Source of the DNA: Spirochaetales bacterium
Lineage (GTDB): Bacteria > Spirochaetota > Spirochaetia > Treponematales > UBA12059
Reading direction: 5' to 3'
Assembly: GCA_016926955.1 (NCBI GenBank)
Contig: JAFGNN010000035.1
Location: 1-55,484 of the forward strand
DNA: 55,484 bases
Part shown: piece after piece, positions 1-55,484 of the stretch
Layout: each line of letters starts with the position of its first letter
How positions within the stretch are numbered: the stretch's first letter is position 1
The notes under the pieces: generated by a model
What the model was told of the DNA's origin: nothing
What the model saw: the letters and a program-made list of their open reading frames with translations, nothing else
Database searches by the model: none
Made by a program: the position numbers and the translations under genes

Positions 1-91
1 GGACCCTCCCATCCCCCTCCCCCCACCATCCCTCACAGATCCAGACCCTTGCGCCACAGGTGGCCTTGCGCGAAAAATTCAACGGCACCCC

Positions 92-120
92 TTTACCTTT
101 TATAGGTTTTGCGGTATAGT
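92..120 (+). promoter_or_regulatory. Sigma-70-type promoter of the flavoprotein gene
   Basis: A -35 box TTTACC (92-97) is separated by 17 nt from a -10 box TATAGT (115-120). This fits housekeeping-sigma consensus spacing. Transcription would begin near 127, giving a leader of about 54 nt before the GTG start at 181. The first 90 bases of the window show no gene. Confidence 0.6.
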
Positions 121-180
121 GGTACTCGGATGCCGTCATAGCACGCCAAGCAAGCCGCCTCGGGCGGCGGGGAGGACGAT

Positions 181-1374
181 GTGAAGAAGCACGTGGCCGC
201 GAACGTCTCGTGGGTGGGCAAGATCGACTGGGAGCTCAAGAAGTTCCACGGCGAGGAATACTCGACCCACCGCGGCTCGAGCTACAACGCCTACGTCGTC
301 GAGGAAGAAAAGACCGTCCTCATCGACACGGTGTGGATGCCCTTCGCAAAGGAATTCGTCGACAACCTCGAGGCCGAGGGCCTGCTCGCCAAGCTCGACG
401 CCGTCGTCGCCAACCACGGCGAGGTCGACCACTCGGGCGCCCTGCCCGAACTGCTCCGCCGCCGCCCGGAACTGCCCGTCTACTGCACCGCCAACGGCGT
501 GAAGAGCCTCAAGGGGCAGTACCACCAGGACTGGAACTTCAAGGTGGTCAAGACCGGCGACTCGATCGAGGTCGGCAACGGCAAGAGCCTTGTCTTCGTC
601 GAGGCGCCCATGCTGCACTGGCCCGACTCGATGTTCACCTACCTTACCGGTGACGCCATCCTCTTCTCCAACGACGCCTTCGGCCAGCACTACGCCTCGG
701 AGCTCCTGTTCAACGACCTTGTGGACCAGGCTGAGCTCATGCAGGAGTGCGTCAAGTACTACGCGAACATCCTGACCCCCTTCAGCGCCCTGGTGAAGGC
801 CAAGATCGAGGAAGTGGTCGGCATGAAGCTTCCCCTGAACATGATCGCCACGAGCCACGGCGTCATCTGGCGGAAGGATCCCCTGCAGATCGTCACCAAG
901 TACCTGGAATGGGCCCAGGACTACCAGGAAGACCGGGTCACCGTCATGTACGACACCATGTGGAACGGAACCCGGCGCCTGGCCGAGGAGCTGGCCAAGG
1001 GCATCGTCGACGCCTCGCCCTCCACCCAGGTGGTGCTGCACAACGTCGCGCGGCACGACAAGAACGACGTCATCACCGACGTGTTCCGGTCCAAGGCCGT
1101 GCTCGCGGGCTCGCCGACGGTCGGCAAGGGCATCCTCTCGTCCATCGCCGGCATCATGGAGGAGATCAAGGGCCTCAAGTTCAAGGGCAAGAAGGCCGCC
1201 AGCTTCGGCACTTACGGCTGGTCCGGCGAGAGCCCCAAGGTCCTGGCCGAGCTGCTCAAGGAGTCCGGCTTCGAGCTCGTCGAGGGCGGACCGAAGGCGC
1301 TCTGGATGCCGGACGAGAAGGCGCTCGAAGCGGCGCGGGAATTCGGCAGGGCCTTCGCGAAAGGTCTCTCGTAA
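181..1374 (+). CDS. A-type flavodiiron protein (O2/NO reductase)
   Basis: This 397-residue protein has the class A flavodiiron layout: an N-terminal metallo-beta-lactamase-like diiron domain (about 1-250) and a C-terminal flavodoxin domain (about 253-397). All diiron ligands are visible: H79, E81, D83 and H84 in the NHGEVDHSG motif, then H146, D165 and H226. The FMN phosphate loop is in YDTMWNGTRRL near 257-267. Such cytoplasmic proteins reduce O2 or NO with electrons from rubredoxin and protect anaerobes; the sequence does not show which substrate is used. There is no extra C-terminal domain, so an external electron donor is needed. The GTG start is supported by GGGGAGG a few bases upstream. 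The gene is monocistronic, with its own promoter and a hairpin terminator. Function class is secure, substrate is not. Confidence 0.93.
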   Translation: MKKHVAANVSWVGKIDWELKKFHGEEYSTHRGSSYNAYVVEEEKTVLIDTVWMPFAKEFVDNLEAEGLLAKLDAVVANHGEVDHSGALPELLRRRPELPVYCTANGVKSLKGQYHQDWNFKVVKTGDSIEVGNGKSLVFVEAPMLHWPDSMFTYLTGDAILFSNDAFGQHYASELLFNDLVDQAELMQECVKYYANILTPFSALVKAKIEEVVGMKLPLNMIATSHGVIWRKDPLQIVTKYLEWAQDYQEDRVTVMYDTMWNGTRRLAEELAKGIVDASPSTQVVLHNVARHDKNDVITDVFRSKAVLAGSPTVGKGILSSIAGIMEEIKGLKFKGKKAASFGTYGWSGESPKVLAELLKESGFELVEGGPKALWMPDEKALEAAREFGRAFAKGLS

Positions 1375-1439
1375 AAGACGAACCGCAGATGAGGTCGCCT
1401 GCGCGAAGCGCGGGCACCTCAATCCCTTCCACTCCGAAA

Positions 1440-1497
1440 GCGACGCGAAGCGGCGCAGACGCGGAGACGCAGAGGGAAGAGGGAGAAGAAGGAAAAT
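1440..1497 (+). repeat. Possible lone arm of a CACGGAG-type repeat
   Basis: The stretch carries direct GCAGACGCGGAGACGCAGAG-like repeats followed by a GA-rich run (AGGGAGAAGAAGG). It resembles the arm-plus-GA-rich stretch of the inverted-repeat element at 13027-13147, with GACGC replacing GACAC. I found no matching second arm nearby, so it looks like a solo or decayed arm. It lies between the flavoprotein stop and its terminator. Confidence 0.4.
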
Positions 1498-1550
1498 AGA
1501 ATTGGGCTAGAGAAATGCGACAGATCCTTTTACTACGATCCCTGGAAAAA

Positions 1551-1587
1551 GGCGGGAGGGGTGCCAAGCCCTTCCCGCCTTCGTTTA
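1551..1587 (+). terminator. Hairpin terminator after the flavoprotein gene
   Basis: An 11-bp stem pairs 1551-1561 (GGCGGGAGGGG) with 1569-1579 (CCCTTCCCGCC), with one G-U pair and a 7-nt loop. It is followed by TTCGTTT. The poor U-tract makes it a moderate rather than strong terminator. Confidence 0.55.
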
Positions 1588-1590
1588 TGA

Positions 1591-1624
1591 AAAGGCCCCG
1601 GATCCTCGCGGACCCGGGGCCTTT
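1591..1624. terminator. Bidirectional hairpin between convergent genes
   Basis: AAAGGCCCCGG (1591-1601) pairs perfectly with CCGGGGCCTTT (1614-1624) around a 12-nt loop. A-run and T-run flanks allow termination in both directions. It lies between the end of the rightward flavoprotein gene and the end of the leftward transporter gene. Confidence 0.65.
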
Positions 1625-1666
1625 GGGGGGAAGCGCCGAAAGCCCTTCGGACCCCCGGCTTGACGC

Positions 1667-3307
<1,641 letters not shown>

Positions 3308-3474
3308 GAGCAAAGCCTCCTTTCATGGAACGGTTCGCTTCGATTGCCGCAATAGTGGAACCGAATCGGGCGTTTTGCAACCGTTTCCGTAAAAAGAAGC
3401 GAAAAAGAGGGTACCGGACCTCCGCCGATACCCCCGATCCGACACGATATCGCTTCGCCCCTCCCTTACGCCGC

Positions 3475-4212
3475 CTACGATCGCTGACGTTCGACCATCT
3501 TGCGAACTACGAAGCTCGCGACATGGTCGGCGTAGGAGCCCTTCCCGAAGCCGACATCGTAGCCGAGCTCCACGGCGAGCTTGTTGCCGATGCGGGGGCC
3601 GCCGGCCACCAGGACGTAGTTCCGGCGCTCGCCGCGGGCCTCGAGCAGCTCGACAAGCTCGGCCAGGTTCTTCAGGTGGACGTCCTTCTGGGTGACCACC
3701 TGGGACACGAGGATGGCGTCGGCCTTCACCTTGCCCGCGAACTCGATCAACTTCTCGTTGGGAACCTGGGCGCCGAGGTTGTAGGCTTCGACCATCGGAT
3801 AGCGCTCGAGGCCGAAATGATGGTTGTAGCCCTTCATGTTCATGATGGCATCGATGCCGACCGTATGGGCGTCGAATCCGGTACAGGCGCCGACGATGAC
3901 CACCTTGCGGCCGATGTGCTCGCGGATGAAGTCGTTGACGCCGTCCATGTCCATGGAGCCGTCGGACTCCGCCTCGTCGGCGACCACCGAGTCGTAGTCG
4001 ATCGGGACCTCGGTCTTGCCGTAAGCCACGTAGAAGGAGAAATCGGCGGAGAGCGGGTGGGAGTGGGCCACCTCGCAGTCCTTGAAGCCCCAGGACAGGA
4101 CGAGCTTCCGGGCCGCCTCGCGGCCCTTCGCGCCGTCCGGCACGGGCAGGGTGAAGGAGAGCTGGACCTTTCCGTCGTCCAGCGTGTCGCCGTAGGGTCG
4201 CACCACGCGCAT
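3475..4212 (-). CDS. kamE: Beta-lysine 5,6-aminomutase beta subunit
   Basis: KamE is the B12- and PLP-binding subunit of lysine 5,6-aminomutase. The enzyme moves the terminal amino group of beta-lysine to C5, giving 3,5-diaminohexanoate. The 245-residue protein has a dimerisation region (about 1-100) and a Rossmann-like cobalamin domain (about 102-245). The base-off B12 motif DxHxxG is D114-A-H116-T-V-G119. K127 in NMKGYNHH is the likely lysine that forms the aldimine with PLP in this family. The length fits family members of about 260. The ATG starts 2 nt after the kamD stop, so the two subunits are surely translated together. Ornithine 4,5-aminomutase is excluded by the subunit sizes. Confidence 0.95.
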   Translation of the reverse strand: MRVVRPYGDTLDDGKVQLSFTLPVPDGAKGREAARKLVLSWGFKDCEVAHSHPLSADFSFYVAYGKTEVPIDYDSVVADEAESDGSMDMDGVNDFIREHIGRKVVIVGACTGFDAHTVGIDAIMNMKGYNHHFGLERYPMVEAYNLGAQVPNEKLIEFAGKVKADAILVSQVVTQKDVHLKNLAELVELLEARGERRNYVLVAGGPRIGNKLAVELGYDVGFGKGSYADHVASFVVRKMVERQRS

Positions 4213-4214
4213 GA

Positions 4215-5801
4215 TCAGTTCCCTCCCTTCGCGCCGGAAATGCCGAGCTCCCGCTCGAGGCGCTCCTCGAAGGGGTTCCAGTAGGCGGGACCCTTCTTGA
4301 TGAGCCCCTCGAATCCTTTCCCGCCGTCCTTCGGCCGCTTTACCTCGGCGAAAAGCCCGCGCTCGATGGCGTCGAAGAGCCCCAGCTCCCCGACCTCCTC
4401 GAGGAACTCGATCGTCCGGTCGAGCACCTCGCGCGCCCGCGTCATGACGATCCCGCCTTCCTTGAACTCGATGTCGTCGGCGAAGCCCGCCATGTTGTTC
4501 ATCACGTACTTCGCGTTGTCGACGGCAAGGAAGCGGTCCATCATGAACGGCGTGTGTATGGCCTCGGTCAGCATGCCGAGCAGGTGGATGCCCTGCCCCG
4601 TCGCCTTCGAGACGAAATTGAACATGGTGTTCATGGCGAGACCCTTGAAGATGTCGCCCGACATGAACTTGGTCGGAGGCATGTACTTGAGCGGATGCTC
4701 CGGAAAGATCTCGCGCGCCATCTGCGCCTGCGCGAGCTCGAAGAGGAAGCCGTTCTTTATGGACGGGTCCATCTCGTAGGCGTGGCCGAGGCCGAGCAGC
4801 CTGGCGGGGAGGCCCGCCTGGAAACCGAAGCGCTCGTTGAGGAGCTGGCTCGCGAGCACGGTGTACGCCTTCTCCCAGGCGTCGCTCGTCGTCAGGTAGT
4901 TGTCCTCGCCGGTGTTGATGATGATGCCCGCGCTGGCGTTGATCATCCGGCTGAACTTCTGGTCGACGAAGGTGCGGTACATGTTGATGTCGCGGAACAG
5001 GATGCCGTACATCGAGTCGTTCAGCATCATGTCGAGGCGCTCGAGAGCGCCCATGGCGGCGATCTCGGGCATGCAGAGGCCCGAGGCGTAGTTGGTGAGG
5101 AGGATGTAGCGCTTCTGGCGCTCCGCGACCTCGTCGAGGGCGGCGCGCATGATGCGGAAGTTCTCCTGCGTGGCGTAGGTGCCGCCGAAGCCCTCGGTGG
5201 TGGCGCCGTAGGGCACGTAGTCGAGCAGGCTCTGGGCGGTGGTGCGGATTACGGCGATGACGTCCGCCCCCTGCTCGGCGGCGGCGGTCGCCTGCTTCAC
5301 GTCCTCGTATATGTTGCCGGTCGCGACGATGAGGTAGAGCAGCGGATCATTGTTCGCGCCCTCCCATTCGGAGCGCATCGCCTCGCGGCGCGCGCGCTTG
5401 TCGCGGATCCGTTCGGCGGCGCGGTCCACGAGCTCGGCCGCCTTGCGTTCGACGATCGCGCGATCGCCCAAGGGGAACGAAGTCACGTCGAGTCCGGCGG
5501 CGATCTTCGCGTTGAGCTCCGCGACCGTGCCACCCGACTTCACCAAGGCGTTGACGTAGCGGAGGAGGACGCCGTCCTCGAGGTAGGAGGGATCGGCGGC
5601 GCGAACCTGGTCGACGACGAGGTTGGGAACGGGCACGCCGTCGGAGTTGGCGCCGTCTGCGCCCGCGAGCCGCAAGGTGGCGCGCTCGACCGTGACGGAG
5701 CTGTGACCGTCTATGAAACGCGCGACCGGGGCTGCGATCTTCTCTGCGAGCCGCCGCGCGTACGCGACGCGTTCGGTGCTCAGGTGGAGCTTGTTCTGCA
5801 T
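4215..5801 (-). CDS. kamD: Beta-lysine 5,6-aminomutase alpha subunit
   Basis: KamD is the large TIM-barrel subunit of the adenosylcobalamin- and PLP-dependent lysine 5,6-aminomutase. Its 528 residues match the usual size (about 516) and contain family stretches such as NDPLLYLIVATGNIYEDV, TTAQSLLDYVPYGATTEGFGG and LLGMLTEAIHTPFMMDR. The product, 3,5-diaminohexanoate, is the substrate of Kdd encoded upstream at 16147-17187. The ATG at 5801 has AAGGAAGG 5 nt upstream. The gene is separated from kamC by the M16C protease and a hairpin-rich 239-bp gap, so the mutase genes may be transcribed apart from kamABC. I saw no cobalamin riboswitch in the leader. Confidence 0.95.
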   Translation of the reverse strand: MQNKLHLSTERVAYARRLAEKIAAPVARFIDGHSSVTVERATLRLAGADGANSDGVPVPNLVVDQVRAADPSYLEDGVLLRYVNALVKSGGTVAELNAKIAAGLDVTSFPLGDRAIVERKAAELVDRAAERIRDKRARREAMRSEWEGANNDPLLYLIVATGNIYEDVKQATAAAEQGADVIAVIRTTAQSLLDYVPYGATTEGFGGTYATQENFRIMRAALDEVAERQKRYILLTNYASGLCMPEIAAMGALERLDMMLNDSMYGILFRDINMYRTFVDQKFSRMINASAGIIINTGEDNYLTTSDAWEKAYTVLASQLLNERFGFQAGLPARLLGLGHAYEMDPSIKNGFLFELAQAQMAREIFPEHPLKYMPPTKFMSGDIFKGLAMNTMFNFVSKATGQGIHLLGMLTEAIHTPFMMDRFLAVDNAKYVMNNMAGFADDIEFKEGGIVMTRAREVLDRTIEFLEEVGELGLFDAIERGLFAEVKRPKDGGKGFEGLIKKGPAYWNPFEERLERELGISGAKGGN

Positions 5802-5893
5802 GGGACCTTCCTTGCGGGTATCTCGCGGTTCGGGAAGGCGTCCATTTTCGCACGGAATCGCGCTTTTGTCGCGGGGGGAAGAGCGGGATCCGG

Positions 5894-5928
5894 GCGCGGC
5901 GCGACCCCGGGAAAGGGTCGCGCCGCGC
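5894..5928. promoter_or_regulatory. Perfect 14-bp GC hairpin upstream of kamD
   Basis: GCGCGGCGCGACCC (5894-5907) pairs perfectly with 5915-5928 around a 7-nt loop. A second hairpin pairs 5981-5993 with 6008-6020, 13 bp with one mismatch. Both lie in the gap between the M16C protease stop and the kamD start. Neither is followed by a U-run on the coding strand. They may slow polymerase, protect the upstream mRNA end, or act in Rho-dependent termination. Confidence 0.5.
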
Positions 5929-6040
5929 GCTCGAGCTCGGGTCCCGCGAGCCTGCCGCCCTCACGGGCAAAGCCCCGGATGCCGCTGACGGGCTCAAAAC
6001 GCGTGTCGCCCGACAGCGGCAAAAGGACGGGATCGCCCCG

Positions 6041-9025
6041 TCAGTCGTCGAGGCTCGACATGGCGAAGGGCGCTTCCTTCCCGCCGGAGGCGGCGAACGC
6101 GGCGTTGGCCTTCTCGATGGCCGCGCGCGAGCCGACCACGGCCTTCGGCGCGTCCGCGAGGGCCGCTTCGACGAGCGGCGCCGCCTTTTTCCGAAGCTCG
6201 TCGAGCGTCACCGCGAAGAGCCCCTCGCGGAAGGCCTCGCGGTCCGCCGGCCGTATGCCCTTGATCCGGTCATGGAAGGCGCGGAGCGACGCCGCCTTCG
6301 GCGAAAGGATCGAGTCGACGGCGGCGATCGCGCCGATGCGGCCCTTCTCGAGCACGGCCTGATCCAGCTCCGGCGAGCGCGCGAACGCGGCAAAGCCGGC
6401 CATGTCAACGAGCGTGCCCTCGAGGCGCGGATCGCGGTAGGAGCCGAGCGTCAGCAGGCCGCCGTCGGCGTAGCGGTAGGTGCTGTATCCTCCGTAGGCA
6501 CCGCCCTGGACGCGGAGCTTCTTGTACATGTAGTCGTCGGACGCGATGCTCGCGAGCAGGAAGGCCGCCGGAGCGGCGGGGTCGCCGATGCCGCCGAGAC
6601 GCGCGACCCTGGCGACGTAGTTGACCTGCGACTGCAGGGCGATGCCGACCGAACGCGAGGCGGAGGGAGCGTACGTTTGCGCGGGACCGGCCGCTCCGGC
6701 TGGAAGCGCCGCGGCCAGGGCGAGGGCTTCGCGCTCGCCATCCGCGACGAGTCCCGGATCGCCGGCCAGGTTGACGGTCAGGCGGCCGCGCGAGAAGAGC
6801 TTCGCGGCGAGCGCCTTGAGCGGCGCGGCGGCTGCCGCGGGGTCCTTCGCGAAGTCGGCGGCCAGGTCGCGCAGGTGCCTCACCTGGGTAAAGCCGCGGA
6901 GCTGCTCGGTCCGCGCGCCGGCGGGCCAGAGCGCGGCGGCGGCCGCGTCGAAGGCGAACGCCGTCCCGTTCCGCGAAAGGCGGCTCTTCCAATTGTTGTA
7001 GAATTCGAACGCGAGGTCCTTCATCCGCTTGCCGTCCGAGTAATCGGCGGCGAGCAGCAGGTCGCGGAAGATGGCGAAAAGCTCCGCGACGTTCCGTCCG
7101 AGCGCGCTGCCGCGCAGGACCGCCAGTGAGACGGCCTCGGTTCCGGAACCGCGCCCGAATGCGGACGCCTCGAACTCCAGGCCGCCCGTCGCGCGAGCGA
7201 TACGCGTGGCCATGGCCGCGTAGTCCGCGCCGGCGGCTCCGGCGCCTGTGGTCGCCTTGAGCAGGTACGGCACGAGAAGGAGCTCCGAGTCGGAGAAGTC
7301 CGACGCGTCGAAAGCGAGGTCGACCGAGAGCACGCCGTTCGAGAAGGTCGGATGCGAGAGGACCGTCGCGCCGTCCGCCGCGAGCTCCGTCGTCGGGAAC
7401 GAGCTTCCCTTCCGCGGCACCTCGGCCAGCGTGATGCGCGGTATGCTCGCGAGCGCTTCCGGCTTCTCGGGGGCTTCCTGCACGGCCTTGAGCGCGGCGG
7501 CCTCGGCGCGTATGCGTTCGAGCTCGGACGCGCCCAGCCGCGCCTTCGCCTCGGCCATGCGCTCCGCGAAAGCCGCCTCTGTCTCCGCCGCCAGGGTCCG
7601 GCTCGGATAGCCTGTCGCGAGCACCCGATGGGGATTGTCCAGCAGCCATTCCCGAATGGCCCGGACGATCAGGTCCGGATCGCGCAGCCAGGCCTCGCGC
7701 ATCCGAGCGACGGCCGCGCCGCCGGCGAGTCCGGCCTTGGGGTCGATGCCGTAGTTCGCGAGCTCGGCCATGCGCTGCAGCAGCGAGGTCGGGTAGGACG
7801 AGCCGATCTCGCGGGCGTCGAACTCCAGCTTGTGGAACGCCGCCTCGACCAGGGCCTCGTCGAGGCCTTCGCTCGCGAGCTTCCCCAGGACCTCGAGGGC
7901 GAGCGCCTCGACCTTCCCCGCGCGATCCCGCTCGGAACCGCGCAGCATGAAGCCGAAGGAGCCCTGCAGGCTATGACCTTCATGTCCGCCGTACATCAGG
8001 TCCTGCCCGAGCCCCGAATCGACCAGGGCTTTGCGGAGCGGGGCGGCGGCGTTGCCGAGCAGGGCTTCGCCGAGCACCTGGAGGACGACCGTCCGGTCGC
8101 GGTCGGCGAGCGGGGCGACCATCCAGGCCAGCCCGACGAAAGTCTTGCCCTCGGTCGGCTCGTCGGGGGCTACGGGATACGGCACCTCGACCTTGCGCGG
8201 CGAACGGAAACGCGGCTGCTCGGGAAGCGCGGAGTCGACCCGGGCGCTTCCGAAATCCCGTATGCGCGCGTCGACGAAGGCGAGGCGCTCATCCAGCGCT
8301 ATGTCGCCGTAGAGGAACCAGGTTGCGTTCGACGGGTGGTAGTAGCGCCGGTGGAAGGCCACGAGCCCTTCGTGCGTCAGGTCGGGGATGCGCTCGGGGT
8401 CGCCTCCGGAATTGAAGGCGTAGGGCGTGTCGGGAAAGAGCGCGTTGCCCAGCGCCTCGCCTATGACCCGTTCGGGCGCGGACATGGCGCCCTTCATCTC
8501 GTTGTAGACCACGCCGGAGATCGAGAGCGGCGACGCGATGTCGTCCTCGCGCCCGAAATGGTAGTGCCAGCCTTCCTGCAGGAAGGTGTTCCGCGTGATC
8601 AAGGGCCTGAGCGTCACGTCGGTGTAGACCTCGGCGAGGTTCCAGTAATCGGCGGGCACGGCGGAGCACACGGGATAGACCGTCTTGTCGCCGAAGGTCC
8701 ATGCGTTGAGATAGGTGGACATCGAGGACTTGGCGAGCTCGGCGAATACGTCCTTGAGGGGAAACTTGGCCGAGCCGGCCAAGACCGAATGCTCGAGGAT
8801 GTGCGCCTCGCCCGCGGAATCGACGGGGGGAGTGCGGAACGAGATGGAATACAGGTTCTCGCGGTCGTTGCAATGCAGATGGACGAGCTTCGCGCCCGTG
8901 GCGAGGTGGGTGCATTCGTAGCAGAGGGCTTTCACGTCGTCGATCGGCGTGACCGCGTCGACGCGGAACCCGTGGACGACGTCGCCCGCTTCATGCGCGG
9001 GAGCGGGAATTTCATGGCGTTCCAT
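6041..9025 (-). CDS. M16C (presequence protease/PreP-like) zinc metallopeptidase
   Basis: The 994-residue protein has the full length of M16C peptidases: two homologous halves that form a closed chamber and degrade peptides. The inverted zinc motif HxxEH is H75-I-L-E78-H79, followed by conserved SVLAGSAKFPLKDVF and the STYLNAWTFGDKTVYP stretch. No signal peptide is seen, so a cytoplasmic location is likely. The ATG has AAGGAG 6 nt upstream, and a possible own promoter lies at 9086-9114. It sits inside the lysine block between kamC and kamD on the same strand. A link to lysine use (peptide breakdown feeding the pathway) is inference. The family call is firm. Confidence 0.92.
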   Translation of the reverse strand: MERHEIPAPAHEAGDVVHGFRVDAVTPIDDVKALCYECTHLATGAKLVHLHCNDRENLYSISFRTPPVDSAGEAHILEHSVLAGSAKFPLKDVFAELAKSSMSTYLNAWTFGDKTVYPVCSAVPADYWNLAEVYTDVTLRPLITRNTFLQEGWHYHFGREDDIASPLSISGVVYNEMKGAMSAPERVIGEALGNALFPDTPYAFNSGGDPERIPDLTHEGLVAFHRRYYHPSNATWFLYGDIALDERLAFVDARIRDFGSARVDSALPEQPRFRSPRKVEVPYPVAPDEPTEGKTFVGLAWMVAPLADRDRTVVLQVLGEALLGNAAAPLRKALVDSGLGQDLMYGGHEGHSLQGSFGFMLRGSERDRAGKVEALALEVLGKLASEGLDEALVEAAFHKLEFDAREIGSSYPTSLLQRMAELANYGIDPKAGLAGGAAVARMREAWLRDPDLIVRAIREWLLDNPHRVLATGYPSRTLAAETEAAFAERMAEAKARLGASELERIRAEAAALKAVQEAPEKPEALASIPRITLAEVPRKGSSFPTTELAADGATVLSHPTFSNGVLSVDLAFDASDFSDSELLLVPYLLKATTGAGAAGADYAAMATRIARATGGLEFEASAFGRGSGTEAVSLAVLRGSALGRNVAELFAIFRDLLLAADYSDGKRMKDLAFEFYNNWKSRLSRNGTAFAFDAAAAALWPAGARTEQLRGFTQVRHLRDLAADFAKDPAAAAAPLKALAAKLFSRGRLTVNLAGDPGLVADGEREALALAAALPAGAAGPAQTYAPSASRSVGIALQSQVNYVARVARLGGIGDPAAPAAFLLASIASDDYMYKKLRVQGGAYGGYSTYRYADGGLLTLGSYRDPRLEGTLVDMAGFAAFARSPELDQAVLEKGRIGAIAAVDSILSPKAASLRAFHDRIKGIRPADREAFREGLFAVTLDELRKKAAPLVEAALADAPKAVVGSRAAIEKANAAFAASGGKEAPFAMSSLDD

Positions 9026-9085
9026 TTTGACTCCTTCGGTGCGTTTCGGGCGGACGGCGCGGACTGAGCGGCTTCCGCCCCCGGG

Positions 9086-9114
9086 ATGATACGACGTCTT
9101 CGGCGGGAACGGAA
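9086..9114 (-). promoter_or_regulatory. Candidate promoter for the M16C protease gene
   Basis: On the minus strand TTCCGT (9109-9114) is followed after 17 nt by TATCAT (9086-9091). The -10 box is good (5 of 6) and the -35 box is weak. It would give a leader of about 55 nt and let the protease be expressed apart from kamABC. Confidence 0.35.
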
Positions 9115-9154
9115 GCTCGGGGAACCCGAAATCGGCCGCCTCCGCGGCGCGCGT

Positions 9155-10777
9155 TCAATCCTGGTCGCCGAGGACCCCGGGCTGCCCGGAACGGAAACGC
9201 TCTCCGGCGCGCGCCGCTATGCCCGGGTCGAGCCCCAGCAGTTCCGCGATGGCGAGCGCGTCGCTTCCCGCCTCCGGCGCGGCATCGTCGTCGACGAGCT
9301 CGTAACGCATGTGCCGGTTGATGCCGGCCAGCCGCTCCTCGAGCGGCGCGCCCGAGTCGAGCGCGTCCGACGCCGCGTTCCTGTCGAGCCCTTTCATCCG
9401 CAGGTACGCCGCTCCCTCCACTCGCGCGATGCCGCGGAAATGCGTCGCGAAAAAGGCCCGACCTCCGGCGCCCTCCGCGTACGCCCCGACGATGGCGGAG
9501 AGCAGTGCCTCCGCCTCGTGCGAGCCCGTGGTCCGCGCGAATTCGTCGAACGCCACCAGCGAACCTTCCCGGTCCTTCCAGGTCCGTTCGAAGCGGATGA
9601 TCTCGAAGCCGAAGCCCGAGAGCCCCGCGAGCCTCTCGCCCGCCAGCTCCCCGACGTAGGCGATGCGCGCGTAGACCTTGGTGCGGAAAACCCGCGCCGG
9701 CACGAAGAGCCCGGCCTGTGCCAGGAGTTGCAGGAACAGCACGGTCTGGAGCGCGACCGTCTTGCCGCCCATGTTCGATCCGAACAGCACCACCGCGGCC
9801 GCGTCGAAACGCGCGTCGAGCGGTCGATAGGAAAGCCCGAGCCGTCCGCAATCGGATTCGACGGGAACGAAGCGGGCTCCTTCGATCGTCATCGCGTCGG
9901 AGTCAAGCCGGGGGCGCGTGAGTCCGAGCTTGAGCGCGAGCGCGGCGCCCGCGCGCGCGAGGTCGAAGCGCGCGACGGCGGCCACGGCGGCGCGCAGTTC
10001 CGGCATGGCTTCGCGCGCCAGGACGGAGAGCCTCGCGAGCGCCTCCCCCTCGAGGACGGCTTCCCTGGCGAGCAGGCTTTCGCGTTCCGCCGCGAGCCTG
10101 AGCTCCGCGGCGCCCGGAAGCATGCGCACCAGGAGCTGGGCGTCGTCGTAGGGCTCCAGGGAAAGGCCGGCCTGAGCGGCGATCGGGGCGGAAAGGGCCG
10201 CCGCCGGGACGACGAGGAAGTCCCGGCCGTCGAAATCGAGCCCGGCGGAATGGCGAGCCCGCGACTCGGCGGCGGCCCGTACCGCGCGCAGCTCTGCATC
10301 GACGCGCGAGAGCGCCGAACGGACCGCGGCCAGACCCGGATGGAACGCGTCGGCCAGGAAGAAGGTCTCAGCGTCGGAACCGCCGCGATCGAGCTCAGCC
10401 GCGAGCGCCACGCAGGCGGGCGTCAACCCGAAGCGCCCCGCTCCGCCCCCCGCGTTCGCGATGGACGCCACGCCCCGATGATTTGCGAGGAATTTCTTGA
10501 TCTGGAACAGCTCGAGCATGTCGTACGAATCCCGCGCGTCGACCGGAACGCGCGGCATACGCCGCAGATGCCAGCTCAGCCGGTCGAGCGAAACCGGATC
10601 CGTTTCGAGCGCGGCAAGCAGCGCGAGGGCCGCGTCGATGTCATCGTGGCGCGCCTCGATCTCCGCGCGCTCGACCAGCACCTCGCGCGCGGCCTTGATG
10701 TCCTTGCCCCACGGGGTGAGCGGCTCCCAGGCGACGAGGAACTCGTCGAGCCGCGCGAAATCCCATGCGTCCTTCAT
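9155..10777 (-). CDS. kamC: MutS-related ATPase of the lysine fermentation cluster
   Basis: This 540-residue protein has a C-terminal MutS-type ABC ATPase domain with Walker A GSNMGGKT (333-340) and Walker B SLVAFDEFART (D411, E412). The N-terminal half is predicted helical lever/clamp-like, and there is no mismatch-recognition domain. MutS-like KamB/KamC pairs occur beside lysine aminomutase genes in known lysine fermenters, but their role is not established; maintenance or reactivation of the B12 mutase is a reasonable inference. Its ATG overlaps the kamB stop (ATGA), so the two are translationally coupled. GGAGGAAGG lies upstream. A true mismatch repair role is unlikely given the context and missing domains. 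Confidence 0.82.
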   Translation of the reverse strand: MKDAWDFARLDEFLVAWEPLTPWGKDIKAAREVLVERAEIEARHDDIDAALALLAALETDPVSLDRLSWHLRRMPRVPVDARDSYDMLELFQIKKFLANHRGVASIANAGGGAGRFGLTPACVALAAELDRGGSDAETFFLADAFHPGLAAVRSALSRVDAELRAVRAAAESRARHSAGLDFDGRDFLVVPAAALSAPIAAQAGLSLEPYDDAQLLVRMLPGAAELRLAAERESLLAREAVLEGEALARLSVLAREAMPELRAAVAAVARFDLARAGAALALKLGLTRPRLDSDAMTIEGARFVPVESDCGRLGLSYRPLDARFDAAAVVLFGSNMGGKTVALQTVLFLQLLAQAGLFVPARVFRTKVYARIAYVGELAGERLAGLSGFGFEIIRFERTWKDREGSLVAFDEFARTTGSHEAEALLSAIVGAYAEGAGGRAFFATHFRGIARVEGAAYLRMKGLDRNAASDALDSGAPLEERLAGINRHMRYELVDDDAAPEAGSDALAIAELLGLDPGIAARAGERFRSGQPGVLGDQD

Positions 10778-11688
10778 GCGCCTTCCTCCGGAACGCCGGG
10801 CTCGGCCCGGTACGGGTTGAACGACACGAGCCGCCCGAGTTCCCCGTCGCCGAGGCGCTCGAGGAAGGCTTCCTCGGAAACGCCGCGGCAGCTCACGGAA
10901 AAGCCCGAGAAGCGGATGGAGCGGGCGACGTACAGCGAGCGGGCGCCAAGGAACGAGGCGAGACCGGCGCCGTCGAGAAAGATCTTGGTGAAGTCGTCGA
11001 CGATCACGCCCCTCGCCTCGCGAGGCAGGCGGGCCGCGATCTCGGCCGTGAGCGCTCCTTCAAGCCTGAACGCCCCGGAGCCCGGAGCGCCGTCGTCCCC
11101 GGACGCGGGCGCGAGGGGAAGCGACATGAGGAGAGCCATCCGCCGGACGAGCTCCGCCGAGCGCGCGAAGCTCGCCGGTTCGACACGGAGCGCGTAGACC
11201 ATGGATGCGTCCCGCCGGCCGGCCACCTGGGTCACCCGGTTCACCGCGCCGTCCACGAGCACGGTCCGCGCCAGGCCCTCCGCGAGTATCGCCTCGAGCG
11301 CCGCGTCCAGCCCCGCGTTCGTCTCGGGACCGACGAGGGCGACCGTCCCGTCGCGCGCTGCCCTCGCGACGCAGCAGGGGCCGAGCGCCGTGGAGCCGGG
11401 CAGAGCCGCGATCAGTTCCGGGGACGCGCCGCCCGAGCGCAGGAAGCGCCCGGCCGTCACGAACACGTCGCCTGAGGCCACGGGCACGGCCGGCTTGCGT
11501 ACGCCCGAGATGAAATCGCGGACTTCGCCGTCGTAGCCGGCGCCGAGCAGGGCGAGCGGCAAGCCGCCTTCCCCGCCGCGCCGGACCAGGGCCGCGGCGC
11601 GGTTCAGGAAGGTGGTCTTGCCCGAATGCTTGCCCGGCCCGGTCACGAAGGTGACGCGCCCGGCGAAGTCGCGGGCGGAATCGAGCAT
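10774..11688 (-). CDS. kamB: KamB-like P-loop protein, partner of KamC
   Basis: The 304-residue protein begins with a P-loop GPGKHSGKT at 17-25, the nucleotide-binding signature. The rest is an alanine/glycine-rich mixed alpha/beta protein without another motif I recognise. Its position (6 nt after kamA, overlapping kamC by ATGA) and size match the KamB proteins of lysine fermentation clusters. The biochemical role is unknown. It probably acts with KamC as an ATPase pair serving the aminomutases. The symbol rests mainly on synteny and the P-loop, so it is less secure than KamA. Confidence 0.68.
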   Translation of the reverse strand: MLDSARDFAGRVTFVTGPGKHSGKTTFLNRAAALVRRGGEGGLPLALLGAGYDGEVRDFISGVRKPAVPVASGDVFVTAGRFLRSGGASPELIAALPGSTALGPCCVARAARDGTVALVGPETNAGLDAALEAILAEGLARTVLVDGAVNRVTQVAGRRDASMVYALRVEPASFARSAELVRRMALLMSLPLAPASGDDGAPGSGAFRLEGALTAEIAARLPREARGVIVDDFTKIFLDGAGLASFLGARSLYVARSIRFSGFSVSCRGVSEEAFLERLGDGELGRLVSFNPYRAEPGVPEEGA

Positions 11689-11694
11689 CGGAGG

Positions 11695-13008
11695 CTACCG
11701 CGAACCCTGGGTGCGCTGCTTCCGCGTGCTCGTGTCCTTGTTCGCGAGGCGCTTGCCGCGCTCGAGTCCTTGCGGCTCCAACGCGTGCTCGCTCTTGTCG
11801 AGGAGGCGCGCGACCCCGCAGCACGAGCTGAGCTGCGGATCGGTGTCGCAGATCGGGCATTTGCCGCAATCCTCGACGTAGCGGGTCGGCTCGTCGTAGG
11901 TGGTGATGACGCCCTCGTAATTGCGGAGCACCACGCGCTTCTCGTTGGAGGTGATCAGGTAGTTCGGCATGACCGGCGTCTTTCCGCCGCCGCCGGGCGC
12001 GTCGATGACGAAGGTCGGCACCGCCATTCCCGAGGTGTGCCCACGGAGGTTCTCGATGATCTCGATGCCCTTCGACACGGTGGTGCGGAAGTGGCCGATG
12101 CCGCGAGAGAGGTCGCACTGGTAGATGTAGTACGGCTTGACGCGGATGGCCAGAAGCTTCTGCACGAGCTTCTTCATCAGCACGGGGCAGTCGTTCACGT
12201 CGCGGAGCAGCACGCTCTGGTTCCCCAGCGGAATGCCCGCGTCCGCGAGCTTGCGGCAGGCCTCGCGCGACTCGGCCGTGATCTCCTTCGGGTGGTTGAA
12301 GTGCGTATTGAGGTAGATCGGGTGGTATTTCTTGAGCATGTTCACCAAATCGTCGGTGACGCGCATCGGCATGACCACCGGGACGCGCGAGCCGATGCGG
12401 ATGATCTCGACGTGCGGAATGGCGCGGATTTTGGCGATGATGCGCTCGAGTTTCTCGTCGGAGAGCACGAGCGGGTCGCCGCCGGATATGAGCACGTCGC
12501 GCACCACCGGAGTTTTGCGGATATACTCGACCGCGGCGTCGATGTGCTCGTCGGTCATGTGCACGTCCTCGAAGCCCACCAGGCGCCTGCGAGTGCAGTG
12601 GCGGCAGTTCATCGAGCAGATGTTTGTGACGAGGAGCAGCACGCGGTCGGGGTAGCGGTGCGTGAGCCCCGGCACCGGGCTGTCGACGTCTTCGTGCAGG
12701 GGGTCGTCCTGGTCGCCGGCCTCGTCGCGCGTCTCGGGCAGGCGCGGAATCGCCTGCAGGCGGACCGGGCAGCCGGGGTTGGCAGCGTCTATGAGGCTGG
12801 CGTAGTACGGCGTGATGGCCATGCGGAAGCGCTCGAGCACCTTCGTGATGTCCGCCTTCTCCGCGTCGGAGAGCGGGATGACCTTCGAGAGCGTCTCGAC
12901 GTCCTTGATGTCGTTGCGCATCTGCCAGTGCCAGTCGTTCCACTCCTCCGGCGTCACGTCCTTCCAGAGCGGTATCTTCCGGTAATCGTACGAATCATAA
13001 GCGTGCAT
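11695..13008 (-). CDS. kamA: Lysine 2,3-aminomutase (radical SAM)
   Basis: KamA converts L-lysine to L-beta-lysine, the first step of the pathway, using SAM, a [4Fe-4S] cluster and PLP. The 437-residue protein has the radical-SAM cluster motif C131-SMN-C135-RH-C138 and the PLP lysine K343 in PGGGGKTPVMPNY. The C-terminal cysteines (CGKCPIC, then CC) are those that bind structural zinc in the family. Length is normal, with a short basic tail rich in K, R and T. The ATG has AAGGAG 7 nt upstream. A short inverted-repeat element lies immediately upstream of this Shine-Dalgarno site. The related glutamate or arginine mutases are less likely given the surrounding pathway genes. Confidence 0.96.
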   Translation of the reverse strand: MHAYDSYDYRKIPLWKDVTPEEWNDWHWQMRNDIKDVETLSKVIPLSDAEKADITKVLERFRMAITPYYASLIDAANPGCPVRLQAIPRLPETRDEAGDQDDPLHEDVDSPVPGLTHRYPDRVLLLVTNICSMNCRHCTRRRLVGFEDVHMTDEHIDAAVEYIRKTPVVRDVLISGGDPLVLSDEKLERIIAKIRAIPHVEIIRIGSRVPVVMPMRVTDDLVNMLKKYHPIYLNTHFNHPKEITAESREACRKLADAGIPLGNQSVLLRDVNDCPVLMKKLVQKLLAIRVKPYYIYQCDLSRGIGHFRTTVSKGIEIIENLRGHTSGMAVPTFVIDAPGGGGKTPVMPNYLITSNEKRVVLRNYEGVITTYDEPTRYVEDCGKCPICDTDPQLSSCCGVARLLDKSEHALEPQGLERGKRLANKDTSTRKQRTQGSR

Positions 13009-13026
13009 GCTTGCTCCTTGAAGAAG

Positions 13027-13147
13027 ACCACGGAGTCACGGAGACACGGAGGAAGGAGGGAGAAGAAATCGTCGAGGTACGGGAAATTCCAAATCCATTT
13101 CCCGATATTTCTCCCTTTTCACTCCCACACTCCGTGCCTCCGTGGTT
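13027..13147. repeat. Gene-less inverted-repeat element between kce and kamA
   Basis: The left arm, starting ACCACGGAGTCACGGAG (13027), is matched by the inverted right arm CTCCGTGCCTCCGTGGT (13130-13146) with one mismatch. Inside, the GGGAGAAGAAAT region pairs with ATATTTCTCCC, and GGGAAAT (13081-13087) pairs with ATTTCCC (13097-13103). The whole 120-nt unit can therefore fold as one long hairpin. It ends next to the kce stop on one side and just before the kamA Shine-Dalgarno on the other. Its arms match those of the GxxExxY element at 13995-14473. It looks like a non-autonomous, MITE-like relative. Confidence 0.8.
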
Positions 13148-13148
13148 T

Positions 13149-13973
13149 CTATTTCTTCAGTTTCAGGTACGCCCGGACCTCGGCCGGGGTGGCGGGGGCC
13201 AGGGCGGCTTCGCGGGCGAGCCGGGCGGCCCGCTCGACGAGCTGGGCGTTCGACTCCGCGAGCACTCCCTTCGAATAATAGACGTTGTCCTCGAAGCCCA
13301 CGCGGATCCAGCCGCCGCGCGCGATGGCCGCGTACTGGGCCGGCAGCGAGGCGCGGCCGATGCCCATCACGGTGTAGTCGGCGCCTTCCGGCATGGCCCG
13401 GCAGAACGAGTCGAGCGCGTCGAGGCTGAAGGGCACCGCGCCCGGCACGTTGAGCACGAAGCCGTAGTGGTAGGGCGGCTCGAGGAGTCCTTCCTTCACG
13501 AGGATGCGGCTCGCGTGCACGTGCCCCAGGTCGAAGCACTCGAGGGTCGGCCTCACCTTGCGCGCCTTGAATTCCTTCGCGAAGGCGCGCATCACCGGCA
13601 GGGTGTTGACGATGTACTCGTCGCCGAAATTGACCGTGCCGCAGTCGAGGCTGGCCATCTCGGGCTCGAGCTCGATGACGGGCCTGAGGCGCTCGTCCGC
13701 CGTGTCGCCCACCGCGCCGCCCGTGGTTATCTCCACGACGATGTCGGTGCGCGCCCTGATCATCTCGATGGCCTTGCGGAACACCTTCGGGTCCTGCGTC
13801 GGCTTCCCGTTCTCGTCGCGGACGTGCAGGTGCAATATCGCCGCGCCCGCCTCGCGGCAGGCCACGGCGGTGTCGGCGATCTCCTCCGCCGTGATCGGCA
13901 ATGCCGGCTGCAGCTGCTTGGAGGTCTCCGCCCCCGTGCACGCGCAGGTGATGACTATCTTTCCCTCAAGCAT
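13149..13973 (-). CDS. kce: 3-keto-5-aminohexanoate cleavage enzyme (BKACE family)
   Basis: Kce condenses 3-keto-5-aminohexanoate with acetyl-CoA and cleaves it to L-3-aminobutyryl-CoA and acetoacetate. The 274-residue protein matches the usual BKACE length. The zinc ligands are H48 and H50 (ILHLHVRDENG) and E228 (GFEDN). The early motif VITCACTGAETSK and GGAVGDTADERL fit the family. The ATG at 13973 is chosen because GGAG lies 6 nt upstream; the longer frame reads back into a repeat element. BKACE enzymes have varied substrates, but the neighbouring kam and kdd genes make this assignment strong. It is flanked by two related inverted-repeat elements. Confidence 0.93.
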   Translation of the reverse strand: MLEGKIVITCACTGAETSKQLQPALPITAEEIADTAVACREAGAAILHLHVRDENGKPTQDPKVFRKAIEMIRARTDIVVEITTGGAVGDTADERLRPVIELEPEMASLDCGTVNFGDEYIVNTLPVMRAFAKEFKARKVRPTLECFDLGHVHASRILVKEGLLEPPYHYGFVLNVPGAVPFSLDALDSFCRAMPEGADYTVMGIGRASLPAQYAAIARGGWIRVGFEDNVYYSKGVLAESNAQLVERAARLAREAALAPATPAEVRAYLKLKK

Positions 13974-14020
13974 ATGGACTCCTTCACGAGATTGAACCAC
14001 GGAGACACGGAGGCACGGAG

Positions 14021-14041
14021 CGAGGAGCGAGGAGCGAGGAG
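14021..14041 (+). repeat. Triple CGAGGAG tandem repeat
   Basis: Three exact 7-bp CGAGGAG units follow directly after the left terminal repeat of the GxxExxY cassette. This kind of array is prone to slippage and lies outside any coding sequence. Confidence 0.85.
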
Positions 14042-14050
14042 GGAGGCGGA

Positions 14051-14431
14051 TCAAAGGGAAAACCGCCTGAGGCCATCTCTGAGCAAGGCGCTTTTGAAAT
14101 TGAAGAGCAAGCCGATTCGCCATCCGCCGAGCTTCATATACGACAGGAGCTGGGCTTCATGGACAGGCAGGATCGCTTCGACGGTCTTGAGTTCGATGAC
14201 GACCTTGCCTTCCACGACCAGATCAGCCCGGAAGGATCCGGAAAGCGACACGCCTTTGTAGGCAACCCGAACTCCGACCTGACTGACGCAAGCCAACCCC
14301 GCGTTCGCCAATTCCAGACCAAGCGCTTCCTCGTACACCGACTCGAGCAATCCGGGACCGAGCTCCCGGTGAACCTCGATAGCGCATCGGATGATGCGCT
14401 CCGTGAGTTCCTCCTCCCTCAGTTTCCCCAC
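14051..14431 (-). CDS. GxxExxY-family protein (PD-(D/E)xK-like nuclease fold)
   Basis: The 126-residue protein shows the naming motif G27-L-L-E30-S-V-Y33. It also has a PD-(D/E)xK-like core: D70 in SFRADLVVEGK, then E80-L-K82 in VVIELKTVEAI. Those residues are the metal-binding set of many DNA nucleases, though no activity is established for this family. The GTG at 14431 has GGAGG 6 nt upstream, just inside the right terminal repeat. The gene is the sole cargo of the inverted-repeat cassette at 13995-14473. It has no evident role in lysine metabolism and probably arrived with the repeats. An alternative is a selfish or stability gene. Confidence 0.85.
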   Translation of the reverse strand: MGKLREEELTERIIRCAIEVHRELGPGLLESVYEEALGLELANAGLACVSQVGVRVAYKGVSLSGSFRADLVVEGKVVIELKTVEAILPVHEAQLLSYMKLGGWRIGLLFNFKSALLRDGLRRFSL

Positions 14432-14483
14432 TCTTCCTCCCTCTTCCCTCCGTGCCTCCGTGCCTCTGTGGTTTCTTGATCTT

Positions 14484-15776
14484 CTACTTCCCCGCCGGGA
14501 ACCTGGCCATGGTGAGCTCGAGGGATTCCTCGATGGCGGACAGGGCTTTCTGCAGGTCCGCGTCGGTGTGGCGGTGGGCGATGTACCAGTGGTGGAAGGG
14601 CTGTATGAACAGGCCCCGCCGGATGGTCTGCGTGTAGAAGTACTCGCGCCGCGCCTTGTATGCCTTCTCGCCGGGGGTGCCCGCGTCCTCGCCGGGGCCG
14701 CGGTCGAAGGTCAGGAAGGGCATGGGCGGGATGCCCGACACCGTGCCCGGAAGCCCCGAGCGTTCGACGATGCCGCGCAGGTCCGCGAGGAACTTCGTGC
14801 CGCGCTTCCAGATCGACTCCGGCACGTCCTCGCGCACGAGTATCTCGAGGGTCTTGAGGGACGCCACCATCTCGAGGCTGTTCGGGAAGAAGGTCGACGA
14901 GACGAAGACCTTGGACTCGCACACCTGCATGATCTCGCGCTTGCCGGCCACACAGCTGATGGCGTAGCCGTTCGCCATGGCCTTGCCGAAGGTGCCCAGG
15001 TCGGGCGTGACGCCGTAGCGCTCCTGCGCGCCGCCCAGGGAGGCGCGGAAACCGGTGCGGATCTCGTCGAAGACGAGCACCGCCCCGTGCGCGTGGGCGA
15101 GCTCCTTGACGCCCTCGAGGTAGGCCTTCGTCGGCTCCTCGACCGGCTTCGCGAGCGGGTGCCCGACCGGCGTGATGATGACGCAGGCCACCTTGCCCTT
15201 GTGCGCTTCCAGCTTCGCCTCAAGCGACTCGAGCGAGCCGTACTCGAACTCGTCGGTCAGCGCGAGGGTCGAAGCGGGCACGCCGCCGTGGTTCTCGACG
15301 CACCAGTCGTGCCAGCCGTGGTAGCCGCAGCGGAGCACCACCTCGCGGTCCGTGTAGCCGCGCGCGATGCGCAATGCCAAGGTCGTGGCGTCGGAGCCGG
15401 TCTTGACCGGAATCACCTGCTCGGCGCAGGGCACCAGGTCGACGACGCGGCGCTCGAGCTCGTTCTGGGCCGGCTGGACCAGGCTGAAGCAGAAGCCGCG
15501 CTCGTCCATCTGGCGCTTCACGGCCTCGTTCACTTCCTTTTCGTCGTAGCCGAGGATGATCGGCCCGTAGGCGCAGAGCATGTCGATGTAGTCGTTGCCG
15601 TCCACGTCGACGATGTGCCCGCCGTAACCCCGGTCGATGAAGATCGGGTACTCGCCCTGCACGAAGTTGTAGGGCCTGCGGATGCCCATGACGCCGCCCG
15701 GGGAAAGGCGCTTCGCCTCCTCGAACATGGCCATGGATTTGTCGAGCTTCAGCTTCGGGAATTCCTTCGCCGCCAT
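14484..15776 (-). CDS. Class III PLP aminotransferase, glutamate-1-semialdehyde aminomutase-like
   Basis: The 430-residue protein has the class III fold. The PLP lysine is K265 in DLGTFGKAMANG, the aspartate contacting the pyridine nitrogen is D237 in VLVFDEIRTGF, and phosphate contacts lie near TGSDATTLALR (126-136). Such enzymes transfer an amino group from an omega- or beta-amino acid or shift it within a molecule. It lies between kdd and kce, and Kal ammonia-lyase is absent here. It may therefore handle 3-aminobutyrate or another pathway amine; this is inference. It is unlikely to be HemL given the operon. The ATG at 15776 is preceded by GGTGG; the open frame upstream is GC-rich, structured and not protein-like. 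Confidence 0.86.
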   Translation of the reverse strand: MAAKEFPKLKLDKSMAMFEEAKRLSPGGVMGIRRPYNFVQGEYPIFIDRGYGGHIVDVDGNDYIDMLCAYGPIILGYDEKEVNEAVKRQMDERGFCFSLVQPAQNELERRVVDLVPCAEQVIPVKTGSDATTLALRIARGYTDREVVLRCGYHGWHDWCVENHGGVPASTLALTDEFEYGSLESLEAKLEAHKGKVACVIITPVGHPLAKPVEEPTKAYLEGVKELAHAHGAVLVFDEIRTGFRASLGGAQERYGVTPDLGTFGKAMANGYAISCVAGKREIMQVCESKVFVSSTFFPNSLEMVASLKTLEILVREDVPESIWKRGTKFLADLRGIVERSGLPGTVSGIPPMPFLTFDRGPGEDAGTPGEKAYKARREYFYTQTIRRGLFIQPFHHWYIAHRHTDADLQKALSAIEESLELTMARFPAGK

Positions 15777-16146
15777 AACGCGTCCACCTCGAAACGGGAA
15801 CCGCGGGCCGGCGGTCTCGTCCGCCGACCCGATGCGCGGTCTCCGCATGACCGGCTCGAGACCGCGACGCCCCCGCCCGGCCCAAGCCGATCGGGGAGAC
15901 TCGAGGTATCGGGCCGCGCCGGGGACGGGGAGCCCCCGGGGCGGGAACGCGACCTGCATGGTCGCGTCCCGCGTTGGAACCTGACTGGGACGCGTACCGG
16001 AGGGACCGCGCGCAGGTCCGACCGGACAGGAAGGCGGACTGCCCCCGCCAGGAGACGCCCCGTAGCGCCCCAGGCTCGCCGCCTTCCTGCGTCCGTCGCG
16101 CCCTTCCCTTCCGGAACGGATTCCGTCCGGGTCGGTGCGCCTTCGA
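15777..16146. other. 370-bp structured gap between kdd and the aminotransferase
   Basis: I see no gene in this very GC-rich interval. It holds strong inverted repeats. 15941-15954 pairs with 15960-15972, 13-14 bp with a one-base bulge around a short loop. CAGGAAGGCGG (16027-16037) pairs perfectly with CCGCCTTCCTG (16079-16089) across 41 nt. There is no U-tract. It may attenuate transcription from the kdd promoter or stabilise mRNA ends. Confidence 0.5.
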
Positions 16147-17187
16147 TCACTTCACGTACTGCTTCTCGAAGAAGTCGCGGAGCGCCGCGTTCTCGCGGAG
16201 CTCCCAGAGCGTGATCTCGGCGTGGTCCTTGGTGTAGCCGTTGCCGATGATCATGAGCACGTCCTTGCCGATGCCCTCGGCTCCGAGCGCCGCGCGCGTG
16301 AAGCTCGTGGCCATGCTGAAGAAGTACACGGTGCCATTCTCGCGCACCGGCAGGATCGACGCCATCTCGGTGCCCTGCATGTTCACGCAGTTGATGACGA
16401 TGTCGACCTCCTTCCCGCCGTTCTTCTTCAGGGTCTCTTCCAGCATGTCGAGCGGCTTCGAGGCGTCGGCCATGACGATCTCGTGGCAGAGCTTGAGCTC
16501 GCGGAGGGCCTTGACGTACTTCTCGTTGCGCACGTTGGCCAGCACGCGGCCGGTCGGGCCGACGCGCTTCATGGCCTCGTAGCAGCAGAGCATGCCCGAC
16601 TTGCCGCCGGCGCCCATGACCAGGACCGAGTCGCCCGGCTTCACGAGCTTGGCGGTCTGCGCGGGAGCGCCGGCCACGTCGAGGGCCGCGAGCGCGAGGC
16701 CTTCGTCCATGTCGGCGGGGAGCTTGGCGTAGATGCCGCTCTCGAAGAGGATGGCCTGGGCGTCGACGAGCACGCGGTCCACCTCGGGCATCACCTTGAG
16801 GATCCTGTTGATCTTCAAGGGGGTGAGCGAAAGGGACACGAGGCTGGCGATCGTGTCGCCCACCTTGAGGTCGCGGTCCTTGAGGGCCGAGCCGATCTTG
16901 GCCACCTTTCCGATGAACATGCCGCCGGAGCCCGTCACCGGGTTCTGCTGCTTGCCGCGGGCGGCGACGATCTCCAGGATCTTCTTCCCGATCTTCTCGG
17001 GATCGTGGCCGGCTTCCTCCTCGATCTGGGTGAAGCTGGCGGAATCGACATTGAGCGCTATGACGTCGAGGAGGATCTCGTTGTCGTAGACGACGCTCAT
17101 GTCGTTGTCGAGGCGCTGCGCGGTCTGCGGCAACGCCCCGGCGGGTTCGAGGACGCGATGGGTTCCGTACTTGTTTCCGAGCGGCAT
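16147..17187 (-). CDS. kdd: L-erythro-3,5-diaminohexanoate dehydrogenase
   Basis: Kdd oxidatively deaminates 3,5-diaminohexanoate to 3-keto-5-aminohexanoate with NAD(P)+, feeding Kce. The 346-residue protein matches the family length. It has a GroES-like substrate region (about 1-180) and a Rossmann domain with VLVMGAGGKSG at 188-198. The conserved start YGTHRVLEP and the QQNPVTGSGGM stretch also fit. It is the first gene of the leftward lysine block, with a promoter at 17299-17327, a leader of about 105 nt and AAGGAG before the ATG. Other zinc-type alcohol dehydrogenases are unlikely given the neighbours. Confidence 0.94.
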   Translation of the reverse strand: MPLGNKYGTHRVLEPAGALPQTAQRLDNDMSVVYDNEILLDVIALNVDSASFTQIEEEAGHDPEKIGKKILEIVAARGKQQNPVTGSGGMFIGKVAKIGSALKDRDLKVGDTIASLVSLSLTPLKINRILKVMPEVDRVLVDAQAILFESGIYAKLPADMDEGLALAALDVAGAPAQTAKLVKPGDSVLVMGAGGKSGMLCCYEAMKRVGPTGRVLANVRNEKYVKALRELKLCHEIVMADASKPLDMLEETLKKNGGKEVDIVINCVNMQGTEMASILPVRENGTVYFFSMATSFTRAALGAEGIGKDVLMIIGNGYTKDHAEITLWELRENAALRDFFEKQYVK

Positions 17188-17298
17188 GAAAGGCTCCTTG
17201 TGGTGCTGCGACCCATGACGCGCACCGCCCCACCGACGGAAGGTCGGACGCGCAGGGGCGGCCGCGGAGTCGCGCGAGGTACGCTACGGGTTGCTTCC

Positions 17299-17327
17299 AT
17301 TCAATGGTCGTTTCGGGTCGGCGTCAA
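17299..17327 (-). promoter_or_regulatory. Promoter of the lysine fermentation operon
   Basis: On the minus strand TTGACG (17322-17327) is followed after 17 nt by TTGAAT (17299-17304). The -35 box matches 5 of 6 and the -10 box 4 of 6. Transcription would start near 17292, leaving a leader of about 105 nt. That leader contains the small hairpin CCGAC-GGAAG-GTCGG near 17235. Confidence 0.5.
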
Positions 17328-17389
17328 GCGGATTCTGGGCCCCGGGGGGACGGGGACAGGGCGCCTCCGGGCCGTGGACGCGCGCAGCA

Positions 17390-17418
17390 TTGACCTCCGG
17401 GGCTCGGCGCGCTAGGAT
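17390..17418 (+). promoter_or_regulatory. Promoter of the exported protein gene at 17455
   Basis: TTGACC (17390-17395) and TAGGAT (17413-17418) are spaced by 17 nt. The start site would be near 17425, about 30 nt before the ATG, and AGGAGG precedes the start codon. Confidence 0.6.
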
Positions 17419-17454
17419 CCGCCCGCCCCTTCGCCGGGCGACCAGGAGGATCCT

Positions 17455-18006
17455 ATGACCCCACGCCCCAGGAAGCTCGCGCTCGGCGCCCTGACGCTCG
17501 CGCTCGCGTGCGCGGCCGCCTTCCCCCAGGAGCCCGCGCCTCCCCCCGGCGAGGCCAGCTTCCTCGGCCTTTCCTGGGAGTTCAACGCCACCCCCGGCTC
17601 CGAATCGTCCGGATCGATCATCGTACCCGAGGGACTCGGGCTGAGCGTCTCCTGGGGCGACGCCCGCTTCGTATCCTGGCCGCGCGTCAGGGGACGGGCC
17701 GGGCTTTCCTGGTGGGCGGAGAGGCCCTTCAGGGTGTTCGCCGGAACCGAGCTCGCCCTCTTCGAACGCCTGAACGCCTATTCGGCGAAGGCCTTCGGCA
17801 TCTACGCGCAGCTGGACGGCGTGGCTTCCTTCGACGCGGACGGCCCCGTCCTTTCCGTCCGCCCCTCGGCGAAGCTCCTGATTCCCCTGAGTTCCGTCGG
17901 AGGAATCGCCGTGGGCGCCGGTTGGGACTCGAAGCTCGGTCCCTTACTCCATCTTGACATTATGAACGGAGCGTATATGATGCCTACGCCGCGCGTCGCG
18001 CGGTGA
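17455..18006 (+). CDS. Hypothetical exported protein
   Basis: The 183-residue protein starts with a basic, then hydrophobic signal peptide (about 1-25, ending near AAAFPQ). The remainder is rich in alternating hydrophobic residues, W, F and G, as in outer membrane or periplasmic beta proteins, but I recognise no family. It lacks the C-terminal aromatic residue typical of barrels. The last 17 codons overlap a strong promoter for the next gene (17954-17981), so the C-terminus could be decayed or shifted in frame. The ATG has AGGAGG a few bases upstream. It is probably a small envelope protein. Confidence 0.65.
   Translation: MTPRPRKLALGALTLALACAAAFPQEPAPPPGEASFLGLSWEFNATPGSESSGSIIVPEGLGLSVSWGDARFVSWPRVRGRAGLSWWAERPFRVFAGTELALFERLNAYSAKAFGIYAQLDGVASFDADGPVLSVRPSAKLLIPLSSVGGIAVGAGWDSKLGPLLHLDIMNGAYMMPTPRVAR
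17954..17981 (+). promoter_or_regulatory. Strong promoter inside the 3' end of the upstream gene
   Basis: A perfect -35 box TTGACA (17954-17959) and TATGAT (17976-17981) are spaced by 16 nt. The start would be near 17988, giving a 44-nt leader to the lipoprotein gene at 18032. It lies inside the last codons of the preceding reading frame. Confidence 0.75.
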
Positions 18007-18031
18007 TTAAAATCCCATACAGGAGCATCAC

Positions 18032-18400
18032 ATGAAGTCTCTCAAGATTCTCGCCCTCGCCCTGGTCGTCGCCCTCGCCTTCGGCAGCTGCGCCACCACC
18101 TTCCAGACCACGAACGGAAAGCTCGCCTACGCCGACATCTCCGGCACGGACAAGGGCAGCTTCGAGGTCAAGGCCAACGCGATCTCCGTCATCAGCCCCT
18201 ACCTCATCCCGATCACCAAGCCCTACGCCGCCCTGAACGACCTGATCGACCCCGCCCTCGCCGAGAAGGGCGCCAACGCCGCCCGCGACGTCCGCATCAA
18301 GTACGGCTTCGACGCACTCGGCCTCGTCATCACCTCCTTCACCGGCGGATTCCTCAACTGGAACTACGTCTCCGTTTCCGGCAACGCCATCTCCCGCTAA
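18032..18400 (+). CDS. Small TRL-like lipoprotein
   Basis: The 122-residue protein begins with a lipoprotein signal: a basic start, a hydrophobic core and the lipobox AFGSC with the modified cysteine at about 20. The mature part (TTNGKLAYADISGTDKGSFE) resembles small TRL-like bacterial lipoproteins, a loose call. It would be anchored to a membrane by its lipidated cysteine. It has a near-consensus promoter, AGGAG before the ATG and a strong terminator, so it is probably monocistronic and well expressed. Function is unknown. Confidence 0.75.
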   Translation: MKSLKILALALVVALAFGSCATTFQTTNGKLAYADISGTDKGSFEVKANAISVISPYLIPITKPYAALNDLIDPALAEKGANAARDVRIKYGFDALGLVITSFTGGFLNWNYVSVSGNAISR

Positions 18401-18419
18401 GCTTCGGCCAGGCGACTCT

Positions 18420-18449
18420 GACCGCCCTCTTCGAGGGCGGTCTTTTTTT
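18420..18449 (+). terminator. Strong intrinsic terminator of the lipoprotein gene
   Basis: GACCGCCCTC (18420-18429) pairs with GAGGGCGGTC (18433-18442) around a TTC loop, followed by seven T residues (18443-18449). This is the clearest intrinsic terminator in the window. Confidence 0.92.
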
Positions 18450-18470
18450 GCTCCCTGCTCCCTGCTCCCT
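18450..18470 (+). repeat. Triple GCTCCCT tandem repeat
   Basis: Three exact 7-bp GCTCCCT units follow the terminator U-tract directly. They lie in the gap between convergent transcripts and are not coding. Confidence 0.8.
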
Positions 18471-18508
18471 GCGGCACGAGGCGGGCAGGCGACCCACAGT
18501 CCGGAAAG

Positions 18509-18542
18509 AAAAACGCCCCGACCCGCCCGCGCGGATCGGGGC
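18509..18542 (-). terminator. Terminator of the PEGA lipoprotein gene
   Basis: On the minus strand GCCCCGATCC pairs with GGGTCGGGGC with one mismatch, and the stem is followed by GTTTTTCTTT. It terminates the leftward gene at 18601-18933. Confidence 0.75.
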
Positions 18543-18600
18543 ACCCGGACCCTTCCGGACCGCGAGGCGGCCGGGGCGGGGCCTGAGGCCTGCCTCGGGC

Positions 18601-18933
18601 TCAGTCCTCGACGAGCTCCAGGTACTGCCTGGATTCGGGACCGTAGCTCCAGAGCAGCAGGGGCCAGAAGAGCACGGCGCCGACGACCAGGTTGCCCCCC
18701 TTGAATTCCTTGTCGAGATCGGTCCGGAGCGTGCGGTACCCGTCCTTCTCCACGACCACGGAATGCTCTTCCCAGATGGCGTTGGTGAGCTTCGTCTGGA
18801 ACGGGGTCTCGCCGATGACGACTCCCTTCATCCGGACAGTAGCCCCGGGAACCGAGGTCTCGATGCGGACCATGGTCGAACAGCCCATGAAGGCGAACGA
18901 AGCGAGGACGAGCAAGGCGACGAGCTTTTTCAT
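18601..18933 (-). CDS. PEGA-domain lipoprotein
   Basis: The 110-residue protein has a lipoprotein signal with lipobox FMGC (modified cysteine at 18). One PEGA module follows: IETSVPGATVRMKGVVIGET then PF. PEGA modules are small beta domains of surface and envelope proteins thought to bind sugars or other envelope partners. The end is hydrophobic and tryptophan-rich (LFWPLLLWSYGPESRQYLEL), probably a membrane-contacting segment. GGGAG lies upstream of the ATG. The gene has its own promoter and terminator. The partner is unknown. Confidence 0.78.
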   Translation of the reverse strand: MKKLVALLVLASFAFMGCSTMVRIETSVPGATVRMKGVVIGETPFQTKLTNAIWEEHSVVVEKDGYRTLRTDLDKEFKGGNLVVGAVLFWPLLLWSYGPESRQYLELVED

Positions 18934-18979
18934 GCGGACTCTCCCATTACGTTATTCGGAGTTTACATGCTCCGGCTGG

Positions 18980-19008
18980 GGTTTACCGTGGATGATGGGG
19001 CCTGTCAA
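18980..19008 (-). promoter_or_regulatory. Promoter of the PEGA lipoprotein gene
   Basis: A perfect TTGACA (19003-19008, minus strand) is followed after 17 nt by TAAACC (18980-18985). The -10 box is weak. The start would be about 40 nt before the ATG. The -35 box begins just after the terminator of the previous leftward gene. Confidence 0.55.
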
Positions 19009-19009
19009 T

Positions 19010-19034
19010 AAAAAACGCCGACCTTGCGGCCGGC
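19010..19034 (-). terminator. Terminator of the beta-barrel gene
   Basis: On the minus strand GCCGGCC (19028-19034) pairs with GGTCGGC (19017-19023) across a GCAA tetraloop, and GTTTTTTATT follows. It ends the leftward gene at 19102-19725. Confidence 0.8.
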
Positions 19035-19101
19035 GGGGACGGGCGACTCGATTCGCGCCCGTCAGCGGGACGCGGCCCCGAAGGACCGCGCCCGGAATCG
19101 A

Positions 19102-19725
19102 CTAGAAGATTATCTTGAGGCCGAGGTAGGTCTTCAGCTTGGATATGGGATACTCGGCCAGCGTGTAGGTACCGCTGTAATAGGTTCCGTACTCGTCCGT
19201 GTACTCGTAATCGACTTCCTGCGGCTCGCCGGGGAACATGTAGTTGATCTTCCAGAAGAGGCCGAGCATGCCGACGTTGACGCCGAGCCCGGCGCCCGCC
19301 TCGAAGTAGCCGGTGGCGCGGAGGGGGTTCGCCTCGTCCGGATCGTCCTCGGCGTTCGCGAAGTCGGTCCCGATCATGCCGAAGCCGACCTCGAGGAAGG
19401 GATCGAGGAAGCTGTCGTACTCGAAGAAGTGCGCCTGGAGATAGAGCGTCAGGTCGTAGTCGACCATCTCGACGTAGCCGATCGCGGCTTCCTCGTACTC
19501 GCTGAAGTTCAGCGACGCGCCGACCGCCAGCTTGTCGAAGGCCAACTCGGCGAAGGGGCCGGTGAAAATGCCCTCGCCGTTCTGGAAGCGGTCCATCTGC
19601 TGGCTCCAGGACAGCTCGGTTTCGCTGTAGAGCGCTCCGGACCAGCCGATGGCCAGCTGCGCGCTCGCGGCGCCGGCAGCCAGGATCGCTATGAGGGCGA
19701 ACGCCAGAATCTTCTTCGTGGTCAT
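19102..19725 (-). CDS. Small outer membrane beta-barrel protein
   Basis: The 207-residue protein has a signal peptide (1 to about 22, cleavage after AASA). Alternating strands follow (LAIGWSGALYSETELSW, FAELAFDKLAVGASLNF, TGYFEAGAGLGVNVG), and it ends in LKIIF with a C-terminal phenylalanine. These are marks of 8- to 10-strand outer membrane barrels. Extended loops are rich in D, E and Y (YEYTDEYGTYYSGTY). The ATG has GAGGAGGA upstream and a good promoter. It lies among other envelope genes. No specific family is recognised and the function is unknown. Confidence 0.75.
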   Translation of the reverse strand: MTTKKILAFALIAILAAGAASAQLAIGWSGALYSETELSWSQQMDRFQNGEGIFTGPFAELAFDKLAVGASLNFSEYEEAAIGYVEMVDYDLTLYLQAHFFEYDSFLDPFLEVGFGMIGTDFANAEDDPDEANPLRATGYFEAGAGLGVNVGMLGLFWKINYMFPGEPQEVDYEYTDEYGTYYSGTYTLAEYPISKLKTYLGLKIIF

Positions 19726-19769
19726 TGAAGGTCCTCCTCGACGCGCTTCATGCGCCGTCGTCGTGGATC

Positions 19770-19798
19770 AGTATAGCGCGGGCGGCTCCGGAAAACAA
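19770..19798 (-). promoter_or_regulatory. Promoter of the beta-barrel gene
   Basis: On the minus strand TTGTTT (19793-19798) is followed after 17 nt by TATACT (19770-19775). The start would be about 38 nt before the ATG at 19725. Confidence 0.6.
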
Positions 19799-19842
19799 AG
19801 CCGCCGGACGCGTTAAACGGCGCGCCGGAGGGCTGCCGCATC

Positions 19843-19871
19843 TGGAAGCGGGACCGCCGTAGCGCTATCAT
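19843..19871 (+). promoter_or_regulatory. Candidate promoter of the multi-PEGA gene
   Basis: TGGAAG (19843-19848) and TATCAT (19866-19871) are spaced by 17 nt. The -10 box is good and the -35 box weak. The leader would be about 200 nt and contains a small hairpin CCCGGC-CCC-GCCGGG at 19983-19997. Confidence 0.35.
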
Positions 19872-20076
19872 GGAAGCATTCCGGCGCGGTCAAGGTTACG
19901 CGTCGGAGCGCGTTCCGGACACGCGGCCGCGGAGCCGGCGCTTCGGCAAGAATCGCGCTATGTTGCCCGGATCGCGAAACCTCCCGGCCCCGCCGGGGTT
20001 TCAATGCCGGAAGACCCATGGGGCGACGACCTGCCCCGATTCCCGCGCCGGACACGGCGCCAAGGAGCCCAAGAAC

Positions 20077-21261
20077 ATGAAGAGAACCATCCTGTTACTG
20101 ACCGCGCTCGCCCTGCTTGCCGCGCCGCTCATGGCCCAGTCGAAGACCAGCCTCAACATCGTGTGCAACGAGGCGGGAGCCCAGGTCCTCCTGAACGGCA
20201 AGCTGGTCGGCTACACGACGCCGAACTTCTCCTTCCTGGTGGCGCGCGGCAAGTGGACGGTCCTCGTCAAGAAGGCCGGCTTCCAGGACTTCATGCAGAC
20301 CATCGACGTCAAGTCGTCCCCGATCACCCTCAACGTGACCCTGCTCAGGCCCGGCGCCACCCTGCCGCCGCCGACCACCACGCCGCCGCCCGCGCCGACC
20401 ACTTACTCGATCAGCGTGCAGTCGAACGTGGCGAACGCCGAAGTCTACATCAACGGCATCCTGGCGGGCAGGACGCCCTTCATCGGCAACGTGGCCTCAG
20501 GCTCCTACACGGTGGTCGTCCGGGCGCCCGGCTACGCCGACTACACCGAGAACGTCCGCGTCGACGGCAACAAGCTCGTGACGGCCACGCTCGGCGCCAC
20601 GAGCTTCCAGCTGACCGTCACCGCCAACGTGGCCGGCGCCCAGGTGCTCCTGAACGGGGCGACGGCGGGCACGGTGCCCTACGCGGTCGCCCTGCCCACC
20701 GGCACCTACACGGTTGTGGTGCGCGCGCCGAACCACGTCGACTACACCGAAACGGTCGCCCTCTCGGCCCCGCGAAGGGTCAACGCGACCCTCACCCCGA
20801 TGCTCTATCCCTTCAGCCTCAAGAGCCTCGTGCCCGGCGCGGAGATCTTCCTGGACGGCATCAAGCTCGGCGCCGCGAACGCCGCCGGCGAATTCCTCGC
20901 GCAGATCAAGCCCGGCCGCTACACCCTGACCATCAAGGCCTTAGGCTTCTTCGACTTCACGACGGTGGTCGACATCGGCTCGGCGGTCACGCTGCCGGTG
21001 GCGCTCAAGCCCTCCATGGCGGAATTCGAGCTGTCGATAGCGGCGGCCTCCATCAATCCCGACCTCAAGGGCAACCCGTGGAGCCAGCTGCGCCTCTACA
21101 TCGACGGGAAGGCGCAGAAGGACTTCAAGGGCAGCCTGGAGCCCGGCAAGCACACCGTCACCATGATCTCGGGAGCGTTCAAGATCGAGACCATCGTCGA
21201 TTTCGAGGCCGGCAAGAATTACGTCCTCGAGCCCCTGCTCATGCTCACCGTCAAGCCGTAA
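20077..21261 (+). CDS. Exported protein with several PEGA modules
   Basis: The 394-residue protein has a signal peptide (1 to about 21, MKRTILLLTALALLAAPLMA). It has about four PEGA-type repeats, recognisable by phrases such as NEAGAQVLLNGKLVGYTTP, SNVANAEVYINGILAGRTPF, ANVAGAQVLLNGATAGTVPY and LVPGAEIFLDGIKLG. A Pro/Thr linker near 93-107 separates the first repeat from the rest. A further beta-rich C-terminal part (after about 310) is unassigned. It probably sits in the periplasm or at the cell surface as a binding scaffold. The ATG at 20077 is chosen because it begins a signal peptide and follows AAGGAG; the frame remains open upstream but is not protein-like. Confidence 0.85.
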   Translation: MKRTILLLTALALLAAPLMAQSKTSLNIVCNEAGAQVLLNGKLVGYTTPNFSFLVARGKWTVLVKKAGFQDFMQTIDVKSSPITLNVTLLRPGATLPPPTTTPPPAPTTYSISVQSNVANAEVYINGILAGRTPFIGNVASGSYTVVVRAPGYADYTENVRVDGNKLVTATLGATSFQLTVTANVAGAQVLLNGATAGTVPYAVALPTGTYTVVVRAPNHVDYTETVALSAPRRVNATLTPMLYPFSLKSLVPGAEIFLDGIKLGAANAAGEFLAQIKPGRYTLTIKALGFFDFTTVVDIGSAVTLPVALKPSMAEFELSIAAASINPDLKGNPWSQLRLYIDGKAQKDFKGSLEPGKHTVTMISGAFKIETIVDFEAGKNYVLEPLLMLTVKP

Positions 21262-21281
21262 GGCGCGACGCCGCGCCGGCC

Positions 21282-21328
21282 GGGGCCGGGACGGGGGACT
21301 GCGGTTCCCCGTCCCGGCCCCTTCCTTA
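21282..21328 (+). terminator. Terminator of the multi-PEGA gene
   Basis: A perfect 15-bp stem pairs 21282-21296 (GGGGCCGGGACGGGG) with 21307-21321 around a 10-nt loop, followed by TTCCTTATT. It is GC-rich with a modest U-run. Confidence 0.75.
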
Positions 21329-21382
21329 TTCTGGCGGTTGCCGCCCGCGACCCGCCCGCCCGAACCGATCATCCACGCAAGG

Positions 21383-21411
21383 TGGACGAACGGAGGTGGG
21401 TGGTCTATACT
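21383..21411 (+). promoter_or_regulatory. Promoter of the GNAT-ROK-amidohydrolase operon
   Basis: TGGACG (21383-21388) and TATACT (21406-21411) are spaced by 17 nt. The start would be near 21418, about 46 nt before the ATG at 21464. Confidence 0.55.
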
Positions 21412-21463
21412 CCTCGCATCCGGGCCGGAGACCGAACCGGCCCACAGCGAGAAAGTGAAGGGC

Positions 21464-21985
21464 ATGATAGACGTACGCGAATACGAACAGCTCGTCCTCG
21501 AAACGGGCGCATACCGCGACATAGAGCTGGACATCCTCGGAGAGACGCTGGAAGTCTGGAAGGAACGTCCGGGCCAGCCCTACACGCTGGTGGAAATCCG
21601 CGACGGCAAGCAGCTGGCGGGTTTCTGCCTCTACCACAAGGCGCAGGCCACCGAGTACACCTACGACATCCACACGCTCATCGTCGGCCGGGACTACCGC
21701 GGCAAGGGCGTAGGCACGCGGCTCGTCGAGCTTGTGCGCGACGAGATCGTCACCCGCGAACGCTACGCCATCATCCGTTCGGAGACCAGCAAGACCAAGG
21801 AAAAGGCCATCGAGCCGGGCTTCTACGAGGCGAACGGTTTCGAGACGATCGGCCACATTCCGGACTTCTACGAAAACGAGAACGACTACTACATATACGC
21901 GCGCGCGGCGACGCGCGCCGCGGAAGCCGTCGATGACGCTCCGGACGGCGACGCCGCGACGGACGGGACGGGATCCGGATCGTGA
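21464..21985 (+). CDS. GNAT-family N-acetyltransferase
   Basis: The 173-residue protein carries one GNAT domain with the acetyl-CoA pyrophosphate loop VGRDYRGKGVGTRLVEL (the R-x-x-G-x-G type). A strand-helix pair follows (YAIIRSETSKTKEKAIEPGFYEANGFETIG), which is the typical GNAT C-terminus. It transfers an acetyl group to an amine that cannot be named from sequence. A short acidic, low-complexity tail (DDAPDGDAATDGTGSGS) ends the protein. The ATG at 21464 is preferred over the upstream frame, which is not protein-like. Its stop overlaps the GTG of the next gene, so it is translationally coupled to the ROK kinase. Confidence 0.83.
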   Translation: MIDVREYEQLVLETGAYRDIELDILGETLEVWKERPGQPYTLVEIRDGKQLAGFCLYHKAQATEYTYDIHTLIVGRDYRGKGVGTRLVELVRDEIVTRERYAIIRSETSKTKEKAIEPGFYEANGFETIGHIPDFYENENDYYIYARAATRAAEAVDDAPDGDAATDGTGSGS

Positions 21986-22902
21986 CGGTAGGCGCCGTCG
22001 AGGCGGGGGGAACCAAGTTCGTCTGCGCCCTCGCGCGCGTCGACACGGCCGATCCGTCCAAGCTCCCGGAGCTGCTCGCCGAGGAGAGCGTCCCGACCGG
22101 AGCGCCCGGACCGACGCTCGACATTGTCCGGCGCTTCTTCGAAAGCGCCGGAGCGAGGCACGGCGCGGCCGAGGCCTTCGGTATCGGCTGCTTCGGTCCC
22201 ATCGATCCCGTGCCCGGCTCTCCGAGCTGGGGAAGGATCCTGGCCACCCCGAAGAAGGGCTGGATCGGCACCGACGTGGCCGGATTTTTCCAGGGCTCGT
22301 TCGGGAAGCCGGTCGCCTTCGACACGGACGTCAACGCGGCGGCGCTCGGCGAGCGCCTCTGGGGCGCCGCCCGCGGCGTCGAAAGCTTCATATACCTGAC
22401 CGTCGGCACGGGCATAGGAGGCGGAGCCTTCGTCGAAGGCCGCCTGCTGCACGGCGCGAGCCATCCCGAAATGGGCCATATCCGGCTTTGCCGCGCCCCG
22501 GACGACGCGTTCGAAGGCGCCTGCCCCTTCCACGGCACCTGTTTCGAAGGTCTGGCGTCCGGGCCCGCCATCGAGAAGCGCTGGGGGAAGAAGGGGACGG
22601 AGCTCGGGCCCGAGCACCCGGCCTGGGAGCTCGAAGCCCACTATCTGGCCCAGGGCGTCGCGAGCCTCTGCCTCGCACTCGCCCCGGAACTTTTCATCCT
22701 CGGAGGCGGCGTGGGAGGCCGTCCGGACCTGCTCCGGCGCACCCGCGAGCTGCTGCCGGCGGCGCTCGGCGGCTACCGCCGCGACGTCAACACGACGGCG
22801 GAAGCCTCGCGGCTCCTGGTGGCACCCGGACTCGGGACCCGCTCGGGCATTTTGGGGGCCGCGGGACTGGCCGCCCTGTCGAACGATCCGGGGTTTGCGT
22901 GA
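21982..22902 (+). CDS. ROK-family sugar kinase, fructokinase-like
   Basis: The 306-residue protein starts with the phosphate loop GAVEAGGTKFVCAL, the form typical of fructokinase-like ROK proteins. The catalytic aspartate lies in AFDTDVNAAALGE, the second ATP loop in LTVGTGIGGG, and the zinc site is the H/C series HPEMGHIRL, then C, C and C in GACPFHGTCFEGLASGPA. It phosphorylates a hexose with ATP in the cytoplasm, probably fructose or mannose, though the sugar is not certain. The GTG start overlaps the preceding stop by 4 nt. It belongs to an operon with an acetyltransferase, an amidohydrolase and two cNMP-binding proteins. Confidence 0.87.
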   Translation: MTVGAVEAGGTKFVCALARVDTADPSKLPELLAEESVPTGAPGPTLDIVRRFFESAGARHGAAEAFGIGCFGPIDPVPGSPSWGRILATPKKGWIGTDVAGFFQGSFGKPVAFDTDVNAAALGERLWGAARGVESFIYLTVGTGIGGGAFVEGRLLHGASHPEMGHIRLCRAPDDAFEGACPFHGTCFEGLASGPAIEKRWGKKGTELGPEHPAWELEAHYLAQGVASLCLALAPELFILGGGVGGRPDLLRRTRELLPAALGGYRRDVNTTAEASRLLVAPGLGTRSGILGAAGLAALSNDPGFA

Positions 22903-22975
22903 GCGCGCGCCTCGAAACGCGGGGGCTTTTCTTTTCGGCCCATCCCGCCGACAATTGAGGGAAGCGTATCGCGAA

Positions 22976-24226
22976 ATGAGGACGGTCGAAGTGCACACCG
23001 CTTTCACGCTCATCAACGCCCCCATCGTCGGCCCGCGCGGCCTTGAGCGCTCGAAGCGCCTCGGCGTGTCGGGCGGCCGCCTCGCGCGGGACGCCAAGGG
23101 CCGGGAAGTGCTGCTCGGCGACGATCACATCGTCTACCCGGCCCTGGTGAACGTCCACGACCACCTCCGGGGCAACTACCTGCCGCGCGTCGGTCCGCCC
23201 GAAGGCGTCTTCTACCTGAACTGGGGACCGTGGGACGCGGACCTCAAGGCGAGCCCGGTCTTCGAGGAACGCTCCAACATTCCCTTCGAGCGCATCTACT
23301 TCCTTTCGGCCTACAAGAACCTCTTCTCGGGCGTGACCACGGTCAACGACCATTTCCCCCACGCCCTGAACGACGAGATCCTGCCGCGCCTGCCGATCCG
23401 CGCCATCCGGGAATACGCGATCGAACACGAATGCTCGAGCTACGACCTGAAGTGGGGCGACGGCATCGCGATCGAGCACGCGCGCGCCGTCGAGCGGGAC
23501 TGGCCCTTCATCACGCACCTGGAGGAAGGGTTCGACCCTGAAAGCCAGGACGGCATCGGGATCCTGGAGCGCGCGGGCGCCCTCGACGCGCACGCCCTGC
23601 TGATCCACTGCATCGGATTCTCCGACGAGGACGTCGCGAAGGTGGCCAAGGCGGGCGCTTCCGTCTCCTGGTGCCCGGCTTCCAACCTGTTCATGTTCAA
23701 TGCGACCTGCAAGATCCGAAAGCTGCTCCGCGCCGGCGTGAACGTCGCGATCGGCACCGATTCGACGCACACCGGCTCTTACAACCTGCTCGCGGAAGCC
23801 CGTTTCGCGCGGGAAACCTACCGCGCGCTCTACGGCGAGGACCTCCCCGCCCGCGCCATCTACGACATGCTGACCATCAACCCGGCGCGCGCCTTCCGGA
23901 TGGCCGACCGCGTCGGCAGCCTCGAGGAAGGCAAGCTCGCGGACGTACTGGTCCTGAAACGCAGGCACGACGACCCCTACGAGAACCTGGTGGCTGCTAC
24001 GAGCGAGGACATCGAACTGCTGCTCATGGAAGGGGAACCGGTGCTCGCGACCGCGGAGCTGGCCGAACGGCTCGGCGCCGCGCCCTCGGGCGAAACCGTC
24101 ACGATAGGCGGCCGGAAGGTGTTGGTGAAGGGCGAACCGGACAGCCTCTACCGGGAAATGCGGAAGGCCGTCGGCTTCGACAAGAAGCTCGAGTACCTGC
24201 CCTTCGAGCCGGAGGTCCGCGCATGA
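22976..24226 (+). CDS. Amidohydrolase-superfamily metal-dependent deaminase/hydrolase
   Basis: The 416-residue protein has the amidohydrolase barrel with metal ligands H61-D-H63 in NVHDHLRGN, H181 (THLEEG), H211 (LIHCIG) and D262 (IGTDSTHTGS). These match the subfamily of S-adenosylhomocysteine/nucleoside deaminases and chlorohydrolases, which use one metal ion to hydrolyse a C-N or C-Cl bond. The substrate is not clear. The ATG at 22976 is preferred (GAGGGA upstream, though spaced widely); an in-frame TTG at 22895 would overlap the kinase stop and is the alternative. The stop is overlapped by a 15-codon ATGA mini-frame (24223-24270). Confidence 0.8.
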   Translation: MRTVEVHTAFTLINAPIVGPRGLERSKRLGVSGGRLARDAKGREVLLGDDHIVYPALVNVHDHLRGNYLPRVGPPEGVFYLNWGPWDADLKASPVFEERSNIPFERIYFLSAYKNLFSGVTTVNDHFPHALNDEILPRLPIRAIREYAIEHECSSYDLKWGDGIAIEHARAVERDWPFITHLEEGFDPESQDGIGILERAGALDAHALLIHCIGFSDEDVAKVAKAGASVSWCPASNLFMFNATCKIRKLLRAGVNVAIGTDSTHTGSYNLLAEARFARETYRALYGEDLPARAIYDMLTINPARAFRMADRVGSLEEGKLADVLVLKRRHDDPYENLVAATSEDIELLLMEGEPVLATAELAERLGAAPSGETVTIGGRKVLVKGEPDSLYREMRKAVGFDKKLEYLPFEPEVRA

Positions 24227-24257
24227 GCCGCTCCGCCGCTCCGGCCGGGAGGCGCGG

Positions 24258-25310
24258 ATGCCGAAGGTAGGTTCGTTCCGCGCGAACAGCGTCATCTATT
24301 TCGAAGGCGACGTCTCGGACAAGATCTTCGTGCTCCAGAAAGGCCGCGTCACGCTCAAGTACACGGACATCGAGACCGGGGCCGACGTCCACGACATGAT
24401 AGCCACCGGCGAGTTCTTCGGCGTGAAGTCCGCCCTCGGGCGCTATCCGCGCGAGGAGAACGCCCTGGTGGTCGAGGACGCGCAGGTGCTCGTCTTCGCG
24501 GTTCCGGAGTTCGAGCAGTTCGCCGGCGCGAATTCGCGCATCATCATCAAGATGCTCAAGGTGTTCTCGAACCAGCTCAGGCGCATCCACCGGCAGGTCG
24601 AGAACCTGATGGAGAAGCAGGAAGCGCTCTCGCCGGAAGCGGGGCTGTTCCGCACCGGCGAGTACTATCTCAAGAACCGCATGTACTCCCAAGCCAAGTA
24701 CGTGTTCGGCCGCTACCTGACCTATTACCCCGCGGGCAAGCAGGCCGAGGTCTCCGCGCGGCACCTCGAGGCGGCGGAGACCGCCCTGGTCCGCTACGGA
24801 GACGGCAAGGGCCCCGCCATCGCCACGGGAACATCCGGCGGCTCGATCCCGCGGTCCCGAGCCGCCGAAGGGGGCGCCGAGAGCGCCCCGCGGAAGCCGG
24901 ATCCGGCGCCGCTCTCCGACGCGGCCAAGAGCTACTACAACGCGGTGAGCCTGTTCAGCCAGGAGAAGTACAAGGAAGCGCTGGGCGAGTTCAAGGCCAT
25001 CATGGATTCGGGCGGCGATACCGAGTACGGCCCGAAGGCGGCCTTCGACTTCGGACGAAGCCTCTACATGCTCCAGCAGTACGACCTGACCATCAAGCAC
25101 TTCACGCAGATGGTCCAAAGCTCGCCCCGCCATCCGGACCTGCTCGACATCCTGCTCTACCTCGGCCACTCGTGGGAGCGGAAGGGCGACGTCGAGCGCG
25201 CGAAGGGCTTCTACCGGAAGATCCTCTCGATGGAACAGGACGAGGACCACGCGACGCACATCAAGGCGCGAAGGTCGCTCAAGTCGCTCGAGGAGGGCGC
25301 CCGTGGCTGA
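24258..25310 (+). CDS. Cyclic-nucleotide-binding domain fused to TPR repeats
   Basis: The 350-residue protein starts with a cNMP-binding beta-roll (about 1-110: SVIYFEGDVSDKIFVLQKGR and GEFFGVKSALG) and a helical connector (about 95-130). TPR-like tetratricopeptide repeats follow at about 135-185 and 225-350 (FRTGEYYLKNRMYSQAKYVF, AAKSYYNAVSLFSQEKYKEA, GHSWERKGDVERAKGFYRKI). A low-complexity linker (about 185-220) joins the two TPR groups. There is no helix-turn-helix, so it probably passes a ligand signal to protein partners rather than DNA. GGGAGG lies 5 nt before the ATG. It overlaps the next gene by 8 nt and is coupled to a Crp-type regulator. Confidence 0.85.
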   Translation: MPKVGSFRANSVIYFEGDVSDKIFVLQKGRVTLKYTDIETGADVHDMIATGEFFGVKSALGRYPREENALVVEDAQVLVFAVPEFEQFAGANSRIIIKMLKVFSNQLRRIHRQVENLMEKQEALSPEAGLFRTGEYYLKNRMYSQAKYVFGRYLTYYPAGKQAEVSARHLEAAETALVRYGDGKGPAIATGTSGGSIPRSRAAEGGAESAPRKPDPAPLSDAAKSYYNAVSLFSQEKYKEALGEFKAIMDSGGDTEYGPKAAFDFGRSLYMLQQYDLTIKHFTQMVQSSPRHPDLLDILLYLGHSWERKGDVERAKGFYRKILSMEQDEDHATHIKARRSLKSLEEGARG

Positions 25311-25950
25311 CCTCGCCGCCTTCACCCGCTTCGCCCGCGTCTACCAGGCGGGCGAGATCATCTTCTCCGAGTACGAGCCGGGCGACAGCTTCTACCTGAT
25401 CCAGAGCGGACGGGTCAAGATCACGAAGATAGTCGGCGAGATCGAGAAAACCATCGACATCCTGCAGCCTCCCGAGATCTTCGGCGAGATGGCCATCCTC
25501 GAGGGCACGCCCCGTTCCGCCACGGCGGTCGCGCTGGACTCGGTCAAGGTGCTCGAGTTCAACCGGGCGAACTTCGAAGTGCTCATGATGGGCAACCCCC
25601 AGATCGCCTTGCGCCTCATGAAGCTCTTCGCCAAACGCATCTACGACCAGAAGCGCAGGTTCATGATCCTTACCCTCGACGACCAGCAGGCGCGCGTCGC
25701 GGACGTTTTCCTCATGCTCAACGAGACGCAGGCCCAGGTCTCGTCGACCGGCGAGCAGGACGGCGAGAAGCGCGAGTTCCGCGTAACCGTGGAGGACGTG
25801 GCGCACTGGGCCGGCATGTCGAGCCAGGACGTGCAGGCCATACTGGCGCACTTCTCGAACCAGCGCCGCGTCGAGCTCTACGGCGACCGCATAGTCGTGA
25901 AGAACATCAACGACTTCAGCCGCTTCGTCAGCTCGCGCCGGAAGAAATAG
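25303..25950 (+). CDS. Crp/Fnr-family transcription regulator
   Basis: The 215-residue protein has the full Crp layout: a cNMP-binding beta-roll (about 8-115, GDSFYLIQSGRVKI and PEIFGEMAILEGTPRSATA), a dimerisation helix (about 115-145) and a winged HTH (about 160-212, VTVEDVAHWAGMSSQDVQAI with wing VELYGDRIVVKN). The FGEMAIL-x3-PRSATA phosphate-binding cassette is intact, so it may bind a cyclic nucleotide; the ligand is unknown. It follows the cNMP-TPR gene with an 8-nt overlap. A perfect palindrome (25951-25977) sits right after its stop and could be an operator or a hairpin. Confidence 0.88.
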   Translation: MADLAAFTRFARVYQAGEIIFSEYEPGDSFYLIQSGRVKITKIVGEIEKTIDILQPPEIFGEMAILEGTPRSATAVALDSVKVLEFNRANFEVLMMGNPQIALRLMKLFAKRIYDQKRRFMILTLDDQQARVADVFLMLNETQAQVSSTGEQDGEKREFRVTVEDVAHWAGMSSQDVQAILAHFSNQRRVELYGDRIVVKNINDFSRFVSSRRKK

Positions 25951-25994
25951 CGTCAAGGGCGCTACGCGCCCTTGACGGCGACGCCCCCCCCCCC
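25951..25994. promoter_or_regulatory. 11-bp palindrome followed by a C11 tract
   Basis: CGTCAAGGGCG (25951-25961) is a perfect inverted copy of CGCCCTTGACG (25967-25977) around CTACG. A run of eleven C residues follows at 25984-25994. No U-tract is present, so intrinsic termination is weak. The right arm contains TTGACG, which could be a -35 box with the C-run in its spacer, but the hexamer 17 nt on (TTCGAA) is a poor -10. The gene at 26107 lies 110 bp further on. Confidence 0.5.
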
Positions 25995-26106
25995 TTCGAA
26001 CCCCCGAATCCGTTCTTCCGCCGCCACTTCACGGAATGCCGCGGGCACGCTACCATGACCCCATATCGATGACGGGGGCCGATCGCGCTCGCGGAAGGGG
26101 ATGCAC

Positions 26107-27144
26107 ATGGGTGACGGAAGGATATGGATAGGCACGGATTCGGGAGCGACGACAAGCAAGGTCGGGGGCGTCGACGCCTCCGGCGAGCCGGTCTCGACCA
26201 GGCTCTCGCAGCGCCCAACCGACGCGCACAAGGGCAAGGACCACGTCCTCCGCGGCTGGCTCGAAGCCATCGAGGCGTTCCTGGCCGAGAACGGCCGCGC
26301 CTGGGATGACGTGGGCGGCGTGGGGCTCGCCATTCCGGGCCCCTTCCTCGCGCCCGGCGTGCTCGGCCAGGCGGCGAACCTTCCCAAGGACCTGGACGGA
26401 TGGGACGTGGGTTCGGATTACGCGGCGAGGCTCTCGGCTGCCGCAGGCCGGCCGATCAAGGTGACGGTCGGCAACGACGGCAATTACGGCGGCGTCGCCG
26501 AGGCGCGGCTCGTGCGGGGTGACGGAACGGGGAGCGTCCTGATGCTGGCGCCCGGCTCCGGTCTCGGCGTGGCCTACATCGACGACCGCGGGCTTCCGCT
26601 CGACGGCGCCTCGCTGGTCGGCATGGAGGCGGGACACATGCCCGCTCCCCTGCACTTGCTCGGCATGCCGCCCTTCAGCTGCGGCTGCGGCAGGGACTGG
26701 GGCTGCGTCGAGGCGTACACAACCATCTCCGGATTGCCCCAGCTGCTCGCGGTGATGCTCGAGCGCCATCCCGAGCACCCGCTCGCGGCTTCCCCCCTGC
26801 CGATCAAGGAGAAGGTGCTTTCGCTCCGGACCCTTGCCCAATCCGGCGACACGCTCGCGACGGAGATCTTCGATTTCCAGGCCAAGGCGCTCGGTCTCCA
26901 TGTCGCGGCGCTCGCGATGGCGGTCGACCCCGAGTACGTGGTCATCGGGGGCGGCCTGATGGACCCCGAGGCGACGACGGAGGAGTTCCGGACCCGGTAC
27001 ATGCGCATACTCGAGGAAACCGCGCGCGAACGGCTCTGGCCCGCGCAGCGGAAGGCCATCAAGTACAGCCAGGCGCGGCTCGGGGAACTCTCGCAGGCCA
27101 TAGGCGCGGCACTGGTGGCGCTCTACAGCGACGAGCGGAGATAG
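26107..27144 (+). CDS. ROK-family sugar kinase/regulator-like protein
   Basis: The 345-residue protein has an N-terminal phosphate loop (IGTDSGATTSKVGG), the catalytic region VTVGNDGNYGGVAEARL and the second ATP loop LAPGSGLGVAY. The zinc-type cysteines are in FSCGCGRDWGCVEAY, following the GMEAGHMP histidine. No HTH is present, so it is a kinase rather than a repressor. The sugar is unknown; the cysteine arrangement differs from the kinase at 21982-22902. The ATG at 26107 is chosen over the ATG at 26101 because GAAGGGG would abut the latter. The 3' end overlaps the convergent alr gene by 22 nt. Confidence 0.85.
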   Translation: MGDGRIWIGTDSGATTSKVGGVDASGEPVSTRLSQRPTDAHKGKDHVLRGWLEAIEAFLAENGRAWDDVGGVGLAIPGPFLAPGVLGQAANLPKDLDGWDVGSDYAARLSAAAGRPIKVTVGNDGNYGGVAEARLVRGDGTGSVLMLAPGSGLGVAYIDDRGLPLDGASLVGMEAGHMPAPLHLLGMPPFSCGCGRDWGCVEAYTTISGLPQLLAVMLERHPEHPLAASPLPIKEKVLSLRTLAQSGDTLATEIFDFQAKALGLHVAALAMAVDPEYVVIGGGLMDPEATTEEFRTRYMRILEETARERLWPAQRKAIKYSQARLGELSQAIGAALVALYSDERR

Positions 27145-28301
27145 GCCTTCGGGCAGGTCCCGAGCGCGCAGAGGATCTCGGTGTCGAGCCGGCCCGAGTC
27201 CCTCGCCATTTCGTTGATGCCGTAACGTTCGTCGAGGAGACGGCCCCGGGTTCCCGGGGCCGTCTCGTTCGCCGGCAGCAGGGTGACGTCACACGCGAGC
27301 AGCTCCATCGAGATGGCGCCCACGACGGGGGCGGCGGGCAACGCGTCAGGTTCGCCGAAACGCACCGTCCCGCGCCCGGTCAGCGAGCGCGGAACGCCAT
27401 GGGCGTAGCCGATGCCGAGCACGGCCACGCGGGAAGGCCGCCGCGCTTCCCACCCGGAGCCGTACCCGACGCGGGCGCCCTCCGGCACCTCGATGACGCG
27501 CAGCACGGGCGCGTCGAGCCTCGCTACGCCCTCGAGCGGCAGGAGCTCCGGAAAGACCTCCACCCCGAACAGGGCCGCGCCGGAGCGGATTTCGGCGGCG
27601 TCGATCCTGCCCCGGAGCGCGACGGCTCCGTCCAGGCCGAGGGACAGCGGAAGCCCTTCGGGGAACGGCCCCTGCAGGCGCTCCTCGAAGCGTCGGATCG
27701 CCTCGCCCTGTTCGACGTTCCTCGGGGAGTCGCGCCCGGCGCCGCCGTCCGCCAGGTGAGTCAGCCAGGCGCGGGGACGCAGGGCCCGCATCAAGGCGCG
27801 GTCGCCGATCAGGTCATCGTCCGGCCGGAAACCGAGACGGTTGAAGCCGGTGTCGACGCGGAGGACGCAAGTACCGGCGCTCGCCCCCGGCTCCGGCATC
27901 CATTCCCGCAACTGCCCGCCGTCGCAGATGGCCGCCTCGAACCCGCATTCCGTGAAAGCCGCCGCCTCCCCGGGCGGCGGACCGTCCAGGACGCCGATGC
28001 GAACGCCGGGCTCCGTCCCGCGCGGCGACCTTTCGCCGTCCGGCGTCGGCCCGGCCGGGGATCCCCGGTCGAAGCTCGCCGCCTCCAGCCGAGCCCGGAG
28101 GGAGCTGGCCTCATCCAGCGTTTCCACCCAGACACGCCGGGCGCCGACGCCGACCAGGGCCTTGCACGCTTCCGCCGCGCCGAGGCCGTACGCGTCCCCT
28201 TTCAGGACCGGAACGAGTTCCGCCCCGGGCAGGAACCCGCGCAGTCGGACGAAATTCCGCGCGAGGGCGGCGAGATCCACGACGAGCGTCGCTCCCTTCA
28301 T
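27123..28301 (-). CDS. alr: Alanine racemase
   Basis: Alr interconverts L- and D-alanine for peptidoglycan, in the cytoplasm, with PLP. The 392-residue protein has the PLP lysine in VPVLKGDAYGLGAA (near 35), the catalytic tyrosine of the other face in RVGYGSGW (near 270), and the C-terminal GAISMELLACDVT motif. It is slightly longer than the usual 360-380 residues because of inserted Pro/Gly/Arg-rich stretches (SFDRGSPAGPTPDGERSPRG). The ATG at 28301 is chosen at the start of the conserved TLVVDLAALARN; the frame is open upstream but not protein-like. A 14-bp perfect palindrome lies inside the 3' part at 27237-27266. The 3' end overlaps the convergent ROK gene. Confidence 0.9.
   Translation of the reverse strand: MKGATLVVDLAALARNFVRLRGFLPGAELVPVLKGDAYGLGAAEACKALVGVGARRVWVETLDEASSLRARLEAASFDRGSPAGPTPDGERSPRGTEPGVRIGVLDGPPPGEAAAFTECGFEAAICDGGQLREWMPEPGASAGTCVLRVDTGFNRLGFRPDDDLIGDRALMRALRPRAWLTHLADGGAGRDSPRNVEQGEAIRRFEERLQGPFPEGLPLSLGLDGAVALRGRIDAAEIRSGAALFGVEVFPELLPLEGVARLDAPVLRVIEVPEGARVGYGSGWEARRPSRVAVLGIGYAHGVPRSLTGRGTVRFGEPDALPAAPVVGAISMELLACDVTLLPANETAPGTRGRLLDERYGINEMARDSGRLDTEILCALGTCPKAYLRSSL
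27237..27266. repeat. Perfect 14-bp palindrome inside alr
   Basis: GAGACGGCCCCGGG (27237-27250) is a perfect inverted copy of 27253-27266 with only TT between. It encodes part of the surface loop ETAPGTRGRL in Alr and lies about 95 nt past the stop of the convergent ROK kinase. No U-tract follows in either direction. Confidence 0.7.
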
Positions 28302-28633
28302 GCCCGGGCGCCCTTCAGGGACTCGCCCCGCCCGCTCCGGGCGGGCTGGCTCTCCGGGGCGCACGAAGCGCCGGGCTCCGGGCGGCGCTCTTTCCCGCCC
28401 GACATAAAAGCCGAGGCGGCTCCCGCGCGGGGCGAGGTCGCGCAGCCTTGGCCATGAGACGCGCCGCCGCCGAAAATGCGCATGCACCGACTCTAGCGGC
28501 GCCCCGCCGCTCCCGCAAGGCATAAGCGCAGGGTCCGCGCGGGTCAGGCCGCGGCCCGGACCGTTTTTGACTCGGGAGCTCGGGCGCGCGATACTCGGAA
28601 CTCCGGTCGGCAGGACCGGGATTCGGAGCTTCG
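28302..28633. other. 332-bp gap between alr and the M20 peptidase gene
   Basis: No convincing gene is visible. Small open frames are GC-biased shadows. The right half holds the M20 promoter (28567-28595). GC-rich inverted motifs such as CCCGCCCGCTCCGGGCGGG (near 28329) lie in the left half upstream of alr. Confidence 0.5.
28567..28595 (+). promoter_or_regulatory. Promoter of the M20 peptidase gene
   Basis: TTGACT (28567-28572) and GATACT (28590-28595) are spaced by 17 nt. The start would be near 28602, about 32 nt before the ATG at 28634. Confidence 0.6.
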
Positions 28634-30151
28634 ATGCAGACAGTTACCGTCTTGATGGTGCTCGCCCTGGGGATCCTCTCGGGAACCGCGGCCCTGGCGC
28701 TCGCGCGCGCGCTCTCCGGTGGCGGCCACCCCGCGCGGCCGCCGCTCGACCGTGACTCGGAGGAGGATTTCACGGGCGCCGCCGAGGACCTGGCCGCGCT
28801 CATCCGCTTCCGCACCGTCTCATGGTTCGAGCCGGACCTCGAGGACGGGGAAGCCTTCGCCTCCCTGCCCGCCGAGCTGGCCAGGCGTTGGCCCCTCGTC
28901 ATGGCCCGCACCTTGCGCCGCGAGGCCGGCGACCGCGCGATACTCCTCGAGTGGCCCGGATCTGACTCGACGCTCGCGCCCCTCGTGCTCGCGGCCCACT
29001 GGGACGTGGTGCCGCCGGGAGACGGGTGGTCCTTCGATCCATTCTCCGCCGGGGTCGAAGGCGACGAAATCCGGGGCAGGGGCGCTCAGGACACGAAGGT
29101 GACCATGGCCGCCATCCTCGGCGCCTGCGAGCGCCTTGCCCGGGCCGGCTGGACGCCGCACAGGACCATCTTCCTGGCCTTCGGCGGCGACGAGGAAACG
29201 GGCGGCACGCGGGGGGCGCGCCGCATGGCCGAGTGGTTCCGGGAACGGGGCTTGCGCGCGGCGTGCCTACTCGACGAAGGCGGCATCATCGCCGACGGCA
29301 TGCTTTCGTTCGTTGACCGGCCGCTGGCCCTGATCGGCACCGCGGAAAAGGGCTACCTGGACGCGACCATCGAAACCCTCGGCTCGGGCGGACACGCGTC
29401 GATGCCGCCCCGGAGCACCGCCGCGGGCGGCCTGGCCCGGGCGGTCAGCGCCCTCGAGCGGCGCCCCTTCCCGGCAAGGCTCGTTCCGACCGCCCGCGCC
29501 TTCCTCGGCGCCCTGTCGGACCATGCCCCGTTCGGATACCGGCTGCTCTTCCGCAACCTGTGGCTTTTCGGCCCCCTCGTCATAAGGGCCTTTTCCCGGT
29601 CGCCGACGACCGACGCCCTGGTGCGGACCACCATGGCCTTCACCATGCTCGAGGGTTCGCCGAAGGAAAACGTCCTGCCCGAGCGCGCCAGGGCCAACGT
29701 CAACGTGAGGATCCTTCCCGGCGAGACCATAGCGAGCGCCCTGGCCCGCCTCGACCGGATCGCGCGCCGTCGGGGTGCCCGCGCCTACGCCGCGCACGAG
29801 GGCAGCGCGAGCGACCCGTCTCCGGAGACTCCACCCTCGGGGCCCGCCTGGGACGCGCTCGCGAAGGCGCTCTCGTCGACGCGCCCCGATGCGGGCATGC
29901 TGCCCTTCCTCTTCAGCGCGGGCACCGACACCAAGCATTGGGTCGGCGTGGCCGACTCGATCTACCGCTTCGCGCCGATACTCCAGACCCCCGCGGACCT
30001 GGCGCGCGTGCACGGACGCGACGAGCGGGTCGCGAAAGGCGAGCTTCGCAAGGCGACGCTCTTCTACCGGGAATTCATGAAGGCATACTGCGGTCCGGAC
30101 GGGGAAACGGCTGACGCGCCGGGCCGGGTTTCCGCCGGGGAGCGCTCCTGA
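28634..30151 (+). CDS. M20-family metallopeptidase, carboxypeptidase S-like, membrane-anchored
   Basis: The 505-residue protein has an N-terminal hydrophobic anchor (about 4-28), then an M20 catalytic domain with zinc ligands and catalytic residues H122 and D124 (AAHWDVVPPGDGW), D153 (GAQDTKVTMAA) and E187-E188 (GGDEETGG). The lid/dimerisation domain follows near 235-370 (GTAEKGYLDATIE, GGHASMPP). The final zinc histidine is in FSAGTDTKHWVGVADSIYRF. This subfamily hydrolyses peptides or N-acyl amino acids. The anchor places the enzyme at the outer face of the inner membrane or in the periplasm. CGGAG precedes the ATG. It is transcribed away from alr. Confidence 0.88.
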   Translation: MQTVTVLMVLALGILSGTAALALARALSGGGHPARPPLDRDSEEDFTGAAEDLAALIRFRTVSWFEPDLEDGEAFASLPAELARRWPLVMARTLRREAGDRAILLEWPGSDSTLAPLVLAAHWDVVPPGDGWSFDPFSAGVEGDEIRGRGAQDTKVTMAAILGACERLARAGWTPHRTIFLAFGGDEETGGTRGARRMAEWFRERGLRAACLLDEGGIIADGMLSFVDRPLALIGTAEKGYLDATIETLGSGGHASMPPRSTAAGGLARAVSALERRPFPARLVPTARAFLGALSDHAPFGYRLLFRNLWLFGPLVIRAFSRSPTTDALVRTTMAFTMLEGSPKENVLPERARANVNVRILPGETIASALARLDRIARRRGARAYAAHEGSASDPSPETPPSGPAWDALAKALSSTRPDAGMLPFLFSAGTDTKHWVGVADSIYRFAPILQTPADLARVHGRDERVAKGELRKATLFYREFMKAYCGPDGETADAPGRVSAGERS

Positions 30152-30191
30152 ACGGGAGCCCGGCCTCGGGAACGCGCCCCGCCCGCGCCGG

Positions 30192-30815
30192 CTAAAACTC
30201 GACGACTGCGGGCATCGAAAAGCCCGCCGGATCGGGCGCGTACCGTATGAAATAGGCGACGCGCGAGGCCAGGGCGGCTATGAAGCGGCAGCGATCGGAC
30301 CAATCCGAGGGTGCCTCGACGAAAACGCGGTAGTCCGGGTATTCGACGGCGTACACCGAGCGTCCCGGCGAGAACCCTCTCTCGAGCGTGCGCGCGCCCG
30401 GAACGAGGGCCGCGCCGCACGTCGCGGCGGTCCACGCGGAATCGAGGAAGACCGGCGCACGGGAGTACCAGGCGCGGACCGTGAAGGAAAGCGCGTCCGC
30501 GCCGGCGGGCACGAAGCCCGGGCCCGCCACGCGGTATTCCGCGGAATGCGCGGGAAACGCGTTCGGAAGCTCGAAAAAGGGCAGGCCCTTGCCTGAAGGA
30601 TCCGAACGCAAAAGCACCGCGCGCGAGGCGGCCGGCGCAAGAGCCTGGGCGCCTGCCGCGTCGGTGCGGCAGGGAAGCGAAGCGAGAACGAGGGTGAGGA
30701 CGGCGAGGGCGGCCGAGCCGCGGCGCGGGAGGCCGAGTTGCCTTTCCCCCGATCCCGACTTCGGCTCTCCGTCGTCCGTCATCCCGGGCTGCGCGACGCT
30801 TCCCCCGCGCTTCAT
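30192..30815 (-). CDS. Hypothetical exported protein coupled to glmS
   Basis: The 207-residue protein has a long charged N-terminus, then a hydrophobic signal-like segment (about 34-55, SAALAVLTLVLASLPCRTDA). The mature region has scattered aromatic residues (FTVRAWYSRAPVFLDSAW, YAVEYPDYRVFVEAPSDWSD) and three or four cysteines. I recognise no family. Its ATG at 30815 overlaps the glmS stop as ATGA, implying translational coupling. An internal ATG at 30782 (MTDDGEPK) is the alternative start and would give a more normal signal peptide. The link to amino-sugar synthesis is position only. Confidence 0.65.
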   Translation of the reverse strand: MKRGGSVAQPGMTDDGEPKSGSGERQLGLPRRGSAALAVLTLVLASLPCRTDAAGAQALAPAASRAVLLRSDPSGKGLPFFELPNAFPAHSAEYRVAGPGFVPAGADALSFTVRAWYSRAPVFLDSAWTAATCGAALVPGARTLERGFSPGRSVYAVEYPDYRVFVEAPSDWSDRCRFIAALASRVAYFIRYAPDPAGFSMPAVVEF

Positions 30816-32647
30816 TCCACCGTCACGCTCTTGGCCAGGTTGCGGGGCTGGTCCACGTCGCGGCCGAGCTCGAGCGCGACGAAATAAGCCAGCAACTGGA
30901 GGGGCACGATCTGGGTGAAAGGCTGGAAAAGTGCGTCGACGGGCGGCACGCCGATGAAGTCGTCCGCGAGCGCCTCGACCTCGCTGTCATCGGAGTCGGC
31001 CACCGCGATGACGGGACCGCCGCGGGCCTTGATCTCCTTGATGTTGGAAATCGTCTTCTCGCGGAGATGGCCGGAGGGGACGAGGAAGACGCTCGGCGTC
31101 TCCGGGTCGACGAGGGCGATGGTGCCGTGCTTCATCTCGCCGGCGCCGCAGCCTTCGGCGTGCGCGTACGAGATCTCCTTCAGCTTGAGGGCGCCTTCGA
31201 GCGCGATCGGGTAGAGGATGCCGCGTCCGAGGAATAGCCAGTCGCCCGAGCGGGCGTATTTCTTCGCGACGGCCTGCACCCTGTCGCGGGTCGCGAGCGC
31301 GCCCTTGATGGCCTCGGGGACCGCGTCGAGGTGCCTGATGAAGCGGACCCCCTCGGCGTGCGAGAGGTCGTGGGTGCGGGCGAGCAGGAGGCCGAGGAGG
31401 TAGAAGGCCGCGAGCTGGCTCGTGAAGGCCTTGGTGGAGGCGACGGCGATCTCGGGACCGGAGTGGACGTAGATGCCGCCGTCGGATTCGCGGGCGATGG
31501 TTGAGCCGACCACGTTGCAGACGCCGAGCACGGTGGCGCCGCGGCGCTGGACCTCGCGCATGGCGAACAGGGTGTCGGCGGTCTCGCCCGACTGCGACAC
31601 GGCCAGGTAGAGCGAGTTCGGCTCCACCACGGGATTCCGGTAACGGAGCTCGCTCGCGAGCTCGGCCACGACGGGCACGCGCGCGAGGCTTTCGAGGAGG
31701 TAGGCGCCGACGAGGCCCGCGTGCCAGCTGGTGCCGGCCGCGATGACGCGCACGCGCTCGATCGCGTGGAGCTCCTTGCGGGTCAGGTTGAGGCCGCCGA
31801 GCTTGGCGGTGGCGTTCTCGCGGTCGAGGCGCCCGGAAAGGGCGCGCGGGACGGACGCCGCCTGCTCGAAGATCTCCTTCTCCATGAAGCAGCCGAAGCC
31901 CTCCTTCTCGATCTCCTCGAGGTCCCACTCGATGCGGTCTATCTTCGGGTCGACCGCGTTTTCCTCGAGGTCCGCGATCCGGAAATCGTCGGCGCTCATG
32001 CTCACGACCTCGCGGTCGTTCAGGTACACCACCTGGCGCGTGTGCGCGAGCATCGCGGTGACGTCGCTGGCGAGGAACATCTCGCCGGAGCCGACGCCGA
32101 CGACGAGGGGGCTGCCGTTCCGGGCGCCGACGATGCGGCCGGGCTCGTCCGAGTGGACGCACGCGATGCCGTAGGTGCCGGTGAGGTGGCGGAGGGCGGC
32201 GCGGAGGGCTTCCTCGAGATCGCCCTTGTAGTAGAAGGCCACGAGGTGGGCGATGACTTCGCTGTCGGTCTCGGACTTGAAGACGACGCCTTCCTTCTCG
32301 AGGCTCTCGCGGAGCGCGACGTGGTTTTCGATGATGCCGTTGTGAACCACGGCCACCTTGCCCGAGGCGTCGCAATGGGGGTGGGCGTTCTCGTCGGTGA
32401 CGCCGCCGTGGGTCGCCCAGCGCGTATGGCCGATGCCGCAGGTACCGGGCAAGTCCTTCGGGACGGCGGAGCGGAGCTCCGCGATCTTGCCCTTCCGCTT
32501 GATCACCGCGAGCGGCGACCCGGCACCGGCCGGGCGTTGCACCGCGATGCCGGCCGAGTCGTAGCCGCGATACTCGAGCCTCTTGAGCCCTTCGACGAGG
32601 ATGCGCGAGGCTTGCCTGGGCCCCGTGTAGCCGACGATTCCGCACAT
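30812..32647 (-). CDS. glmS: Glutamine-fructose-6-phosphate aminotransferase (isomerizing)
   Basis: GlmS makes glucosamine-6-phosphate from fructose-6-phosphate and glutamine, the entry step to UDP-GlcNAc and the cell wall. The 611-residue protein is full length: an N-terminal class II glutaminase with Cys2 as nucleophile after Met removal (MCGIVGYTG), and two SIS isomerase domains (about 290-425 and 460-600; VIAAGTSWHAGLVGAYLLE, SQSGETADTLFAMRE, STKAFTSQLAAFYLLG). The C-terminus NLAKSVTVE is the family signature tail. The ATG at 32647 is fixed by the catalytic cysteine and by GGAGA upstream. A hairpin (32757-32777) lies in the leader. I saw no glmS ribozyme. Confidence 0.97.
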   Translation of the reverse strand: MCGIVGYTGPRQASRILVEGLKRLEYRGYDSAGIAVQRPAGAGSPLAVIKRKGKIAELRSAVPKDLPGTCGIGHTRWATHGGVTDENAHPHCDASGKVAVVHNGIIENHVALRESLEKEGVVFKSETDSEVIAHLVAFYYKGDLEEALRAALRHLTGTYGIACVHSDEPGRIVGARNGSPLVVGVGSGEMFLASDVTAMLAHTRQVVYLNDREVVSMSADDFRIADLEENAVDPKIDRIEWDLEEIEKEGFGCFMEKEIFEQAASVPRALSGRLDRENATAKLGGLNLTRKELHAIERVRVIAAGTSWHAGLVGAYLLESLARVPVVAELASELRYRNPVVEPNSLYLAVSQSGETADTLFAMREVQRRGATVLGVCNVVGSTIARESDGGIYVHSGPEIAVASTKAFTSQLAAFYLLGLLLARTHDLSHAEGVRFIRHLDAVPEAIKGALATRDRVQAVAKKYARSGDWLFLGRGILYPIALEGALKLKEISYAHAEGCGAGEMKHGTIALVDPETPSVFLVPSGHLREKTISNIKEIKARGGPVIAVADSDDSEVEALADDFIGVPPVDALFQPFTQIVPLQLLAYFVALELGRDVDQPRNLAKSVTVE

Positions 32648-32756
32648 GGCGTTCTCCTTCGCCCGCGTCCCGCCGGATCCGCCGCGAGGCGTCGAGCTCC
32701 GAGTGCTGCTCGACAAGCGACGGAGATCCCGGAGGCGGACACCGCGGAGGGGCTCC

Positions 32757-32777
32757 CGACCTTCCCGACAGGAAGGT
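32757..32777 (-). promoter_or_regulatory. Hairpin in the glmS leader
   Basis: GACCTTCC (32757-32764) pairs with GGAAGGTC (32770-32777) around CGACA. It lies about 110 nt upstream of the glmS ATG, downstream of a weak promoter candidate (TATGCT near 32800 on the minus strand). A regulatory role is possible but not shown. Confidence 0.35.
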
Positions 32778-32843
32778 CCGCGCCCGACCGCATGAACAGC
32801 ATAGCGCGTAAGGGCGCGGCTGTTCCACCCTGCGGCCTTGCGC

Positions 32844-32849
32844 TACAAT
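32844..32849 (+). promoter_or_regulatory. -10 box placing birA transcription at its ATG
   Basis: TACAAT lies 6 nt before the ATG at 32856, so transcription would start at the start codon itself. There is no Shine-Dalgarno sequence. The -35 region is poor, so the assignment rests on the -10 box and the missing ribosome site. Confidence 0.45.
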
Positions 32850-32855
32850 CCGCCC

Positions 32856-33683
32856 ATGCCAGCGAAGGAAACGGAGTCGCCCTTCCCCGGGGCGCGGATC
32901 GTCCGCCTCGGGTCGACGACGAGCACCATGGACGAGGCCAGGGCGCTCGCCGCCGCGGGCGCAGCGCGGGGCTCCGCGGTGGTCGCCGACCGCCAGACCC
33001 GCGGCCGCGGGCGCGTGCCCGGCCGATCGTGGGCGGGCGAACCCGGCGCCAGCCTCCTGTGCACGGTCATCCTCGACTCGGGCGACCTCTCGGGCGGCGG
33101 CTTTCCCCTCCGCGTCGGCCTGGCCCTGCTCCGGACCATCGAAACCCTCGTGCCGGCCGCGAGGGATCGCCTCGCGCTCAAATGGCCGAACGACGTCGTG
33201 GTCGCCTACCCGCGCCGCGCCCCGACCGGGGACGACGGGCCCTCCGCGAAGGGTGCCGACAGCGCGGCCCCGGGCGCGCGGAAGCTCGCGGGCATCCTGT
33301 GCGAAGGCTCGGGGGGAAGGGTCCTGGCCGGAGTCGGCGTGAACCTCCTCCGCCAGCCCTGGCCCGGGGGCTGCAAGCTGCCTCCGGTCTCAGTCGAAGA
33401 GGCATTCCATCCCGCCGACCCCTCGGCGGTGCCTTCACGCGACTCGGTCCTCCTGGAATTTCTCGGGCAGCTCGGCTCCGCGATCTCGGAGGAGGAAGCC
33501 CTCGCCGAAGTCGGAAGGCGACTCTACGCGCGCGGGAAGCGCGTCCGCTTCGTACCCGGCCTGCCCGGTTCGGAGCCCGTCGAAGGATGCGTCGAGGGGC
33601 TCGACCACTCCGGTTCCCTGCGCATCAGGCTCGCGGCCGGAAGCGTCGTGACCTTCGCCTCGGGAGAGCTGGATTTCGGATAA
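32856..33683 (+). CDS. birA: Biotin-protein ligase (monofunctional)
   Basis: BirA activates biotin with ATP and attaches it to the carrier lysine of carboxylases. The 275-residue protein has the biotinyl-AMP loop TRGRGRVPGRSW (near 49-60), the catalytic lysine in LALKWPNDVVV (near 109) and the glycine stretch VLAGVGVNLL. It ends with a small SH3-like C-terminal domain (GCVEGLDHSGSLRIRL). There is no N-terminal HTH, so it is not a repressor. A low-complexity insertion rich in P, G and A (about 117-142) separates the WPND strand from KLAGILCEG. The ATG at 32856 is preceded by a -10 box and no ribosome site, suggesting a leaderless transcript. Confidence 0.9.
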   Translation: MPAKETESPFPGARIVRLGSTTSTMDEARALAAAGAARGSAVVADRQTRGRGRVPGRSWAGEPGASLLCTVILDSGDLSGGGFPLRVGLALLRTIETLVPAARDRLALKWPNDVVVAYPRRAPTGDDGPSAKGADSAAPGARKLAGILCEGSGGRVLAGVGVNLLRQPWPGGCKLPPVSVEEAFHPADPSAVPSRDSVLLEFLGQLGSAISEEEALAEVGRRLYARGKRVRFVPGLPGSEPVEGCVEGLDHSGSLRIRLAAGSVVTFASGELDFG

Positions 33684-33789
33684 TCCGATCGGGCGGCGGC
33701 ACGGCGCCGACCGGGACGGGGCGCGACATGGCGGACGCGCGAAGCAGAAGCCGGGCCGAGCGGCGTACCGTGCGCCACGCCGGCAGGGA

Positions 33790-33818
33790 TTGACGCCGCC
33801 CCCCTCCGCGGCTACCCT
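33790..33818 (+). promoter_or_regulatory. Promoter with start site beside the ATG at 33827
   Basis: TTGACG (33790-33795) and TACCCT (33813-33818) are spaced by 17 nt. The expected start is near 33825, 0-2 nt before the ATG. No Shine-Dalgarno is present, so the mRNA is probably leaderless. Confidence 0.55.
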
Positions 33819-33826
33819 TTCCGGAT

Positions 33827-35392
33827 ATGGCCACGAAGGACCGCTCGGGTTCCCGACCCTCCGCTTCGACCGAGTCGGGCGGATTCCTGGACAAGATCCT
33901 CTCGATCTTCACCGGCATCGGCGATCCGGAAGCGGAGAAGAAGAAACTCCTCAAGTCCATCGGGAAGGACATTTCCCGCTCCCGGTTCAAGTTCTACCGG
34001 GTAAAGGGAGCCGAGGCCACGCCCGCGCTCGCCAGGTTTTTCTACGAGATATACAAGGTCGTGGCGCCGGCGCAGGTCCTGCTCACCAACGCCTCGAGCT
34101 CCGGCGTGCTCCGCTCCTTCGTCATCGAGAGCTTCCTCTCCAAGGAACAGCGCGAGCTCGCAGAGCGGCTCACCGACGCAGCGATCCGCGAACGGGCGCT
34201 GAAGCTTCCGCTGCGGGAGCTCACCGAGTCGGTCCGCAACGACCTTCTCACCTTCTACTCGGTCTTCGACGCGGACCGTACCAACCAGATCGACGCCGCC
34301 TATTCGACCCTCCTCTCGCTCGTCTCGTTCGTCAACTTCGACTACTATTTCCTTCTCAAGAAATTCGACTCCACCCTGGTCGAGCGGGGCTTCGCGGCGA
34401 AGCCGAGCTTCGACGCCATCTCCGCCGATTACGTGGCCGACGACCTCGCGGACTTCCTCGAGGTGTTCGCCCCCCTCAACCTCGACGCCGACTGGAAGCG
34501 CATCCTCGGCGCGCTCAAGGAATACCGCAACCTCGACGTCATCTCGATCGAGTCGTGGAACAAGCTCGTGCCGGCCATCCGCGAAGTCAGGCAGAGCCAG
34601 ATCCTCGAGCAGGTGGTGCGCATCGCGAAGCGCGATCCTTACTTCAACTCATCGCCCCGGGTCTCGGGCGAGCGCATCGTCGAGCCCTTCCTGGACAAGC
34701 TCAAGAACCAGGTGGAGATGCTGATCCAGCAGATGTCCCAGGAGCGGCGGAACGCCAAGATCGATGAAACGGCGAAGGCCATATTCGGGACGTCCGTGGT
34801 GGTCCGCACGAAGAACTACACCGACAAGGCGAACATCGCCTTCTCCAAGAAGATGCTCGGCGGATACATCCACACGGGCGCGCTCAACTATCTCAAGGCG
34901 TTCCTGATCGACTACTTCAAGAAGGACATACGGGAGATCAACGACATCCTCATCATCCGCGGACAGTGGACCATAAACGTCCAGTCGCAGCAGCTGTCGG
35001 ACGCCTACCACGGCCTGCTCGAGGTGTCGGATTCGCTGCTCGCCTTCGACGATTCGCTCGCCGATGACACGGAGATCGGCGCCCGCATGCGGAGCGCCCT
35101 GGCCAAGAGCGAGCGGGACAAGGACGCGGTAAAGTACCTCAGGCAGATACTCAAGGAATCGAACGACAAGGCGCTCGCCATGCTCAACAAGGCCGCGCTG
35201 AACCTGATCGCCATCGGGCGCCAGTACCGCTCGCTGATCGAGGACCTGGGGAAGCTCCGCCACGAGGTGCTGCTCAACTGGAAGGAGATCGATTCCGCCG
35301 CGCCGAAGCCCATCAAGGACATGCTCGTCGAGGCCTACAAGAAGATCTACTACATGGTGCAGCTGCTCCAGTACTTCGTGAAGGGCGAATAG
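33827..35392 (+). CDS. DUF5312-like conserved spirochaete protein
   Basis: The 521-residue protein has no signal peptide or membrane segment and is mostly alpha-helical and charged (for example LERLTDAAIRE-type and DKDAVKYLRQILKESNDKAL stretches). It begins with a short disordered part followed by GGFLDKILSIFTGIGDPEAEKKK. The length and the C-terminal KDMLVEAYKKIYYMVQLLQYF resemble a conserved family of spirochaetes that I recall as DUF5312; this recall could be wrong. No catalytic motif is visible. It is probably cytoplasmic. It has its own promoter and is not in an operon with birA. It supports a spirochaete origin for the window. Confidence 0.72.
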   Translation: MATKDRSGSRPSASTESGGFLDKILSIFTGIGDPEAEKKKLLKSIGKDISRSRFKFYRVKGAEATPALARFFYEIYKVVAPAQVLLTNASSSGVLRSFVIESFLSKEQRELAERLTDAAIRERALKLPLRELTESVRNDLLTFYSVFDADRTNQIDAAYSTLLSLVSFVNFDYYFLLKKFDSTLVERGFAAKPSFDAISADYVADDLADFLEVFAPLNLDADWKRILGALKEYRNLDVISIESWNKLVPAIREVRQSQILEQVVRIAKRDPYFNSSPRVSGERIVEPFLDKLKNQVEMLIQQMSQERRNAKIDETAKAIFGTSVVVRTKNYTDKANIAFSKKMLGGYIHTGALNYLKAFLIDYFKKDIREINDILIIRGQWTINVQSQQLSDAYHGLLEVSDSLLAFDDSLADDTEIGARMRSALAKSERDKDAVKYLRQILKESNDKALAMLNKAALNLIAIGRQYRSLIEDLGKLRHEVLLNWKEIDSAAPKPIKDMLVEAYKKIYYMVQLLQYFVKGE

Positions 35393-35481
35393 CGGATCGG
35401 GAAAAAGCGGCGAAGCGCGTCATGTGAACCGACGAGCGGGGGTCCTGTCGGGGGAAAGCACACCCCGTCGCTGACGCCCGG

Positions 35482-35651
35482 GGGCGCGCATGGATGCGCG
35501 CCCACAGTCTTGCCCGTCCGCATAGCGGACGGGTACGTCATGGATGACGACACGCCGCCCTTCAGGAGGTTCCTTCAGGGCGATTGCGTTGCCGGGGTTC
35601 GACGAAGCCGTCCCTCGGCTTCGTCGCCGCGAGCGCCTACGGGCGCTCGCG
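35482..35651. repeat. Cluster of successive perfect hairpins before hflX end
   Basis: At least five inverted repeats follow each other. 35482-35491/35494-35503 is 10 bp with loop GG. 35513-35521/35525-35533 is 9 bp. 35536-35541/35544-35549 is 6 bp with loop GG. 35601-35610/35616-35625 is 10 bp with loop TCCCT. 35628-35637/35642-35651 is 10 bp with loop TACG and covers the hflX stop. An imperfect one lies at about 35553-35580. Two of them share the core CATGGATG. No U-tracts are seen. The 244-bp gap between the converging genes has no protein gene. Confidence 0.8.
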
Positions 35652-36929
35652 CTCGCGCTCGATCCTGAACTTCTCCAGCTTCGACTCGAGCTTCTCCGGG
35701 ACGCGGCAGCGGATGAGGGTGCCCTCCTCGTCCTGGGCTTCCGAAAGCACCTGGGCCTCCCGGTGCAGGAGGGAAACGAGCGAGTGCTCGGCGTAGGGGA
35801 TGAGGTATTCGCGCTCCGAGTCCCCGGCGCGCAGGACCTCGTTGATCCGCCCGGCGAGCTCCTCGAGCCCGGAACCGGTCTTCGTCGAGACAAAGATCGC
35901 GTGCGGATGCTTGCGCCTCAGGTCCTCGAGCCGCGCCGCGTCGACGAGGTCGATCTTGTTGAGCACCAGGACCTCGGGGACATCCTGGGCGCCTATCTCC
36001 TCGAGCACCTCGGCCGTGGTGGCCGCGTGCCGTTCGTGCTCGGGATCTGACGCGTCGACGACGTGGACGAGCAGGTCCGCGAGCGTCGCTTCCTCGAGCG
36101 TGGCCTTGAACGCCTCCACGAGCCCGTGAGGCAGGTTGCGCACGAAGCCGACCGTATCGGTCAGGAGGATGGCGCCACCGCCCGGCAGCTCGAGCCGGCG
36201 CGTCGTGGCGTCGAGAGTCGCGAAGAGCTTGTCCTCGGCCAGCACCCCCGAGCCCGCGGCCGCGTTGAGCAGCGAAGACTTGCCCGCATTGGTGTAGCCG
36301 ACGATGGCCGCCCGCGGGATGGCGGTCTTCTCGCGCCGCCTGCGCTGGACGCCGCGCCGGACCCGCACCTGCTCGAGCTCGACCTTGATCTCGTCGATGC
36401 GCCGCTCGATGACGCGGCGGTCGAGCTCGATCTTCTTCTCGCCGGAGCCGCGCGTGCCGTAGTGGCCGCCCTTCTGCTGCTCGAGCGCGTGGCCGAAATG
36501 CGCGAGGCGCGGCAGTTCGTAGCGGAGCCGTGCCAGCTCGACCTGGAGCTCGGCCTCGGCGGTCAGGGCCCGCGAGCCGAAGATGCGGATGATGAGCTCG
36601 GCGCGGTCGTAGACCGGGAGGCCGGAGAGCTCCTCCCAGTTGCGCTGCTGCTTCGGGGCGAGCGGCGCGTCGAAGATGATGCTGTCCGCCTCGCAGGCCT
36701 TGGCGGCGTTCACGATCTCGTCCGCCTTGCCCGTGCCGACCATGAGGGCCGCGCTGCGGGAGCGCAGGTTCGCGAACAGCTCGCCCGCGACCTCGACGCC
36801 GAGACTCGAGGCCAGGCCCTTGAGCTCGCGGAGAAGGCTCTCGGCCTCGGGGCGGTCGACGCCGTCGGGCTGGACGCCGACCAGGAAAGCGCGCTCGGCC
36901 CGCGCCGCGGTATCATGCAGTTGTGCCAT
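35637..36929 (-). CDS. hflX: GTPase HflX
   Basis: HflX is a ribosome-associated GTPase that splits stalled or heat-damaged 70S ribosomes. The 430-residue protein has the N-terminal HflX domain (about 15-190, VGVQPDG through the RRGVQRRRREK helix) and a G domain with G1 VGYTNAGKSSLLNA (near 210), G3 DTVGFVRNLPHGLVEAF and G4 NKIDLV. The C-terminal tail (GELIP-like AEHSVLSLLHREAQ) is typical. The ATG at 36929 lacks a ribosome site; TAGTGT 9 nt upstream could be a -10 box of a leaderless transcript. The 3' end lies inside a hairpin. Confidence 0.94.
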   Translation of the reverse strand: MAQLHDTAARAERAFLVGVQPDGVDRPEAESLLRELKGLASSLGVEVAGELFANLRSRSAALMVGTGKADEIVNAAKACEADSIIFDAPLAPKQQRNWEELSGLPVYDRAELIIRIFGSRALTAEAELQVELARLRYELPRLAHFGHALEQQKGGHYGTRGSGEKKIELDRRVIERRIDEIKVELEQVRVRRGVQRRRREKTAIPRAAIVGYTNAGKSSLLNAAAGSGVLAEDKLFATLDATTRRLELPGGGAILLTDTVGFVRNLPHGLVEAFKATLEEATLADLLVHVVDASDPEHERHAATTAEVLEEIGAQDVPEVLVLNKIDLVDAARLEDLRRKHPHAIFVSTKTGSGLEELAGRINEVLRAGDSEREYLIPYAEHSLVSLLHREAQVLSEAQDEEGTLIRCRVPEKLESKLEKFRIERERERP

Positions 36930-37024
36930 ACTGCGGCGACACTACATCGAAGCGGCGCGGCGCCGCAAGCTCCGCCCGAAGCGCGCGAACCGTGCTATAC
37001 TGCCCGCATCCCAAGGAGCCATCC

Positions 37025-38377
37025 ATGTCCATCACACTCGCCGACCTCTCGCGCGCCGTGCTCGACACCGAATACGCGGTCCGCGGTCCCATCGTCGCGC
37101 GCGCCGCGGAACTCGAGCGCGCCGGCCGCGACATCGTCTACTGCAATATCGGGAACCCCCAGGCTCTCAAGCAGAAGCCGCTCTCGTGGGTCCGGCGCGT
37201 GCTGGCCCTGGCCGAGGCGCCCGAGCTCATGGAGGAGTGCCGCTCCGTTCCCGCCGACGCCGTCGAGGCCGCCCGCCGCGTGCTCGAGGGCTCGAAGCAC
37301 GGCCTCGGCGCCTATTCGGAGTCCAAGGGCCTCCGCTTCATCCGCGAGGACGTCGCCGCGTTCATCAGCAAGCGCGACGGCATCGACGCCGACCCCGAGG
37401 CGATCTTCCTGACCGACGGAGCCTCGAAGGGCGTGCAGGCCGCGCTCCGCATGCTCATCTCCGGCCCGAACGACGGCATCATGATCCCGATCCCGCAGTA
37501 CCCGCTCTACTCGGCCACCATCACGCTCTACGAGGGCAAGCAGGTCCACTACTACCTCGACGAAGGCCACGACTGGCGCCTCGACCGCGCCATGCTCGAC
37601 GAGGCCATCGCCGAAGCCCGCCGCTACGGCGTGCGCACGCGGGCCATCACGGTCATCAATCCCGGCAATCCCACGGGCGCCGTCCTGGACCGCGACAACA
37701 TCGCCATGATCGTCGGCTTCGCGAAGGAGCACGGCCTGTGCATACTCGCGGACGAGGTCTACCAGGAGAACGTCTACCGCCCCGGCGCTCGCTTCACCAG
37801 CTTCGCGAAGGTCATGCACGAGCTCGGCGAGAAGGACGTCCCCCTCTTCAGCTTCCACTCGATCTCGAAGGGCTTCACGGGCGAGTGCGGCCACCGGGGC
37901 GGCTATTTCGAGATACGCAACGTTCCCTCCGACGTGGCGGCCCAGCTACTCAAGCTCCAGTCGGTCAGCCTCTGCGCCAGCGTGCCCGGGCAGGTGGCCA
38001 CCTGGCTCATGGTCAAGCCGCCCGTCGAGGGCGGTCCCTCCCACGCCGGCTACGTCCAGGAGCGCGACCTGATACTCGGCGAACTCAAGGCCCGGGCGCG
38101 CCTGCTCGCCGACGGCCTCAACGCGATACCCGGCATCCACTCCAACGAGGTCGCGGGCGCCATGTACGCCTTCCCCCGCATCGAGCTGCCCTCCGGCCGC
38201 TCCGATTCCGACTGGGCCATGGCCTTGCTCGAAAAGGAAGGCGTCTGCGTCGTGCCCGGCTCGGGCTTCGGCCAGATTCCCGGCACGGCCCATTTCCGTA
38301 CCACCATCCTGCCGCCGACCGCGGCCCTCGAGGACGTGGTCAGGCGGATCGCCCGCTTCCACTCGTCGTTCGCGTAA
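37025..38377 (+). CDS. Class I/II aminotransferase, alanine aminotransferase-like
   Basis: The 450-residue protein has the ALT-type PLP fold. The Schiff-base lysine is in SFHSISKGFTGECGHRGGYFE (about 285-291), and the motifs DGASKGVQAALRMLI, INPGNPTGAV and ADEVYQENVY are intact. Such enzymes transfer amino groups between alanine and 2-oxoglutarate in the cytoplasm. An aspartate-type specificity is possible. The length and the early YCNIGNPQALKQKPLSWVRRVLAL region fit alanine aminotransferases. The ATG at 37025 has AAGGAG 6 nt upstream and a TATACT box at 36996-37001. It diverges from hflX. A role in disposing of lysine-derived amino groups is possible but not shown. Confidence 0.88.
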   Translation: MSITLADLSRAVLDTEYAVRGPIVARAAELERAGRDIVYCNIGNPQALKQKPLSWVRRVLALAEAPELMEECRSVPADAVEAARRVLEGSKHGLGAYSESKGLRFIREDVAAFISKRDGIDADPEAIFLTDGASKGVQAALRMLISGPNDGIMIPIPQYPLYSATITLYEGKQVHYYLDEGHDWRLDRAMLDEAIAEARRYGVRTRAITVINPGNPTGAVLDRDNIAMIVGFAKEHGLCILADEVYQENVYRPGARFTSFAKVMHELGEKDVPLFSFHSISKGFTGECGHRGGYFEIRNVPSDVAAQLLKLQSVSLCASVPGQVATWLMVKPPVEGGPSHAGYVQERDLILGELKARARLLADGLNAIPGIHSNEVAGAMYAFPRIELPSGRSDSDWAMALLEKEGVCVVPGSGFGQIPGTAHFRTTILPPTAALEDVVRRIARFHSSFA

Positions 38378-38386
38378 ATCCCGTCC

Positions 38387-38434
38387 GGGGGCGAAGGGGC
38401 CGCTCGAGGGCGGTCACGGAGCCCCTTCTCCCCC
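38387..38434. repeat. Hairpin repeat, copy 1, at the 3' end of the DUF3795 gene
   Basis: GGGGGCGAAGGGGC (38387-38400) pairs with GCCCCTTCTCCCCC (38421-38434) with one mismatch around a 20-nt loop. A very similar unit lies at 38746-38786. It follows the alanine aminotransferase stop and supplies the last codons and stop of the DUF3795 gene. Confidence 0.75.
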
Positions 38435-38671
38435 GGGCCCCCTCATCCCCCCGGTCCTCCTCGCTTCGCAGTCCCGGCAGTACGCGAGGATCGGCCCCTC
38501 CGAAAGGCAGCCAAAGCAGCGGATGCCCTCGGGCGTCTCCGGCCGCGTGGCCGGGTCCCAGCGTTCCCAGACCTTGCGGAGCCCGTCCGGGTCTCCCGAG
38601 ACGGTGGCCCGATACGCGGGACAGAGCGCGCAGTCGAAACCGCAGGGCGCGAGCGGTACGGGTATGGGCAT
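38414..38671 (-). CDS. Short DUF3795-like cysteine-rich protein
   Basis: The 85-residue protein begins with PLAPCGFDCALCPAY and has further cysteine pairs (RCFGCL, CRDCEARR), eight cysteines in all, typical of small zinc- or cluster-binding DUF3795 proteins. Family members are usually longer, so this may be a short or trimmed form. Its last residues (RGPGGEGAP) are encoded by a hairpin repeat. A second copy of that repeat lies upstream (38746-38786). The ATG at 38671 has no Shine-Dalgarno, but TAGAAT lies 8 nt before it. Function unknown. Confidence 0.7.
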   Translation of the reverse strand: MPIPVPLAPCGFDCALCPAYRATVSGDPDGLRKVWERWDPATRPETPEGIRCFGCLSEGPILAYCRDCEARRTGGMRGPGGEGAP

Positions 38672-38679
38672 GCCGACGG

Positions 38680-38685
38680 ATTCTA
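38680..38685 (-). promoter_or_regulatory. -10 box of the DUF3795 gene
   Basis: TAGAAT on the minus strand lies 8 nt before the ATG at 38671 and no ribosome site intervenes. A weak -35 TTCCCG is 17 nt upstream. This points to a leaderless transcript. Confidence 0.45.
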
Positions 38686-38745
38686 GCGGTCCGGACCGCG
38701 CGCGGGAAGCCGTGCCGGCACGCCGTCCCGGGGATGGAGGGGTCC

Positions 38746-38786
38746 GGGGAGGGAAGGGGCGCAGTTCACGAAGCCCCTTCTCCCCC
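38746..38786. repeat. Hairpin repeat, copy 2
   Basis: GGGGAGGGAAGGGGC (38746-38760) pairs with GCCCCTTCTCCCCC (38773-38786). It shares TTCACG/AAGCCCCTTCTCCCCCGG-type sequence with copy 1 at 38387-38434. It lies just after the sensor kinase stop, so it could end that mRNA. The two copies flank the DUF3795 gene. Confidence 0.75.
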
Positions 38787-38805
38787 GGTCGCTTCCCGGT
38801 CTGAC

Positions 38806-40590
38806 CTAGGCATCGAAGGCGAAACGCGCCTCGGTCCCGCGCCTGCCCGACACGCGGAACTCGCCGCCCAGCTGTTCGGCCAGCATGAACACCAGGGAGA
38901 GCCCGAAGCCGCCCGGTTTCCGTTCGGCGGATCCCTCGGGGAACCCGACGCCATTGTCGCGGACGACCAGCTCGACCCGTCCGTCCGCGCGCCGGAGCGA
39001 GACACGGAGCTCCGGCGGGTCGGAAGCTCCGGAAACGAAGGCGTGCTTGAGCGCGTTGGTCAGGAGCTCGTTGAGCGCGATGCCGAGCGGAAAGAGCCTT
39101 TTCGGAGCGAGCGAGAAATCGTCCGCTTCCACCTCGACGCGCAGGCCGAAGGGGGCCGGAAACACGTCCACGATGGTGGCCGCCAGCGATTCCAGCCAGG
39201 AACCGACCGGCAGTTCGGCCCCGTCGCCCGAATCGAGCAGCTTCTCGTAGAGCACGCGCATGGAGCCGATGCGGCCGATCGAGTCGCGCAACGCCGCGAC
39301 GGCGGCGGGATCCTCCACCATGCGCTCCTGCATCGAGAGCAGGCCCTGGATCGACGCGATGTTGTTCTTGATGCGGTGGTGAGCCTCCTTGAGCAACAGC
39401 TCGCGGTCCTCCACGCGGCTCCGCAGCTCCGCGTCGGCCTGCTTGCTTTCGGTCACGTCGCGCGCTATGCCGAGGAAGGCCAGCGGCTTCCCGTCCGCGT
39501 CGCGGACGGCCGTGCCGCGCGAGGAGTGCCAGCGCCAGGTTCCGTCGGAGCGACGGACGCGGTAATCGACGGCGACGCCGGACGGCGAGTCGCTCATCGC
39601 GCGCGCGAACATTTCCCGGCATGCGGGCAGGTCGTCGGGATGGACGTAGGGTTCAAAGGACTGCCCGATCCCTTCCTCCGGTCCGTACCCGAGCAATTCG
39701 AGCCATTTCGGCGAAAGATAGGTGAAGCGGCCCTCCGGATCGAGTTCATAGACCAGGTCGGTGGCGTTCTCCACGAAACCGCGGAACCTCGCCTCGCTGG
39801 CGCGCAAGGCCTGCTCGACTTCCCAGCGCTCGGTCACGTCCTGCACGGTGGAAACCATGAGGTCGTGCTCGATGACGGGAATGTTCATGGCGGTGACCAC
39901 CTTGAATTCGCCCGAGCTGCGGTAGCGGAGCTGGATGTTCTCCCAGCGCATGCGCGCCGGATCGCCGGAGCGCATGTCGGCGAGGACCCGCCCGCGCATG
40001 GCCTCTCGCTGGACCGTGTCGACGTAGACCGACTCGAAGAAGTCGTCGACCGTCTCGGTCCCCCCGTCCGGGATGCCGTAGAGCTCCCGGAACTTCTTCG
40101 CCACGAGCAGGCCCCGCCCGTCGGAGATGGTGTTCACCGCAAAGCCGATCGGCGCGTTCTCCATGACCGCGCGCAGCACGGTGTTCTGCTTGAGCAGCTC
40201 GCGCTCCGTCTCGAAGAGCTTGAAGGCCATCTTCATGCTGGCATCGAGCACGGTGATGCCGGAATTCTTGACCACGTAGCCGTAGGACGTGATCGACTCG
40301 GTGCGTTCGACGAGCTCGCGCTCGGTATGGCTCGAAAGGAAGACCACCGGGATTTTCCGCTCGGCGAGCATGGCCCGGGCCGCCTCGGTGCCGTCGAGGC
40401 CGGGGCCGAGGTCGATGTCCATGAGCACGATGTCGATCGTCGGCTCCGAGCGGAACGCCTCGATGCCCTGTTCGCCGTTACGCGCGACCCGCACCGCGTA
40501 GCCGTAGGATTCGAGATGGTAGCGCTCGTCGAGCGCTATGATGGCGTCGTCCTCGACCAGGAGGACGAGCTTCTTCCCCGCGGAATCCAT
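38806..40590 (-). CDS. Response regulator-PAS-PAS hybrid histidine kinase (HisKA_2)
   Basis: The 594-residue cytoplasmic protein has a receiver domain first (about 8-125; VEDDAIIALDER and the phosphoacceptor in IDIVLMDIDLG). Two PAS domains follow (about 135-250 and 255-375). A HisKA_2 dimerisation helix contains the phospho-histidine in LLKEAHHRIKNNIASIQ (near 400). A HATPase_c domain ends the protein (ELLTNALKHAF, VRDNGVGFPEG, GGFGLSLVFMLAEQL). It senses an unknown signal and autophosphorylates; the N-terminal receiver may be modulated by another kinase. No partner response regulator lies adjacent. The ATG at 40590 is chosen because GGAGG lies 5 nt upstream. Confidence 0.86.
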   Translation of the reverse strand: MDSAGKKLVLLVEDDAIIALDERYHLESYGYAVRVARNGEQGIEAFRSEPTIDIVLMDIDLGPGLDGTEAARAMLAERKIPVVFLSSHTERELVERTESITSYGYVVKNSGITVLDASMKMAFKLFETERELLKQNTVLRAVMENAPIGFAVNTISDGRGLLVAKKFRELYGIPDGGTETVDDFFESVYVDTVQREAMRGRVLADMRSGDPARMRWENIQLRYRSSGEFKVVTAMNIPVIEHDLMVSTVQDVTERWEVEQALRASEARFRGFVENATDLVYELDPEGRFTYLSPKWLELLGYGPEEGIGQSFEPYVHPDDLPACREMFARAMSDSPSGVAVDYRVRRSDGTWRWHSSRGTAVRDADGKPLAFLGIARDVTESKQADAELRSRVEDRELLLKEAHHRIKNNIASIQGLLSMQERMVEDPAAVAALRDSIGRIGSMRVLYEKLLDSGDGAELPVGSWLESLAATIVDVFPAPFGLRVEVEADDFSLAPKRLFPLGIALNELLTNALKHAFVSGASDPPELRVSLRRADGRVELVVRDNGVGFPEGSAERKPGGFGLSLVFMLAEQLGGEFRVSGRRGTEARFAFDA

Positions 40591-40747
40591 CGAGCCTCCG
40601 GCGACGCGCGGCCGCGCGTCCATCCGTGGAGCTTACTTGATGCGGCGTGCCGGGGCAAGGATGCCGCGAAAACGGGCCGCACGGGACGCGGCCACGGGAA
40701 CGCCGGCCATCGCCCCGCCCGAGGATGCCCGGATCCGGTTCCGGGCA

Positions 40748-42157
40748 TCAGCCCTGGCGGAACGATGCCGGAACCCGCTCCCTGAGAAAATCGTCGCGGA
40801 ACGAGACGACGCAGGTGAACCCGGGAGGTCCGCCGAACGAGACGCTGCCGCGCAGCTGGCCTTCCGCGAGGTTCCGGACCATGGAGAGGCCGAGCCGCTC
40901 GACCGGCCCACCGGGGGCGCCCGGGCCGTCGTCCGACACCGAGATCGAGCAAGCGCCTTCAGGTCCCCGCCGGGCCTCCACGCGCACGCCGCCGGGCCTG
41001 CCGGCCGGGAAGGCGTGCTCCAATGCGTTCCCCACCAGCTCGGAGACGATGAGCCCGACGGGGACCACGGCGTCGATGAGGAGTTCGATACCCTCCACAG
41101 AGAATTCGAGACGCGCGCCGCTGCTCACGAGTTCCTCCCCGAGGCCCTCGGAGACGAGGCGGGGCAGGTAGGCGCCGAGCGCGACACGCGCGAGCGAACG
41201 GGCGTCGTAAAGATGGGCGTGGGCAAGGGCGATGGTCCTGACGCGCCTGACCATGCGGGCCGAGAGCCTCGCGGCCTCGCAGGAGCTTTCACGGCCTTTC
41301 TCGAGCAAGAGCATCGAGACGATGAGCTGGAGGGTGTTGTTGATGCGGTGGAAGAGCTCGCTGATCAGCACCTCGCGCGCGGCCAGCGCCTCGCGGAGTC
41401 CCTGCTCGGTCCGCCGTTCCTCGGTTATGTCGCGCAGGATGCCGAACAGGCGCTTGTTCGCGGGATCCCAATGAGCCTTCGACCGCACGTCGAGGATGGC
41501 GCCATCCGAGCGCCGCTTGACGCGGAATTCGATATCGTACGGCTTGCCTTCGCGGATGTGGGAGTCGCGCGCTTCGTTGAGCAGTGGACGGTATTCTGGA
41601 AGGGGGATGGTCTCCATGTCCTCGACGCTCAGGTTGTCGCGCGGAACGCCGTAGATCCGGGCGGCGCCCTCGGTGCCCGTCACGGCCTTGGTCGCGTAGT
41701 CGAATTCCCAGCTGCCGATCTTCGCCATCTCTTCCGCGCGCTCGAGCAGGAAGGCGTACTTGCGGAGCCGTTCCTCGAGTTCGTGGCGCCCGGTGACGTC
41801 GAGGGTCCGGGTGACGACGTAGCGGACGCCTCCGGAGTCCGCCACCGAGGCCGAAAGCTCGAGCCTCCGGAGGGAGCCGTCCTTGAGGCGGAAGACTGCT
41901 TCGAGGCCGCGTACGGAGCCGTCGCGACGGAGCCGGCTCCGGAACTCGTCCATGGCCCGCGGATCCTCCCAGAGCCGGAGCTCGTCCACGGTGCGACCGA
42001 GCGCCTCGGAACGCGACCAGCCGCTCGTCGCGACGAACGCGGCGTTGACCTCGACCACGACGGCTCCGTCGGCCGTGGTGACCAGTTCCATCTCCGGGCT
42101 CGCCTCGAAGATCGCGCGGAATAGCTCCGTGGTTTCCAGCCGGAATGTCGGTTCCAT
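40748..42157 (-). CDS. PAS-PAS sensor histidine kinase (HisKA_2)
   Basis: The 469-residue cytoplasmic kinase has two PAS domains (about 10-125 and 140-265), a HisKA_2 helix with the phospho-histidine in LISELFHRINNTLQLIVSML (near 273), and a HATPase_c domain (about 365-465; ELVGNALEHAF, VSDDGPGAPGG, LGLSMVRNL). It shares the kinase subfamily of the gene downstream on the same strand (38806-40590), and the two may form one circuit or be duplicates. The ATG at 42157 lacks a Shine-Dalgarno, but a promoter is placed so that transcription starts at the ATG. No response regulator lies beside it. Confidence 0.86.
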   Translation of the reverse strand: MEPTFRLETTELFRAIFEASPEMELVTTADGAVVVEVNAAFVATSGWSRSEALGRTVDELRLWEDPRAMDEFRSRLRRDGSVRGLEAVFRLKDGSLRRLELSASVADSGGVRYVVTRTLDVTGRHELEERLRKYAFLLERAEEMAKIGSWEFDYATKAVTGTEGAARIYGVPRDNLSVEDMETIPLPEYRPLLNEARDSHIREGKPYDIEFRVKRRSDGAILDVRSKAHWDPANKRLFGILRDITEERRTEQGLREALAAREVLISELFHRINNTLQLIVSMLLLEKGRESSCEAARLSARMVRRVRTIALAHAHLYDARSLARVALGAYLPRLVSEGLGEELVSSGARLEFSVEGIELLIDAVVPVGLIVSELVGNALEHAFPAGRPGGVRVEARRGPEGACSISVSDDGPGAPGGPVERLGLSMVRNLAEGQLRGSVSFGGPPGFTCVVSFRDDFLRERVPASFRQG

Positions 42158-42164
42158 GATTTCC

Positions 42165-42192
42165 AGTGTAACGAGGCGCGCGGCAACGGCAA
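42165..42192 (-). promoter_or_regulatory. Promoter of the PAS-PAS sensor kinase gene
   Basis: On the minus strand TTGCCG (42187-42192) and TACACT (42165-42170) are spaced by 16 nt, and the ATG follows 7 nt after the -10 box. There is no ribosome site, so a leaderless transcript is likely. Confidence 0.45.
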
Positions 42193-42239
42193 GCGACGCC
42201 TTGGCGGCGCCGGCTTCGGGAGGGAATCGCGGGTCGAAT

Positions 42240-42259
42240 GCGAGCGGGGCCCCGCTCGC
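42240..42259. repeat. 20-bp perfect palindrome after the MCP gene
   Basis: GCGAGCGGGG (42240-42249) is immediately followed by its exact inverse. It lies about 35 nt past the MCP stop on the minus strand and lacks a U-tract. It may mark the mRNA end. Confidence 0.7.
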
Positions 42260-42292
42260 CGTCCCGGACCGCGCCGGCCGAAGTCCGGGACT

Positions 42293-44191
42293 CTAGACGC
42301 CGAAGCGGCGCACTCGGGAGTTTACGCGGTCTATGGCGCCGTCGTTCGACGAAACGAGCTCGATGACACGACCGAACTCGGCGCCGATGCTCTCGACGTC
42401 GGCCACTATGGTCCGCATCTCATCCCGCACGCGGGCCGAGAGCTCGTTGAGCTTGCGCATGCCCTCCACGAGCGATCTGGCCCCGTCGGTCATCTCGCGG
42501 GCGCCGTCCTTGACGGTCTCGGTGACGCCGTTGATGGTGCCGATGGCGTCGAGCACCTGCTTCGATCCCTCCGACTGCTCGCTCAGCGCGTTGCGGATCT
42601 CCTCCTGGTGGCTCGCCACGGCTTCGATACGCTTGGACACCTCGGCGAAGCCCTCGGCGGCCCCGCCCGCGGCCAGGACCGCGGCGTCGATGGAGGCCTT
42701 GACCTCCTTGAGCCGCGCGCCGACTTCCTTCGACTGCGCGCCCGACTGCTCGGCCAGCTTGCGGATCTCGCCGGCGACCACCGAGAAGCCCGCGCCGGCC
42801 TCCCCCGCGTGCGCGGCCTCGATGGCCGCGTTCATGGCCAGCAGGTTCGTGCGCGCGGCGATGGACGCGATGGCCCGGTTCGCGTCGAGCACGAGGCCCG
42901 ACATGGCCGCCACTTTCTCGATCTGGGCGTTGGCTTCCGCGATGCGCGCGGCGCCCGTCTCGGAAGCGGCCTTGAGGCCGTCGTACTGGGTGTCGACCTG
43001 CTCGACGTTGAGCGCGATCGAGCGCACGTTGGCTATCAGCTCCTCGATGCCCGCGCCCGACTGCGCCACGACCGCCGCCTGCTCGTCGACCGCCTCGTGG
43101 AGCCGCTCGATGTTGCGTCCTATCATGCCGATCGAGGCGCTCGACTCCGCGACCGAGTTTGCCTCGGCCTCAACCGTCTCGCCGATGCCCGCGACAGCCT
43201 CCGCGATCTCCGCCATGTCCCGCTGCATCACGTCGGTACGCGTGGAGAGCCCTCCGCACGACTCCGAGAGGATGTCCATGGCGGAATCGATCTCGACCAC
43301 CATGCCCCGCAGCGATTCGGTATAGCCGTTGAACGCGTCGGCCAGCGCGCCGTTCGCGTCGAAGTTGAGCACGGCCGCGCGGGCCGCGAGGTCGACGCGC
43401 TCGCTCGAGCCGAGCTCCACGATGCGCGTCCTCAAGGCCGACGCCTGGCGGCGGTCCTCCGCGCGGGAAAGCGCGATGCAGGTGACGAGCAAGGCCGCGA
43501 CGACGGCGCCCACGGCCCCGAACGATACGACCGGCATCGAGGGCCCCGCCGCGGCTGGGTTCCGCTCGATGAAGTAGCGCCCGACGTACGCGAGGTGCGT
43601 GGTCATCGTGGCCGCGGCCGCGATCGTCGCGATCATGTCGCGCGATTCGGCGAAGCGGTCGCGCTCGCCCGGTCGGATCCGCTCGATGTGCAGGGCCTTC
43701 TTGGGCTCGAGCATGATGAGGTCGACGATGAGCGCGTTGAGGGTGGCCGAGAGTACCCCCTCGCAGATCTTGAACGAGAGCGCCCACGCGAGCGGCGTGC
43801 CGCCCGGCGCCTTCCAGCCGTTCATGGCGTAGAAGGCCAGGGTGCCGACCACCCAGAAGCCGAGCGTGACCACGATCAGGGCCCAGGGTATGCCCAGGGC
43901 TGCCCGGCGCGCCCTGGCCTCGAGCTCCCCGTCCGCCGCGGCCGGGGCGGCCAGGTAGCGGATCAGGGGATTTAGCCGGAAGCGGACAGCCGCGATCATG
44001 ATCAGCTCCATGACCGCGACGAGGACGAAGATGAGGGGCTTGGCGAAGGTGAAGGCCACGCGCTGGCCGAGGCTGGCGTCGAGGGTGATGTTGTAAAGGT
44101 GGGTGAACGCCTCGCCCAGCACGAGGGTGAGCACGGGCAAAAGGACGATGGACAGGACGACCTTGCCGAAGAACTTTACGGGATGATTCAT
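42293..44191 (-). CDS. Methyl-accepting chemotaxis protein
   Basis: The 632-residue membrane receptor has about five or six hydrophobic segments in the first 270 residues ([55 protein letters not shown] and [21 protein letters not shown] among them). A long coiled-coil signalling domain follows (about 310-632), whose tip [26 protein letters not shown] with [16 protein letters not shown] is the CheA/CheW-binding hairpin. No large periplasmic ligand domain is present, so it may sense via its membrane segments. The ATG at 44191 begins the conserved stretch; the open frame further upstream is not protein-like. Confidence 0.9.
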
Positions 44192-44305
44192 GGTTTGCAC
44201 GCTCCGGCCCCGGATCGGGCGCCGTCTCCGAAGTGTCGCGGAGAACGAGCGGATACGCAAGGTTTTCGCGGGTTTTGCGCGGTCGGAGCTTCCGCGGGCA
44301 GAGGC

Positions 44306-44929
44306 CTACGCCATCGAGTCCAGGATTTCCTGCATCCGGAGGAACCAGCGCCCCACCCGCTCGCCGTCCATCAGCGCATGGTTTACCTGCACGGAGAAGG
44401 GCAGCTCGATGCGGCCGCCGCGCTCGCGGAAGCGGCCCGAAGCCAGGCGCGGCACCGAGTCGGCCGGGATCTCGACGGGGTGGCTGATCGAGTTGAAGGA
44501 CACCCAGGGGAGCGTGGTCAGGTAGAGAAGGTCGTCGCGGCCTCCGTCGTCGAGCGTGGGGCCGTCGCGCCGGAGCTCGGCCAGCCTGGCTTCGGCCGCG
44601 TCGAGGAAGGCGTCGCGGTCGTCGACGTAGGGCACCATGCAGTATGAGTAGACGTCGCCTTCGAGCAGCACCGTGAACGACGGATGCGCGGTTTCGTGCT
44701 CGACGACCTCGCGGCCGCGCAGGCGATAGCGGAATTCGGGAATTTCGTTGCAGCAACGGGTAGCGGCCCAGACGGTCGCGTGCCAGAACGAGCGTCCCTC
44801 GCGACGGGACCAGGCGCGGAGGGCCGTCGCGTCGAGGTCGGCGCAGACGTTGAAGTGCGGATAGGCCATCGCGAGGAAATGCTCGAATTGCTGCCGGCGC
44901 TTCCAGGCGCCCGTGTCGATGATTCGCAT
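44306..44929 (-). CDS. CAT-like acetyltransferase (chloramphenicol acetyltransferase type A family)
   Basis: The 207-residue protein has the CAT fold and the family catalytic motif near the C-terminus, QVNHALMDGERV. Here the catalytic histidine of the HHxxxDG pattern is retained while the first H is N. The middle SFNSISHP and the start QQFEHFLAMAYPHFNVCADLD also fit. Such proteins acetylate small hydroxyl compounds as trimers. Many environmental homologues are not drug resistance enzymes, so resistance should not be assumed. It is transcribed leftward upstream of the MCP gene. No regulatory site is clear. Confidence 0.8.
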   Translation of the reverse strand: MRIIDTGAWKRRQQFEHFLAMAYPHFNVCADLDATALRAWSRREGRSFWHATVWAATRCCNEIPEFRYRLRGREVVEHETAHPSFTVLLEGDVYSYCMVPYVDDRDAFLDAAEARLAELRRDGPTLDDGGRDDLLYLTTLPWVSFNSISHPVEIPADSVPRLASGRFRERGGRIELPFSVQVNHALMDGERVGRWFLRMQEILDSMA

Positions 44930-45038
44930 GGGCTCGATGCTCGCACGGTCGGCGGAGGGGGGTCAATGGAAGCGGTCGCGCGGCTCGGAGCCCGTTCCTC
45001 CGGCAGCCGCCCTCGGGGCTCCGGACCCCGACGCAAGC

Positions 45039-45407
45039 CTACTTCGAGGCCGCGGGATCCGGCTCGACGGGGTCTGCGGTCCCGCTCCCGGTGCCTTCGG
45101 CGCCGCCGCTTCCGCGCGTCGCGTCCGCTTCGCCCGAGCGCTTCACGGCGCGCCCGCGTTTCGATTCCAGCCGCCTGAGCTTGCCCTTGGTCAGGAAATG
45201 CCTGAACCGGCCTCCGATGACCGCGGGCAGCATGACGAGCATGCCGAGCACGAGTCCGGCCGACATCGAGACCACAAGGAACAGCGACAGCGATCCGCCA
45301 GTCGAGAGGGCGAAGAAGCGGACGGTGACCTGCTCCGTGTTCTGACTGGCGAAAATGGCCACCAGGATGGCGATGGCGACCAGCGATACGAGATATACGT
45401 ACTTCAT
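45039..45407 (-). CDS. LapA-domain (DUF1049-like) small membrane protein
   Basis: The 122-residue protein has two transmembrane helices (about 3-20 VYLVSLVAIAILVAIFASQN and 40-65 LSLFLVVSMSAGLVLGMLVML) joined by a short NTEQVTVRFF loop. A basic cytoplasmic stretch then leads to a low-complexity Gly/Ala/acidic tail. This fits LapA/LapB-type inner membrane assembly proteins, here as a stand-alone version. Function is not known in this lineage. GGAGG lies before the ATG. It diverges from the parvulin gene across a 169-bp gap. Confidence 0.72.
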   Translation of the reverse strand: MKYVYLVSLVAIAILVAIFASQNTEQVTVRFFALSTGGSLSLFLVVSMSAGLVLGMLVMLPAVIGGRFRHFLTKGKLRRLESKRGRAVKRSGEADATRGSGGAEGTGSGTADPVEPDPAASK

Positions 45408-45525
45408 GCCGATTCCTCCGGGTGTCGGGGCGAGGACTGTCCCACTCTACACCATGCGCCGTTCCGGGCGCTACGCCGGCCGGGGCCGAAAACCCGGGCG
45501 CAGGGCCGACCGGCAGGGCCGGCCG

Positions 45526-45555
45526 TTCCCTCGACGGCACCGCTCCGGCTATAAT
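45526..45555 (+). promoter_or_regulatory. Promoter of the parvulin gene
   Basis: A perfect TATAAT (45550-45555) lies 18 nt after TTCCCT (45526-45531). The start would be near 45562, about 15 nt before the ATG, and GGAGGA sits in that leader. Confidence 0.6.
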
Positions 45556-45576
45556 CGATCCCGGAGGATTTCAGCG

Positions 45577-45852
45577 ATGGAATGGAAAGCAAGCCATATC
45601 CTGGTGAAGGATCGTTCCCTGGCCAACGACCTGCGGAGGCGCATCCAGCAGGGCGCCGCGTTCGAGTCGCTCGCGCGCGAATTCTCGACCTGCCCCTCGA
45701 AGTCGAAGGGCGGCGATCTCGGCTGGTTCGGCGAAGGCCAGATGGTCCAGCCCTTCGAGTACGCCTGCCGGAACCTGTCCGTCGGCTCGCTCTCCGATGT
45801 CGTATCGACCCAGTTCGGCTACCACGTCATCAAGCTGACGGGAAAGCGCTGA
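45577..45852 (+). CDS. Parvulin-type peptidyl-prolyl isomerase (single domain)
   Basis: The 91-residue protein is one stand-alone rotamase domain. It begins with KASHILVKDRS, has the FESLAREFSTCPSKSKGGDLGWFGEGQMV core, and ends with VVSTQFGYHVIKLTGKR. These are the parvulin signatures, like PpiC. It isomerises peptide bonds before proline. There is no signal peptide, so it is cytoplasmic, unlike SurA or PrsA. GGAGGA precedes the ATG and a good promoter is present. No operon is visible. Confidence 0.93.
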   Translation: MEWKASHILVKDRSLANDLRRRIQQGAAFESLAREFSTCPSKSKGGDLGWFGEGQMVQPFEYACRNLSVGSLSDVVSTQFGYHVIKLTGKR

Positions 45853-45931
45853 GCGGGTGCCGCGGACGCCCGCCGGCTTTCCTCGCGCGGGCCATGCGAT
45901 TGCCCGGCCCGCGCGCAATACCGGGAGCACG

Positions 45932-46284
45932 ATGAGCGCCGCGGGATCGAGGCCCGGACGGAGGCACAGCCTGCTCGGCCAACTGCGCGCGTGGACCTTC
46001 GCGGGCGTGGCGGCGCCGCTGCTGGCCGCCACGCTCGGCGTCACCCTGGTCCTGCGCTACACGGCCGAACAGACCACGTTCGTCCGGATCCGCGACCGGT
46101 TGGAGGGGACCCGGGCTTGATCTACGAGCTCCATCAGCGGACCCTCTCGGGCGAGCTGGGCGAGGCGGTGGCGCTCGCGCCGTGCCGGGGCATCGCGAGC
46201 GAGCACGGCGGCTCCATAGGCTTCGAGTCGAGCCCCGGACGCACGGTTTTCAGGGTCGAACCCGAGGCGGCGCGGGAACCTTGA
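45932..46284 (+). pseudogene. Remnant of a sensor histidine kinase
   Basis: Frame 1 (45932-46120) gives a 62-residue fragment with a basic start and a transmembrane segment (VAAPLLAATLGVTLVLRYTAEQT), ending at a stop after RIRDRLEGTRA. Another frame (to 46284) gives LIYELHQRTLSGELGEAVAL followed by CRGIASEHGGSIGFESSPGRT and VFRVEP. That second part is the C-terminal end of a HATPase_c kinase domain. The sensor, dimerisation and most of the ATPase domain are missing, so a large internal deletion with a frameshift is likely. The fragment overlaps the end of the convergent amidase gene. GGGAG precedes the start, showing it was once expressed. Confidence 0.7.
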
Positions 46285-47413
46285 TCGAAGCGCCGTCGAC
46301 CGAGGCGGCGGCGCGCTCGTTCATCCTGATGACGAAGGTCCAGTCAGGCGCCGGCCCCGGAGCGCCGGCCAGTTCCGAGGCCGGAAGCCAGGCGCTCATC
46401 CGGGCTTCGGGAAACCACGCCTCGTACCAGACGCCGCGTCTGGACAGCACGGTCACGGGCTGTCCCGGCACAAGTTCGTCGAGGATCGCCGAAACCCGGT
46501 CCGGCGAGGAGCGCAGGCGGGCGCCCGAAGGCCCCGCCACGAGCCGCGGCGGATTCGTCGGCACGTAGGCCGAGCGTATCCCGCGATCATACGTTTCCAG
46601 ATACGCGTCGATGCCCTTCTCGAGGATCCCGGCATAGAAATCCGGTCTGTCTCGGAGGCGCTCCCGGTCCGCGGCGTTCCCCAGGAAACCCAGTTCGACG
46701 AGCACCGCCGGCGTATACGGGGAGAGGGCATGCTCGTACCGGCGCCACGAGAAGCCGAAATACCCCCGCATGTTGTCCGTGACCCCGAAGGCGTCGTGCG
46801 GCAGGCCCGAGGAGGCGAAAGCCCCGGTCAGGGCTCCGGCCAGCGCCACGGACCAGGGGCTCGCCCGCCAGGGCGGCGCTAGCTTCCAGCCCGAGCGCAG
46901 GGGCAGGTCGCTCCGGTCGGCGTGGACCGAGATGAAGAGGTCCGCCCGATATCCCGGGGGCACGGTCGCCGGGACGATGTCGACCGCGTATCCGCGCTTC
47001 TCCAGCCTCGCTGCGAGCGCGCGGACGACCGCGAGGTTGAGATCGAGCTCGCGGAGCCGACCCCACGCGGCGCCGGTGCTGGTCCTGAGCCGGGCGAGTT
47101 CGTCCGGCAATTCCTCGATCTTCCAGTGGCCGGGTTGCAGGCCGATCCTGATGGGCCCCTCGAGCGGCTCGAAGGCTGGCGTGAAGCCGGCCCAGGCGGG
47201 ACTGGCGTCCACGGGGCCGAGCGACGGAAGGCCTGCCTCGCCGTTCCGGCGGGCGGCCGGGAAGGCCACAAGGAGGATCGCCGCCGCTGCGAGCGCCGAT
47301 GCCGCGACGACCAGCGCCGACCGGGGCACTCGAGCGGAAAAGGCTGCCGGTCTCCGGGCGGGCGGCGGCGGCCGGTCAGCTCCGGCGCGCCGGCATCGTT
47401 TCTCCTTGGCCAT
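46250..47413 (-). CDS. N-acetylmuramoyl-L-alanine amidase (Amidase_3) with SH3-like tail
   Basis: The 387-residue protein has a basic N-terminus, one transmembrane segment (about 35-55, SALVVAASALAAAAILLVAF), and an Amidase_3 domain. Its zinc ligands and catalytic residues lie in IGLQPGHWKIEELP (H), the RELDLNLAV helix (E), LFISVHAD (H) and AVLVELGFLGN (E). A C-terminal SH3-like domain follows (about 310-370, SGARLRSSPDRV and WYEAWF). It cuts between N-acetylmuramic acid and L-alanine in peptidoglycan from the periplasmic side. The ATG at 47413 lacks a ribosome site, but TACTAT (47420-47425, minus) lies 6 nt before it. Confidence 0.86.
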   Translation of the reverse strand: MAKEKRCRRAGADRPPPPARRPAAFSARVPRSALVVAASALAAAAILLVAFPAARRNGEAGLPSLGPVDASPAWAGFTPAFEPLEGPIRIGLQPGHWKIEELPDELARLRTSTGAAWGRLRELDLNLAVVRALAARLEKRGYAVDIVPATVPPGYRADLFISVHADRSDLPLRSGWKLAPPWRASPWSVALAGALTGAFASSGLPHDAFGVTDNMRGYFGFSWRRYEHALSPYTPAVLVELGFLGNAADRERLRDRPDFYAGILEKGIDAYLETYDRGIRSAYVPTNPPRLVAGPSGARLRSSPDRVSAILDELVPGQPVTVLSRRGVWYEAWFPEARMSAWLPASELAGAPGPAPDWTFVIRMNERAAASVDGASIKVPAPPRVRP

Positions 47414-47419
47414 GATCCG

Positions 47420-47425
47420 ATAGTA
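47420..47425 (-). promoter_or_regulatory. -10 box of the amidase gene
   Basis: TACTAT (minus strand) lies 6 nt before the ATG at 47413, with TGGACG 18 nt upstream as a -35. No ribosome site is present. Transcription would start on the A of the ATG. Confidence 0.45.
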
Positions 47426-47571
47426 CCACCCTCGGGCTCTCAACGTCCAATTCCGCCTCCCGCGTCGGGGAATGTGGCCCGTTCCCTGCCCGGTCGGGGA
47501 ACGGCGCCGGCCCTGACCCTTATCCCGGGCCCTCATTCCGATTTTCCCGACAAGCGCGAGCCGCTTTGCTC

Positions 47572-47577
47572 TATACT
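47572..47577 (+). promoter_or_regulatory. -10 box of the AddB-like gene
   Basis: TATACT lies 9 nt before the ATG at 47587. No Shine-Dalgarno is seen and the -35 region is weak. Transcription would start 2-3 nt before the ATG. Confidence 0.45.
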
Positions 47578-47586
47578 TCCGCTACC

Positions 47587-50403
47587 ATGACCGATTTCGA
47601 CTGGATCGACGAAGCCGTGGCGGCGCGCATCGGTGACGGCTCGACCCGCTTCGTGTACCCGAGCGCCGTGGTGGCGGAAAACCGCGCGGCCCGGGCACTT
47701 TCGCGATCCGGCTTCCGCGCCGTGCGCGCCGACCGCTTCCTGGGCTGGGACGAGTTCCGCGACTCCCTCACCGCGGGCCAGGACCGGCGGAGGCTCGCCG
47801 ACGCCCGGATCCGGGAGATATTCGCGGCGGGCCTCATGCGGAAGAACGCCGAGGCACCCTTCCTCTCCACGCTGGTTTCGCCCGATCGCGCGGCCGAATC
47901 GTCCATGGCGCTCGCTCCCTGGGTCGCTTCGCGCCTGCCCGAACTGGCGCCCCTGGCCCCGTCGCGCGGATTCAAGGCCCGGGACGCGCGCGGCGCCCTC
48001 GCCGACTGGGCGGCGATAGCCGCCGCCTACGAGGCGTTCCTGGAGGAGCGGACCCTGCGCGACGGCGCCTGGGCACCCTCGCAAGCCCTCGCGCGGCCCG
48101 GAAAGGCCGCGGTCTTCCTGTCCGCTCTGGTGGAGGATTTCGCCCCCTGGCGCGCCGCCCTCCAAGCTGCCGGCGTCGAGATCCTCGATCCGCCGTCCGA
48201 GGCGTGCCTCGCCCAACTGCCCTTCGTGAAACGGGCTTCCGCCCTCGCGGAGATCCGCGGGACGCTCCGCGCCCTCACGGTCGACCTCGATGCCGGGATT
48301 CCCGCCGGCGAGCTCGCGATCAGCGCGGCGGATCTCGAGTTTTCGCGCCCGTGGCTCGAACGCGAAGCCGAGCTTCTGGGCATACCCCTCGACGTGAGGG
48401 CCGGCAAGCCGCTCGCCGCCCTGCCCGGCGGACGCTTCTTCCCGGAACTCGGTCGGGCCTCCTCCTCCCGCTGGTCCGGACCGGCCGTGGCCTCGCTCCT
48501 TTCCGACGAGGCGCTGCCCTGGAAAAATCCCGGCATCGTGCGCGCCATCCTGAGGCGCGGCATCGAGCGCCACGCGGTCGCGCCCTGGACCGAGGACGGC
48601 CGCGAGCGGGATCCCTGGGAGGAAGCCCTGCGCGGCTCGCCCGAAGCGGCCGAAGGCTGGCGCCGCATCCGGGAATCGGCGCGCCGCATCGCAAACGCGA
48701 AGGACTACGCGGCCCTGTCGGAAACCTGGATGACGTTCCGCAACACCTACCTCTCGGACGAAGGCTGGGATCCCGTCGCGGACGCCGTGGTCGCCCGTTG
48801 CGTCGCCGAGCTCCGCGAGCTCGACGCGGCGGCTGCCCTCTCGGGCGGTCCCGGCCCGGAGCCTTTCCGGCTCTTCCTGCGCAGGCTCGAAGGCACCGTC
48901 TATGTCAGCGCGGCAACGGGAGCCGGCGTGCGGGTCTTTCCGTGGCGGCTCGCCGCCGGCGCCCGCTTCCGGCGCCACTACCTGCTCGGCGCCTCGCTCG
49001 ACTCCGCCGAAGTCGTCTACGCCCGGCTCGGTTTCCTGCGCGACGACCTCCGCGCGGAGCTCGGCGCGGAGGACTCCGACGCGAGCGCGGACTTCCTCGC
49101 CGCCTATGCCGCGAGCGCGGACCGGGCGTTCTTCTCCTGCCCGCCCCGAGGCGCCCGCGGCGACCAAGCCCCCCATGGGGCCCTGCTTCGCCGCGCAGTC
49201 CGGGCCGCCGAGCCCGAGGGCCCGGACGCCCCGGACTGCCGTCGCGAGGAGGAAGCCTGGCTGTCGGACGGACGGGCTCGGCCCGCGGCCCTGTCAGACC
49301 CGCTCGCGGAAGGATGCATGGCGGCCGCGCGGACCGGGCTCGCCGGTCGCGCCAAGGTCCTTCCGGGCGCGCTCGGCCCCGAGGCCGCGGCCAAGGCGAT
49401 CGAGCGCCGGATGGAGGCGGACGCCGAAGGCGGCCTACCCTGGCTCCGCCTCGATCCTTCGACCATGGACCAATACGCGGCCTGCGGATTCGCGGCGCTC
49501 GCGGCTCGCCTGCTCGCGGTCGAGCGCGAACCAACGGGCATCGATTTCGCCGACGACCGTTTCCTCGGCGAGGTCTACCACGCGGCGCTCGAAGCCTTCT
49601 GGAAACGGGTGAAGGCGGAACATGGCGCCTTCCGGCCTGAGAAGCGCGCGGAGTACCGGGCCTGGGTTCCCGAAGCCGTCGCGCAGGGCTTCCTTCGCTC
49701 CGCCGAGCGCTTCGGTCCTTTCGCGCTCGCGGTCCTCGAAGCCCTGGCCGCGCGCATCGAGTGGTACGTCGCCGCTTTGCTCGACGCCGAACTCGAAGCC
49801 GGCTCGGGGTACTTCGCCAACCTCGAAGTGCTGGACGTCGAGGAGGAGCGGACCCTGCGGCTCGACACGGAACGCGTGAAGCTCTCGGGAAGGCTCGACC
49901 GGGTCCAGCTCAAGGACGGCAAGGCAGTCATCGTCGACTACAAGAAATCCGGCATTCCGACCAAGTCCGCGGTCCGCGGAGAGGAAGGGCCGGACGGATC
50001 GCGTCGGCTCGGCGAAGCCCAGATGCCGGCCTACCAGGCCTTGGTCGAAGCGGGGGGGCTCGGGCTCGCAAGCGCGTGGTACGCCAGTGTCGAGGGAAAT
50101 TCCGACACCAAGGCCGGCTCTTTCCGCTGCGCCCTCGGCGACGGTCCCGACGCCGACCTGCCCGAGGCGGCTCTCGATTCCGTGCGAAAGGCTTTCGCGG
50201 CCGCGCTTTCCGCCACCGCCCGGGGGCTCCGGGCCGGCCTCTACCTCGTGCCCGATCCGGCCGAGCAGGAGAAGACCTGCAAGCAATGCCGGACGCGCGC
50301 GGTCTGCCGCGAGCGCTACGCGGCCCGCGTCGGCGACGACGCCCGAGCGCGTCGTCCGCGGCCGGGCCCGGTTCTCGATGAAAGCGAAGGAGCGGCTTCA
50401 TGA
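47587..50403 (+). CDS. AddB-like PD-(D/E)xK exonuclease with Fe-S cluster cysteines
   Basis: The 938-residue protein ends in a RecB-type nuclease domain: the RLDRV motif near 768, then VIVDYKKSGIP with the catalytic D/K near 782-785. The iron-sulphur cysteines are one in QYAACGF (near 632) and three near the end in CKQCRTRAVC (about 896-905). This is the AddB and Cas4 arrangement. The N-terminal UvrD-like part has no recognisable Walker A (it starts FVYPSAVVAENRAARAL), so the protein may be ATPase-dead. It probably processes double-strand break ends with the helicase encoded next. Its stop overlaps that ATG (ATGA). Confidence 0.78.
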   Translation: MTDFDWIDEAVAARIGDGSTRFVYPSAVVAENRAARALSRSGFRAVRADRFLGWDEFRDSLTAGQDRRRLADARIREIFAAGLMRKNAEAPFLSTLVSPDRAAESSMALAPWVASRLPELAPLAPSRGFKARDARGALADWAAIAAAYEAFLEERTLRDGAWAPSQALARPGKAAVFLSALVEDFAPWRAALQAAGVEILDPPSEACLAQLPFVKRASALAEIRGTLRALTVDLDAGIPAGELAISAADLEFSRPWLEREAELLGIPLDVRAGKPLAALPGGRFFPELGRASSSRWSGPAVASLLSDEALPWKNPGIVRAILRRGIERHAVAPWTEDGRERDPWEEALRGSPEAAEGWRRIRESARRIANAKDYAALSETWMTFRNTYLSDEGWDPVADAVVARCVAELRELDAAAALSGGPGPEPFRLFLRRLEGTVYVSAATGAGVRVFPWRLAAGARFRRHYLLGASLDSAEVVYARLGFLRDDLRAELGAEDSDASADFLAAYAASADRAFFSCPPRGARGDQAPHGALLRRAVRAAEPEGPDAPDCRREEEAWLSDGRARPAALSDPLAEGCMAAARTGLAGRAKVLPGALGPEAAAKAIERRMEADAEGGLPWLRLDPSTMDQYAACGFAALAARLLAVEREPTGIDFADDRFLGEVYHAALEAFWKRVKAEHGAFRPEKRAEYRAWVPEAVAQGFLRSAERFGPFALAVLEALAARIEWYVAALLDAELEAGSGYFANLEVLDVEEERTLRLDTERVKLSGRLDRVQLKDGKAVIVDYKKSGIPTKSAVRGEEGPDGSRRLGEAQMPAYQALVEAGGLGLASAWYASVEGNSDTKAGSFRCALGDGPDADLPEAALDSVRKAFAAALSATARGLRAGLYLVPDPAEQEKTCKQCRTRAVCRERYAARVGDDARARRPRPGPVLDESEGAAS

Positions 50404-53400
50404 TCGCGGAAAAGGCGGCCAAGCGCGTCGAAGACCTCTCCGAGGAGCAGCGGAAGGCGGCCCGCGCCCGTCGCAACGTCGTGGTCGCGGCCGGAGCCGG
50501 GTCCGGCAAGACCACCGTGCTGGCGGCGCGCTACGTCGATCTCGTGGAGACCGGCCGAATGCCCGACGGCTCCCGGGTCCACGCGCGCAACGTGCTGGCG
50601 CTCACCTTCACCAACAAGGCGCGTTCGGAGATGTACGGCCGCATCTTCGCCGCCCTGCTCGACGCGGCGAACCGGGCGCGGGATGAAGGCGACGGAGGAC
50701 TCGCCGCTCACCTCGAGGACTGCGTCGAGCGCTTCGGCCAGGCGCGCATCGTCACCTTCGACTCCTTCGCCGGGGACGTGGCCCGACAGGGCGCCTACCG
50801 CTTCGGCCTGGCTCCCGACTTCGCGCTCGACGACGACGAGGCCGGACGTCTCGCCGAGGAAGAAGCCCTCGCCTTCGCCCTGGAGCGCCGGACCGACCCT
50901 TCGCTGCGCGCCCTGGTCGCCGCGAACGGCTTCGGCGGCGCGGTGGAACGCCTGCTCGCCGACCTTGCGCTGAGGCGCCTGACCCTCGCGGACGAGCCCG
51001 GCTTTTCCGCCATGCCCGCCCGCATCGAGGCGCGTTTGAAGACCAGGCTCGCCGGGCTCGCCGACTTCCTGGCGGACGAGGCCGCTGACGCGGCGGCGGC
51101 GGACGACGGCGACGCGCGGAAGAGCGTGCGTCGGGTCGCCGAGGCGCTGGCCCCGTTCTCCGTCGTTCCTCCCGAACCCTGGGCTCCGGATCCTTCGCGG
51201 GAAGCCGCCCTCGAGACCTGCCTGGCCCTCAAGAAACCGGCCTCCAACCTCGAAGGAAGCCTGGCCGAGCACCTGTCGGACCGGTGGACCGAAATCAAGG
51301 ACGCCGCCAAGGACTCCCTCGAGACCCTCGCCGCCATCCGCGAGCTTCCCGTCCTCGAGGCCGTCTACCGCCTGCTCGACGAATTCTCGTCCCGCGCCCT
51401 GGCCGCCCGCCGCGCGGCGGGCGTCGTCACCTTCCGCGACGTAGCCGCCATGGCCCGCCGCCTGCTCGTCGAGGATCCGCCGCTCAGGCAGCTCCTCAAG
51501 GAACGGTACCGCTACGTCATGGTGGACGAGTTCCAGGACGACGACGAGCTCCAGAAGGACATCCTCTTCCTGCTGGCCGAGCGCCTCGGGCGCTTCGAGC
51601 CGGGCATGCCGCAGGCTGAGGACCTCGAACCGGACAAGCTCTTCTTCGTGGGCGACGAGAAGCAGAGCATCTACCTGTTCCGCGGCGCCGACGTATCGGT
51701 TTTCCGCGGGCTCTCGGACGAGCTCGGGCGCTGTTCCCCGCATGGACCGGAATCGGACGGCGACCGGCTGGTCCAACTCAGGTCGAACTGGCGTTCCGAA
51801 CCTGCGCTCGTTTCGTTTTTCAATGCCGTCTTCGGCGCGCTCATGGCGGGGGCCACGTCTCCGCACGAAGCCCGTTTCGAGCCCTTGGTCGCCCGCGCGC
51901 CCATCGCGGGAGCCTCGAGCGGCGTGGAATGGCACGAACTCGCGCGCGACGGGGAGCTCGACGGTTACCTGCCGCGAGCCGAGGTCGAAGCCTGGGCGGT
52001 GGCCGAATGGATCCGCGACGCCGTGGCCGACCCTTCGTTCATGGTGGCGGACCGCGAGACCGGGAAGGCCCGCCGCGCGGAATGGGAAGACTTCGCCATC
52101 CTCGAGCGCAGCACGACGGCCCAGGCCCTGATCGAAAAGTACCTGCGGATGCTCGGCGTCCCCTACGCGCCGGAAAGCGTCTGCGGCCTCTTCTCCGAGG
52201 CGCCGGCCTCGGACCTCCTCCTCGCCCTGACCCTCGCGGCCCGGCCCGCCGACCGCCGCGCCTACGCGGCCTTCCTCCGGTCTCCCTTCGCCCGCCTCTC
52301 CGACGACGCCTTCGTCGAAGCCCTCGCCTCCGGAAGCGAGCGCGCGGACGGGCGCTTCGATTACGGCGAGGCCTTCGACGCGCCGCCCGAGGCGATCTCC
52401 GACCCGGCGGACCGGGAACGCTACGTCTTCGCCCGCGAAACCTGGCTCGCGCTCAGGGCCATGGCGGGCACGGCGACGCTCGCCCGCGCGCTCTCATATC
52501 TCTGGTACGAACGCGGCTACCGCGCGGCCCTGCTGGCAAGCCCCGGGGCCCGAGCTTTCGAGGAACATTTCGAAGCCCTCTACGCGCTCGCGGTCCAGGC
52601 GGACCGCGCGGGGCTCGACGCGCCCGCGTTCACGGCCGCCTGGGAGGGCGAGCTCGGCTCGGTCCGCAAGCTCGACGAGGCCGCCTACCAGCGGGAGGAG
52701 ACCAAGGGCGTCCGCATCATGACCATCCACAAGGCCAAGGGCCTGGAGTTTCCCGTGGCCATCGTCGTCGACCTGGCGAACTCGGGCCGCAACGAAACCG
52801 CGGGCTCCTGGAACGCGGGAAGGGACGGCCTCGTCACCCTGAAGCTGGCGCCGGGCGAGGAGGATCCGAAGCGTCGCCGCGACATCCTGTTCGCCGCCGG
52901 CAAGGACGAGCGCGACGCGAGGCGGGCGGCGGAACTCAAGCGCCTGTTCTACGTGGCCTGCACGCGCGCGGAAACCCGCCTGGTCTTCTTCTCGCGGGCG
53001 CCGGGCAGGGCCTCGACCTCATCCTTCCGCGCCTTGCTCTGCTCCGCGCTCGAGCCCCTGGGCGCCGCCGATTTCCCCGGTCCGGGCGAGGTCCTCGGGC
53101 ACCCGGCAGGCATCGCGCTCAAGGCCATGCGCGACCGGGTCGAGGACGATTACCGCGCGCTGCTCGGCGGCTCATCCGCCCGAGGCGCCGGAAAGGCGCC
53201 GGGCCCGGACGCGCTTCTAGAGGCAGCGCGGGAAGCGTCGCGCCGCGCGTACGCCGCGGCTCCGGCCTTTTCCTCGGTCACTGCGCTCGCGCACGCCGCG
53301 GTCCGGGCAGGCGCCGCCCGCTCCGACCCGTCGGGCCCGGGGACCGGTCTCGAACCGCTCCCCGTCGACAAGGCGCACGCCGAGCCTCCGGGCTTTCCCC

Positions 53401-53996
53401 CGGACGCCTGGGGAACCCTCGTCCACGCCATCCTCGAACGCGCTCTGTCCCCCGACGCGAAGGACGCGGACGCGCCCTTCCCTCCCGCGGTCGAGGCGGC
53501 CCTGGGCGAGGGCGAGCCTCGCGGGCAGGCCCTCTCCCGCGCGAACGCCCTGGCCTCGACCTTCCTCTCGTCGCCGCTCGGACAGCGCGCCGCGGCTGCC
53601 CGGGAACGCGAAACCGAGCTCCGCCTGCTCGTGCGCCTCGACGACGGCACCGCGGCGCGCGGAGTCGCCGACCTCGTGTTCGTCGAGGAAGGTCCGGACG
53701 GAGGTCGCCACGCAGTCCTCGTCGACTACAAGACCGACCGCTCACTCGATCCCGTCCGGCACGAGGCCCAGCTCTCCTGCTACCGCGAAGCCGTCGCCGG
53801 CATCTACGGCCTTGAGTGCGAGGCGTGGATCTTCTATCTTCATGGCGGAGGCCGCGCCGTGCCCGTGCTGGCGCCGGCAGTCCTGACCGCTTCCGGCTCC
53901 CCCGCGCCGGAACCCCGTCGCTTCGGCTTCGGCCCCCGCGGTCCGGACAAGGTCCTCGAGGACGACGAGCTCCGGGAGCTCGGCATGGAGGCCTGA
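50400..53996 (+). CDS. AddA-like UvrD/Rep helicase-nuclease
   Basis: The 1198-residue protein has all superfamily 1A helicase motifs: Walker A AAGAGSGKTTV (31-40), the DEFQD Walker B (near 374), QSIYLFRGAD, RSNWRSEPALV, IMTIHKAKGLEFPV and FYVACTRAETRLV. A C-terminal RecB-type nuclease follows with GVADLVF and the catalytic VDYKTDRS (near 1108). It unwinds and degrades DNA ends from double-strand breaks for homologous recombination. The ATG overlaps the AddB-like stop by ATGA, and its own stop overlaps the next ATG by one base (TGATG), so three genes are translated as a unit. RecB-only or UvrD are less likely. Confidence 0.88.
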   Translation: MIAEKAAKRVEDLSEEQRKAARARRNVVVAAGAGSGKTTVLAARYVDLVETGRMPDGSRVHARNVLALTFTNKARSEMYGRIFAALLDAANRARDEGDGGLAAHLEDCVERFGQARIVTFDSFAGDVARQGAYRFGLAPDFALDDDEAGRLAEEEALAFALERRTDPSLRALVAANGFGGAVERLLADLALRRLTLADEPGFSAMPARIEARLKTRLAGLADFLADEAADAAAADDGDARKSVRRVAEALAPFSVVPPEPWAPDPSREAALETCLALKKPASNLEGSLAEHLSDRWTEIKDAAKDSLETLAAIRELPVLEAVYRLLDEFSSRALAARRAAGVVTFRDVAAMARRLLVEDPPLRQLLKERYRYVMVDEFQDDDELQKDILFLLAERLGRFEPGMPQAEDLEPDKLFFVGDEKQSIYLFRGADVSVFRGLSDELGRCSPHGPESDGDRLVQLRSNWRSEPALVSFFNAVFGALMAGATSPHEARFEPLVARAPIAGASSGVEWHELARDGELDGYLPRAEVEAWAVAEWIRDAVADPSFMVADRETGKARRAEWEDFAILERSTTAQALIEKYLRMLGVPYAPESVCGLFSEAPASDLLLALTLAARPADRRAYAAFLRSPFARLSDDAFVEALASGSERADGRFDYGEAFDAPPEAISDPADRERYVFARETWLALRAMAGTATLARALSYLWYERGYRAALLASPGARAFEEHFEALYALAVQADRAGLDAPAFTAAWEGELGSVRKLDEAAYQREETKGVRIMTIHKAKGLEFPVAIVVDLANSGRNETAGSWNAGRDGLVTLKLAPGEEDPKRRRDILFAAGKDERDARRAAELKRLFYVACTRAETRLVFFSRAPGRASTSSFRALLCSALEPLGAADFPGPGEVLGHPAGIALKAMRDRVEDDYRALLGGSSARGAGKAPGPDALLEAAREASRRAYAAAPAFSSVTALAHAAVRAGAARSDPSGPGTGLEPLPVDKAHAEPPGFPPDAWGTLVHAILERALSPDAKDADAPFPPAVEAALGEGEPRGQALSRANALASTFLSSPLGQRAAAARERETELRLLVRLDDGTAARGVADLVFVEEGPDGGRHAVLVDYKTDRSLDPVRHEAQLSCYREAVAGIYGLECEAWIFYLHGGGRAVPVLAPAVLTASGSPAPEPRRFGFGPRGPDKVLEDDELRELGMEA

Positions 53997-55484
53997 TGGA
54001 CGATTTCGTCGCCTCGCTCTCCGCCGACGACGGCATCGACTCGAACGACATCGCGGAGCTGATCGACGCGTATCAGGACCAGCGCCGCCTGATCGGCATC
54101 GGGCGCGCGCTGGCTTCGGAGAAGGACCCCGACAAGCTCATCCGCCTCATCCTCGAGGCCAGCATGGACATCACCGGCGCGGACGCCGGTTCCATCTTCC
54201 TCGTGGAGGACGAAGGCGAACGGCACCTGCTCCGCTTCGCCTGGACGCGCACGCGCTCGCGCGAACTCCCCTACGAGGAATTCGTCATGCCCGCGGACCG
54301 CCGCTCGATAGCGGGCTACGTCGCGCTCACCGGCGCGACGCTCAACATTCCCGACGTCTACGACATCGATCCCGCCGAGCCCTACCGGTTCAACCGCGGC
54401 TTCGACCACGACTACGGCTACCGCACGCGCAGCATGCTCGTGGTGCCGATGCGCGACCACAAGGGCCGCGTGCTCGGCGTGGTCCAGCTCATAAACTCGA
54501 AGGAAGCCCCGGGCGAGGAAAGCGACGGTGCCTCCGACAGGGTCATGCTCAAGGACGAAGGCGATTTCGAGCGCCGAGTGGTGCCGTTCAAGCGACGCTA
54601 CGAAGGCCTGATGGAGGCGGTCGCCGCCCAGGCCGCCATCGCCCTCGAGAACGGCCGCATGGTGCGCCGGCTCCGCGAGCAGTTCGACTCGCTCGTGGCC
54701 GCAAGCATCGCCGCCATCGAGGCCCGCGACCCGGCTACCCGCGGACACTCGGAGCGGGTGGCGAAGATGGCGCTCGCGCTGGCCGCCGCCGCCCACGAGA
54801 CCGCCGGTGGCCCTCTCGCCGGCGTCCGCTTCGACGGCGACGCCCTGACCGAGCTCCGCTACGCCTGCCTGCTCCACGACTTCGGCAAGGTGCTGGTAGA
54901 GGGGTCCATCCTGCTCAAGGCCCGCAAGCTCATGCCTCGGGACGAGGACTACCTCAAGCTGCGCCTCCGCTACTTCCGCAGGCTCGTCGAGCTCGCCGAG
55001 TCGCGGGTGGAAGCCCGCTGCGCCGACCCCGACGAGGCGGCGGACGCCCGCGCAGGGGCCGCAGGCGCCGTGGAGTCCCTGCTTGCCGCCGAGGAGCTCG
55101 TCGGCATCCTCGCGAGCCCCTCGCCCACCGGACTGGACGCCGATGCCGAGATCGCGCGCCTCCGCGCGCTCGCCTTCCCCGCGACGCTCTCGGCCGCGCT
55201 CGACGAGGAGCCGCCGCCGGTCCTGACCGACGAGGAGGCAGAAAGCCTCTCAGTTCGCCGCGGCTCGCTCAACAAGGCAGAGCGCAAGCTCGTCGAGGCC
55301 CATGCCCAGTACACCTACGACTTCGTCTCGAAGATCCCCTGGCCGCCGGAGCTCTCCCGCGTGCCCGAGCTGGCCTTGAGCCATCACGAGATGCTCGACG
55401 GCTCCGGCTACCCGCGCGGACTTTCCGGAGACGGCATCCCGACGGGCTCTCGGATCATGGCCGTCTGCGACGTGTGGGACGCCC
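53996..55484 (+). CDS. GAF-HD-GYP protein, 3' end missing
   Basis: The frame is open to the window end, giving 496 residues of a longer protein. The N-terminal part (about 30-225) is a GAF domain, marked by EASMDITGADAGSIFLVED and RRSIAGYVALTGATLNIPDV. An HD-GYP phosphodiesterase domain starts near 240 (ARDPATRGHSERVAKMA) with the HD pair in LLHDFGKVLVEG, then SHHEMLDGSGYPRGLSGDG and RIMAVCDVWDA at the edge. HD-GYP enzymes hydrolyse cyclic di-GMP. An insertion of about 110 residues lies between the HD and GYP parts. Its ATG overlaps the AddA-like stop by one base, coupling it to DNA repair genes. Confidence 0.85.
   Translation, partial: MDDFVASLSADDGIDSNDIAELIDAYQDQRRLIGIGRALASEKDPDKLIRLILEASMDITGADAGSIFLVEDEGERHLLRFAWTRTRSRELPYEEFVMPADRRSIAGYVALTGATLNIPDVYDIDPAEPYRFNRGFDHDYGYRTRSMLVVPMRDHKGRVLGVVQLINSKEAPGEESDGASDRVMLKDEGDFERRVVPFKRRYEGLMEAVAAQAAIALENGRMVRRLREQFDSLVAASIAAIEARDPATRGHSERVAKMALALAAAAHETAGGPLAGVRFDGDALTELRYACLLHDFGKVLVEGSILLKARKLMPRDEDYLKLRLRYFRRLVELAESRVEARCADPDEAADARAGAAGAVESLLAAEELVGILASPSPTGLDADAEIARLRALAFPATLSAALDEEPPPVLTDEEAESLSVRRGSLNKAERKLVEAHAQYTYDFVSKIPWPPELSRVPELALSHHEMLDGSGYPRGLSGDGIPTGSRIMAVCDVWDA

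Follow-up and report, generated by a model that had tools for sequence, protein, structure and literature searches.

A small gene of the GxxExxY family lies between two genes of a metabolic operon in a Spirochaetales bacterium (contig JAFGNN010000035.1; the whole stretch of 55,484 nucleotides that was analysed is called the window), enclosed by inverted copies of a short DNA word. How did a gene come to sit between such repeats, and does its own protein have a part in placing it there? An earlier note, made from the sequence alone, saw in this locus a possible mobile unit whose only protein could be the nuclease that acts on its own ends. This interpretation is partly supported by the data presented here; that the family is a mobile element with the nuclease gene as its only gene is well supported.

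The cassette within the lysine-fermentation operon

The cassette was found exactly at the coordinates that the earlier note had given (13995-14473), with two inverted arms and a single GxxExxY ORF. The left arm (13995-14033, no strand assigned) has three CACGGAG units (13998-14004, 14006-14012, 14014-14020) and then a purine-rich tract; the right arm (14435-14473, likewise unstranded) has the units CTCCGTG (14448-14454), CTCCGTG (14456-14462) and CTCTGTG (14464-14470), and its inner purine-rich strand (GAGGGAGGAAGA) probably supplies the ribosome-binding site of the GxxExxY gene. The arms are 39 nt long and 87% complementary. Inverted CACGGAG ends, as described previously, are thus present, but they are no simple terminal repeat: each side is an array of three tandem 7-mers, with CACGGAG five times and CACAGAG once. 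Exactly one ORF lies between the arms, the GxxExxY gene (14051-14431, minus strand, GTG start, 126 amino acids), which encodes a predicted PD-(D/E)XK nuclease with the catalytic D, E and K present; this sole ORF was assigned to PDDEXK_3 and there is no transposase in the cassette, in agreement with the earlier reading.

The flanking genes encode a 3-keto-5-aminohexanoate cleavage enzyme-like protein of the BKACE family (KCE, 13149-13973, minus strand) and a class-III aminotransferase similar to glutamate-1-semialdehyde aminomutase (14484-15776, minus strand). Both are intact and encoded on the same strand, and the claim that the cassette fits between two operon genes without damaging either was correct. 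Together with the next gene, KamA (lysine 2,3-aminomutase, 11695-13008, minus strand), and KDD these neighbours form a lysine-fermentation operon.

Two features had been overlooked: the genome-wide repetition of the paired units, and a second, gene-less element of the same family between KCE and KamA (13027-13150, unstranded), with arms at 13028-13051 (three units) and 13130-13145 (two units) and a loop of about 75 bp. At up to three mismatches, the window has 15 occurrences of the paired unit (shuffle mean 5.1), and matches that are exact or have one mismatch are found exclusively at 13028-13145 and 13997-14471. As single-stranded DNA, the cassette has a folding z-score of -5.0 and the gene-less element one of -6.4.

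The GxxExxY protein

In profile searches, the window protein matched only TIGR04256 (139.7 bits, cut-off 35, full length) and PF13366 (135.8 bits, cut-off 22): it is a clear member of this family, whose names carry no function. An AlphaFold2 model had a pLDDT of 94.2. The top Foldseek matches of this model were mostly nucleases, with SSO0001, which we take to be a Cas4-type nuclease, as the nearest and LHK-Exo also among them; scores were modest (best E-value 1.6e-3), and a sequence search of the PDB returned no convincing relative. Fold and conserved D...(E/D)xK residues together make the window protein a predicted PD-(D/E)XK nuclease. Among 144 family proteins, the catalytic D and K are present in all 144 and the E in 142, with a D in the other two; the G, E and Y of the GxxExxY motif are invariant. 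The dN/dS ratio of the gene was 0.06-0.11 in four diverged pairs, while synonymous sites were saturated in two other pairs and a value of 0.4 was obtained for one very close pair. These data indicate that the gene is under purifying selection, with the predicted active site intact.

A search of the open-licence literature returned nothing on GxxExxY function, repeats, mobility or arm words; the GxxExxY elements look like a kind of mobile DNA without earlier description.

Unit arrays flank GxxExxY genes in many phyla

Whether repeats surround most GxxExxY homologues had been set as a test beforehand. From GTDB genomes of many phyla 80 loci were picked by protein similarity alone, of which 78 were usable (one of these is a viral contig). 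An inverted-repeat score of at least 14 was reached in the flanks of 50 of the 78 loci, compared to 2 of 462 control positions on the same contigs. Ungapped scoring of inverted repeats misses degenerate arms and unit counting was therefore added: at least two inward-facing C[AG]CN[AG]AG (CRCNRAG) units on both sides were present at 54/76 loci and in 1/760 control windows (p ~ 1e-65), with a unit pattern that was derived from relatives and a first look at the GTDB loci and is thus not fully blind, and with controls that share contigs with the loci. Most homologues do have the repeats. The modal layout is three plus three units, with a unit spacing of 8, 9 or 10 bp, and most GTDB loci have a single stem that encloses the gene, while a few have a hairpin on either side.

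In a variant layout (L102, L097, L074, L043 and L190), hairpins of inward and outward units flank the gene on one or both sides, which recalls the subterminal hairpins of single-strand transposons.

The arm word follows the protein

Proteins with the motif GxGLLE have units ending in RAG at 78 loci and in RAT at none, whereas proteins with GxGF(L/Q)E have units ending in RAT at 14 loci and in RAG at none; this tally leaves 48 loci unclassifiable, including 19 of the 33 loci of the F type, all F loci come from one phylum and the GLLE/GF(L/Q)E split was defined after examples had been viewed. Inside the RAG class, related proteins tend to have the same unit type: the protein tree shows 21 changes, against a mean of 27.1 after shuffling (0/200). 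For instance, proteins with the unit CACGAAG group together although they come from Planctomycetota, Sumerlaeota, Zetaproteobacteria and the phylum of the window; that related proteins of several phyla have this word in common argues against simple host composition. The word also varies among the relatives: ACAGGAT copies reach their maximum in genome G015 (49, control 0), the GxxExxY gene of which has ACAGGAT arms, and are absent from the genome of the window (G000).

The GxxExxY nuclease is likely the agent that acts on the arm units: cutting of the arms is predicted because word and protein covary and the catalytic residues are conserved.

Most copies are gene-less hairpins

The genome of the window (3.38 Mb) has 201 paired-unit matches of CACGGAGNCACGGAG, compared to 29 for the reversed control, and carries one GxxExxY gene only. 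The gene-less copies that were examined are mostly hairpins of 90-210 bp, and such gene-less hairpins are the main element population. In the phylum of the window, 27 of 296 genomes have at least 15 matches of CRCRRAGNCRCRRAG; a GxxExxY gene is present in 17 of these 27 repeat-rich genomes, compared to 62 of all 296 (p = 6e-7). Genomes of the GTDB loci have up to 437 CACAGAG matches (control 37) and 152 CGCAAAG matches (control 1). Not every repeat-rich genome has the gene: none was found in G026, a 99% complete genome of the same order with 295 CRCRRAG-pair matches (control 46), and none in the repeat-rich genomes G168 and G253.

Transposition of the gene with its arms in one genome

One genome of the window's phylum (G177) has five copies of 482-500 bp that are 90-97% identical, have sharp ends with the sequence CTGAC(A/T)TCTACCCACA and lie at unrelated sites, all five with the GxxExxY gene as sole ORF. 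They are flanked by direct repeats with a length of exactly 9 bp (9, 8, 7, 5 and 3 matches across the five copies): the agreement of the 9-bp flanks is 71%, compared to 28% when flanks are mispaired, and other lengths are at or near background. A sixth copy of 260 bp lacks most of the gene; its target duplication has 8/9 matches. In G177, the unit of gene and arms has thus transposed and has also given rise to a gene-deleted derivative. The protein belongs to the GF clade and the units are of the GAT type, with arms that did not reach the automatic threshold of the RAT class (L248). Gene copies in G100, G246 and G150 have no nucleotide similarity; recent duplicates thus come from G177 only. 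Target duplications were not found for 32 CACGGAG elements of G000 and were seen only in the G177 family.

We think it rather probable that the GxxExxY elements are widespread minimal mobile elements, the own nuclease of which recognises and cuts the arms and in this way drives the copying of the element itself and of gene-less copies. The element would consist of two inverted arrays, typically with three 7-letter units each, spaced at 8-10 bp, and one nuclease gene between them. GxxExxY would recognise the arm units, either as duplex or as extruded hairpin, and would cut there; this cutting would drive the copying of its own element and, in trans, of gene-less derivatives, with joining through a partner or through repair. 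We know of no PD-(D/E)XK protein that transposes DNA by itself. A bolder version is possible and we put it forward tentatively: an element class found throughout the bacteria may have GxxExxY as its only recombination protein, which would read a 7-letter word present three times in each arm and move both its own element of about 500 bp and, in trans, the gene-less hairpins. Protein and word would co-evolve, and all elements of a genome would change their word together.

A 9-bp target duplication is typical of DDE transposases, and its presence in G177 favours a different explanation that we consider unlikely: the arms and hairpins could be moved by an unrelated transposase (DDE or HUH type) whose gene lies elsewhere, and GxxExxY would be carried as cargo, or would help and profit from the ride. 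The repeat-rich genomes without the gene point in the same direction, as does a second, non-nuclease family (TIGR02436) that occupies similar elements. Against this, the unit goes with the protein clade: the RAG/RAT split has no exceptions, and inside the RAG class the match holds across phyla. Moreover, no element that combines the G177 ends with another gene was found when 394 kb of G177 were scanned.

TIGR02436 proteins are four-helix bundles of the type found in 23S rRNA intervening sequences, an unrelated, non-nuclease fold. Their genes resemble the window cassette in being small ORFs inside inverted arrays of short tandem units (at 10 of 17 loci, L142-L158) and differ in the unit class. 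This parallel architecture strengthens the general plan, yet it also calls for caution: a small ORF between unit arrays is not by itself proof that this ORF encodes the mobility enzyme. We had considered TIGR02436 as an alternative cargo of GxxExxY-type arms and rejected this, as the family has its own arm class. The array words are GGTGAGG, GTGAATA, TAGCAGG, AATTACA and GTGGACA, with units of 7-8 bp (for example L143, L145, L147, L150 and L155).

Comparison with known systems

REPINs with their RAYT genes (REP-associated tyrosine transposases) consist of hairpin repeats with many gene-less copies and usually one repeat-flanked gene (PMC3116915). The GxxExxY elements share with these the short inverted repeats, the intergenic hairpins, the many gene-less copies and a repeat type that tracks the protein type, but have a PD-(D/E)XK enzyme instead of an HUH/Y1 transposase, arms that are tandem 7-mer arrays with 8-10 bp spacing and, in one family, a 9-bp duplication. 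The GTAG/CGTC tag of REPIN/RAYT was not seen in the G000 elements inspected, nor in the outside consensus. CGTC repeats of REP studies are apparently without a dedicated transposase (PMC3733652). By analogy, the logic of the GxxExxY elements appears similar to that of RAYT/REPIN, with an unrelated enzyme.

With DDE insertion sequences and MITEs the elements have in common terminal inverted repeats, one gene, in the G177 family a target duplication (none was detected at the 32 G000 elements) and an internally deleted derivative; they differ in the lack of a DDE transposase, in the nuclease of about 126 amino acids and in arms made of a repeated word that varies with the protein. Within the PD-(D/E)XK superfamily, homing endonucleases and TnsA-type nucleases also act in mobile DNA. 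The homing enzymes sit in introns or inteins, whereas the window gene lies between intact genes and interrupts no host gene; TnsA requires TnsB and partners, and there is no partner inside the window element.

The window locus in relatives

The cassette junction was compared between relatives: the element is present with an intact or contig-truncated gene in G000, G002, G003 and G012 and in broken form in G008 and G011; G010 has a gene-less ACAGGAT element, the congener G001 a short spacer and G009 nothing. The cassette is thus not constant at its locus, another test set beforehand: it is absent from G009, G001 and other genera. Clean empty sites, which the earlier note had named as support for mobility, are present opposite G000 elements in G001 and in other genera. 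The GxxExxY genes of the window's host family form one supported group in the tree, indicating that the window cassette has long been resident and has undergone losses, and is not a new arrival. The mobile unit that had been proposed for this locus therefore stands in part: mobility of gene plus arms is direct in G177, but the cassette of the window itself is old in its host family and no fresh insertion. The gap between KCE and KamA contains CACGGAG, CACAGAG, CGCGGAG or GTGGACG elements in relatives (L159-L173); in five genomes it is empty, with a length of 2-25 bp.

Sixteen CACGGAG sites of G000 could be mapped to G001 (for example C39:18050-18173 and C26:9132-9265), and in six of these the same gap has an element with another word (CGCCGAG, CGCGGAG or CGCAGAG), compared to 4 of 794 control positions, which include coding DNA; among the remaining sites, two have the same word and three are short or empty. 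The boundaries of the different-word elements almost coincide by eye. This suggests either that certain gaps are used again or that elements undergo replacement or rewriting at their site. Rewriting would be expected if the nuclease cuts existing units and repair copies another element in, as in homing or gene conversion, without jumps to new targets, and further features fit with this: related cassettes of the KCE locus differ in their unit while the six units within one cassette mostly agree, and there are nested elements (G010). As an explanation of the whole family we nevertheless judge it improbable, given the insertions with duplications at new sites in G177 and the clean empty sites; insertion may instead favour the same permissive gaps, and coding DNA is included in the control positions.

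Two further observations concern these gaps. The GTGGACG element in the KCE-KamA gap of G010 fits the TIGR02436 class. A second hairpin family of about 65-75 bp (GCGTCGCTTCGCTCCGCTTTCG...GCGCGC...CCTCATCC) nests in arms and is present or absent between genomes: it was seen in the KCE-KamA gap of G002 (L160), at L264 compared to G001 C11 at about 367 kb, at L004 and at L025.

Host hairpins or defence

The elements are intergenic and fold well, and REP-like hairpins can act in RNA (PMC3733652), but that they are terminators or regulatory hairpins of the host, with the nuclease gene an incidental neighbour, is very improbable given the two-sided flanking that is specific to one gene family across phyla, the covariation of word and protein and the transposed copies with target duplications. 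The reading to which we give least credence is that of a defence or addiction module, in which the arms would serve as protected or regulatory sites: PD-(D/E)XK nucleases are frequent in defence and there is weak Cas4-like similarity (E = 0.011), but PADLOC has no family better than E = 0.01 (only Cas4 models, 0.011 and 0.038), a partner gene is absent inside the element, and a match was found in none of 50,697 phage records and in 7 of 72,556 plasmid records. The E. coli genomes searched gave no match.

Implications

The reading that we prefer, in which the GxxExxY nuclease acts on the arms of its own element, would, if true, explain a class of intergenic hairpin repeats that was seen in genomes of many phyla (the words CACRGAG, CGCRAAG and ACAGGAT and their relatives). 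It would provide a function for a nuclease family that is named yet uncharacterised, and minimal mobile elements would gain a type that is based on a PD-(D/E)XK enzyme. Since word and protein are strictly paired, the recognition of DNA by the protein is directly testable.
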